The position numbers and the translations under genes are program-made. Of a stretch of DNA of 64,000 nt, positions 1 to 64,000 are shown piece by piece; position 1 is the stretch's first letter; each line of letters starts with the position of its first letter. This DNA is from Corallium rubrum (lineage: Eukaryota > Cnidaria > Anthozoa > Scleralcyonacea > Coralliidae): the NCBI GenBank assembly GCA_964035015.1, contig OZ036002.1:7219143-7283142 (forward strand). The letters are read 5' to 3'. The notes beneath the pieces are model-generated. The model saw nothing but the letters and a program-made list of their open reading frames with translations, made no database searches and was not told where the DNA came from.

Positions 1-693
1 AAGAGGCTCCCCTATACTCCTTCACAAAATGCATTCACATAAAATTATTTAGTCTTTTCACGAGTCACGAAAAATCGCAAAAACTCTTTCACGTTCACAC
101 AAAAATCGAGGCAATCACGATTCACGTAAAAATACAAAAGAAATTCACGGATTAATATTTCGCATCATCTAACCGATTAATAATATTTCACATTCTCGAA
201 GTCCTTCTCTTCAATCTCAGAAGCATCCAGCAAGTTTGAAAGATTTCTTTATGTCCTACTGCAGTCCATTGTAAAGGTCTGTAAACACTGCGATCATGCC
301 AAATTGCGTCTGGCGTCGCTTTTTATTATCTTTGTCTCAACACTCTGAAGCCTGAAGGTCTCCGTTTGACGAGTATAATCGTCTGGAGTTAGTCAGAGTA
401 AAACAGTCAAAATCATCTGTAAGTAGCTAGCGTAAGTACATGCTATTCCGGTGTTCAACTGTTCGAAGACAGCCAAGAGAAACAACAGAAATTCCATAAA
501 TCCTAAAAAAACTGTTCACGCAAAACAGACGATTCACGAATCACGTTAAATTCTAGCCTTCATTCACTAGTCATGGTTAAATCAAAAATTACTTTCACGT
601 GCACGTAAAAAGATTTGAAACCTTACGATCACGAATCACGGATTAAAAAAATCCTAGATCACATTTCACGCGAAAAATATAGGAGACCCTCTT
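1..693. mobile_element. Non-autonomous DNA transposon (MITE-like) with terminal inverted repeats
   Basis: The first 16 bases (AAGAGGCTCCCCTATA) match, in reverse complement, bases 678-693 at 14 of 16 positions. The interior is AT-rich, carries no credible ORF, and is studded with the word TCACG and its variants (ATTCACG, AATCACG), clustered at about 55-170 and 510-670. The target-site duplication cannot be checked because the window starts at the element's edge. The transposon superfamily is not identified. Confidence 0.55.
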
Positions 694-1871
694 TAAACAA
701 GTTTTACTTTGTCACGGTACATGATATTTTCGGGAAATTATTCAGAACGGCCGGTTGAGATAGTGTGACTGCCAACTTGCGATGGCTTGCGTTCTCGTTT
801 GATTAAGGCTTAAGATATTTTTATTTTCACAAGGAAACCTCAAGAAAACACTCTGTGAAAGAGAATTTACACTTTTAAATCGATATTCTTCTGTTGTCTG
901 CGATGGACTATACGAAAAAAAAAGGAAGTAGCTTCCAGAGCATCCAAATATCAGGAAAATTAATTTTATGGAAAATCTCTATATTAAATTTACAATGTTT
1001 TGACACACGGCATCATTTACTTGTTCTCGCAATGAACGCAAACACCTGTCAATGTCCACAGTATCACAGTAGGCCTATTTCACGAATAATTTAAACTTAC
1101 TGCGGAAACAAACCCGAACAATATCCTCACGGATTTCTTTCCGAAAATTACAATAACATAATTATGGGTTAACGTTTAATTTCCGAAAATCACGAGTAAA
1201 GAGAAAACAAAAAGGAAAGGGGAAAAACTATGTTTTTATCAGTCGTTATGCCGTTCGCTACAAAATAATTAAATCTTGTCTCTGTTGAAACTAAAACTTT
1301 TTTTTAAAAAAACACATTCTTATCTGAGTATAGACAAGGGAAAATTTATTGAGAATTTTAGGAAACATATTGGGAAAATTCGGGGTAGATTTAGGTAGAA
1401 ACATAATAGGCTTTGGTTTTAAGGTCGTTTTAATGAACAGTTCGTCTTTTAATATGTCTTCATTATATAAGATATTATAATTTATGTTATTCACATCTTC
1501 CACCGCCCGCTATTGTGTGGCCAGCTTCTTGTATGTAGTTCAGTCTTTCTGTATAATAACATACAGAAAAAAGAATTACAATGCGATACGATAGAGTTTT
1601 CGAAAATAAAACGAACGTCCACAAAACTTCTGTTACACGATTCCTAAAGGACACAAGTCGACGAATGCGGTTCATGCATGATAATTGGATGAAAATTTGT
1701 ACGGTCGCCAAAAGGTGTCCATTATAAAGAGAACGCAGTCCTCAAAGGCTTTGATAAAACGCCCAACAATTCTCGAGATAAAAGATTATATTCCACTGAG
1801 ATCCATGCAGCAACATGCAGTCATATTGTCTTGAGGAAGTGACACGCAGCTTTTCACAGCGTTTAGTCTCG
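694..1871. other. Intergenic, no gene recognised
   Basis: AT-rich sequence with only short, compositionally random ORFs. I see no repeat array, RNA gene or conserved coding segment. Confidence 0.5.
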
Positions 1872-2069
1872 TTAAAATTCTGTGACATTTGTCGTTTCTC
1901 TCTCGTGCAAAGAGTCGCTTTTTAAGCGGTTTTTCTGCTGAGGACCGCGTTGATTTGGAAAGTGACTTCTCAGTCTGCAGAGTACGCAGCACAATATAAA
2001 CGCAGTGATCACGAATAACAACACACCAACAAAAATGATAATCAGAGACACGGAGCTCGAATCGGCCAT
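1872..2069 (-). CDS. Possible small single-pass membrane protein (65 aa)
   Basis: An uninterrupted 65-codon ORF begins at an ATG (2069-2067) in a fair context. After a short polar N-terminus (MADSSS) there is one strongly hydrophobic segment at about residues 7-30 (core SLIIIFVGVLLFVITAFI), followed by a Cys/Arg-rich membrane-proximal stretch (CCVLCRLRS) and a polar, basic C-terminal tail. This layout fits a small integral membrane protein with a cytoplasmic tail under the positive-inside rule. I do not recognise a family. It lies about 1.9 kb beyond the 3' end of MED17 on the same strand. A chance ORF is quite possible; transcript evidence would decide. Confidence 0.3.
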   Translation of the reverse strand: MADSSSVSLIIIFVGVLLFVITAFILCCVLCRLRSHFPNQRGPQQKNRLKSDSLHERETTNVTEF

Positions 2070-2119
2070 GTATATAGTCAACAATGTTCTTTTTCAAGCT
2101 GAGAACGTTAAACAAACCG

Positions 2120-3600
2120 CGTCACGCTGTTAGCTTTCTTCTTATAGTATGACACACAAGTATATATCTCCTCTAAAGTCCTGCTTCTTTGGTACTTTAA
2201 ACAAGTGGCCAAGGTTGGAAAAAACTGTGGAACAGACTGCTGTGTTTATCAACGGATAAAAAAACTTGGAGATTTCGTTGCGGTAACCTTACTGTTTTAA
2301 GAGCTGCAATAAACCCACGATGCAGCTGTTGCGTGTGTGAATGATTGACATATGACAATGCATTTATAATGTCCATTTCGGATCAACTCATCAAACAAAC
2401 AAATGGCCAGACGCACAAAATCGACCTCACGAAAAACAACCTCTTTACAACAAATATATCCTTCTTCCTTTTTGGCCATTTTTTCTCAAGTGGAGTAGGC
2501 CACTCGAATGCTACATTTTCATTTAACTCTAGGCTATTCTTATTAATGATTCTTAAATAATCTACATAGTTTCAGATATCATCCTGTCATCTCTACGTCG
2601 GTCTTCCCTACCCTGTTTCCATTCCCTTCCACAAACTTATCCATCAGCTTTAAGCGAAGTAAATCGTTTTATGAAAAGACAAACTCGTAGAATATATAAA
2701 ATTTTCGCTTCCTCCAATTTAATCAAGACTGACATTGAGCAATAACGTGTCCAAATGGACTACCGCTATACCACTTAACGTTAGCAAACGTTTTAATATT
2801 ATCTGAGCGAACAAAAAAGTGAATTATTTTTTATACAACTCAATATCGTACGAATCGTATCCGTAGCGTAGGTCGAAGAGATTAAAGCGATAATTATCTC
2901 AAACTGTGTCATGGGTATTTCTCTGAACCTAAAGTCACCGGTATATTTAATAGATCTAAAAAAAGTCCTTTCGTTTTCGTATTGTTAATTCGTTTTCTTA
3001 CGTAGTACAAATAAAAGAGGTAAACTAATTGAATTAAAATGAAGAAAAGAGAAAACTAATTCTACAATGTTGTGAGATTGTTTTCATTATGAAGAGATAG
3101 TTCCGATCGTATCGTGGTTTCTTAATTGCGAAAAAGAATCTTGATAAACTTACACGATCTCGTCTAAGATCTTTCTCGCTCTTCTTAGGGGAGGAGGGGA
3201 TCAACACCGACCAATAATAGTCGGCCAACAACCTTAGATTTTTCCTCAAAAACAAACACAAGGTCGCCAAATACAGAACGAAAACAAAATTGCAAAAAGT
3301 TTTCATTATATTTGCTATTGACCTTCCTATTATTTCCAGTCTGTTCTTGCTCTCGTGCTTTTTGTTGCAGTATCGACATGGAATGGAAATTTACAAAGAA
3401 AATAAATAAATAAATCTTCCTGGGGATCTACATGCATAGAGGGATCTGCACATTGAGTTAGAAAAGGTTTTCAGCTCTTTTTTAAGTAAAATTTCATGTT
3501 TTCATATCGCATTCCTCAAAATCGCAGGAATTTTGGCTTTCGCGATATTCATACTAGCGTAATTTATACCTTGGCTTTTTAGCTTTTCCTGAGTAAGCTT
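2120..3600. other. Intergenic, no gene recognised
   Basis: AT-rich sequence without recognisable coding segments, RNA genes or clear tandem arrays. ORFs here are short and show no family features. Confidence 0.5.
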
Positions 3601-3614
3601 GACTGTTGCTACTG

Positions 3615-4030
3615 ACACAACTGTCATTTTGTCCCAAAATTTTCCTCCAGTTCCCTCTACACACCCACACACATACGTACTAACTTCGCATACCTGTAAT
3701 CCAGTGTATCTTTCTATATCCCTCATTCACCCACCAACATGTGTACTAGGATAACAGTAACAGTATACCGGTATATACCAGTATACCCTCTACCCACCCA
3801 CACACATGCGTACTGGCTAGCTTCCTTGTAATATAATCGTCAGTTTATCCCAATATGTCCTTCCATATCCCGCATCCACTCACTAACATGCGTACTGTAT
3901 TAGCTAGGATAACTGCAATAGTACTGTAATGTTCCTCCAATTCCCTCTAAACCCACATACATACATGCTATACTAGCTTGCCTGTAATATTATTGTCAAT
4001 TTATCCCAAAACGTCCTTCCAGGCGTCTTG
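3615..4030. repeat. Imperfect tandem repeat overlapping the MED17 3' coding end
   Basis: Three diverged copies of a segment containing TTTATCCCAA plus TCCTTCCA (or close variants) start near 3622, 3840 and 3999, separated by CACACA-rich spacers with ACATGCGTACT-like words. Copy three is the end of the MED17 coding sequence. On the minus strand each copy begins with a version of GRTFWDKLTI. A related fragment lies at about 42.20-42.27 kb. Confidence 0.6.
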
Positions 4031-7000
4031 TCGTAATTCAAATAATGATAATTCCTTGAGACCGAGCACCATTTCGGTTCGTTTTCTAATATCTTTGGCA
4101 GTGGATCGTTGTACTGCGGAGACTTCGCTTTGATTGTTATCACCGACGGTGGCGAGATTTCGATAAACACTTCCCTATAAAAGAAACCAAAAAAGACAAT
4201 ACTCCATTACACTCGTCAGTTTTCAGACCACGGTATCAATTGACTATCTTTACTCCTTTCGCGCCTGTCTCGTTTCTTTTGGAAGGATGCAGACTTTAAT
4301 AAAAAAAATTAAACTAATCTTAGTTATACTGAATAGCTCTATCAGTTATATCTAACTGTTCTCCCTAGAGGTCGAGTAAGGGACATGCCTTATTGGTCCA
4401 GTATTATTACTACAGGAGGAAACTGGAGTACCCGGGGAAACCTGTGGTGTTTGGTAGAGTCAGAGGCCCCGTTCACACTATACTGGATAGGTTTTCGTGC
4501 CGGCACAAAAAATATCCAGTATAGTGTAAACAGATTCGATCGGCACGATATTGTGCCGAAGTATAGCCCCGTTCACACTATACCGGATAGCTTTTGTGCC
4601 GGCACGAAAACCTGACGATACAACCAATCCCCACGCTCTATTCTATTAATTTACTTCCGGAACGATTTCGAACTCCGTTCACACTGGAGCTGGAACAGCA
4701 CAAAAAGCTATCCGATACAAGATGTACCTCTTTCGAGATCGGAGCGGCGCAGCGGCGTGCCGGCACAGAAATTGTGCCGGAGCAGGTGTTTCGTGTGTGA
4801 ACAGAAGGCGGTATTAGAAGCACTCTTCTCACATGCCGCCAACGTGAACTTTTAATCAGATAACTGAACTGAGGCGGTATAAAACCTGCGTCGCAGAGGT
4901 GAAGGGCACCCTGTGCCAACGAGTATTTTATCATATGTCGCCGATGGTAGCCGATCGTCGCCGACCCATGATTTAGATGCATGTTAAGTAAAAGAATAAA
5001 AGCACTGCTTTCTGCATTGTTCTTTATTACTTAACATGTTGCTGCACTTCCCGTTTTAACATGCATCTAAATCACAAATCGCCGACAATCGGCGACATAT
5101 GAGAACCAGACTTAAAGGGACAGTTCTCGGGCGCCAAGGGGTTAAGCAATGCGTACCTTTCTTTTTGAGGACAGGACAATAAGATTCCAACATCGTGTTC
5201 GTTGCTTTCAAATAAATCTCGCGTAGTTTCCAAAAAGGTATTGTGTTTGACATTCCAACCAAGACGTAAAGCAAGCTTTTTAGCAATTCCCAGCATAAAA
5301 AGTTGAACCTGCATATAGAAAAAAACACACAAATCAATAAAAACAAAATCTTCATTAACATCATCGCGTCTATCACTGGGTTAAAATTAAGCCTGGTTTC
5401 CATATAAGATCGTCTCGATCCATCCAATCAGATTGGGTGATTCTAGATATCTCTCGTCTGATTGGAGAAATCAGAAATTTGGGCAATCAGGGGGGGGGGG
5501 CGCGATCTTATGGAAATCTGGCTTAGGGAGTTGTTGTAGGAGATGTGGGAATTGTACAGGTGTAGCGAGCATTTTTCTTTAAAATAGTTTACCTGATTTC
5601 TTAACATTAACTTTAGTTCTTGGGTGTCGGCAGAAAACGTCACACCAATCCCATCATGCTGTGTGACGTGTACTGTGTCGGTGCCTACTTTGACAGCAAA
5701 GCATCTTCTAAATATGAAAGAGCAAAGCATCTTCTAAACATGGGGAGCACGGGTGGCGTGTGCTGTTAGCGCGCTGCCTCTCACCAAAACGTTAAGCCCG
5801 GTTAGACGGGGTTAGTACTTGGATGGGTGACCGCTTGGGAATGACCCGTTGTCGGGCTTGGACTCATGTGAGTAGAGTTGTAGTTGATCTCTCCTGTGCT
5901 TCGAGGGTTTTTCGCCGGGTTCTCCGGTTTTCCTCCCTCCATAAAATCAACACCTAACATCTTAGCTGTGTTCCGTGGTCTGAACTGTGTCGTTGGCGGC
6001 AGCTTCGAGCGCCTTTGATATGCCTCGACACGGCCATGTTGATCTGCGTCCTTCGCAATTCAGCCGCTGGCTGCAAGTAAGGATGATTAGCCACCCAGTC
6101 CTTTACCCTTTATATTCACATTTGCTAAAACAAACTCTGTAACATTTGTCCCCTTCCACCCAATGTTATAAGGTTGTTTTCCACCAACTAAGCGACGATA
6201 TTTTTCAAGCGAAGCCACCTTTTGCTTTTGTCTTGGCTGATTAGTTCCACCTGAGCTAAGGCTCTTTTCCAGTCATCGCAAAAACCAGCTCGCAACTCGC
6301 TCCGAGTGTTTACATCTAATTAAAACCAACTCGCAGTGCTTGTTTTCTCGCTGTGAGTTCTTTTTAATGAGATACAAGTACTAGCAGCAAGATGCGAACT
6401 AGTTTCTGCAATGAGTGGAAAAGAGCCTTTAGGCTAGATTTCCACTTGGCAAAAAATGTCGCGCAAAGCGAGATTTCCTTTTGTCTCGCGAACTCTCAAC
6501 ACAGAAGTGGAACTAATCAGCCAACACAAAAGTAAAACGTCGCTTCGCCCGAAAAATATCGCTCAGTGGAAAATAGCCTTACTATCCTCATTAAAAACAT
6601 TCCAATCGGTCGTCACCATTCGGATAAAGATCGTATAAAGCACGAAGTTGGAAGTTAATATACCTTTCTGTTCTGCCTCTCAGTGCAATGTATATGGTCG
6701 CAAAGGACGAAGTCTCTGTAGATAAAGTACTCCAATGACATGACAGTAATGGATCGTGAATGTCATCAGCCAGTTCGTGAATCACGCGAGAAACTCTGTT
6801 GAAGAAAATTGTTTTAAAGTTCTGTTAGTTCTTGCTGTACAAGCCGTTGTTAATCAGGGAGGGAAGGAGGGAGGAAGGGAAGAAGAGAGAAAGGGGAGGA
6901 GAGAGGAAGGGAAGGAGGGAGGAAGGGAAGGGGGGAGGAAGGGAAGGGGGGAGGAAGGGAAGGGGGGAGGAAGGGAAGGAGAAAGGAAGGGAAGGAGAGA

Positions 7001-10000
7001 GGAAGGGAAGGAGGGAGGAAGGGAAGGAGGAAGGAAGGGGAGAAGGGAGGAAGGAAAGGAGGGAGGAAGGGGAGGAGGGAGGAAGGGGAGGAGAGAGGAA
7101 GGGAAGGAGAGAGGAAGGGAAGGAGGGAGGAAGGGGAGGAGGGAGGAAGGGAGGGAGGGAGGAAGGGAAGGAGAGAGGAAGGAGGGAGGAAGGGAAGGAG
7201 GGAGGAAGGGAAGGAGGGAGGAAGGGAAGGAGGGAGGAAGGGAAGGAGGGAGGAAGGGGAGGAGAGAGGAAGGGAAGGAGGGAGGAAGGGAAGGAGAGAG
7301 GAAGGGAAGGAGGGAGGAAGGAGGGAGGAAGGGAAGGAGGGAGGAAGGGGAGGAGGGAGGAAGGGAAGAGAGAGGAAGGGAAGGAGGGAGGAAGGGAAGG
7401 AGGGAGGAAGGGAAGGAGGGAGGAAGGGGAGGAGAGAGGAAGGGAAGGAGGGAGGAAGGAGGAAGGGGAGGAGGAAGGAAGGGAGGGAGGGAGGAAGGGA
7501 AGGAGGGAGGAAGGGAAGGAGGGAGGGAAGGGAAGGAGGGAGGAAGGGAAGGAGGGAGGAAGGAGGGAGGAAGGGAAGGAGGAAGGGAAGGAGGGAGGAA
7601 GGGAGGGAGGGAGGAAGGGAAGGAGGGAGGAAGGGAAGGAGGGAGGAAGGGGAGGAGAGAGGAAGGGAAAGAGGGAGGAAGGGGAGAACAGGAAGAAGGG
7701 AAGCAGAAAGGAGGGAAGGAGAGGATGAAGGAAAGAAGGAAGGAAGGAAGGAAGGAAAGAATGAATGAATGAAGGAAGGAAGGAAGGAAGGAAGGAAGGA
7801 AGGAAGGAAGGAAGGAAGGAAGGAAGGAAGGAAGGAAGGAAGGAAGGAAGGAAGGAAGGGAGGAAGGAGGGAGGGAGGGAGGGGAGGGGAGGGGAGGGGA
7901 GGGGGAGGGGAGGGAGGGAGGGAGGGAGGGAGGGAGGGAGGGGAGGGGAGGAGGGGAGGGGAGGGGAGGGGAGGAAGGAAAGAAAGAAGGAAGGAAAGAA
8001 AGAAGGAAGGAAGGAAGGAAGGAAGGAAGGAAGGAAGGAAGGAAGGAAGGAAGGAAGGAAGGAAGCTACACGTGACTCGATCTCCTCTAGCCTTAACTCT
8101 GAAATAACTTAAAAACTAACCTTTTCGTAAGAATGTGGTGTTTTGCTATGTTTGTTAATTTATCCAACAGCCGTTGACTAAAGAAGCAATAAGAATCAAA
8201 TTAGTTAATGCTTTATGTGTTATGTCAATGAACAACTCTACACATTCATTACACAACTTGTAAAGATCTTCTACCTCGTGATAAGCACCTCATAATCTTG
8301 TTTGATCATAGAAGATGGTCCAGCAACACGACGTTTCTCAGTTTCTTTCATCGCAATACCTGAAGTGACTGGACGAGGGGTGCTGTAAGCGCAGTTTGCT
8401 CGATGCTGTTGTCGTAAGAGTGTTTCAAGACTGAAATCTAGAACATCTACATTCCTCTGTACATCAATATTCATACGTTCCTAAAAATGAATAAAATGCG
8501 ACATTTTGCCATAGCTAATGCCAGACTATTTTACTTGTCAAGGAAGGAAAAAGGCGGCAAACATTAATAGCTCTTACTTATAATATCAAATAATAATAAA
8601 AACTTTATTTATAGAAGATAACACCTGTCAGTAGTCACAGTACTGCACATAAACTTGTGTTTTGGGGTCATCTAAATCAACTGAGAAGATTAATGAAACA
8701 AATTATGTAATTGACCTTGCTAATTTGTAAATGGCCTTTGATGCATGTGAATATTGCGTTGTAAAATTATTAACATAAGTGTAAGACTCACCTCACATTC
8801 TTCTTCTGTCATGTGGACGTATGTTATACACATATTTGTCTGTGGGAATATCTAAGAAAGAAAGAAATGCAAAGAATGTACTGTCAACACAAAGTATTTT
8901 GATAACGTATAAAAGGTTTAAACTTTAAAGATGACAAGATGCTGCATTCTCATTGATGAAAAGAATGAAGAGAAGGAAAGAGGGAGGGTGAGAATAGAAG
9001 AAAGGGAGGGAGGGAGAAAGGAAAGAAAGAAGAAAAGAAAGAAGGAAAGAAGGAAGGAATTAAGGAAGGAAGGAAGGAAGGAAGGAAGGGAAGGAATGAA
9101 GGAAGAAAGGAAGGAAGGAAGGAAGGAAGGAAGGAAGGAAGGAAGGAAGGAAGGAAGGAAGGAAGGAAGGAAGGAAGGAAGGAAGGGATTAAGGAAGGAA
9201 GGAAGGAAGGAAGGAAGGCAGCAGGCAAGGCAAGCAGGAAGGAAGGAGCAACCCAGTTTCACTCACCTCTGTTCTAATCACATTGCCCACCACTTGTGTT
9301 GATAGTCCTTCACCATGATAAGACTCATGAGCAAGCTAATAAAGAATTTTAACAATCAGTTTAAACCTCTCTGCCTACTATTTTACAACTTAACTCCCAT
9401 CAAGACCATCCCTATGTCCCCTTCTGTCACTATTAAACGACCCCATCGTGGACACCAAGGTTTCAATTACCTGAGCAAATAATTCTTTACAAAACAAATT
9501 CTTTTGAGAGGTACATAACTTTTGATGCCACACAGTAACTGCTCCAGGAAATGATGGAGGATTAATATGTTTTACTATACCAGAGGAAGAACCTAAAACA
9601 ACGCAGATAAATTAATTAAGAAAAAACAACCATATACAGTACTTACTTAATTAGTATAATTTGATCCTATATATACATGTATGCATAGTAATTCTTATTA
9701 AACCAATGCTCGTTTTCTAATTACAGTCTAATTAAGTCTAATTTAATTAAGCCTAATTACTAGGTCTAATTAAACTTAATTACAAATTCTAATTAAACCT
9801 AATTAATAAGCCTAATTAAACCTACAGATATAATCTACTTTTTAATGTATGGTAACTTACATGTAGACCTACCCTTGTGAGTTGCTTGATCATTTATAAT
9901 GCGGACTTGCACTTCGCTAATTCCATTCAGATCACTAGAAATATTCACATCAACACTGTTGATACTATCATTTTCTTCTGCACTTGTTTCTTTTCTAACT

Positions 10001-12066
10001 TCAAAAGCTCCAGTGTGCCAAAATTTTGAGCCAGCTATAAAAATGGAAGACAAGACATAAAAAGATACAAGCTTCTCCAAGTTGTCAACACTCAGTGGTT
10101 ATGTTGTGCTGTCAACTATAAACAATGTTGTGCTGCCAACTGTAAACAATGTTGTGCTGCCAACTGTAAAGAATGTTGTGCTGCCAACTGTAAAGAATAT
10201 TGTGCTGTCAACTGTGAACAATGTTGTGCTGCTAACTGTAAACAATGTTGTGCTGCCAACTGTAAAGTTAACAATGTTGTGCTGCCAACTGTACACAATG
10301 TTGTGCTCTTGTCAATTTTCATTAATAACCTGTCTTATATGAGAGGTCTCCTAAGATTAAATTTCCAGATCTTTTGAGCCTCCATCGTTGCCTTAAACTC
10401 ATCAGTTCAGAATGGAAATCTTTCTGACTTAAATCTTCTTGTTGATCTTTCAGACCTCCAGCCATATCCTGTGCTCCTTGCAGAAGTATTTTACTTGCAT
10501 CAGCAAAATTCTTAAAACAACAACATTTACAGCATTTTATTATTTCACAATTACTTAAACTGGTCATCACTGTTCAACAACAACTACCACAACCATCACA
10601 ACAACAACACAACCACCACCAACCAATACCACCACTATAACAACAATAACAACAACAACCACTACAACTACCTCCATCACAACAACTACCGCCACCACTA
10701 CAATAACAACAATCGCCATCACCACCATAACAATTATAACAATTACCACCACCACTGCACCACAACCACCACAACAACAACAACTACCACCACCACCACC
10801 ACCACCACCACCACAAGAACAGCAACCAAATTATATGTGAATACAACCATAAAAGTTTAAATTTTAGCATTCTCAGTGGCCAACCTTTCTTTTTGTCAAC
10901 AGCCGCACAGTTGGTTTGGGTGGTGCTTCTACTTGAGAAACAGCATCAAGAGATAAATATTTATTTTCTCGTGCAACACTTAGCACATCCGTTAAAACAC
11001 ACAGATTAGTCAAGGTGTTCCTAATGTTTGAAAATGAAAATAAATCAATGAACATTTATGACAGGCAGTTTGTTGAGTAAATATGCATGGTTTATAAAGG
11101 TGTGAAGTGGGTTTAGAAAGGGATAGGTGGGTCCATAAAGGAGTAGATGGGTTTAATAAGGGTAGGGATTGTAGGTGGGTAAGTGGTTTTATAAAGAGGT
11201 GGGTTTATAAAGGGTAGGGGGTTCATTAAGAGTACGTGGGTTTATAAGGGGTAGGTGGGTTTATAAGGGGATAGGTGGATTTATAAGGAGTAAGTGGGTC
11301 CATAGGGATAGGTGGGTTCATAAAGTAGGTAGGTGTGTCAGGGGGTAACTGGGTTTATAAGGAGGTTGGTGGGTTATTGGGGGTAGGTGGGTCTATAAGG
11401 GGCTAGGTTGGTATATAAGGAGATAGGTAGGTATATAAGGGGGTAGGTGGGTATACAAGGGGGTAGGTGGGTTCATACAAGGATAGGGTTCATACCCTGA
11501 ATTTCCAAGGCTTCCTCATCCATCTCTCATTTCCCCCTCCTCTCTTCCCCCCCCCCCTCCCCCCTCCTGGCCCTCCCCTCAAAAACCTTCAATAGGTGAT
11601 GTTTTTAAAACAAATTGGTGGATCAATCAGACCTTAGTTTATTTCTCACAGAATCCCACGGCCAAAGAGAAGGCTGAAACAATGGCTTGTCAGATTTGTC
11701 TTCTAAAGAATCCAAACCAACGTCGTTTTCCTCCCCTTCTTGTTTTGTTTTAGAGAAATCAATCTTGTGAGCAAGCTGGGCGAGCTTCTCTGACATTGAC
11801 AGTAGACTAGAAACAATACAACAGTCCATTAAAACATTAAAATCAGCAAAACTTGGTCAAACTCTTTAAAATGACAAGCCACTTCAAGTCGTTTAAGAAC
11901 GTAAAACACCAAAAACTATTGAGATTTTACTTGCTCAAAAAATACAATAAGTTCATTAGATTTACTTGGATACTCACGGTGCATACGTCTCTTGCCCATC
12001 TCTGGAAATTTCTTGTATTTCGTTTTCTAAAAGTCTTTCAACTGCTATTGGCATTGTGGACGCCAT
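3973..12066 (-). CDS. MED17: Mediator complex subunit 17 (MED17), 13 coding exons
   Basis: MED17 is a head-module subunit of Mediator, the nuclear co-activator linking transcription factors to RNA polymerase II. Exons on the minus strand: 12066-11978, 11806-11633, 11020-10885, 10510-10330, 10034-9873, 9592-9471, 9335-9267, 8851-8792, 8480-8275, 6795-6664, 5707-5593, 5308-5157, 4174-3973. All junctions are GT-AG and keep frame, giving 599 aa against about 650 in vertebrates. Family hallmarks are visible: LAQLAHKIDFS and FQPSLWPWDSVRNKLR in exon 2, the LTNLCVLTDVLSVARE segment in exon 3, LRQRWRLKRSGNLILGDLSY in exon 4, a WHQKL..KNLFCKELFAQ stretch in exon 6, and the C-terminal fold in exons 10-13. 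The start ATG (12066) sits in a good context (AAGATGG). The introns carry several tandem arrays and a SINE. Identification is confident; exon 7 and 8 boundaries are least certain. Confidence 0.92.
4467..4802. mobile_element. MITE-like element with GTTCACAC ends, in MED17 intron 12
   Basis: The left end reads CCCCGTTCACACTATAC (from 4467) and the right end reads TCGTGTGTGAACAG near 4790-4803, so GTTCACAC is inverted at the two ends. The left-end motif recurs 100 bp in (from 4567), and GTGCCGGCAC words recur internally, indicating a partial internal duplication. There is no coding capacity. Confidence 0.55.
5695..5741. repeat. 26-bp tandem duplication at the MED17 exon 11 splice acceptor
   Basis: The segment AGCAAAGCATCTTCTAAA begins at 5695 and again at 5721. 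On the minus strand this duplicates the exon 11 acceptor TTTAG and the first 13 exon bases. Use of the outer acceptor would add 26 nt and shift the reading frame. Confidence 0.75.
5742..6110 (+). mobile_element. 5S rRNA-derived SINE, copy 1
   Basis: The block GGGGTTAGTACTTGGATGGG followed by TGACCGCTTGGGAATGACC matches the 3' half of 5S rRNA, including the internal control region used by TFIIIA and Pol III. The 5' part (GTGCTGTTAGCGCGCTGCC) and the body (CGAGGGTTTTTCGCCGGG, TCTCCGGTTTTCCTCCCTCC) recur in the other copies. It lies in MED17 intron 10, opposite to the gene. Confidence 0.8.
6170..6581. mobile_element. Nested pair of fold-back MITEs in MED17 intron 10
   Basis: The outer element has about 90-bp arms (6170-6260 and 6495-6581) that are near reverse complements and share GGCTGATTAGTTCCAC and CGATATTTTTC. 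Inside, 6259-6432 is a second element with its own ends, GGCTCTTTTCCAGTCAT and its inverse ATGAGTGGAAAAGAGCC. The ends of both resemble those of the element at 13223-13367, so they belong to related families. Confidence 0.65.
6856..8065. repeat. 1.2 kb polypurine GGAAGG/GGGA/AAGG array in MED17 intron 9
   Basis: Almost uninterrupted purine on the plus strand. 6856-7720 is an irregular GGGAGGAAGGGAAGGA array, followed by AAGG repeats, a GGGA/GGGGA block (7860-7975) and a final AAGG block. The transcribed strand is therefore a long polypyrimidine tract in the MED17 pre-mRNA. The long arginine/glycine/glutamate ORFs here are artefacts of the repeat. Confidence 0.95.
8990..9243. repeat. AAGG/AAAG polypurine microsatellite in MED17 intron 7
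   Basis: Purine-only array of AAGG units with AAAG and GGGA variants at its left edge, ending shortly before the exon 7 donor at 9266. It gives a CCTT-rich tract in the MED17 transcript. Confidence 0.9.
10102..10310. repeat. 24-bp minisatellite in MED17 intron 4
   Basis: About nine tandem units of the form GTTGTGCTGCCAACTGTAAA plus CAAT, with one unit extended by a few bases near 10270. The unit itself can fold weakly because TTG and CAA words alternate. Confidence 0.9.
10570..10815. repeat. CAA/CCA trinucleotide-rich microsatellite in MED17 intron 3
   Basis: Interrupted array of CAA, CCA and ACC triplets ending in a pure CCA run (10788-10815). It has no purpose apparent from the sequence. 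Confidence 0.9.
11095..11485. repeat. About 20-bp minisatellite in MED17 intron 2
   Basis: Imperfect tandem units of the type GGTAGGTGGGTTTATAAGGG, around twenty of them, G-rich on the plus strand. A C-rich tract (11526-11580) follows before exon 2. Confidence 0.85.
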
Positions 12067-12849
12067 CTTGGTTTGACCCGACTATTGCCTGAGTTGTCCA
12101 CCCGTTTCAGGTTTGCAACTATGGTACTTAGTACCAAACCGCGCATTCACCATATAAATTTCACCATTACCAGTAAGGACCATTTTCACCATTGACAGTA
12201 GCTTCGTTTACATCAAAAGAAATCTCTTTATATATTGGTCACAGTATTATTGGTGAAGGGTTAACCCAAGTATTGCCTTGTCAGGCTTTTCTGCTGCTGT
12301 AAAGCTCTCCTGTCTATAAATCTAAAGATTACATTACAAGATTGGATCAGTTGGGGGTGGTGGATTTTGTTGTTTCAAGTCAGATATGGATCCATTTGTG
12401 TTACTTTATAGAGCATTTAGAGAAGAAGGAAGGCTGATTACTTTGAAAAGGAAAGTCCATCAGTACTGGGTTTCAGGTCGGATGTCAGATGGTCGTATTT
12501 GTCATTATCAATTACAAGTTCCATATTTACAGAGATGAAGAAAGCAGTTTGGTGGACAGAAGATATTTTAGTTTTAAAAGGCTCAATGGACATAGTGTTA
12601 CAGTTGTAGTGATGAAAAGTAACTTATAATGAAACAAATGGGCTTGGGCTGTGCGTGTGTATTGGTGCATTGTGAATTTCGAGCAATTGGTCTATGATCA
12701 ACTTTAGTGTATTGACTGGTTTTTGATTGTTTTAATATCTATTTTAATTATAACAGGAAGGTGCCTCGCATGGGTCCTCGAGTCCCATTCACGCTTTTTT
12801 TTCCATTTGGGTATTTTTAAGTAATTTTATGTAAATATCCAATAAAGTC

Positions 12850-12853
<4 letters not shown>
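12067..12853. other. Upstream of MED17, no gene recognised
   Basis: This contains the presumptive MED17 promoter immediately upstream of 12066. I recognise no core promoter motif and no further gene in the rest. Confidence 0.4.

Positions 12854-12854
<1 letters not shown>

Positions 12855-12923
<69 letters not shown>
12855..12923. repeat. (TA)n dinucleotide array
   Basis: An uninterrupted alternating TA run of about 69 bases. Confidence 0.98.
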
Positions 12924-12926
<3 letters not shown>

Positions 12927-13222
12927 ACAAAATAAATGTTACAAAAAATGAAAGGAATTAGCTAAAGTTTGATTAGCTAAAGATTATTTCAAAATTTTGT
13001 AACTACTGTAGTTACCAAGTTTCATTTAAGCAAAGGAATTATCAGAGACACTGGAACAATAAAAAGGCAGGAGGGGTAGCAAGCACTTGCCAAAGGGCAA
13101 TCCAATCTTCCATTGTTCCAGTTCCAGCATCCTTGGCCCATTAGGTGATTAATTAATTTGGTATCTTATGTTTTTGACATTTCAACCCCATTTAAATAAA
13201 GCATATTTTTCCCCCCTCTATA

Positions 13223-13367
13223 AAGTCGGTTTTCCACTAGGTGACTTTTTTAGCACAAAGCAACTTTTTCTTTTGTCTCATGAGCTGAAACTAATCAGAA
13301 ATCTATTGAATTTGAACAAAAGAAAGTTGCTTAATGCAAAAATTATCGCCTAGTGGAAAACCGGCTT
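13223..13367. mobile_element. 145-bp fold-back MITE
   Basis: The left end AAGTCGGTTTTCCACTAGG is inverted at the right end as CCTAGTGGAAAACCGGCTT. The interior has TTTTGTCTCATGAGCTG and AAACTAATCAG, resembling the interior of the outer element at 6170-6581, so they probably share a family. Confidence 0.75.
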
Positions 13368-14434
13368 AAAGAGCCAAATGTTTACAGGACTGTCGTAGAT
13401 GGACTTCTGGCAAAGCACACAGAGGATGTTGAATTCATGTTTGTCTGAGTTTATAATTTATTCTTACATTTCCAACAAAAGAAAATGGATCATTAAAAAT
13501 CCCTTGTACATGTAGTTATTATAGTTATATAAATACATTATTATTTTAATTTTGAGCGGTTGCCAACACAGAATGGGGTATTTGACAACTGATTTTGATA
13601 TGGAATTTGACTGGGAGAATTCTACAGAAAATAAATCCAAAGGGTTTCTTGGTGGAAACAAATGGTAGCTCCATTGTGGTAGGATGTCAGAGGTTGTTGC
13701 ATATACAGTATGTATCATTGTAAAGCTTGCAATAATACAATATTGCTTCGATGGCTGAGTTTGGAAATGACTTGCATATTGATTGAATAGTTGTGCAATA
13801 CCACAGAAGTTCACAGCCTATGTTATAACATGATAGAGTTGGCGATTTTTGATATTTCTGTAAATATGTATTACAATAAAAAAATGAATTTCATTTCAGA
13901 ATTATCTCTTCCCAGTTTTGAATTTTGAAATTTTAATCATGATAAACTTTTTCCAGGGTTGTACTGTATTTTATAAATTATCATTTTATAGAAAAATAAA
14001 AATTTTGGCAAGGTACACAACAGAATTATTATTTTATAGCAATTTTCGGAATTCTTTTTAAGTATTTTTGAAGATGATAGGGTAACCTGGGTGCTAGTTT
14101 TTTCGTGGTGAACGAAATATCTTTATAATTTGGCAGATTAGTATAAATATTAAATTTATGGTTTTGGTACAGTACAAAAAAAGTAGCTATGGCGTTAGCC
14201 AAACACACATCCATTTTCGCTTGTAAAATTAGGGCAAAACTGCATAAAATTTGTGTTTTCACTTATTTTTTTGGGGCTCCAAATGAACTAATTTTCCCTA
14301 TAAAAAATTGCTCAGTACGTAAATAAGGTGTTATTTACAGTATTGTGTATGTATTTGGAGCAAAATATCAGAAATTTAAAGAAAAAACAAGAATTCTATT
14401 TTATATTTTCAGGGATAATTTTAGGCCGGGTGAC
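13368..14434. other. Intergenic, no gene recognised
   Basis: AT-rich sequence. A 116-codon minus-strand ORF (13464-13814) has no recognisable domain or codon signature and I do not call it. Confidence 0.45.
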
Positions 14435-14440
14435 ATACCT

Positions 14441-14449
14441 CCCCCCCCC

Positions 14450-14482
<33 letters not shown>
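14441..14482. repeat. Poly-C tract
   Basis: A run of more than 30 cytosines broken by a single T. The true length is uncertain because such tracts are hard to sequence. Confidence 0.95.
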
Positions 14483-14709
14483 ATAGCGACGCCAACTGGT
14501 GTCTTCGCAGAGGTCCACCCCTATTTCTCTCGAATTTCGATCCGGTCTGGTAATCAAGCTTTTGGGCCACATTAATTTCTTGACCATTTTCCGTAAATTT
14601 AACGATCAGAACGACAACTGTTTGTGGAAACTACGTCTACCGAGTTTGTAGCGACCTGTTATTACAACAAAATCTCAGAACATTGCTTTGTTTCGCTATT
14701 AAAAGCACA

Positions 14710-14922
14710 TTAACTCGTTCTTGTCCGAATTGGTCTTTAGTATTTTATTCTGGCTAACGCCAGACGATTTTATTCACCTCTGGGGAAGCCCCCGGACAGG
14801 AATGAGTTATAAACTATCTCTTTAACTCTTTCTTGTCCGAATTGGTCTTTAGTATTTTATTCTGGCTAACGCCAGACGATTTTATTCACCTCTGGGGAAG
14901 CCCCCGGACAGGAATGAGTTAA
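14710..14922. mobile_element. Two tandem 100-bp MITE copies, TTAACTC...GAGTTAA
   Basis: Copies at 14710-14809 and 14822-14922 are nearly identical. Each begins TTAACTC followed by TTGTCCG and ends CGGACAGGAATGAGTTA, an inverted pair. The shared interior includes GGCTAACGCCAGACG and CTCTGGGGAAGCCCC. A third copy lies at 29428-29533, and degenerate relatives appear near 48046-48165 and 48640-48745. Confidence 0.8.
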
Positions 14923-15850
14923 AGAGCTTTAAAAAGCTTCACTCGCTGAACAAACAGTCAGGCAACACATTGTTACCATAATATATGTTGAAACAGTTCT
15001 GGTTTACCGTCAAATTCTGCGTTCACTGTGCCAGACTCATATAAAGAATAGGTAAGCACTAGTGTTTTTTTCCACAATACAATGTTGTAAACAAGCAGTA
15101 CAGTAACGAACGTGATATTGTTTCGTTTGGGCAGCCAGCAGGCAGGCGCCTCTAAATTATCCGAGGTTTTTCTACGATCTTTACACATTTTCTCACTGAT
15201 TTTGAAGAAATACTTGAAAATATAGTTCACTAACCTCTCCACTAACAGAAACAAGACTCCAAACTCTAAAAATAATGAAATAAAGAAGAAAAATAACTTC
15301 GGAAAGTACACGATTATGTGTGCGTCGTGCTTAAATTTGGAAGCTCGGTTTTTTTGAAACGCCTCGAAGGACTATTTCTTGCTAAATAAACACAAGTTTT
15401 TTTACATTTACCTTTGCCTAGATGATTGTTCTTTATCACAATGAGTTTATTTTGTGAGAAAAGATACTTTTACTATCAATAATTTCGCATTTTGTACGGG
15501 TGTGTTTTTCAATTTTTTTCAAGAGGATCATTTTTTGTTCCCCGAACTCCCAAGGGGGATTTCTAAAAACTGTAATACCATTGGTTCTGGCGGGGGTGAA
15601 AACTAACCAATAGAAAGTGGATAAAATGGACCAATCACAGCTAACTTCCGGAAAGTTTTAGCCAATGAAAGCCGAGGATTTGCCTGGCGGCAGAATAAGT
15701 TTGATCCAAAATATTTTTAGGGCATTCATTCACTGGGGCATTCGAAGAGGAAGGTTGTGTATTGGCAGTGACCAAACGCCACTCAAGTACTGACTCGAAT
15801 TAAAGAATTCGATCAGGAAGTGTTCCTGGTAGTAAGTGTAGGTATGTTTA
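14923..15850. other. Intergenic, no gene recognised
   Basis: I see no conserved coding segment. The 112-codon minus-strand ORF at 14973-15311 has no recognisable domain. Confidence 0.4.
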
Positions 15851-17445
15851 ATCATTGTTTCATGATTTTTTCCCAAAAATGTCTCCAATTTCTACCATAG
15901 GTTGCCTCTGAGTCTCGTCGGCCGACACAAGTCAACAACGCGAGCGGCTTTGGCTTCGGTCAACCTTTTAGCTTCGGTGTTTGGACTTCGTTTTGCTTTC
16001 TTTTCGAACAAGCTGTCAGAAAAAAGACTCAAGAACTACAGCCGAACGTTTGCCAACGAAATTTTCTTAAAATTTCTGTTAAATTTTCTCTTGAAAGTCT
16101 CGTTCGTCACCTCGACGTTTCACAGTTTACAGAGTCGGCCAAGAGGATGTCCCGCCGGCCCTCCAGGCCTAGTTTTGTGGTTGAAATTTCGTTTTCTTTT
16201 CAATTTTAAGTCGGGTTAAAGTTTAGGCGACTACTGCTGAAGAATTTTTGTTGAATTTTCGAAAAATTTCGGGCGACAAATGTCTTAGAAGTCCGAAGGT
16301 CTCGAGTGTCGGCTCGCGTACGCCCGTTGTGCTCAGCTAGGATGAGATAATTCAAAGTACCATTTCAATTTTTGAATAAACCGTCGAACTAAAGCCTCGG
16401 AAAGTACTGGTGAACGCTTTGCGGCAAATTTTCGTTGAATTTCGATAAAAATTCGGCTGATAAATTTCTTCGAAGGCTTCAGATATTTTCGCGTCGAGCT
16501 TCGGTCAGTTGCCGAATACATTATAGTGCTTGAATCTTCGTTTCTTTTTGGATAAAATGTTTATATAAAGTTTCGGAAAGTACTGTGGAATGTTTTACGG
16601 CATTTTTTTGTTGAATTTCGGTAAAAATATTGCGGAGAAATCTATTCGGAAATGTTTCACGTGAACAACACGGCCGGGGTGCGAACTCGAAGACAAAACA
16701 TAAGAAGTCGATTCATATATATGCACAGAATTTGGAGTTTCTTTTACAGTACAAAGCAATTTTCGTACAACAAGACTTGTTCGGTAAAAGTTATAACAGT
16801 GGAAGTTTGTTTTTTTTGTATTTATTTTCAAAAATGTTTGCGGAGAAGTCGATACAAATTTTGGAACGAGCCGACATGTACGGCATCTGGATTCATGCCA
16901 CTTGAATCAAAATATTTAAAACAAGAAAGGACATTGCAATGCTTTCGAAATGCTTACGGTGTCGTGTTACGAAGATAAGAGCCCGGAGCTCTCAAGAAGA
17001 AAACCAAATAAGGGAAGAATTATTAAACCAACCTTTAATATGCGGACAAAACGAACCTGAAATCCACTTTCCAAGGACTTGAAATAAACGTTCTCCTATT
17101 GTTCGGAATTATAATGAAAAAAAAATTGACAAACCTGTCAGAAACTGACAACACCGATAGCGCTTTTCAAGGCACTTACAGGATTTAACTGTGTAAAAAC
17201 ATACGGATATATCTCAGCACCTTTGAACAAATTGGACTTTTTTCGGACTTTGTAGAGTTTAAACATGACTTCTAAAATACTGCGAGATTTCTTAAATTCT
17301 ATAGATCTGACTAAAGTATTCTCAAAGCGAATGCGTAATTAGTACTCACTATTATATATAGTATTGATAATCACTAACATTATTACTTTTTTCTTTCAAT
17401 TTCAGGTGGATTGGCGTTCATTTGCGGTAGCGGAATTTCGGTGTT
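15851..17445. other. Non-coding stretch with internal duplication upstream of the repeat locus
   Basis: Richer in CG dinucleotides than its surroundings. A segment resembling CGGAAAGTACTG, then TTGTTGAATTTCG, then AAAAATTCGG recurs near 16230, 16395 and 16565, so it was built by local duplication. ORFs are short and switch frames. This could be the 5' part of a transcript running into the repeats at 17.45-24.06 kb, but that is inference. Confidence 0.35.
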
Positions 17446-17478
17446 CTCTGTAAAATGCAGTTTTTAACTTCACGCTTC

Positions 17479-18429
17479 CACCAGCTTTCCTCTGGTGCTT
17501 AGCGCTTAGCAGTCTAAAATAGAACAGTTACCATCAATTTTATGCTTCCACTGGCTTTTTTTCTGGTGCTTAGCAGTCTAAAAAAAATGCAAAAAAAACC
17601 CCAACAACCCCAAAACATGGACTACTGTGGATATATGTGGATCTTCATGGACTTTATGGATACCTTTGTGGACGTCCATGGATAAATGGGGATCTTCATG
17701 GACATGGGTATCTTATATGGATAATGTGGACTTCAATGGATATTCATGGATATGGAGCAAGCAAAAAATGGATTTGGGTTATGAGGTTAGAATCCTGGTG
17801 GTCTTTAAGTAATTATATAATAAATTAAAACTAAAGTATTTCAAGCTAGATTAGAACTAGGCAGGACAAGCAAAGGTTTTACCAAATTATGCTGATTTGA
17901 GAAAATCCATTAGAATCTGGTAAAGTCTTACTTGAATTTATTAGCTAGATGGGTACAAATTGTATCCTGATCCCAATTCCTGTTGGACAGTTGGTGGAAT
18001 TAATCTGGTGGAATACATCAATGGTGGATGCATGGTCTTCTATGTAGTAATTTTAATGCATGATTTGTTTTTGTAATAGTAATTGTAGAATAATTGTAAT
18101 ATAAAACAACTTTGTTAAATGCTTCCACCACTGTTGTGGTGCTTAGCAGTTTGAAATGCAAAAGTTAACCATTAACTTCATGCTTCCACCACTGTTGTTG
18201 GTGCTTAGCAGTCTGAAGTACAGCAGTAACCAGTAACTTCATGCTTCTACCAGCTTTTGTCTGGTACTTAGCAGTCTGAAAGTACAACCAGTAACCAGTA
18301 ACTTCATGCTTCCACCACTGTTGTTGGTGCTTAGCAGTCTGAAAGTACAACCAGTAACCAGTATAATTTCATGCCTTCTGATACCAGTACCAGTACCAGT
18401 ACCAGTACCATGTACCAACTGTTTGGTAC
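17479..18429 (+). ncRNA. Candidate structured RNA: hairpin units 1-7 with covarying stems
   Basis: Seven hairpins are set in the frame TGCTTC-stem-CTTAGCAGTC, at 17479-17497, 17549-17568, 18126-18141, 18187-18203, 18248-18266, 18313-18329 and 18412-18429; the last five repeat every 61-67 bp. Stems read CACCAG/CTGGTG, CACCAC/GTGGTG, TACCAG/CTGGTA and TACCAA/TTGGTA with 4-8-nt loops. Paired positions change together while the flanks stay constant, which suggests selection on pairing. No RNA family is recognised, and the strand is assumed because pairing alone does not fix it. Confidence 0.45.
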
Positions 18430-19866
18430 TTAGCAGTCTAAAATAAAGTTATTGTATAAAGTAAATTTGTATATTTGTATTATATATTTGTACTGTAATG
18501 GTAAATCAGATAAAAATAAAAATAATGCATGTAATATACCTGTATTATACTTTACTATAATGGTGAATCTAATAAAAATTAAAAAAAAATAAACTAGAGG
18601 TTTTTAGGTTAACCAAAGACAACAACATCAACTCTATATTTGGAGCAGGTGTGTGTATAATATCTTTTTCCAGGAAGCATAGTGTAGAATGTTTATACTT
18701 TACAGCAACAAAAATAATTAAATACTCCAAGTTACAGAAGGAAGTGGGATTCATTTCCTAGTGATGAAAGAAAGTAATCAGTAATTAATTAACGTTTTAA
18801 AATATGCATATATGACGACTACCAGGATTACGGTCTAGATTAAGTTCATGAAGAATCACAAACAATAACTCCTCGGTATTTTTTTTAGTAAGCAATGGTT
18901 GTGAGATATTGTGAAGATTCTTCATGGGTTTAGTCTGATCATTAAACGTAAATATAATTTAATTACTGCATGGTAGGGGTTCCTATTGCCCTTTGGAGTA
19001 CAAATTGTACCCAAAACAAATAGTATCTTGTATCCAAGACTTGTTTTACTACAAAGTAAAATATGTTAAGGGTGACAAGTTTGCGAATTAAGCAATGCGC
19101 ACAATTCGGTTCTTAGTTTAATAATAATGCTTCGGTTACCAATTAATTAAATGCCGCTTGCAATTCGGGTACAATTCGGCACCTTCGGTTAAAAATCTGA
19201 TTTGGAAAGCACAACAGTTGTAATAATGTAAATCTGTTTTAAAAATAAACAAACAAATAATGTCGTGTGTTCTTTGTTTTAGTGTAAATCTGTGTATAAC
19301 TTATCACTTTGCAGGTTTTTGCAGGAAACTATATAACATTAGTTGTTTTTTTAGCAATTCGGCACCTTCGGTTAAAAATCTGATTCGGAAAGCACAACAA
19401 TTGTAATAATGTAAATTTGCTTCTAAAAATAAACAAACATATGATGTAGTGTGTGTTCTTTCTATACGTATAACTTATTACTTTGCAGGTTTTTGTAGGA
19501 AACTAACATTATAGTTCTGTTTTTTTAGCAACTCGGCACCTTCGGTTAAAAATCTGATTCGGAAAACACAACAATTGTAATAATGTAAATTTGCTTCTAA
19601 AAATAAACAAATATATAATGTAGTGTGTGTTCTTTCTTTTAGTGTAAGAATCTGTATTTCTTAGCTGACAAGTTTTCTTTTTTCTTTTCCAGATAGATGC
19701 GCAAAGAATTTTTTAAGTATTCTAATTTTTTTTCGAACTTTGCAGCTTTTCGTAGGAAACTAACATTTAGTTGTGTTTTCTTTTCAGCTTGCGAGGGTTG
19801 AGGCAGTGTGTATGCAATGTGGACAGAGCGCTTAAAATAAAGCAGTTATCATCAATTTCATGCTTC

Positions 19867-20659
19867 CACCAGCTTTTTTCTGGTGCTTCGCAACCTATTT
19901 CATGCTTCCATCAGCTTTTTTCTGGTGCTTAGCAACCTAAAACTAGGAAAAAACAAACAAACATGGTGGATTACTATGGAGATATGTGGCTTTTTATGGA
20001 TACCTTTGTGGACTTGCATGGATATATGTGGATCTTCATGGACTTCTATGGATATATGGGCGTACCTTTGAACTTTTATGGATATGTGGGGATCTTCATG
20101 GACGTTTATGGATATATGGGTGTCTTGTTTGGATAACGTAGACTTCAATGGATATTCATGGATATGGAGCAAGCAAAAATGGATTTGGTTTAGGAGGTTA
20201 GACCTAATAAATTAAAACTAAAGTATTTCAAACTAGATTAGAATTAGGCAAGACAAGCAAAGGTTTTACCAGACTATGCTGATGTGAGAAAATCCATTTA
20301 TAGAATCTGGTAAAGTCTTACTTGAATTTATTAGCTAGATGGGTACAAATTGTATCCTGATCCCAATTCCTGGTGGACAGTTGGTGGACATAATCTAGTG
20401 GAATACATCAATGGTGGATGCATGGTCTTCTTCGTAGTAATTGCATGCTATTTTTGTAATAGTAATTGCAGAATAATTGTAATTTAAAATAAATTTGTTA
20501 AATGCTTCCACCATGTTGTGGTACTTAGCATTTTGAAATACAAAAGTTAACCAGTAACTTCATGCTTCTACCACTGTTGTTGGTGCTTAGCAGTCTGAAG
20601 TACAACCAGTAACCAGTATAATTTCATGCTTCTACCAGTACCACTGTACTTGTCTGGTA
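19867..20659 (+). ncRNA. Candidate structured RNA: hairpin units 8-12, duplicated block
   Basis: Five more copies lie in the duplicated block at 19867-19885, 19909-19927, 20510-20522, 20569-20585 and 20633-20659. Stems include CACCAG/CTGGTG, CATCAG/CTGGTG (a G-T pair) and TACCAG/CTGGTA. The last unit has an enlarged loop but keeps its stem. All but the first two are followed by CTTAGCA. Same caveats on strand and transcription as for units 1-7. Confidence 0.45.
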
Positions 20660-21845
20660 CTTAGCAGTCCAAAATAAGGTTAAGGTAACCACATACTGTA
20701 TATATAGTTGTTATATAGAATTAAATAAAAATAGAAATAATGCATGTAATATACCTGTATTATACTTTACTATAATGGTGAAACTAATAAAAAAATTTTA
20801 AAAATAAAGTAGAGTTTTTAGGTACCAAAGACAACGACATCATCCCTATATATATTTGGTCCAGGTGTGTGTATAATATTTTTGCCAGGAAGCATAGTGT
20901 AGAATGTTTATAGTGACAGAAATAATTAAATACTCCAAGTTACAGAAGGAAGTGAGATTCATTTCCTAGTGATGTCACTGGAGGTAATAATTAATTAACG
21001 TTTTAAAATATCTTAAATATCTATGTATGACCACCAGGATTATGGTTTAAATTAAGTTCATGAAAAATCACAAACAATAACTCCTCGGTATTTTTTTAGT
21101 AAGCAATGGCTGTGAGATATTGTGAAGATTCTTCATGGGTTTAGTCTATTATTAAACGTAAATATAATTTAATTAATGGTAGGGGTTCCTATTGCCCTTT
21201 GGAGTACAAATTGTACCCAAAACAAATAGTATCTTGTATCCAAGACTTGTTTTACTACAAAGTAAAATATGTTAAGGGTGACAAGTTTGCGAATAGATCT
21301 TTCCGCTTGGCTAATGTCCAAAGGTGTCCGAAGTTTTTCGAGAGCCAATCAAATCTCTCAACACGTTATCCCCCCCCCCCCCCCCTTGTGCGGAAAGCAT
21401 TGTGCATAATTATAGTTTAATATATAATGCTTCGGTTTGAAAATAATTAAATGCCGGTTACAACTTGGGTACAATTCGGCAGCTTCGGTTAAAAATCTGA
21501 TTCGGAAAGCACAACAATTGTAATAATGTAAATTTGCTTTAAAAAAATAAATAAACAAAAAATGTAGCGCATGTTCTTTATTTTAGTGTTAGAATATGCG
21601 TATAACTTATTACTTTGCAGGTTTTTGTAGGAAACTAACATTAGTTGGGGTTTTTTAGCAATTCGGCACCTTCGGTTAAAAATCTGATTCGGAAAACACA
21701 ACAATTGTAATAATGTAACTTTGCTTCTAAAAATAAACAAACAATGTGGTGTGTGTTCTTTCTTTTCAGTAGTGTAAGAATCTGTGTATTTCTTATTACT
21801 TTGCAGCTTTTTGTAGGAAACTAACTTTAACATAGTTGTGTTTTC

Positions 21846-24060
21846 TCAGTTTCAGTTTGCGGAAGTTCAAGTCGACGCAGTGTGTATGCAGAGGGCAATG
21901 CAGTAGGTAATGTGTAGCAATTGTTCTTATGCTGATAAGCTTTCTTTTTTCTTTTGCAGATAGATGTGCATGTGCAAAGAGTTTTCAAAGTATTCTAATA
22001 TTTTTTGAAACTTTGCAGGTTTTTTTTAGGAAACTAACATTAGTTGTGTTTATTTTTAGCCTTGTGTTGTTGTTCTTATGCTAACAAAAGTTTTGTTTTC
22101 TTTCCTTTCGGAGATAGATATATAGATAGTATTCTAATATTTTTTCAAACTTTGCAGGGTTTTTTAGGAAACTAACATTAGTTGTGTTTAATTCTTTTTA
22201 ACCTTGTGTTATTGTTCTTATGCTAACAAGTTTTGTTTTCTTTCCTTTCGGAGATAGATGTATAAATAGTTTTCAAAGTATTCTAATACGTTTCAAACTT
22301 TGCAGGGTTTTTTAGGAAACTAACATCAGTTGTGTTTTCTTTTAGCTTGTGCAGGTTGACACAGGCAGTAGATAGAAACTGTTGTTCACTTCTTATGCTA
22401 ACAAGTTTTGTTTTTTCTTTTGGAGATAGATATATTGTTTTCAAAGTATTCTAATATTTTTTCAAACTTTGCAGGGTTTTATTAGGAAACTAACATTAGT
22501 TGTGTTTTCTTTTTGACACAGGCAACAGATAGAAACTGTTGTTGTTGTTGCGCTAATATTAGTTTTGTTTTCCTTTTGGATATAGATGTATAAATAGTTT
22601 TAACTTTTAACAGCATTCTAATATTTTTCGAACTTTGCAGGGTTTTTTAGGAAACTAACATTAGTTGTGTTTTCTTTTTAGCTTGTGCAGGTTGACACAG
22701 GCAACAGATAGAAACTGTTGTTGTTCTTATATATGCTAACAAGTTTTGTTTTTTCTTTTGGAGATAGATATATAAATAGTTTTCAAAGTATTCTAATATT
22801 TTTCGAACTTTGCAGGTTTTTTTTAGGAAACTAACATTAGTTGTGTTTTCTTTTTAGCTTGTGCAGGTTGACACAGGCAACAGATAGAAACTGTTGTTCT
22901 TCTTATATATGCTAACAAGTTTTGTTGTTTTTTTCTTTCGGAGATAGATGTATAAATAGTTTTCAACGTATTCTAATATTTTTTTGAAAGTTTGCAGAGT
23001 TTTAGGAAACTAACATCACTTGTGTCTTTTTTTAGCTTGTGTAGGGTGACACAGGCAACAGATAGGAACTGTTGTTGTTCTTATGCTAACAACTTTTGTT
23101 TTTTTCTTTTGGAGATATATAAATAGTTTCCAAAGTATTATATTTTTTTCAAACTTTGCAGGGTTTTTAGGAAACTATAACATTAGTTGTGTTATCTTTT
23201 TGACACAGGCAACAGATAGAAACTGTTGTTGTGCTAATATTAGTTTTGTTTTCATTTTGGATGTAGGTGTATAAATAGTTTTAACAGCATTCTAATATTT
23301 TTTCAAACTTTACAGGTTTATTTAGGAAACTAACATCGATCAGTTGTGATTTTTTTAGCCTGTGCAGGTTGACACAGGCAACAAATAAAAACTGTTGTTC
23401 TTATGCTAACAAGTTTTGTTTTTCCTTTTGGAAATAGGTGTATTAATAGTTTTAACAGCATTCTAATATTTTTTCAAATCAACTGTACAAGCTAAAAAGC
23501 AGACACAACTGATGTTAGTTTCCTAAAAGACTTTTAGGAAACTAACATCAGTTGTGTCTGCTTTTTAGCTTGTACAGGTGACACAGGCAACAGATATAAA
23601 CTGTTGTTGTTCTTACGCTAATAAGTTGTGTTTTTTCCTTTTGGAGATAGATGTATTAATAGTTTTAACAGCATTCTAGTATTTTTTCAAACTTTGCAGG
23701 TTTTTTTAGGAAACTAACATAAGTTAATTGTTTCTGCTTTTTAGCTTGTACAGTTGACACAGGCAACAGATATAAACTGTTGTTGCTCTTATGCTAAAAA
23801 GTTGTGTTTTCCTTTTGGAGATAGATGTATAAATAGTTTTCAAAGTATTCTAATATATTTTCTCAAACTTTGCAGGGTTTTTTTAGGAAACTAACATTAG
23901 TTGTGTCTTTTTTTAGCTTGTGCAGGTTGACACAGGCAACAGATGTAAACTGTTGTTGTTGTTATGCTAATAAGTTTTGTTTTCCTTTTGGAGATAGATG
24001 TATAAATACTTTTTGAATTATTCCTATTTTTCAAACTTTTCAGGTTTTTGTAGGGGTTTC
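21846..24060. repeat. Tandem array of about 12 units of 140-210 bp
   Basis: Each unit carries CTTTGCAGG, TTTAGGAAACTAACATTAG, a pyrimidine run ending TTTTTAGC, GACACAGGCAACAGATAG, AACTGTTGTT, and GGAGATAGATGTATAAATAG. The GGAAACTAAC word recurs near 22029, 22169, 22314, 22484, 22658, 22833, 23005, 23171, 23324, 23536, 23706 and 23884. Related units occur singly upstream (19.75 and 21.82 kb). The last unit decays into unique sequence at about 24.06 kb. Confidence 0.9.
23483..23577. repeat. 95-bp near-perfect palindrome (47-bp arms, 1-nt spacer)
   Basis: Bases 23483-23529 are the exact reverse complement of 23531-23577, with a single A at 23530 between them. The right arm is in register with the surrounding array; the left arm is an inverted duplicate of the same piece. 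It could extrude as a cruciform or, if transcribed, form one long hairpin. Confidence 0.95.
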
Positions 24061-24127
24061 AGTCTTTCTAGGTCGACACACCGTACATGTCTATGCAAGC
24101 ATGATATTTCACAATAGCATCTGAGGG

Positions 24128-24160
24128 TTTTCCTCCGGGTACTCCGGTTTCCCTCATCAT
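24128..24160 (+). mobile_element. Short SINE-like fragment
   Basis: The words GAGGGTTTTCCTCCGGGT and ACTCCGGTTTCCCTC resemble the body of the 5S-derived SINEs in this window, but there is no 5S part. It is probably an old truncated copy. Confidence 0.4.
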
Positions 24161-24643
24161 AAAGCTATATATAACTCAATCATATAGGATTACACCAAAT
24201 TCATATAACATTTTGCATACGGCAAAGCTATATGTATATTTTTTAACCCTTTTTAGGGCGACAACCACAAACATTGTATATAATATCAATATTTGCATGA
24301 ATTTTCATTTGTATTTCATGAATTTTATCTACATTTGTCCATGTGGTGGTTTTTAAACCCTTTTGAGGGCAGGCCAATAAAAATTAAATCATATTATATT
24401 ATCCACATGGCAATTTGTTAGATTTAATATTATTTTCGGTCCTTTCTGAGCCCTTTTGAGGGCATATCAACTAAAACAAAAATAAGTGTGTCCATGCTTG
24501 GAACTAAATAGTTGTTGGGTTGAATTCCCAGTACACACTGATAAGATCCTTAGATCCATCTGCATGATTCACTAACAAGCTTGTAATTATTACTGAGGTG
24601 TTTTGAAGTCCAACTTGTGTTAATAGTGTGTTTTGCAAATGTA

Positions 24644-25053
24644 AAGGCCTGGCCAAACGCTTTCAACATCGCATTCAACATCATTCAACATTGTTGAACG
24701 ATGTTGAATAATGTTGAAAGCACGAGTGGCCAAATGAATTCAACATCGTTCAACTATTCATGAATGACAATTAATTGAACGCGGGCTACCACAAAAGCTG
24801 GAATCGACAATATCCCGCATGGCGCATGTCTCTGTTCAACAAAGTTGAATGAAATGTGGCCAAATGTGTTCAACACCTTTCAACATTTTGAGAAAAATAC
24901 TGAGAAATGTTGAACGCGTGTTGAAACATCATTCAACACCATTCAACAACGTTCAACATCATTCAACAGGGGTGGCCAAACGCTTTCAACATGTTGAATT
25001 CAACAATGTTGAACGATGTTGAATGAAATGTTGAAAGCGTTTGGCCAAGCCTT
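24644..25053. mobile_element. 410-bp MITE with 26-bp inverted ends
   Basis: The left end (24644-24669, starting AAGGCCTGGCCAAACGCTTT) is inverted at 25028-25053 with one mismatch. The interior is made largely of GTTGAA and TTCAAC words in both orientations, giving many alternative hairpins. There is no ORF. Confidence 0.85.
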
Positions 25054-26240
25054 AAGTTTTAAGGTTTCTGGTAGTTTGGCAATATTTATACAATAAACAA
25101 CAGTACAAATAGAAAATGAAATTACTACTTTCATACACACTTTTGGTCATTTCTGTTTTTAAAATGTTTTTGTTTCGATATTTTATTTATTTGATTTTGC
25201 CACTCAGCTAAATTACAGCGACGATGAGGATCACAACAACGACGACAACAACACTGACTGAAACATGGCAGGGTGGCCGTGACAGCTTACGCCAATTATG
25301 CCATGGGCGGTCAGATATTTGCACAAATATACCCAGTTTTTATTTCATTTTCAAGACTGATGAATGTTGCAGTTTTGTAACCAAATTAGGGATTTTGAGT
25401 GAGAACATTTTTAACCAAAGAAAATTTTATAACTTTGTTCATTATTATTCTTTATTCAAAGCAATAACTTTTCCCATGCGAAACACACATTGTTATGTCA
25501 CATTTGTGGTCCAACTTCAATATTTTTACAAAAATGCCCACAAAAGTGAATAATATTATCTAGCATAAGATACTGTTATGTCTAAAGTATTTCCACAAGG
25601 GATTAGATTAGACTTAAAATTAGGAACAGCAATAGGGTTTTCTTTATAATTCAGAATTCTTGATAAAACTTCAGCCAGGAAAAAGGGATCACACATCACT
25701 GTCACCTCTTATTTTGCACATAAGCATATTAGGGTCATTTAAAATTCACTGATAATATACAGTTGGAATAAACCAATAAACCATTAAGTGTTGTAGCTAT
25801 TAATTATAAATAAGGCTGTTATGAATATTAGAACGATTAAAATACAAATAAAGTTCTTGTAACAAGTCTTGGTCTACGACGTTCATTGATTTTTGGATGT
25901 TTTGGTCCACTTTATAACTTTTGGCAGGGTTTCAGCTGCTGTTATACACATTTAATTTTATGCTAAATAAAATGCCCATCACCACCCACCCCTTCCAGTA
26001 TGAAATATGAAGAGATAGTAATCATAATTAATAAGGCATGTTGGCTATCAACACTTGAGCTGTTATGAATAACATGAAGTGATGAAAGTTGCTGCCACGA
26101 GTTCAATGAATCCGTTCCATAATGGATTCAAGAACAAAAAGTGCACCCCACCATAAATAAACTTTATACTGGTATTAAACAAGCAAGGAAGTATTCTATA
26201 GTACATTGAAGTGGGGTGCACTTGAAATTAGAAATGCTAT
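25054..26240. other. Intergenic, no gene recognised
   Basis: AT-rich sequence. One short inverted pair, AGTGCACCCCAC at about 26138 and GTGGGGTGCACTT at about 26212, flanks about 60 bases and may be a small MITE remnant. The 109-codon ORF at 25224 opens with a threonine run and is not supported. Confidence 0.45.
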
Positions 26241-26455
26241 TCTTGGGGCTTACGTGCAGATAATGACAGCTCGGAGAACAATAGAACAGCTGACAATCGA
26301 CTGTCATCTGATCCGACACAATGAATATATTTATGTGTAACTTATTAGACGTAAAACCACGCGAAAGTATCCGCGAATCATTTCGGTAGTGTTTACTGAG
26401 TTTTAAAATTAAGCGTGATAAGAAATGCTAACGGAGCATGAATGAATGATTAAAA

Positions 26456-28861
26456 ATGCCAAGAGGGAAAGGTGCGGTGAAGTCTGCAACGGAAACACGG
26501 CAGGAAAAGCTTGCAAACAATACTGGTACAAGCGAGGAAGGAACGACTAGTCGACGTAGTAGTGTGGAAATGAAGGACATTGACCTAACAGCTTCAAGCC
26601 AAGAACACGAAAACGGTTCTTGTGTGGATATTGGTGACATGTCTGTCGACTCGACTGTATCGTCGGAGAAAGGGAAGGAGAATGATTTGCTACCAAGGAA
26701 ACCCAAGCGGCTTTTCATGATTACAGGTAGCAAGAAGAAGGACGCGAAGCTGAAGAATAATCACGGCCAGACAGATGTCAACAAAGGCAAGAAGAAGAAC
26801 CACACATGCGATGCTGACAAGAAGACACAAACGAAACTCGACACTGAGTCTAACAATGAGGTCCCCAAGGTAACTAAAGGCAAAGAAGCTTCAAAAAGGG
26901 ACTTCTTCGACGACGAACATCCATACGAGGACCCAAGCTTGCTGGTTAATAATTCAACGCTAGAAGAAAACAAGCAGAGTCCCAAGATGGAGTCAAATGA
27001 ACGACCACAAAGCCCTGGTCTTCAAGATATAAAACGACAGAAAAGTAAATCAACAGAAAGCATCAAAACACCCGTGAAGGCGGAGAAAGAGAAGCATCCT
27101 TCTATCATGTCTGAACGCTCAAGTGCTCGCAGTATATTTGCATTTCTCGTGGCCTTGCTTCTTTCACTTATTATTTTCTTGTCCTTCTTCTTCCTTCTTC
27201 GTTCCAACGCCGTTCTGTCGGTCGCTGTGGCCATTCTGGTATACCTTGTCGTGTTCATAGTCTTGGGGTTTCTGGATATGGGCAGAATCAAGTGCATGAT
27301 GTTGCTCTTCCTACCAAGTTTGTGCAGCCGAGGAGGAAAAGCGACTGTGTATGTATTGCTTTTGTATTTCATTATTAAAGGACCGCTGTGTAATACAATT
27401 GAAAACATTCAAACTGTCCGTAGATCACTAAAATGTGAAATCAATCAACGTCCTGAAATACTCGAAGAGAGAAGTCAGACTTTCTTAACTGCCCAGAATT
27501 GTATAAGCTCTGCACGGAATACCTCGACGAGAAATCAGTCAGTCGAAACAGCGCTAAAATGTCTCGAAAAGATGTGTTTTTCAGTAAAGGAAAAATTGAA
27601 ACAAAATTGTGCTTCCAAGAATGCTAGAATTTCACGCAGGGAGTGCAGTGTCGCAAACGATTTAAAATGTAACAATTCCCATATTCTCAAAGGGGATTGT
27701 CCAAAGGCTAAGCACCTTAAAGCTCCTTGTCGGAAGGAGTTTGATGACATTCTGGCACTTCTTGGAGAGAATGGGATTGGAAGTGATGATTGTGAATTTC
27801 TGGGGACAATTGGGATGCTGTTGCCACTACTGATCTTGGTACTGTTCTACGAAGGGTACAATTATGAGAAAAACTATCGAACTTATAACAATTTTCATAA
27901 TTACTTCCTCACAGGCCATTTTCAGTGTATCGATCAGAGCCGAAGTTCTTGTGACCGTGAAGCAGTTTTACCCCTGAGGAAAGTCGAGCTACGCAACCAT
28001 GTCCGACCATCGACAGTGTTCCATTTAACGGATGGTGAAAAGAAGTTATTATGTAAAAGTCTTAAAACATACATGGTCTTCCTTTTGTTCATTTTGTTTA
28101 TAATCTTGGCTGATCTTTATACATTTCGGATGTTCAACATTGACAGTGAGGACAATCGCAGCTCAAATATATCAAAGCATGGCTATTTTAACAATGGCAA
28201 CAATAAAAGCAAGCCTTTTCTGGATATTGTACGTAATGTCACAGCTGGTGTAAATACAACAAATGCTACAATGCCAGCAAGTAACTCTGTTAAGATACAT
28301 GTACCAATGGAAACTGATAGAATCTGCATGGCTATAGTAAAGTCACCTGGCTCTATTTCGAAAATTGTCATGCCAGTCCTCCTCTCACTTCTGCTATTCA
28401 TCATTCTCCTTCAAGCACATTTGTTGAGATTTCAGTGGTATGTATGCAGCAAGCTTTACAGTGGCAGAGAAAAGGAAAGAGTGTTTTATTTATATAATAA
28501 AATACTTGAAGACCGGATCCAGTTGGTAGAGGATTGCCGAAAGCGAATGAAATGTTATCATCGTGAAATGAAGACACTAAATGCCCTCGAACCGACGAGA
28601 GTTCTTACTCGGCAAGCCAAATGGCTTTCAAAAGTCTTCAAGTTTTTCCACATCAATTTGAGAAAGTGTGTGATTTGCAATGATTCTGAGAAGCCAACAT
28701 TCGCAATATGTTACGGTGCAGATTGTTCTGGAGTCTATTGTTTAGCGTGTTCATTTGATATTGACAAGAAGTGCTTGTACTGTGACACAGACTTAAAGAA
28801 GAGTTTGTCAGTAAGACAGGCCAGTGCAGCAGACATTAGTTCCAGAGAGTCATTAGTGTGA
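26456..28861 (+). CDS. DC-STAMP domain protein with C-terminal RING-like finger (DCST1/2-like), single exon
   Basis: 801 aa starting at ATG 26456. Residues 1-220 are polar and lysine/serine-rich, probably disordered. Hydrophobic segments lie at about 227-248, 252-273, 296-308, 449-465, 538-555 and 635-654. Between segments 3 and 4 is a Cys-rich extracellular-type loop (325-430) with spaced CxxxC-like cysteines. After segment 4, the stretch YEGYNYEKNYRTYNNFHNYF and then VLPLRKVE is typical of the DC-STAMP domain found in sperm-egg and macrophage fusion proteins. Residues 738-776 (CVIC...CYGADCSGVYCLAC...CLYC) form a Cys-rich RING-like finger, as in DCST1 and DCST2. N-glycosylation sites cluster at about 566-605. 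The family acts at membranes in cell fusion or as a ubiquitin ligase; which applies here is unknown. The lack of introns among intron-rich neighbours suggests retroposition. Confidence 0.85.
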   Translation: MPRGKGAVKSATETRQEKLANNTGTSEEGTTSRRSSVEMKDIDLTASSQEHENGSCVDIGDMSVDSTVSSEKGKENDLLPRKPKRLFMITGSKKKDAKLKNNHGQTDVNKGKKKNHTCDADKKTQTKLDTESNNEVPKVTKGKEASKRDFFDDEHPYEDPSLLVNNSTLEENKQSPKMESNERPQSPGLQDIKRQKSKSTESIKTPVKAEKEKHPSIMSERSSARSIFAFLVALLLSLIIFLSFFFLLRSNAVLSVAVAILVYLVVFIVLGFLDMGRIKCMMLLFLPSLCSRGGKATVYVLLLYFIIKGPLCNTIENIQTVRRSLKCEINQRPEILEERSQTFLTAQNCISSARNTSTRNQSVETALKCLEKMCFSVKEKLKQNCASKNARISRRECSVANDLKCNNSHILKGDCPKAKHLKAPCRKEFDDILALLGENGIGSDDCEFLGTIGMLLPLLILVLFYEGYNYEKNYRTYNNFHNYFLTGHFQCIDQSRSSCDREAVLPLRKVELRNHVRPSTVFHLTDGEKKLLCKSLKTYMVFLLFILFIILADLYTFRMFNIDSEDNRSSNISKHGYFNNGNNKSKPFLDIVRNVTAGVNTTNATMPASNSVKIHVPMETDRICMAIVKSPGSISKIVMPVLLSLLLFIILLQAHLLRFQWYVCSKLYSGREKERVFYLYNKILEDRIQLVEDCRKRMKCYHREMKTLNALEPTRVLTRQAKWLSKVFKFFHINLRKCVICNDSEKPTFAICYGADCSGVYCLACSFDIDKKCLYCDTDLKKSLSVRQASAADISSRESLV

Positions 28862-29427
28862 TAATAAGCATTATTTATATGCTATTTATTAACTCTCATT
28901 ATTTAATAGTTGAGTTGGTTTTGTTTGTTCTCTCTAGAGCTGTATCTACGATATGTCCCAAGAGAACCGATAATTAAAAATTCAAGGCACTGTATATAGA
29001 TATTGCCCTGGTCAACAGGGCAATATATAGTAATTATATGCTTTTTCGAAAACCTCCTCAACTATTAAATAAGTCAGTTAATTACCTCGAACCTCAACTT
29101 TTATCCAAATAAACCCCTCAGGACCAAATCACACCAAATAATGCTGATATGCATAGTTTGCATATGCTAAGGCATAGTTTGAGAAGCATACACTATTAGA
29201 AAAGCATACTTTTGGTACTAAAAGGAACATGCCTATTTATCCTGTAACCCCCTGTTCAATCACCTTTTCAATGGCCCTGACTTTAGTAGTTGAAACAAAA
29301 AATGGTCTTGCTTAAGATCCAGTGACAACAGTTGTTTAAAAACTATGTAAATAGACAATTTTATTATGACCTGAAGCTCTGTATTCTCAGGCAGCATTTT
29401 GTGCATTTACTCTGTCGAAGGCTACCT
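28862..29427. other. Downstream of the DC-STAMP gene; contains a short perfect hairpin
   Basis: The only clear structure is ATATTGCCCTG (29000-29010) paired with CAGGGCAATAT (29016-29026) around a GTCAA loop. Several AT-rich runs could act as polyadenylation signals, but none is decisive. Confidence 0.4.
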
Positions 29428-29533
29428 TTAACTCTTTCCTGTCCGAATTTGTCTTCAGTATTCTATTCTATTCTGGCTAACGCCAGACGATTTTATTCAC
29501 CTCTGGGGAAGCCCTCGGACAGGAATGAGTTAA
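29428..29533. mobile_element. MITE, TTAACTC...GAGTTAA family, third copy
   Basis: Same ends and interior as the pair at 14710-14922, with a five-base tandem duplication (TATTC/TATTC) in the left half. Confidence 0.8.
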
Positions 29534-29729
29534 ACACTTATTAATTGAGCTGGTCTATTGTTTATAATATTCATGTTAAGACAATCAGTAGATTGATCTT
29601 TGGGTTCAATGTTCTTGCTTTTCTGTGTCCTTCAGTGTCCATTACCATGACCACGCTTGAGCCGCGCTTGAGTCATCCAGATGCGCATTTTGCCACCCGC
29701 ATCGTTTGTTGTGACAGCAATTGATATAT

Positions 29730-30033
29730 CAGGGCTTGAAATTTGCGGTATCCCAGTATCCACGTGGGGGATACTAGATTTTCGTCTTGGATACTAGAAG
29801 TCTGAACTTCAGTATCCCAACGGGATTCAATAAACTCTTCGATAGCGCAGAGCCACAGAATCTAACGTAACGTCTTAGAATGTAGCGTAAGGTCTTACAA
29901 TGTAGCGTAACGTCACAAACTGTTATCGTTAATTTTAGATATTGCAAGTGTTTAGTATTCAAAAGTGGGATACTAGATTTCAAGGAGGGATATCCACTTG
30001 GATACTGCCGAAAATATAAAATTTCAAGCCCTG
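29730..30033. mobile_element. hAT-like MITE with CAGGGCTTGAAATTT ends
   Basis: The left end CAGGGCTTGAAATTT (29730) is inverted at the right as AAATTTCAAGCCCTG (30019-30033). CAGGG termini are typical of hAT elements; an eight-base target duplication is not exact here, though both flanks read TATAT. The interior repeats GGATACTAGA-like words in both orientations. Confidence 0.7.
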
Positions 30034-30885
30034 TATATCACGCGCCAGTTTGGAAAAAATGTTAAAAAATATCCTTTCTTGAGTGAAGCATAACGTTTTA
30101 TATAAAGCTTGTAACGGAACATTTCATAGTGTAGCAGAACATCTTACAAAGGAACGTCGTCAAAGGGAAAACCCAGCGTGGTGGGCGGGGCCGGAGAGCG
30201 GAGAAAAGACCCTACCCTGGTCCCTGCCCAAGCCCAACGTTTGCATAACGAACACAGGCAAACTTTCTGTGCTATGTCTGTCTTGTGCTCAGTCCGCTGT
30301 GGAGCGCTGGTAGCTGGTATATGGCAAGTACTCCGCTGTCATATTTTGTCATATGTATAAATGAAAAATCCACAGAGGATTCAAACAGTGAGTCCAGTTT
30401 AACCGTAAGGGCCTGTTATTGGAGAGTGAACTATGGGTTAATGTGAAATTACGACTGTGTCTGTCGTTGCTAGCCACTACCAGCTAATGCTTCTGACGCC
30501 ATTAAAACAAAGTCCCAGCGTAAGCACAGGTCATGGAAGACATATCAAAGCGGTTTACAAAAGCCATACATACTAAGGAAAAAATGAGTGTTGTTGAATA
30601 ATAGGACTGCTTTCTTATGATTGTCACCAATAATTAATGGGGTTTGGTGTCGACTCAGGTCACATGACGCACGTAATTTCTAAGCACAGCTAGAGAACAT
30701 GAAAACTAACTTTGATTGCAGTGTGATTTCTAGAGACAATTATTTTGTACAAAGTCAGAGACATCGGTAGACTGTTGGGTTTAAAGTCAGAAAACTGTGC
30801 AAAGGCACTACATGACTTATGCCATGCTACTCTATTAGTAGTATAGACTTGAATTCTAAATACGATTACAGTCATTTGTAACTCA
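30034..30885. other. Intergenic, no gene recognised
   Basis: No array, fold-back or coding exon that I can support. Confidence 0.45.
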
Positions 30886-31064
30886 CTTTTCACCCAAATC
30901 TTCGGAAGTTTCTTCCGAAGTTCGCTGGGAAGTTCAAAGTTCGTTTTGAACTAGCATTTGATTGGCTGCTGGGAACCAAGCAACCAATCAAATACGTAGT
31001 TCAAAACGAACTACGAACTTCTCAACGAACTTCGGAACGAACTTCCAAAGATTTGGGTGAAAAG
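30886..31064. mobile_element. 179-bp fold-back MITE
   Basis: The ends CTTTTCACCCAAATCTT (30886-30902) and AAGATTTGGGTGAAAAG (31048-31064) are exact inverses. Inner arms around GTTCGTTTTGAACTA and TAGTTCAAAACGAAC also pair, so most of the element folds. Confidence 0.85.
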
Positions 31065-32515
31065 AACTAACCTTAATCCTATCCTTTACACCTAAACCTA
31101 TATACTGTCACAATAATTAAAGTAAAACAGTGGTGTTCTGTCCAAAAACTAGCAAAACAACACATTTGGAATGATTCCTTCAACTTTTCTACTTTGGCAG
31201 TTTTGCCACCTTCAAAATGTTGAAAAACGCTTATCTCCCCATTGTGGGTCGAAAAAAGTTTTTTTCTCAAATAAGCTCCAAATGCCAAATTATCGGTAAA
31301 AATGATGTTTCTGACCAAAAACTAGCAAAACAGCACATTTGGAATGATTCCCTCAACTTTTTGCATGCATGATTTCAATTATGTATTTTCCCACCTGTAG
31401 TCTATATGTGACGTCTTTTCAGGAATTTATACGGAAAGCCAAGAAAGATTATCATAAAATTATTCAGAATTAACTGGGAAAACTATATATGGTGTTGACT
31501 TTTCAGCGGTGAGAGACAGACTTGTGCCACCCTGATACACAAGACTAAGAGAGATACTAGAAAATTACGCAGAATCATGGACGCATGGGCAAAGTTGACT
31601 AGTTGAGCGAGATTGTCAGATTGCAAATGTGACATCTTGATGCAGCCATGCCGTATAGAAGTCGGCTCGCGTCGAGCACTTGTGTATGCAGTGAAAAAAA
31701 AACCCACAACCAGTTATTTTAACGCAGCTGCATGCGACTACTAGCTGCGCACCAGTTTCCCGAATGACTGGAAAAGAAGCTTAACGCAGTTCTCCACACT
31801 AAAATATGTTTTATAGTCATCCTAAAGACAAAAGACAAATTTCTTGAATTACTAGGAAAAAATTATAGATATTGTTCAAATTTAATAACAAAGAGAGAAG
31901 CGCAGATTAGCTAACAGTTTTGATAAAGCGTGGTATAAACATACAGTTTGAAAATTACCGTGGTGCTAGATAAATTTTTCATAACAGTTTATTCTAGAAG
32001 TGATTATATGCCAATGAATAATCCATGTTTAACAAAAGAACTTGCATGAGTCAGCATGAACAGACAGCTACACAATCAAAGAATATTGTTATCCAAATTG
32101 GCACCATTCGTAAAATCTCGCAGTGTTAAAGAAACCAGACAATGTTTTCGCAATGGGGAAGACATGAAGTTCGCATTACGCAAAGACAAACTAAAACACC
32201 AAGAACTTGATGTGGATTGAAGATGAAGATCAACACTAAAACACTGTCCATTGAAGGAGGGGTGTACCTTTATCAAAAAACACTTTCCGGAATAAAGGCA
32301 TAAGTACAAACAATAAATATCCTGCAGCGAACGACGTGCCTGTCTGAGAAACAAATTAAACTGATTTACTGATTTGAGTATTTCAAGTCATTTCATTTTA
32401 GAAGTGTATTATGATAGCTTTTGTTTACTAAATACTTTGATTATCAACGGCATAATTAACACCATGGCCATTATAATTATCCTGATTACCTTTATTAACA
32501 TCTGACCATCATTAC
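31065..32515. other. Intergenic, with one direct duplication
   Basis: A segment containing CCAAAAACTAGCAAAAC followed by CACATTTGGAATGATTCC occurs at about 31142-31185 and again at 31315-31360. No gene is recognised. Confidence 0.5.
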
Positions 32516-32519
32516 GTAT

Positions 32520-33215
32520 CATCACCATCGTATCATTATTGACATTATCATCATCAATCATAATCATCACTATCACTATCATCATCATCACTATCATAAT
32601 CATCACGATCACTATCATCATCATCACTATCATAATCATTACTATCATCATCACTATCATAATTATCAGCATCATCAATCATAATCATCACTATCATCAT
32701 CATCACTATCATAATCATCACTATCATCATCAATCATAATCATCATCATCATCATCATCAACCATAATCATCACTATCATCATATCATCATCACTATCAT
32801 AATCATCACGATCATCATCAATCATAATCACCAGTATCATCATCATCACTATCATAATCATCACTATCATCATCATCACTATCATAATTATTATCACTAT
32901 CATCATCAATCATAATCATCACTATCATCATCATCATCATAACTATCATCATGATCACTATCATAATCATCACTATCATAATCATCACTATCATAATTAT
33001 CATCACTATCATCATCATCATCATAACTATCATCGTGATCACTATCATAATCATCATCACTATCATCATCATCATCATCAACAACATCATAACTATAGTC
33101 ACTATCATAATCATCGTCACTATCATCATCATCATCATCATCATCAATCATAATCATCACTAAATCATCATCACTATCACTATCATCATCATTATTATCA
33201 TCATCATCATCACCC

Positions 33216-33250
<35 letters not shown>

Positions 33251-33452
33251 CCCAATCATCATCATCATCATCATCATCACCCAATCATCATCATCATCAT
33301 CATCATCAACCAATCATCATCATTATCATCATCACCCAATCATCATCATCATTATCATCATCATCATCACTATTATCATAATCATCATCATTATCATCAT
33401 CATCATCATCATCACTATCATCATAACTATCATAATCATCATCATCATCATC
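32520..33452. repeat. ATC/ATCACT trinucleotide microsatellite, about 930 bp
   Basis: An interrupted array of ATC, ATCACTATC and ATCATAATC units, with four CACCCAATC-type interruptions between 33205 and 33345. The long Ile/Thr, Met/Val and Asp/Ser ORFs on both strands are artefacts. Confidence 0.95.
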
Positions 33453-33837
33453 GGTAAACACGTAAAACACACCAATTTTTTAAAGTTATTCTTTGAAAAC
33501 GACTATAATATACAATACTTAGGCAAATGGTGCCCAATAATTATTTTATCCTTTCAACAGAAAATTATGCTAAAATAGACAGACTTTATACCTCCAACAT
33601 TTTAAAATAATTCTTAAAGTTCGCCGGCGAAGTTTCCACCAAACATGGCCACATGGGAACACGTTTTCACTGAAAACCGAAATGTTTGTCAAAAATAAGA
33701 AAAGGACTCAGATCGAGATCGACCTAAACCAGGTACCGGTTAGCCAATTGTTAATCAAAATATTGATCATCTTAAGCTTCGTGTTACGGTTGGGATTGGG
33801 TTATAGTTAAAGTGCCTAATATCATGCTTGGGAGATT

Positions 33838-34146
33838 CATAGATAACGGAAAGGGAACTGGATAGGAAACTTACGAAACCGATGTTTGCACAACTTGCTA
33901 TGGTAATTATAGACTTATAAGCAGCTAATGCACTAACGAGTGATCCCACATGGCCAGGATCAACCATTGCTGAAATTAAACAATAGTGTAATATCACTTA
34001 AGTCAGTAGTGTCTGATTTTAGCTATGTGGGACCAGCCATTAGGTGCATTATCCCCTTCTAAGTGTATAATTACCATAGCAAGTTGTGCAAACATCGTTT
34101 CCGGTTTCGTAAGTTTCCTATCCAGTTCCCCTTCCATCATCTATGG
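33838..34146. mobile_element. Fold-back element with about 90-bp arms
   Basis: The left arm (about 33847-33945) and right arm (about 34045-34140) are near reverse complements, sharing GGAACTGGATAGGAAACTTA and TTTGCACAACTTGCTATGG in opposite orientation. It has no ORF. Confidence 0.85.
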
Positions 34147-34437
34147 GAGATTTTACACATGTAAGATATTTGAAACATTCTGAGAAGATTTGTAATATAT
34201 TTTCCTTTTCTAAAATTTCATCTTCACGGACTTTTTTGCTGTTAATGATGACGGAAGTGACGTCTAAGCAGGAATTTGTCTATACAAAACCACTTTACAG
34301 ATTCCTCCTTTGACGTCACTTCCATCAATTTTAACGGCAAAAAAGTCCATGAAGATGAAATTTTAGAAAAGGAAGATATATTACAAATCTTCTCAGAAGG
34401 TTCCAAATATCCTAAATATGTAAAATCCTCAACCATG
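34147..34437. mobile_element. Second fold-back element with about 120-bp arms
   Basis: Arms 34148-34263 and 34312-34433 are near reverse complements; shared pieces include CTGAGAAGATTTGTAATATA, CTAAAATTTCATCTTCA and GGAAGTGACGTC. It directly abuts the preceding fold-back element, and the two differ in sequence. Confidence 0.85.
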
Positions 34438-35070
34438 ATATAGGCACTTTGGTAAGGGTGGAGTTTATGATTACTATAATAAGAGAGATTACTTGGTTTA
34501 GGTATAGATGTGATCTAGTTATTCCCATAAAAAGCAGATCTAAATTATGTACTCTGCAATAAATGGCTAAATTGGTTACCTTAGCGCCCACTTAGATCAA
34601 TATCGAACTGATTGATTACATATCCAGGATACAGTCAATCAATTCTATTATAAGGTTGTCATTCTAATACAACGACAAGACGCTTAAATTGCCTATAATT
34701 AATTAGTGCACGTCCATGTAAGATAACCAGTTCAATTGATGACCATTTCAATCCCGCGAGCTTTTATAACCTAAACTATTTTCAGTATTTTCAAGACTTC
34801 TAAATCCATAACCTGCATGGATTTGAAAAATTAGAAGTTAACATTCTTGCTTAATATACAGACATAGTTTCTAAAATTAAAATATCTGGGAAAGATCTAT
34901 GCATTTTCACTAAACATAAATTATAGCTCATTGTTTTGACTTACGATGTGTTTCCAGATAATAGAACATCTACTTTTATACATATATAAACATCATGCTA
35001 GTTAATTTATGTCACGTCTTAGCACCAGGATAAGCTAGAGTTGCGTCACTTTGAAAACCAGTACGGTAGG
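34438..35070. other. Intergenic, no gene recognised
   Basis: AT-rich sequence with no repeat or coding segment that I can support. Confidence 0.45.
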
Positions 35071-35074
35071 ACCC

Positions 35075-35480
35075 AGCCTGCCATGCATGGTTGATCGAAG
35101 AACCGGTTCCACATGCATGTTTGCGATCTTCGTTTCTGCATTAACATGCACCAGAAGAATGAGAGAGCACAGCCTCGTCATTTTTTCATGAATAAAAGCA
35201 GAAAGAAGTCAACGTGATCTTTCCTGATTGACCGAAGAACCGGTTGTATATCCATATAACTACACCAAGTTTGTAATTTTCGTTTCTGTTGGAGAGCACC
35301 AGCATCGCTATTATTTTTTGAGAAATAGGAGTCGATATGATCGTTCTTGCATGTTGATCAGAGAACCAATTGTATATCCAAACCCACAAACGCCAGAGAG
35401 TACAACCTCGCCATTTTTGAGAAACAGGAGTGGATCGAAACTGAGAAGACAACTTGATCGTTCTTGTTCAATCGACGAGA
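35075..35480. repeat. Three imperfect units of about 120-140 bp
   Basis: Units start near 35088, 35224 and 35347. They share TTGATCGAAGAACCGGTT or a variant, a TGTATATCCA or ATGCATG word, an AGAGCAC/AGAGTAC word and a TTTTTGAGAAACAGGAGT-like end. They leave a repetitive 155-codon ORF that I do not regard as a gene. Confidence 0.65.
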
Positions 35481-35920
35481 AGCGGTGTTTTGTAAACCGC
35501 AATTGTTGTGGAGAATTTGCGGTATTCAAAACGGAAAGTCCCTGGTCAGTTAATATAATCGGTCGAACATTGTACACCGAGTGTGTACATGTAGCAAACA
35601 TTGGCACCATTGCTACAACGAAATTCGACGGCTCAGTGAAATTTTATTCTTGGTATATTCCGAATAATCAGTATCCTAGTAATCACCGTTCGTAAATACG
35701 CAAAAATAACCTTAGAAACCAATCGATCTTTAACCCTGAGAGTCGAAACCTGCGACTTTCATAGACAAAGGAATTCTTTCACGCCACAATACATTATTTC
35801 ACTTAATATTTTACTCTCGGATAAAAATTAAATAAAGAAATTAAATTTATTGATGAAGAGCTAAATTAGAGAATCGTGATGTATTCATGTTACTTTTTAC
35901 TGTAAGATATCGGTAAATAT

Positions 35921-36080
35921 AGAGCGAAGTGAAAAGGTAGTAAACTGCTGAGATTAGTTTTGATAATGAAATACTGACGTTTCAAGCGGAGCTTCATCAG
36001 AGTGAAATGTGACGGAGGGCTCCGCTTGAAACGTCAGTATTTCGTTATCGAAACTAATCCCACCTTTTCACTTTGCTCTA
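35921..36080. mobile_element. Inverted-repeat element with hammerhead-like core
   Basis: Arms 35921-35995 and 36012-36080 are near reverse complements apart from a 13-nt insertion in the left arm. On the minus strand, 36000-35976 reads CTGATGA, a stem AAGC/GCTT with a UCC loop, then GAAAC and GTC: the order of conserved hammerhead ribozyme core elements. The plus-strand arm has a degenerate version (GTGACGGAG...GAAACGTC). Elements of this sort are commonly Penelope-like or retrozyme remnants. Confidence 0.55.
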
Positions 36081-36472
36081 TCTAAAACACTGCCTACGAA
36101 GCATTCCACTTTTTTACTCTATCGGGAAAGATAGTTGGCCGACAGATAGGTATTTTTATAGAATACCGGCCGGTGCATATTTCTTATATGAGTTACAGCG
36201 GTTATATATATATAATCACTGCATGCATATATGAAATATACGTCGATCGTCTAGGTTTGGCGAGGCTCTCGTTGCACTGAACACCATATAAAATATATGT
36301 GTAAATACCATGCGCATCGAGACAAAATAAAGCCGCTCAGCAAATTTCGTTGTAGCGAGGATACCAATTGAGATAAAAACACTGAAGCGTTGCATTCCGA
36401 GGCATTAACTTCGAAGAGTGAACTACTATGCAGTATATGGTCATAATTGACCAAGGCGATCCCCTTCATAAC
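36081..36472. other. Downstream of the GPCR gene
   Basis: Probable 3' untranslated and flanking sequence of the minus-strand GPCR gene. No other feature seen. Confidence 0.4.
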
Positions 36473-37468
36473 TTAACGTTGAGGTGGGGTTGGCTCTTCA
36501 TTGATCCTGGTTGTCACATTCGCTTCGTAATCGAAGCCACAAGAACAGAGAACTTGGTAAAATCCTTTGCGAAACAATTTATTCGACGCGATGTTTATAA
36601 TCGGATGACTCGAACAACTTATTGCGATGAAGAACCAAGCAGCGAGGAAAAGATTCCTGGATAGTTGAACACCAGCAAGCATTAACACACCGAAACAAAT
36701 CAAAGGCAACCACGATACACCGTAGGCAAAAAATATCAACAAAGATGTCTTCGTGAAGTTGACTTCGTCATAGTAGTAAGCTTTCGGGCCCGTAGCCGGT
36801 GGCCAAGAAGTGTTGGTTCCTTGAGGTAGAATATTGGTAACGTGTCTTCTGATTATAGTGAATACCTTCCAGTAACAAAAAATAGTCAAGACGTTGAAGA
36901 CAACGAGGATAGCCAGATCTAATATGGATAACGATTTACGAGCTCTACTCACACACATGCCTATCTCGGGGATAAACTCGAAGGCACCCATACCCGCGAA
37001 GCGTAGAAAGGCCCATAGGATGGACACAAACCATTGTACAACGATCATACGATAGGCGTTTTTACGTTTGAATAGAATCCTGTAGATGAAGGGATAGACG
37101 AGCATGACATAGCGGTTCACGCCGAGTGTCGTAATGGTGAGCGACAGTGAGGTCATCAAGCAATGATTTTGAAATCCCTGGAAGTTACACGCCGCTTGGC
37201 TGACCGGCCACTTGCCCGTGGTAAGGGCAACGGTCCAGAAAGGCCAAACGGTAGTCGATAGAAGAATATTTGTTATCGCTAGGTTGATAATGAAAAGGTT
37301 GGGAACAGAACGAAGATGCTTATCACGGTAAACACATATACATACTAATGCATTGCCAACAAAGGACACGATAGTCACCATGATACTCGCTACAGACTCA
37401 AGCAAGACAACACCCTCGCTTCGAGAGGGAATACAATCGGTCGAATTCTCGCTACAGATTGGCGCCAT
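36473..37468 (-). CDS. Class A (rhodopsin-like) G protein-coupled receptor, single exon
   Basis: 331 aa from ATG 37468. Seven hydrophobic segments are visible. TM1 carries the GN motif (VGNALVCICVY), TM2 the pattern LFIINLAITNILL, and TM3 ends in NRY where DRY is usual (TLGVNRYVMLVYP). Conserved cysteines precede TM3 (QAACNF) and lie in loop 2 (GMCVSRA). TM6 holds FFAYGVSWLPL and TM7 holds SSHPIINIASNKLFRKGF, where HPIIN takes the place of NPxxY. N-terminal NST is a glycosylation site. The overall look is that of the amine, peptide or melatonin-like orphan receptors expanded in non-bilaterian animals. Ligand unknown. I chose the internal ATG because the upstream in-frame codons begin only with GTG. 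Confidence 0.9.
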   Translation of the reverse strand: MAPICSENSTDCIPSRSEGVVLLESVASIMVTIVSFVGNALVCICVYRDKHLRSVPNLFIINLAITNILLSTTVWPFWTVALTTGKWPVSQAACNFQGFQNHCLMTSLSLTITTLGVNRYVMLVYPFIYRILFKRKNAYRMIVVQWFVSILWAFLRFAGMGAFEFIPEIGMCVSRARKSLSILDLAILVVFNVLTIFCYWKVFTIIRRHVTNILPQGTNTSWPPATGPKAYYYDEVNFTKTSLLIFFAYGVSWLPLICFGVLMLAGVQLSRNLFLAAWFFIAISCSSHPIINIASNKLFRKGFYQVLCSCGFDYEANVTTRINEEPTPPQR

Positions 37469-37486
37469 TCTCCAGTTCAATATCAC

Positions 37487-38280
37487 ACCATATCCTCAAA
37501 CATTTTCAGAGCCAATTAACAGTTCGACCTAAACTAGCAATAGGTGGTCACAGTTCTTGTGAAGAACGCAAATCATCTCATGAATATTTTCTTATGCTCT
37601 GATAGTTTTATGGCCCTCAAGCTGTGTTCGTTGTTTTGGTATTTTTCGTCAAATAATCGACAAAAAAACCCACTGCTCACCAGGGCTGAAGGTGGGACAC
37701 GTACTGTGTGTTTACATTCAGGCGAAAAAAGATTTCTGCATATATTTGCGCGTCGCAAGACTATATACATCGAGTGACTGAGATACCCGAGAATCGTGAC
37801 AGTCTCTGAAAGATTACTGAAGGAAATCGGGAGAATAATATCATATGAATATTGGCAGAAAACTCTAGTTTTCGCTGCGATCCCGAGTTTGGTCTTGACT
37901 TTATAAAATGTGGTTTATTCATCTGATGAATATACGTGCAATCTCTTTTCTTTATCTTATCATAAAATACCATCAAGGCGCCAAAGATTGATTGCAAAGA
38001 GTGTTGAGACTACGAAGCTTTGTACTTATATATAACAGTAAACGAGGATTTGTGGTAACACCACGTTTATATTATTTATTGTTAAGCTTTCCATCTGTTG
38101 AGTCAGGCCTTCGCCTGCAGAGGTAGAGCAAATGCCGCCATGTTGACTCATGTCATATATACAGTAAATAAAAACAACTGAACAACCAGACGAACAAGGC
38201 CATATATATACAGTGGCTAGTTACGTACTTACGTTTATTTTAAAATTAATTAAATTACATAATGGGATCGGGATTGTTGA
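37487..38280. other. Intergenic, upstream of the GPCR gene
   Basis: No coding segment recognised; contains the presumptive GPCR promoter. Confidence 0.4.
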
Positions 38281-38286
38281 CCAGTG

Positions 38287-38475
38287 GTGAGAGGCAGCGC
38301 GCTAACAGCACACCGGTTAGACCGGATTAGTATTTGGATGGGTGACCGCTTGGGAATAACCCCGTTGTCGAGCTTGAAACTATGAATGCGAGTAGAGTTC
38401 TAGTTGGTCTCTCCTATGCTTCGAGGGTTTTTCACCGGGTTCTCCGGTTTTCCTCCCTCCGTAAAATCAACACCC
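38287..38475 (+). mobile_element. 5S rRNA-derived SINE, copy 2, with inverted 5' segment
   Basis: The 5S part (GATTAGTATTTGGATGGGTG) and body (CGAGGGTTTTTCACCGGG) are in plus orientation. The preceding bases GGTGAGAGGCAGCGCGCTAA are the reverse complement of the normal 5' segment, so this copy is rearranged. It ends at CCCTCCGTAAAATCAACACC. Confidence 0.8.
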
Positions 38476-39300
38476 ACATCACGGTAGTCATGTTCAATTA
38501 TTGAGGCATTTCGCCCTTTTTGACCACCAGTTGTTAAATCTAAATTCACGCAGTTATAACGTAAGATTGTAAAAAGATTCGTAAGATTTTTTGCTGTAAA
38601 ATTGTAAGATTTTTTAGAACTTCGATAGATTCTCTCATTCTTGGCTAAAGTAGTGTTTGTCGTTTGCTACAGGATCCTCCTATTTTATATATTATGGTCA
38701 TACTCCCAAGCATGTTTTGCCACAGCAGATTTCATTATAAATTCTCGCTTATTATTACAATTTGTCACCCTGCAAACATTCAAGGAATTAATGACCGAAC
38801 TTTGTACTTATAATTTGTACTTTGTGAAAACCAACACAACAGTATATTGACTCGACCTAAATAAAAATAATTGTCCCGGCCTCTAAGTACATAATTGACA
38901 TAATTCAAGCGAATGGTTTTAAAACGATAAATCAATTCCACTGTCCTTTCTAATGTTACCATGTTAGGATCAACAAGATTCTCATGAGTGGATTCAAGCC
39001 TTCTTTTTGTCAAAACTCGAGTTTTCTATAGGTTTAAGAAATAACTGACCGTAGTCAAGTGTTTTCAGTTCATTGGTTAGTTAATTCTTTTAAAATTATT
39101 GCAAACCACATTGTTTCATAAAATTAAAATTATACAATCACGTCTTATATATGAGTACATTACATAACCGACCCCATGCTGATACGGTAACTGACAAATC
39201 ACAGCGGGTGTAAAATGCAATTTAATTTCCAATGAACGCAAAATATGCATGAATTCGTTTTCAAGATCGATTATCGAAAACAGTTATGAGCTGTGGTTGT
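38476..39300. other. Intergenic, no gene recognised
   Basis: AT-rich sequence with no supported feature. Confidence 0.45.
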
Positions 39301-39308
39301 GAGTAAAA

Positions 39309-39894
39309 GCGCTTTTACACGAGGCAATTTTTCTTGCAACTTGCAAGGTGTTTTTTTTTAATGAAAAAGATATTGCTACTTGCTGTAGGATTTCTGATGT
39401 ATGTAAAGTTGTCTAGAAGGCTGAAATGTATCTATAATACAAAGTAGGAGTGTCACACGAGCCAGTTTTTCTTGAATTGTACACCTCGAAGCACCGTTGC
39501 AAGTTGCAAGTTGCAGGACATCTTTTTCTGAAAAAGATATTACTAGTTGCTGTAGGATCTCTGATGTATGCAAGTTGTCTAGAGGGCTGAAATGTAGCTA
39601 TAATACAAAGTAGGAGTGTCACACGAGTCACACGAGGCAATTGTTCTTGTAATGTACACCTCGAAGCACCGTTGTAAGTTGCAGGACATCTTTTTCTGAA
39701 AAAGATATTGCGAGTTGCTGTAGGATCTCCGATGTAGGATTTCTGATGTATTCAAGTTGTCTAGAGGGCTGAAATGGAACTATAATACAAAGTAGGAGTG
39801 TCATACGAGGCAATTTTTACTGTAACGTACACCTTGAAGCACCGTCGCATTACAAGTTAATTGAAAGGAAAATTTGCTCGAGTAACAGCGCCTT
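39309..39894. mobile_element. DNA element with three internal tandem units
   Basis: The left end GCGCTTTTACACGAGGCAA and the right end TTTGCTCGAGTAACAGCGC are imperfect inverses. Between them a unit of about 180 bp containing TTGCTGTAGGATCTCTGATG and CTATAATACAAAGTAGGAGT is repeated three times. Confidence 0.65.
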
Positions 39895-40049
39895 AAGGAC
39901 ATTGGTACCGACATGGCTAAAGGTATTTGGGATAAAGGATTGGGGGCTAGCTAATCACCTTTACTTGCAGACGTGGCCGTGTCGAGGTATATTAAAGGCG
40001 CTCCGGCGAAACTCCCCCGAAGCACAGGATAGATCAACTACAACTCTAC

Positions 40050-40430
40050 TCACAGGGAAGCACGGTTGGCGTGTGCTGTTAGGGCCGCTACCTCTCACCA
40101 ATAGTTAAGCCCGATTGGACGGGGTTAGTACTTGGATGGGTGACCGTCTGGGAATAACCCTGTTCTCGAGCTTGAGACTCATGTGAGTAGACTTTAGTTG
40201 GTCTCTCCTGTGCTTCGAGGGTTTTTCACCGGGTTCTCCGGTTTTCCTCCCTCCGCAAAACCAACACCTAGGTCTTAGCTGTAATTCGTGGGCCGATATG
40301 TGTCGTATGGCGGCTGCCTGAGCGCCTTTATAATATGCCTTCGACTCGGCCATGTCAAAAATTATTGTAAGGCGCGTTTGAAAACCTTAAAGTTGAATTT
40401 GCGCGGTATATAAATACATGTTATTATTAC
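40050..40430 (+). mobile_element. 5S rRNA-derived SINE, copy 3
   Basis: The most complete copy: 5' segment GGCGTGTGCTGTTAGGGCC, 5S part GGGGTTAGTACTTGGATGGG and GTCTGGGAATAACC, SINE body, then GCCTTCGACTCGGCCATG and a 3' tail reaching about 40430. Confidence 0.85.
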
Positions 40431-40437
40431 ATGAGTT

Positions 40438-40550
40438 CCAAGCTCGACAACGGGGTTACTCCCAAGCGGTCAGCCATCCAAGTACTAACCCCGTCTAACG
40501 AGGCTTCACTTTTAACGAGAGGCAGCGCGCTAACAGCACACGCAACCACT
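40438..40550 (-). mobile_element. 5S rRNA-derived SINE, copy 4 (5' part only, inverted)
   Basis: Minus-strand copy holding only the 5' segment and the 5S part (on the plus strand CCCAAGCGGTCAGCCATCCA, then AGTACTAACCCC). It faces copy 3 tail to tail and ends about 160 bp before the pseudokinase start. Confidence 0.85.
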
Positions 40551-40711
40551 GCTGCCCACCAGCCGCACTAATTAGCGAGCATCAAACAGCACTAATTAGC
40601 GACAATTGCAAATCGTTTTGTAGCGTCATCAATTAAATTTCTTAATTAGCAACTACCGCGAAAGATCGCACGAAGCGCAATCACACCAGAGTGAAAACGA
40701 CTTCAGAGAAA

Positions 40712-41764
40712 ATGGCTGGAAGTGCCGATTCACTCGCTGAAAAGATGAAAAACCTTCGATTTGATATCCTTAACCCAGAAGAAACAGGTCAGCAAGCCGA
40801 AGCTGGTTCCTCCCTCCAAGAATCTTGCCGTAAAGCAATCATTCGAGCGGTTGGCCTCGATCGTTTGTGCCAAGCATCCGAGTTGCCAGTCCCGAAACCG
40901 ATGGTCAATTTTCTGGCTGGAGAATTATCTACCAATGACTTCTTTGTCAATCGGAACAGTCTGAACTCAGAGAATATCTCGAACTGTGTCTATCCAGCGC
41001 AGTGTTTGCTTGATAACCGTACAGTAATGCTCAAATGCTTTGGTCCATCTGTGTCGTCCGATGAACTAACCAAGGCCATGAAATCGTGGGGAAATGTGGA
41101 GCACCCAAATCTAATGAAATGTTTCGCTGAATTCAAACAAAACAAACACGACGTCATGATTTTTGAGCACGCGTCGAATTCCTTCGTGGATGTCCAAACC
41201 AAACTACGCAAGTCGGACGGCTCGATCCCAGAGGGACTCATTTGGCGTGCATTAGCTCAATTATGTGAAGTCTTGGTTTTCCTCAAGTCGCGTGGACTTG
41301 AATACGAGAAACTGAAACCGGAGTGTGTTGGGTTTGATGGTGATGGCTGTCTAAAGCTGGATAATCTTCTGTTGTATATGCCTTTTAAGGAAGACGAGAT
41401 GATGGAACCCATGGCGCTTGATGATGATAGCCTCAAAGGTATTTATACTCCACCGGAAGTTATCAACGAGGATACTTCGGACAAGTCTGTAACTTGGATC
41501 GTTGGGTGTCTTGTCTACGAGATGGCGACTCTACGACCAGCGTACGCTATCCAAGGGACGGATATGTTTTCAGCGATAAATGAGGTCATGGAAGGCAACC
41601 CTCCTCCACCCATTACGTCCAAATATTCGGAAGAACTAAGGAACGTCGTCGATAGTTGTTTACGATCGGAAGCCGAGACCAGACCGAGTTTGGAAGAACT
41701 TCTACAAATTGTAAAGACCAAGGCAAACCAGGTGAAAGATGGAGGATCCATTGCCGACTTATGA
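40712..41764 (+). CDS. NEK-like pseudokinase, single exon
   Basis: 350 aa from ATG 40712; the frame is open upstream only with a GTG start. Residues 1-80 are a non-kinase N-terminus; about 80-340 follow a protein kinase layout. A lysine in the VAIK position is present (VMLKCF, K108), then HPNLMKCFAEF. The catalytic loop reads YEKLKPEC (199-206) instead of HRDLKPEN, and the DFG position is DNL (217-219), so the catalytic aspartate is missing and the magnesium-binding motif is altered. PPE (247-249) stands for APE, and the C-lobe arginine is kept (RPSLEELL). The C-lobe resembles NEK kinases. It probably lacks phosphotransfer activity and may act as a scaffold. A polyadenylation signal AATAAA lies at 41947. 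Confidence 0.8.
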   Translation: MAGSADSLAEKMKNLRFDILNPEETGQQAEAGSSLQESCRKAIIRAVGLDRLCQASELPVPKPMVNFLAGELSTNDFFVNRNSLNSENISNCVYPAQCLLDNRTVMLKCFGPSVSSDELTKAMKSWGNVEHPNLMKCFAEFKQNKHDVMIFEHASNSFVDVQTKLRKSDGSIPEGLIWRALAQLCEVLVFLKSRGLEYEKLKPECVGFDGDGCLKLDNLLLYMPFKEDEMMEPMALDDDSLKGIYTPPEVINEDTSDKSVTWIVGCLVYEMATLRPAYAIQGTDMFSAINEVMEGNPPPPITSKYSEELRNVVDSCLRSEAETRPSLEELLQIVKTKANQVKDGGSIADL

Positions 41765-41946
41765 ACTTCCTTTTTAAACTTTTAAAAACTTCCCGGCGTA
41801 ACTCTCACCTCGGAAAATCCAATTATAAAGAACTTTTTTCAAACTGGAATTTTTATGGAACCATTTCCATATGAAAATCAAACAATACAAGCTCTTGCTA
41901 TTTTAACTAAAATTAACAGTCCAACACTGTATAAAATGTATTCATG

Positions 41947-41952
41947 AATAAA
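41947..41952 (+). terminator. Polyadenylation signal AATAAA of the pseudokinase gene
   Basis: Canonical AATAAA 183 bp after the stop codon, followed by a T-rich stretch. Confidence 0.55.
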
Positions 41953-43080
41953 GTATTCTTCTCTGTAGAGTAGACATTCGGAAGTTTTTTAATGTAAATG
42001 TTACAGAGTATTACACAAGAGGATAACAAAACGAGCTGTAATCACATTATTTTTTAGAAATTCCGGGATTCTATTCAGTCTAACGGCTTGTAAATCTTTA
42101 TACAGGGATTCCGAACATTCTTTGCAAAACAGTTTTGCAAAGATCATGTTGTTTGACTTGCCTTAAACATTATCCACATTTTATCCTGACTTGCTACTAG
42201 CCACTAGCTAAGCCGTCTGTATTAAATATAACTGTCAGTTTATCCCAAACTGTTCATCCAGTACTTCATAGATTAGGCCTAATTTCCATGAACATTGGAA
42301 ATATAATATATTTGCTATTTTCCCATTCCCACAATGCCTTGCGTTTTGAGGAGCAACAACCTCGTACCCAGGCTCAAAAATTCAAAATGGTGGTCAAAAA
42401 CGGAAAAAAGAGCCTGGGTTGTAAGCCCCCAAAATGCAAAGCATTATGGGCTATGGGAAAGTAGAGAATACAAGAATATATCTTTTTTAACTGTTTTGGA
42501 AATTTTAGCAATGGTTCAAGAAAACATTGATCAATGTATTTCTAGGATTTTAACTTAAAATTTAAGTTATCTTATGCATGGTAATTTATATACAGTAATT
42601 ATATACAGTATGTACAATAGGTGTACTGTACTTAATGCTTTTATCACAGTATGTTTTACTCTGCGAGTCAGAGCCCCTTTCCAACCTACACAGGCTTCAG
42701 GGGAAAGTGGGCTCTGCCAACAAACTCAATATTTTTTTTTGAGCATACGTGAACGGTTGCCAAGATACTATTTTGGGCCCAGGCTCTAACACGTTACTTG
42801 CTATTTTCCAGCTTGCGGTGCTCATAAACTAGAACTTGTTTGACCAGTTCAAAACCTGACTGACTGACCCCAAACTTGGGGTGAAGATCAAGTTTGTTGG
42901 CAGAGCCCACTTTCCCTTTGGTACTTGCAGGGTAAGTACTGTATGTATAAACTATATGCAATAATTCATAACATATAAAGTTATATTGGATTGATGGTAT
43001 CAATAGTTTTAGTGCACCTACTATAGCACTGTACATCTATCATAATTTTTTCTGGGACTTTTTTTTTTAATTATCTAACT
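41953..43080. other. Intergenic between pseudokinase and LRR1 genes
   Basis: Contains a fragment resembling the MED17 3' repeat (42200-42270, TCAGTTTATCCCAAACTG) and an inverted pair with about 28-bp arms (42699-42727 and 42890-42918, core GTGGGCTCTGCCAACAAA). A smaller hairpin, CCCAGGCTC/GAGCCTGGG, lies at 42367-42420. No gene seen. Confidence 0.6.
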
Positions 43081-43088
43081 TGAATGCC

Positions 43089-44827
43089 CTATTCAGTGTT
43101 ACTTTTACATGTAGTCCAAGTTGTGTAGCAAATTCGTGAACAAAAGTAGACTTCAACAGGTACAGAGTCATGGCTACGTGTTGACACTACGTTATCTGCC
43201 ACTGCACTAAGGACTGTTCTGGCAAGATGATAAATAATGCTCTCAAAGCACGACCCATGACAATTTGCACAAATCTTAGCTGAATCAAGAAAGTCACAAA
43301 GGTATTGTCCTAGGGAATGATGGTTGTAATATGTTCTGGAAAAGATAGAGAGAATGGTTTCAGAATGATCTAGGACTCTAGACTAGGATTTTTCATGGAT
43401 GAGCTGTAGCCCATGAAACTGGGAGCTAAATAATAGCTTCATGATGTGTGCAAAGGTAATACTGTACCCCAGAAAAGCCTAGATTTGCCAAATGCAGACA
43501 AAAAATAGATGAATTGAGTCATACCTTGAATTTTTGATGACTCTTGCAGCACATTCTTGTAAGGACGGCATGTTTACCTGTATCTTTCCAATGTCAAACC
43601 ATACATCTTTATCCAAGAAAGGATTTCTAGAAATATCCAAGGTATCGAGATGTAGATAGGCTATACTGGATGGCAGTGTCCTCAACTGGTTTTGACTAAC
43701 ACTTAAGCAGCGGAGATTGTGTAGTTCTCCAATACTACTAGGCACTGTACACAAGTTGTTGTCATCGAGTTTTACATGGATAAGAGAAACCATTGTACCA
43801 AATGATATTGGAAGACATGATAGACAATTATCACTGAGATCCAAAGATGTCAACATGGATGCTAAGCCTGATCGACATAGTTTTGAAGGCAGTTTTGTAA
43901 GCATGTTCGATGAAACATTTAATGCCTTTAGTAGCTTTAATCGGTCAAGGGAAACATCTAATTCTTTTATTCTGTTATTCGACAAATTCAGCGATACAAG
44001 ATTTTGTAGTTTAAGTATTCTCATATCAATTCGAACCATGCCACAGTTGATAATTCCAAGTCTGTTCAACAACACAGGAAAAGAAGTTGAGGTAGGGTAG
44101 TCACTTCTTTTGTAAATCATCATTTGTAAAGTAGGTGGTTTGACTTCAGATTTCTTGGCAGGAGTGAGCACAGACAGTTTTAGTTTCTTCAAATCTTCTG
44201 TACTCAACTTCAGGGTTGAGAGAAGCTTCCGCAAACTTTTAGGGTCAGCCTAGACATAACAAAATGAAGTTATCATTATTATATCACATATCAATTACCA
44301 AATAATTCAAATTTAGTTCAGTATATACATACTTGGGTATTATTATTATTATTACTACAGAGGAATGTAAAAAACTAAAACAACCAAGGGGAGACGTTGC
44401 ATAATTGTTAAATACCTTGCTCAAGCACAGATCGTGAGGTGGGTCTTTAAACCGAATAGTCGCCTTTCCATTTTGCAAAAACTTTGCAAAAACATGAGCA
44501 ATGTTCCCAGAAATCTAGAACGGGAAAGATATATATATATAAAACTTAGTTTCATAGTTGAAGGGATACTTTTCATCTTTTCGACTGACTTTGTATATAA
44601 ATGTACCCTAGAACATCTCGTCTTACCTTATACTTCGTTCCACTCATATTACTTGCTGTGCAAAGCAGCAGAAACGCCGTTTCGTGTCCACCATTTTGAA
44701 TTTTGTTCAAAGTACTGCAAGGTTTTCGACCGATAGATAAACTAGCTCTGGTCGCTTTTCGCTGATTTCCAACACCTTGAGAAGAACAAGACCAGTTTTG
44801 GATAACAATATCGCAATTTAAACGCAT
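43089..44827 (-). CDS. LRR1: Leucine-rich repeat protein 1 (LRR1/PPIL5), 4 exons
   Basis: LRR1 is the substrate receptor of a CUL2 ubiquitin ligase that ubiquitinates the CMG helicase when replication terminates. Exons on the minus strand: 44827-44627, 44514-44416, 44249-43525, 43335-43089, all GT-AG and in frame, giving 423 aa against about 414 in human. Exon 1 encodes the N-terminal domain ([17 protein letters not shown]). Exon 2 has [19 protein letters not shown], a strong family signature. Exon 3 holds five or more leucine-rich repeats, e.g. [29 protein letters not shown] and [15 protein letters not shown]. Exon 4 carries the conserved C-terminal Cys-rich part ([19 protein letters not shown], then [10 protein letters not shown]). 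It is head-to-head with TBCB. Confidence 0.93.
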
Positions 44828-45572
44828 AATGGCGTTTATTTATTGCTTGTTTTAAGAAGCAAACTTCGATAAGAAGAAACTACATGTACACCTAAAAAGT
44901 TGTATTGCCCGCCATGAATTTGCTTACTAGTGTCACGTGCACGAATTCAACCAATCATAGGCTTGTCACAAAAAGGGATAACTCAAAAGGATCCTCTCCA
45001 GTCTTTCTGTAGCCTACAGTCGCTTGCTCTCCGACAGGAGCGAGGACACCCATTGGACACCCCGAGCTCAAAGTCAAATATCTCCGCTCAAAATCGTCGC
45101 TCGACCATAATTCTTCCACGAGCGCATAGCACGAAGATGGGGCTTGCCATAGAATACGTTTGTTGACAACTCGTGGAATTTTTGCGATGTACGAACCCAT
45201 TACCCTTCTCAAATTCATCAGTTTCAAATGTCCCCCGCAGGTAAATTACGCAGGCTGTGGCTTTCCAATTTTTTAGATTTGTTTTTCCAAAAAGCTAGGG
45301 GTAAACCAGATTGTTGACTAGGGTTAGGATTTTGGTTAGGTTATGCAGAAGATTGCTAAAATTTTGAAACTCGCCGAAGTCTGATAACAAATTTGGAAAA
45401 ATGAATTTTGACGACATCAGAAAGACTTTTTGAGTGATCCCTTTTAGTACGAACATTTTTAGGGGGGTAAACCTGTGTTTAAACCTAAACTTAAACCTAA
45501 TCCTTATCCCACCCAAACAGAGTCACTTGGCAAAACTTTATAACCAATATAAAAACCTTCTCATTATTTAAG
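44828..45572. promoter_or_regulatory. Shared upstream region of LRR1 and TBCB
   Basis: 745 bp between two divergent start codons. No TATA box stands out near either gene. A housekeeping-type bidirectional promoter is inferred from the layout only. Confidence 0.4.
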
Positions 45573-47876
45573 ATGGTTTCTGTTGTAACTTCAAGCATGT
45601 TGAAATTACAAATAAGTAGTTCCCTCAGAGCCATTGTTTCTGAGAATAAATTTCAGAAAGATTTAACAATTGAAAATTTAAAGGTATTTGTTGCAAAACT
45701 GTTTTAGTACTTTACCAAAGAGATTTTTAAAAACAATTCATGTATATTTAGGATAAACTGGAAATGATTACTGGAGGAACATCATCAATGATGGAACTGC
45801 AGGTTTATAATGAACAGGATAAGTTTGTTTGTAAGCTGGACAATGATGCTGCACTTCTTGGCTCTTATCCACTAGAAGACAACATGAGAATCCATGTATG
45901 TGGGTAGATATGGAATGTACATATATTTTACATACATCAGTATACTGTATACGAGAAAGTGAGTTGAGAGAATTTAAAAGTTTATGTGAACCCAAGCCAT
46001 GCATATAGAAAAGGGTTTTGACTAATACAGTACTGTACAGTACAGTACAGTACAGTACAGTACAGTGCAGTACAGTACAGTACAGTACAGTACAGTACAG
46101 TACAGTACAGTGCAGTGCAGTACAGTACAGTACAGTACAGTACAGCTAGTAGAGTAGAGTAGGGTAGGGTAGAGTAGAGTAGAGTAGAGTAGAGTGGAGT
46201 GGAGTGGAGTGGAGTGGAGTGGAGTGGAGTGGAATGGAGTGGAGTGGAGTAGAGTAGAGTAGAGTAGAGCTATGTCACAGTACAATACAGTATAGTACAG
46301 TTGCAGTATATAGTTGCGGTACAGTTGCAGTACAGAAAAGAAGACTCCCATAATCTAAGTACATTAATTAATAGATTCCCTCAAGTCATTAGATTCACTT
46401 ATTTACATGTATACACTTAACAGAGTAACTTCAAAGGTAGCATGAAATCTCACTGAGATGATATACTCATGTATATATATATTCTTCTTTTCAATGACAG
46501 GTAGTGAACAAAGACCCTACTAAGGGTGTTGGAGAATTTGATGATCTGTCCAAAGTAGAAAAATATGAAATTGACCAAAGTGAATATGAGAAGAAAACAG
46601 GCACGTAGCCAGGATTTTGAAAGGGGGGGGAGCCGAAATCAAAATAAATTTTTAGGGAGGTCCAGGGGCATGCTCCCCCGGGAAATTTTTAAATCGAGAG
46701 TCGCTGAAATGCCATTTCCTAGCTTTTTGGAGGAAGATTTTAGACTCTAAAGGTTAAAAAATGTCAGATAAAATACTCAAAACAGGCAAACGTCACATAG
46801 ATACTCAAAATGCATACACTCAGTAGATTGAATACACTGTTTACAGTTTATTTCCTGAGACAATTGATATTGCATCAGTTTTGTAGCTACATGTCCATTT
46901 GCAAGTTTCAAGGCAGTTTTGTATTTTGTATTTTAAAAGTCTTTGGTATATAACAAAACACTTGTTCACTTTTGCCTTGAGAAACATTGAGTTTTACGGT
47001 CCCTCAGGCTTCAATGTCACCCTCAGGCTAAAGCCCTCAGGTGACACTGAAGCCTTCGGGTCCGTAAAACTCGATGTTTCCCTCGGCGTCAGTCAACAAG
47101 TGTATAATGTTACATTATTCCTTGTTTTTTACAGACTCTGTGTTAGCATTTAAAAAACGCAACAAATTAGGACGATTTGCTGAGATGGACCCAAAGGATG
47201 AAGAAAAAAAAGAGGAGGAACAAAGAAAAGAGGAAGAGAAGGCCAACTCCATAACTGTTGGGTCTCGTTGTTTGGTCTCTCAACAAGGCATACCAGCAAG
47301 AAAGGGAGTGGTAAGATTTGTTGGTAAGTGCTGTATTTTGAACTGTTTAACATGCTCCCTTATAGTACTGTACCCTCGCCTACTGTAGCTCACCAGTTTG
47401 ACAAACATGACTGTTTGCTGTTAGCTAGAAGGATGAAAATAGTGTTTGTTTAATTATAGAAAACAGGAAATTTTGATAACTAACCTTGTTTTCTTGGTAA
47501 TAGTAAACTTGACTTTGCCTTACTACAAAAATGTGCCTTCAATTGATGAGTTAAATATTAATAAAAGCTTTCTGTATGTTATGCCAGGTAAAACAGAATT
47601 TAAATCTGGTTGGTGGGTTGGTGTAAAGTGTGATGAACCTTGTGGAAAGAATGATGGCAGGTTGGTAGATAATTTTTCTGGTGATAAATTGTAAATTAAC
47701 ACAATTTACTTCAATACTTCATGTAAGAACTAACAGCAGAATGGATGTTTGTTTCTTGCAGTGTAAAAGGGAAGAGGTACTTCGAATGTCCTCCAAAATA
47801 TGGAATTTTTGTAAAACCAGCTGTGGTTGAGACTGGAGATTTTCCTGAAGATGATTTTGAAGATGATGAAATGTGA
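45573..47876 (+). CDS. TBCB: Tubulin-folding cofactor B (TBCB), 6 exons
   Basis: TBCB binds alpha-tubulin after CCT release and, with TBCE, handles its folding or dissociation in the cytoplasm. Exons: 45573-45683, 45752-45895, 46501-46600, 47135-47323, 47588-47660, 47762-47876, giving 243 aa (human about 244). An N-terminal ubiquitin-like domain spans exons 1-3, a charged coiled-coil linker is in exon 4 ([16 protein letters not shown]), and a CAP-Gly domain spans exons 4-6 with [17 protein letters not shown] and [17 protein letters not shown]. The C-terminus ends in DDEM, matching the acidic tail that binds other CAP-Gly domains. Intron 3 appears to use a GC donor (ACAG then GCACGT), because every nearby GT breaks the frame, and that donor lies at the edge of a dispersed repeat. 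Confidence 0.93.
46028..46282. repeat. Pentanucleotide array with variant blocks in TBCB intron 2
   Basis: Successive homogeneous blocks: TACAG units (46028-46145) with two TGCAG patches, then TAGAG units (46150-46195), then TGGAG units (46196-46248), then TAGAG again. The unit fits T-N-N-A-G, the pattern of the arrays in TDP1 intron 13. Confidence 0.95.
46599..46775. mobile_element. Dispersed repeat at the TBCB exon 3 donor
   Basis: Begins GGCACGTAGCCAGGATTTTG, continues with a G-run, GGGAGGTCCAGGGGCATG and CTCCCCCGGGAAATTTTT. I recall similar GTAGCCAGGATTTT sequences as a common dispersed repeat in marine invertebrate genomes, but have not verified this. It starts exactly where the exon ends. 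Confidence 0.5.
46962..47103. mobile_element. About 140-bp fold-back MITE in TBCB intron 3
   Basis: ACACTTGTTCAC at the left faces CAACAAGTGT at the right. Inner arms TTGAGTTTTACGGTCC and GGTCCGTAAAACTCGATG, and GGCTTCAATGTCACC and GGTGACACTGAAGCC, also pair. It ends about 30 bp before exon 4. Confidence 0.8.
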
Positions 47877-49160
47877 TTGACAGATTGTCCTCATACTTTG
47901 ATGGGAATTAAAGATGTCTGCCTTAAAAAATATGTCACAGCAACATCTTGGATTTGGAACCATTCATTTTATAATTATATAAATTATAATTATATAAATG
48001 GAAACATACAATGTACAATAAGGGCCTTGGTGGCATTTAATCCTTTCACTCCCGACTTTCCGGGAGCTCTCTGATTGATGAGTAAAATCATCTGGCAGCG
48101 TTAGACAGAGTAATTAAATAATAAAGTACAGAAAATTCCATATTTGGGAGTGAAAGTTTTAACTTACATGTAAGTGATGTTGAATGTCCAATTTTAAGAC
48201 AATTCACATTCCTGCATGTCATTCCAAACCATAGTCAATCGAGATATGGTCTGGAAACTCAGCTAAAGTCTTTGGTCTATCTTTTTGTTCGCCTTTATGC
48301 ATTTTTGTGCATGGTGTACGGTCACTGAACACATTGTATTTTAGTATAATGAATGAATTGTCCAATAGCAACGTTTCAGTTCAATCACTCAACCATGCTA
48401 TTTAAATATTAATAAACCTAAAACAAAGGATGTGCACAGTGTAAGGTACAGTTCAACATAAAATCACAGTTCATTATAGGCGCTTTGAAGTTTGCCGATT
48501 TTCCAGACCATATCTTGATTGACTATGTCCAAACATAACCCTTATTATATGGCCATAAGAATTTTATTCTATCCAATGCCAAACTAATTTTATTCAGTGC
48601 GCTAGAGTAGAAGCTATAAATGATTATGAAACAATCTCCCATCAACTCAGCCCGACCTGGGGGTTTTCCCCAGAGGTGGATAAAATCATGAGGCATCAGC
48701 CAGAATAAAATACTAAAAACCAGTGTTGACAAGACAGAGTTAATATAGGTCCTATATAATATTTTATATGGTAGATCAGACGTCTGAAGTAAAATATAAG
48801 AATTTATAAATAAAACACTATTTATTTGTCTTTGAAACAACTAAATAATCTTTTTTGTCTTAATAACTACCTAGCTTTTTACATCCCTTCCTACGTCCAA
48901 TGATCAATACACTTTGATTTTAAAATGAACTGAAATCTAGCTGATGACTGTTGTGTGTGCATATGGTAGTACAATTTTGTTGCTATGGCAATATATGTTT
49001 ACACTCATTGCCATGACAATAATAATCACACACCTAAATCAAAGATACATGAGGTATATCTATGACCTAAATACTGTTTTACAATGGTTAACCGACGATA
49101 TTACCGGATAGTAGGTTTAGGTGTGTGTATTTTTGACAAAATGTTTATAAATCTATTGTG
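47877..49160. other. Convergent 3' flanks of TBCB and B9D2
   Basis: Two degenerate relatives of the TTAACTC MITE family lie at about 48046-48165 (TTTCACTCCCGACTTTCCGG, inverted near 48155) and 48640-48745 (CCCAGAGGTGGATAAAATCA in minus orientation). AATAAA at about 48411 is a possible TBCB polyadenylation signal. A small inverted pair (ACACACCTAAA and TTTAGGTGTGT) flanks 49030-49125. Confidence 0.5.
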
Positions 49161-49688
49161 TCAGCATTCAATGCCAAACTTATCAAAGTTTCGTGTTATT
49201 ATTCCTAATTGTAAGTGAACAGTGCCCATAGCTATTGTCCTAAGTCTGTATCTATCAGCTCCAGTGTATATAACATCAGAAGATTTCAGTTGTGCTCCAC
49301 CACCGAGAAAATAAGCTCGAACTTGTTCCTTCCAAGACCCAGATGGTCGCCAAGTCACACAGTCAATATTATGAGTGCCCGGTGAAGTCGGCACATGACA
49401 AAATCCATAACCGTAAATCTGATTTCGACCAAAGCTATCTTGGTACCAAACTTGGAAGTGAAATTTCGGCCAGCCTTTTAAGCCATTCGTGGCAAAATGT
49501 AAGTCTATCGGATGACACCATTTCGCACACTCTTCGGACTGAGGGTTGTCAACTTGAGTCTGACCTTCCTTCGACCCAGCAAGCAATCGCCAAGATCCTT
49601 CAACATGTACGGACCACTTACAATACAAGTTATGTGCGGGAAAGCCACTGGCTCCAATAATCTCGCCAATAACGTGTACTTCTGCCAT
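49161..49688 (-). CDS. B9D2: B9 domain-containing protein 2 (B9D2), single exon
   Basis: 175 aa, the same length as human B9D2. It is a subunit of the MKS/tectonic complex at the ciliary transition zone, which gates entry of membrane proteins into cilia. Essentially the whole protein is the B9 (C2-like) domain. The N-terminus [20 protein letters not shown], the central [20 protein letters not shown], the [15 protein letters not shown] motif and the C-terminal [10 protein letters not shown] match the family closely. The start is the first ATG (49688). It is divergent from TDP1 (348 bp apart) and convergent with TBCB. Its presence implies the organism makes cilia. Confidence 0.96.
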
Positions 49689-50036
49689 TTTCTTTAACGA
49701 AATTCAAAACGACGAAACAGCCGCCATCTTGACTTTTTCCAACAGAAAACAAGGAGACTTGAACACTCGTTAACATGGTCTAAAAGTATATATTAATTAT
49801 GCACTTGCATAATTAACAAATGTTAGACAGAGGCTAATTTGCAACGTTTATAAATATTCGTCGTTAGGATGATGTTATGTTGGATTGCATGGAAAAGTTA
49901 AAAATGGTTTTACTAAAACCATTTTTTGTTTCTTGTACATTTTCTTGTACATCCTAATGTAAATAATTCCTTTCTTTGATGTGGCTGAACATGGCAATGG
50001 CTTTTTTAAATTAAATGTTAGTTATTTGGTTGAAAG
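49689..50036. promoter_or_regulatory. Shared upstream region of B9D2 and TDP1
   Basis: 348 bp between divergent start codons, including both 5' untranslated regions. No specific motif is claimed. Confidence 0.4.
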
Positions 50037-62879
<12,843 letters not shown>

Positions 62880-62982
62880 TTGTTAAACTCTCGTGAAGTA
62901 CACACGGTAATAATTCCTTCAAAATATTTGGCTTTCATTTGTATATTGAATGATTTAAACGTACAGGTGGTGGACAAAAAAC

Positions 62983-63876
62983 AGTGGCCATCGTTAAAAG
63001 TATGGTTAATGTGGAATAACTATTATTCGAGAAAAGAAAAATATGTAAAGTGATATATTTTAGAATGCATGCTTCAAGATCTGCTCAAATATGATATCCA
63101 ATTATAATTTTGTTATTGGTTTAAAAAATACATTAACTTTGAAAGCATGCCGCGCTGTGAAGCTGTAGTGAAATCAAGTGAAGTGGCACCAAAATATCTA
63201 ACTATTTTGCTGTTACAACACTTTCATAGTATACAAACTCCATTAATCATTTTGAAGATCAATTGGAATAAGTCGAACTTATTTGTTACTTCAATTGTTA
63301 CAAGATTGAAAATCATGAAAAATTGATACATTTTTTAAATCAATGGATAAAAAACAAAACAAAAACAAAAACAAAAAAAATAACAAGACAAAAGGAAGAA
63401 GAGAAAAAAAGGGAAAAAATTTTCCAAAAAAATAAATATTTATGTTGCCCAAAGTTTTATTCGAGATATTGGAGATTCATACCTTCAGCCTAAATTATGT
63501 TGCAAGTTAGTGTTTGTTTGTTTGTTTGTTTGTTTGTTTGTTTGTTTGTTTGTTTGTTTGTTTGTTTGTTTGTTTGTTTGTTTGTTTGTTTGTTTGTTTG
63601 TTTGTTTGTTTGTTTGTTTGCTTGTTTGTTTGTTTGTTTTAAAAAAATGGCAAAAATTTTACTATGTCTGTGTAAACCCCCTAGATGAGTGCATGTGTTG
63701 CAACTCTTGGGGTAAATGCGGTAATAAAATATGTTTAAATGAAAAAAAAATAAATTAGAATTTGGATATCATATTTGAGCAGATCTTGACGCATGCATTC
63801 TAAAAATATATAACTTTACATATTTTTCTGTACTCTAATAAAAGAATGCACATTTATACTTTCAATGATGGCCACT
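62983..63876. mobile_element. Non-autonomous DNA transposon with about 120-bp inverted ends
   Basis: The left arm (62983-63106) and the right arm (63757-63876) are near reverse complements, including AGTGGCCATC at the tips, AAAATATGTAAAGT, and TCTGCTCAAATATGATATCC. The interior is AT-rich with a (GTTT)n array and no ORF. Confidence 0.85.
63509..63640. repeat. (GTTT)n tetranucleotide array
   Basis: About 32 GTTT units with one GCTT interruption. The Cys/Leu/Phe/Val ORFs are artefacts. It lies inside the DNA transposon at 62983-63876. Confidence 0.97.
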
Positions 63877-64000
63877 TAAGCTACGGTTACTTACACACCG
63901 ATTTGTGTCGCCAGGTATTGCAAGATAAAGCGGTCACCCGGCTACACACATCAATTTGTGTTGAAGAAAAATCAAGTTTAAAAATAAGCCAAGGATGGGC

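Follow-up and report, generated by a model that had tools for sequence, protein, structure and literature searches.

A family of hairpin-bearing, apparently non-coding loci with tRNA-like 3' cloverleaves in Corallium rubrum

A dozen short hairpins in the genome of Corallium rubrum are best explained as repeated protein-binding modules of a plus-strand long non-coding RNA (lncRNA), which would span about 15.7-24.5 kb of the stretch analysed and be encoded by one of 17 paralogous genes; we put the probability of this reading at about 0.48. It is likely that the loci are real as a conserved, hairpin-bearing and apparently non-coding family. The stretch, hereafter the window, comprises 64,000 nucleotides (C18:7219143-7283142) of a 474-Mb assembly in 312 contigs, and positions are counted from its first letter. 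An earlier, sequence-only reading of the window had drawn attention to the hairpins, which are real and turned out to form only one domain of a gene-like unit of about 9.5 kb.

Hairpin units in the window and across the family

Read directly, the window contains 12 hairpin units on the plus strand between 17473 and 20666, among them every one of the dozen hairpins claimed by the sequence-only reading at 17479..20659. Their common form is TGCT - TC - CACCAG - loop - CTGGTG - CTT - AGCA, that is, a 4-bp lower stem (TGCT/AGCA), a 2x3 internal loop (TC/CTT) and a 6-bp upper stem. A third, outer stem is found in some units (ACTTCA/TGAAGT or ATTTTA/TAAAAT).

17473..17504, plus strand: unit A1, with CGCT/AGCG as lower stem
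17543..17575, plus strand: unit A2, with two G.U pairs
18120..18148, plus strand: unit A3, with a C-G inner pair (18126)
18181..18210, plus strand: unit A4, apical pair missing in the ungapped reading
18242..18273, plus strand: unit A5, with a T-A outer pair (18248)
18307..18336, plus strand: unit A6, apical pair missing in the ungapped reading
18373..18435, plus strand: unit A7, with a long loop holding TACCAG repeats and one lower-stem pair broken (TGCC/AGCA)
19861..19892, plus strand: unit B1, with one pair broken (TGCT/CGCA)
19903..19934, plus strand: unit B2
20503..20530, plus strand: unit B3, with a C.A outer pair
20563..20592, plus strand: unit B4, with a G.U outer pair, apical pair missing in the ungapped reading
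20627..20666, plus strand: unit B5, with a T-A outer pair (20633)

The pair types reported earlier were recovered, both for the outer pair (C-G, or T-A at 18248, 18412 and 20633) and for the inner pair (G-C, with C-G at 18126 and A-T at 18412). The flanks, which had been called invariant, also pair with each other (TGCT/AGCA), with breaks in A7 and B1. The AGCG of A1 adjoins a short tandem repeat. Minimum free energy (MFE) folds take a different form in A7, the unit with the T-A outer and A-T inner pair at 18412, and in B4 (49-nt fold). A 2.2-kb tandem duplication divides the units into two sets, and each of the five in its second half has a counterpart in the first; the 12 units thus represent fewer independent changes than is apparent, and the T-A outer pair at 18412 and 20633 is probably a single inherited change, given this duplication.

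The exact flank pattern occurs six times in the window and never in 100 shuffles. Paired stem cells amount to 114/120 in the 12 units (with A7 in its own register), a total reached by random placement in 0.19% and 0.12% of simulations on two assumed trees (17 and 18 parsimony changes, 20,000 runs each). Single units are only modestly stable, with fold z scores from -0.6 to -3.2, below -2.6 in two of the 12, and a sliding fold scan over the locus gave no general structure excess (mean z -0.42 on the plus and -0.33 on the minus strand, 168 windows).

Among the matches listed in a genome-wide pattern search, similar hairpins were clustered on contigs C12 and C13. From four full copies and 13 shorter stretches, 137 units (111 distinct) were collected; these 17 stretches represent 15 of the 17 loci, with C22:8.81 Mb and C53 outside the set. 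Removal of one spurious unit and merging of six rows that were identical after loop removal left an alignment of 104 rows, which excludes A7, whose loop is too long for the picking rule, and in which rows are partly non-independent (L049 and L057 share one locus, L065 and L066 another). The parsimony count of changes per column is lowest for the lower stem (1.4) and rises through the internal loop (2.4) and the upper stem (4.2) to 7.7-13.8 in the adjoining sequence, which makes the stem and internal-loop positions about 2-10 times slower than their surroundings. When units were chosen by their flanks alone, at least four of the six upper-stem pairs were present in 109/117 units of the family, compared with only 2/23 among the same flanks in 30 loci outside it.

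The earlier claim that the stem bases covary holds for one or two of the stem pairs. In a custom, R-scape-like test, with columns evolving independently on the same tree as the null and 16 tests in all, the outer upper-stem pair reached E 0.017 and ranked top of all column pairs more than four positions apart. The apical pair reached E 0.004, a value that depends on the loop register, and the remaining 14 stem pairs all stayed above E 0.4. Most stem pairs vary too little to inform on covariation. Against a tree-based null, paired-cell totals gave P 0.07 for the upper and 0.04 for the lower stem, both borderline, and 0.01 for the outer stem, totals that are inflated in that the picking rule required at least four of six upper-stem pairs. 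The outer stem is read as optional because at least five of its six pairs are kept in only 47/104 units. Selection on the folded hairpin, as the sequence-only reading had proposed, is supported by the slow stems and internal loop and by the covariation in these 104 units, which sample 15 loci of the family.

The gene-like unit and its paralogues

The hairpins lie within a longer conserved unit, all of whose stranded features read on the plus strand.

15080..24541, plus strand: whole gene-like unit, conserved in paralogous loci and delimited by identity to three paralogues
15600..15900, plus strand: promoter-like region with three CCAAT boxes (15607, 15631, 15662) and an ETS-like TTCCGG (15646)
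within 15600..15900, plus strand: first-exon-like stretch with a 5' splice-site-like AGGTATG at 15840 (transcription start and splicing predicted)
16.0-17.0 kb: CpG-rich stretch downstream of the promoter-like region
18981..19088, plus strand: very conserved structured block (copy B at 21187-21294)
19503..23916, plus strand: array resembling 3' splice sites (CTAAC, polypyrimidine tract, AG), with a period of about 173 nt in its main part
24430..24484, plus strand: upstream part of the 3' module, with two short hairpins with U-rich loops and then an A-rich tract
24485..24539, plus strand: tRNA-like cloverleaf with a 7-bp closing stem, 3-bp and 4-bp arms, and a 5-6-bp T-like arm with a 7-nt loop

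Identity to the three paralogues is mostly 70-99% inside the unit and about 60%, the random level, outside it; copy-specific gaps at random level also occur inside (e.g. 21280-21400 and 24040). With the conserved block (18868-19095) as query, 57 matches in the whole genome resolved into 17 loci on 10 contigs (C12, C13, C18, C22, C25, C32, C39, C46, C49 and C53). The promoter-like region (15600-15900) gave 20 matches, all within these loci: one main match per locus, always on the strand of the block, and three short pieces. In the 16 other loci the main match was 75-92% identical, in some of them over only part of the query. Searching with the 3' module (24345-24541) yielded 14 matches; 13 fall in loci of the family, one in each, and the last is a fragment on C23, while the four remaining loci gave none at the search sensitivity used. 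In the 13 loci, the 3' match follows the promoter match on the same strand at a distance of about 7-15 kb. The loci are paralogous and their parts keep a fixed order and strand, for the promoter-like region and block in 17 loci, for the hairpins in the 15 loci read and for the 3' module in 13. This succession of promoter, hairpins, block, acceptor array and cloverleaf along a single strand, repeated at many loci, has the look of a gene.

The two copies of the block in the window show no mismatch over 108 nt, and the best match of its core in each locus is 92-100% identical; the fold of 18970-19095 has z -3.1 on the plus and -2.6 on the minus strand. A fold-back at 23479-23581 has 51-nt arms that are 98% complementary and 1 nt apart. 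In the unit, acceptor-like sequences, defined by branch-site consensus, polypyrimidine tract and AG, number 15 on the plus and none on the minus strand, compared with a mean of 1.3 and a maximum of 5 in shuffles. The three paralogues have 15, 23 and 18 on the plus strand, again against none on the minus strand. Plus-strand 5' splice sites of strong consensus number only 0-1 per copy in four copies.

In four copies, each read over its last 9,000 nt, no ATG-started ORF exceeds 114 aa, and the longest frames are of 77-114 aa. One frame of 108 aa (at about 16.65 kb) is, among the matches listed, 60% identical to the P3 paralogue over 73 aa with no stop and 52% identical to the P2 paralogue with a stop. 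DNA identity to P3 at this frame is 84%, above the protein identity. The frame does not look like a conserved protein; a short peptide from it is possible. Non-coding is the simplest reading of the family. A non-coding RNA composed of repeated stem-loops, as proposed earlier, agrees with the family on several counts: each locus has one promoter-like region, order and strand are fixed, and four copies have no conserved long ORF.

Several identities were rejected. A protein-coding repeat is at odds with unit spacings that are not multiples of three and with the short ORFs, and a microRNA precursor with arms that are too short and with microRNA near-matches that all fall at the fold-back, near 23322-23576. 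Eight pattern matches in viral contigs offered no viral relative, none being hairpin-like when folded (judged by eye). The sequence-only reading had recognised no known family, and the Rfam covariance models agree, with no match over the gathering score in the window and none to mascRNA. DC-STAMP, a rhodopsin-type GPCR and a SOCS-box kinase figure among the Pfam matches to 10 ORFs of the window; a reverse transcriptase, at 56511-59483, falls outside the unit.

The tRNA-like 3' end

The common form of the cloverleaf is AGUGUGU-CCA-UGCC-UGG-AACU-AAAU-AGUU-(A/G)UUGGG-UUGAAUU-CCCAG-U-ACACACU. An exact pattern covering at least 42 nt of the 3' end has 12 matches in the genome and none in both controls. 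Folded to minimum free energy, 11 of the 14 copies give a four-way cloverleaf and three give another fold, and only 6/12,000 dinucleotide shuffles of four copies share this topology. A cloverleaf model (R1) matches 14/14 copies, 12 of which are its training rows. Cloverleaf cells are paired at 97.6% in 11 distinct rows and at 27-54% when the structure is slid along, and 3/500 shuffles reach 97.6%. The copy on C53 has one compensatory change, yet its own MFE fold differs. In the copies on C23 and C32 one arm is lengthened with pairing kept; one closing-stem pair is broken on C23, C25 and C32, and one pair of the 4-bp arm on C22 and C25. Covariation in the cloverleaf is weak, since as many double changes arise in 35/500 shuffles.

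Conservation also marks this end. Mean pairwise identity in 12 copies rises from 0.64 through 0.75 to 0.84 toward the cloverleaf (0.84 being the last 70 nt before it), is 0.92 in the cloverleaf itself and drops to 0.55 just downstream, where the shuffled level is 0.49. An A-rich tract lies directly upstream of the cloverleaf in 14/14 copies read. The U-rich loops are present further upstream; a bipartite triple helix of two U-rich motifs and the A-rich tract would be conjectural. The T-like loop is UUGAAUU or UUGAACU in 13/14 copies and UGGAAUU in one, although 12 of the 14 copies were found by a pattern that fixes most of this loop. It is not the canonical tRNA T-loop, UUCRANY, and we take the T-loop and the linkers to differ from those of tRNA. 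The Rfam tRNA model has no match at the cloverleaf, and the mascRNA-menRNA model (RF01684) has none genome-wide, nor does 24300-24650 match it at thresholds up to E 10. A MALAT1-like 3' end is, on this sequence evidence, a good lead.

Interpretation and relation to known RNAs

Mobile DNA offers another explanation of the family. The loci could be copies of a large non-coding transposable element or its remains, with the hairpins and cloverleaf as parts of the mobile unit that owe their conservation to recent copying or homogenisation. The 17 dispersed copies on 10 contigs would be expected of such an element, as would flanks that are unrelated between the window and the three compared copies, the internal duplications and arrays, and the solitary 3' fragment on C23; the lack of a conserved long ORF in four copies also fits, as a non-autonomous element needs no transposition protein. 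However, each locus has a single main promoter match, and conservation, instead of decaying evenly, is concentrated in islands at the promoter, the hairpins, the block and the cloverleaf. At the left edge homology tails off gradually, and no terminal repeats or target-site duplications were seen by eye at the left ends of four copies or the right ends of three. We consider this origin rather unlikely. It is very improbable that the unit is simply a long intron or pre-mRNA from a multi-copy gene of low conservation, with hairpins and acceptor-like sites as repetitive intron content: there is no conserved long frame, conservation stops at the cloverleaf, and strong plus-strand donors are as scarce as noted above, although the good 5' splice site after the first-exon-like stretch, the many acceptor-like sites and the similarity of the 108-aa frame to P2 and P3 would all suit an intron.

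The paired changes themselves might have arisen in DNA, with no RNA involved, through hairpin-templated mutation (template switching between quasi-palindrome arms) or as a cruciform site. Palindromes can mutate by templated switching between their arms, and both the fold-back of 51-nt arms in the same locus and the tandem repeat beside the AGCG of A1 are in keeping with this. Templated repair should, however, erase the TC/CTT internal loop, which is kept unpaired and conserved at 2.4 changes per column. Mismatch types bear on both the mechanism and the strand. G.T exceeds C.A in the upper stem (31 to 9 cells), as expected from selection on a plus-strand RNA and contrary to a DNA origin, but C.A is the more frequent in the lower stem (0 to 7) and in the outer stem (32 to 48), and the sum over all stems is 63 to 64, a near equality that would suit a DNA origin. 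The arms also differ in a way that speaks against a DNA origin: at the three inner upper-stem pairs, 16 changes fall on the 5' arm and 3 on the 3' arm (p 0.004, the pairs having been picked post hoc), but the split narrows to 31 and 19 over all six pairs (a simple sum). A purely DNA-based origin appears improbable. The assignment to the plus strand is made mainly because the promoter-like region, the acceptor-like arrays and the cloverleaf all read in that direction; the hairpins themselves show a mixed strand bias, which tells slightly against the lncRNA reading.

If the loci are lncRNA genes, each would be transcribed from the CCAAT/ETS promoter, and the RNA would end at the tRNA-like cloverleaf, which RNase P and RNase Z may excise as in MALAT1/NEAT1, leaving a new 3' end that the A-rich tract could shield. 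The hairpins, and likewise the 3'-splice-site mimics, may recruit an RNA-binding protein in many copies, and the RNA could then act as a nuclear scaffold or as a splicing-factor decoy. A more specific proposal remains tentative and, at present, doubtful: that this is an architectural lncRNA family in a non-vertebrate, with MALAT1-type 3' ends, independently evolved or ancestral, matured by tRNA enzymes, and with hairpin and acceptor arrays that would gather nuclear RNA-binding and splicing proteins.

Repeated short stem-loops in a long non-coding RNA are known from the Xist A-repeat. The stems and flanks of Xist and of the Drosophila roX RNAs presumably differ from those of the family, which, unlike roX and Xist, has many gene copies and for which we know of no link to dosage compensation. 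The roX RNAs, according to one report (PMC4719309), likewise carry repeated short stem-loops. Two reports describe RNase P and RNase Z as cutting the tRNA-like ends of NEAT1 and MALAT1 (PMC12941219; PMC10869381). One of them calls the two RNAs the sole lncRNAs matured by the tRNA-processing machinery (PMC12941219), and the other places MALAT1 in jawed vertebrates and notes that anole lizards and some fish have many MALAT1-like 3' elements (PMC10869381). The family resembles them in its unit of 7-15 kb that leads from a promoter-like region to an A-rich tract and a tRNA-like cloverleaf. It differs in being non-vertebrate, in its 17 copies, in having no Rfam mascRNA match, in holding its U-rich stretches in two small hairpins, and in its large hairpin and splice-site arrays. 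PNCTR is reported to be a short-tandem-repeat RNA around which a nuclear compartment assembles (PMC6224606). Like PNCTR, the family would pack many protein-recognition motifs densely into a single non-coding RNA, its own being putative pyrimidine-rich acceptor mimics, and the repetition of a single hairpin and a single acceptor mimic suggests multivalent protein binding of the kind described for PNCTR; unlike it, the family has modules of about 173 nt (branch site, polypyrimidine tract and AG) together with structured hairpins.

A search by titles and abstract openings, with subscription journals and preprints outside its scope, found no paper on such an invertebrate or cnidarian family. The family hints that nucleus-organising long RNAs may exist far outside vertebrates. 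With a non-vertebrate family of similar anatomy, convergence and deep ancestry of the 3' end would become testable alternatives, and its seventeen natural variants would provide a ready structure-function system for architectural RNA.

A conserved block in two copies within the unit

The gene-like, apparently non-coding unit holds a very conserved block of 108 nt at 18981-19088, whose second internal copy, at 21187-21294, matches it without a single mismatch over the full 108 nt. The best core match in each locus of the paralogous family lies between 92 and 100%, and such a match was found in 17/17 loci. The fold of the first copy, taken over 18970-19095, has a z of -3.1 on the + strand.

Repeats and a short open frame within the unit

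A degenerate repeat of 104 nt, with copies spaced 176 nt apart, occupies 16369-16648 in the CpG-rich 5' part of the unit, and its period resembles those of the array of 3'-splice-site-like sequences and of the 174-nt array at 19172-19637. Within the array of splice-acceptor-like sequences sits an inverted repeat of the fold-back type (23479-23581; arms of 51 nt, 98% complementary, spacer of 1 nt), which looks like the product of a template-switch event. ATGGAT-type minisatellites (17618-17753 and 19967-20135) adjoin the first hairpins in each half of the tandem duplication. Close to the 3' end of the unit, at 24120-24160, a string like CTCCGGGTACTCCGGTTTCCCTC was read by eye as similar to one elsewhere in the window, at ~5905-5940; these strings are perhaps a SINE remnant.

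An open frame of 108 aa (~16652-16978) showed, in translated comparison, partial similarity to two paralogous copies of the unit, being stop-free across 73 aa in P3 and interrupted by a stop in P2. It is perhaps a short peptide or a chance occurrence.

Other elements in the window

A reverse-transcriptase element at 54765-60917, with ORFs of 990 and 231 aa, is bracketed by two 1.4-kb stretches that both match the same sequence, and is accompanied by TAGTG arrays, one of which (55919-56514) comprises ~119 repeats with 100% matches. A short ORF at 61839-62267 matches part of tyrosyl-DNA phosphodiesterase and is likely a single exon of a gene. A second copy of the reverse-transcriptase element, 88-94% identical, adjoins the paralogous copy P1 on another contig of the same assembly, C12 (positions 1202-5777 of L042, the stretch read from it).
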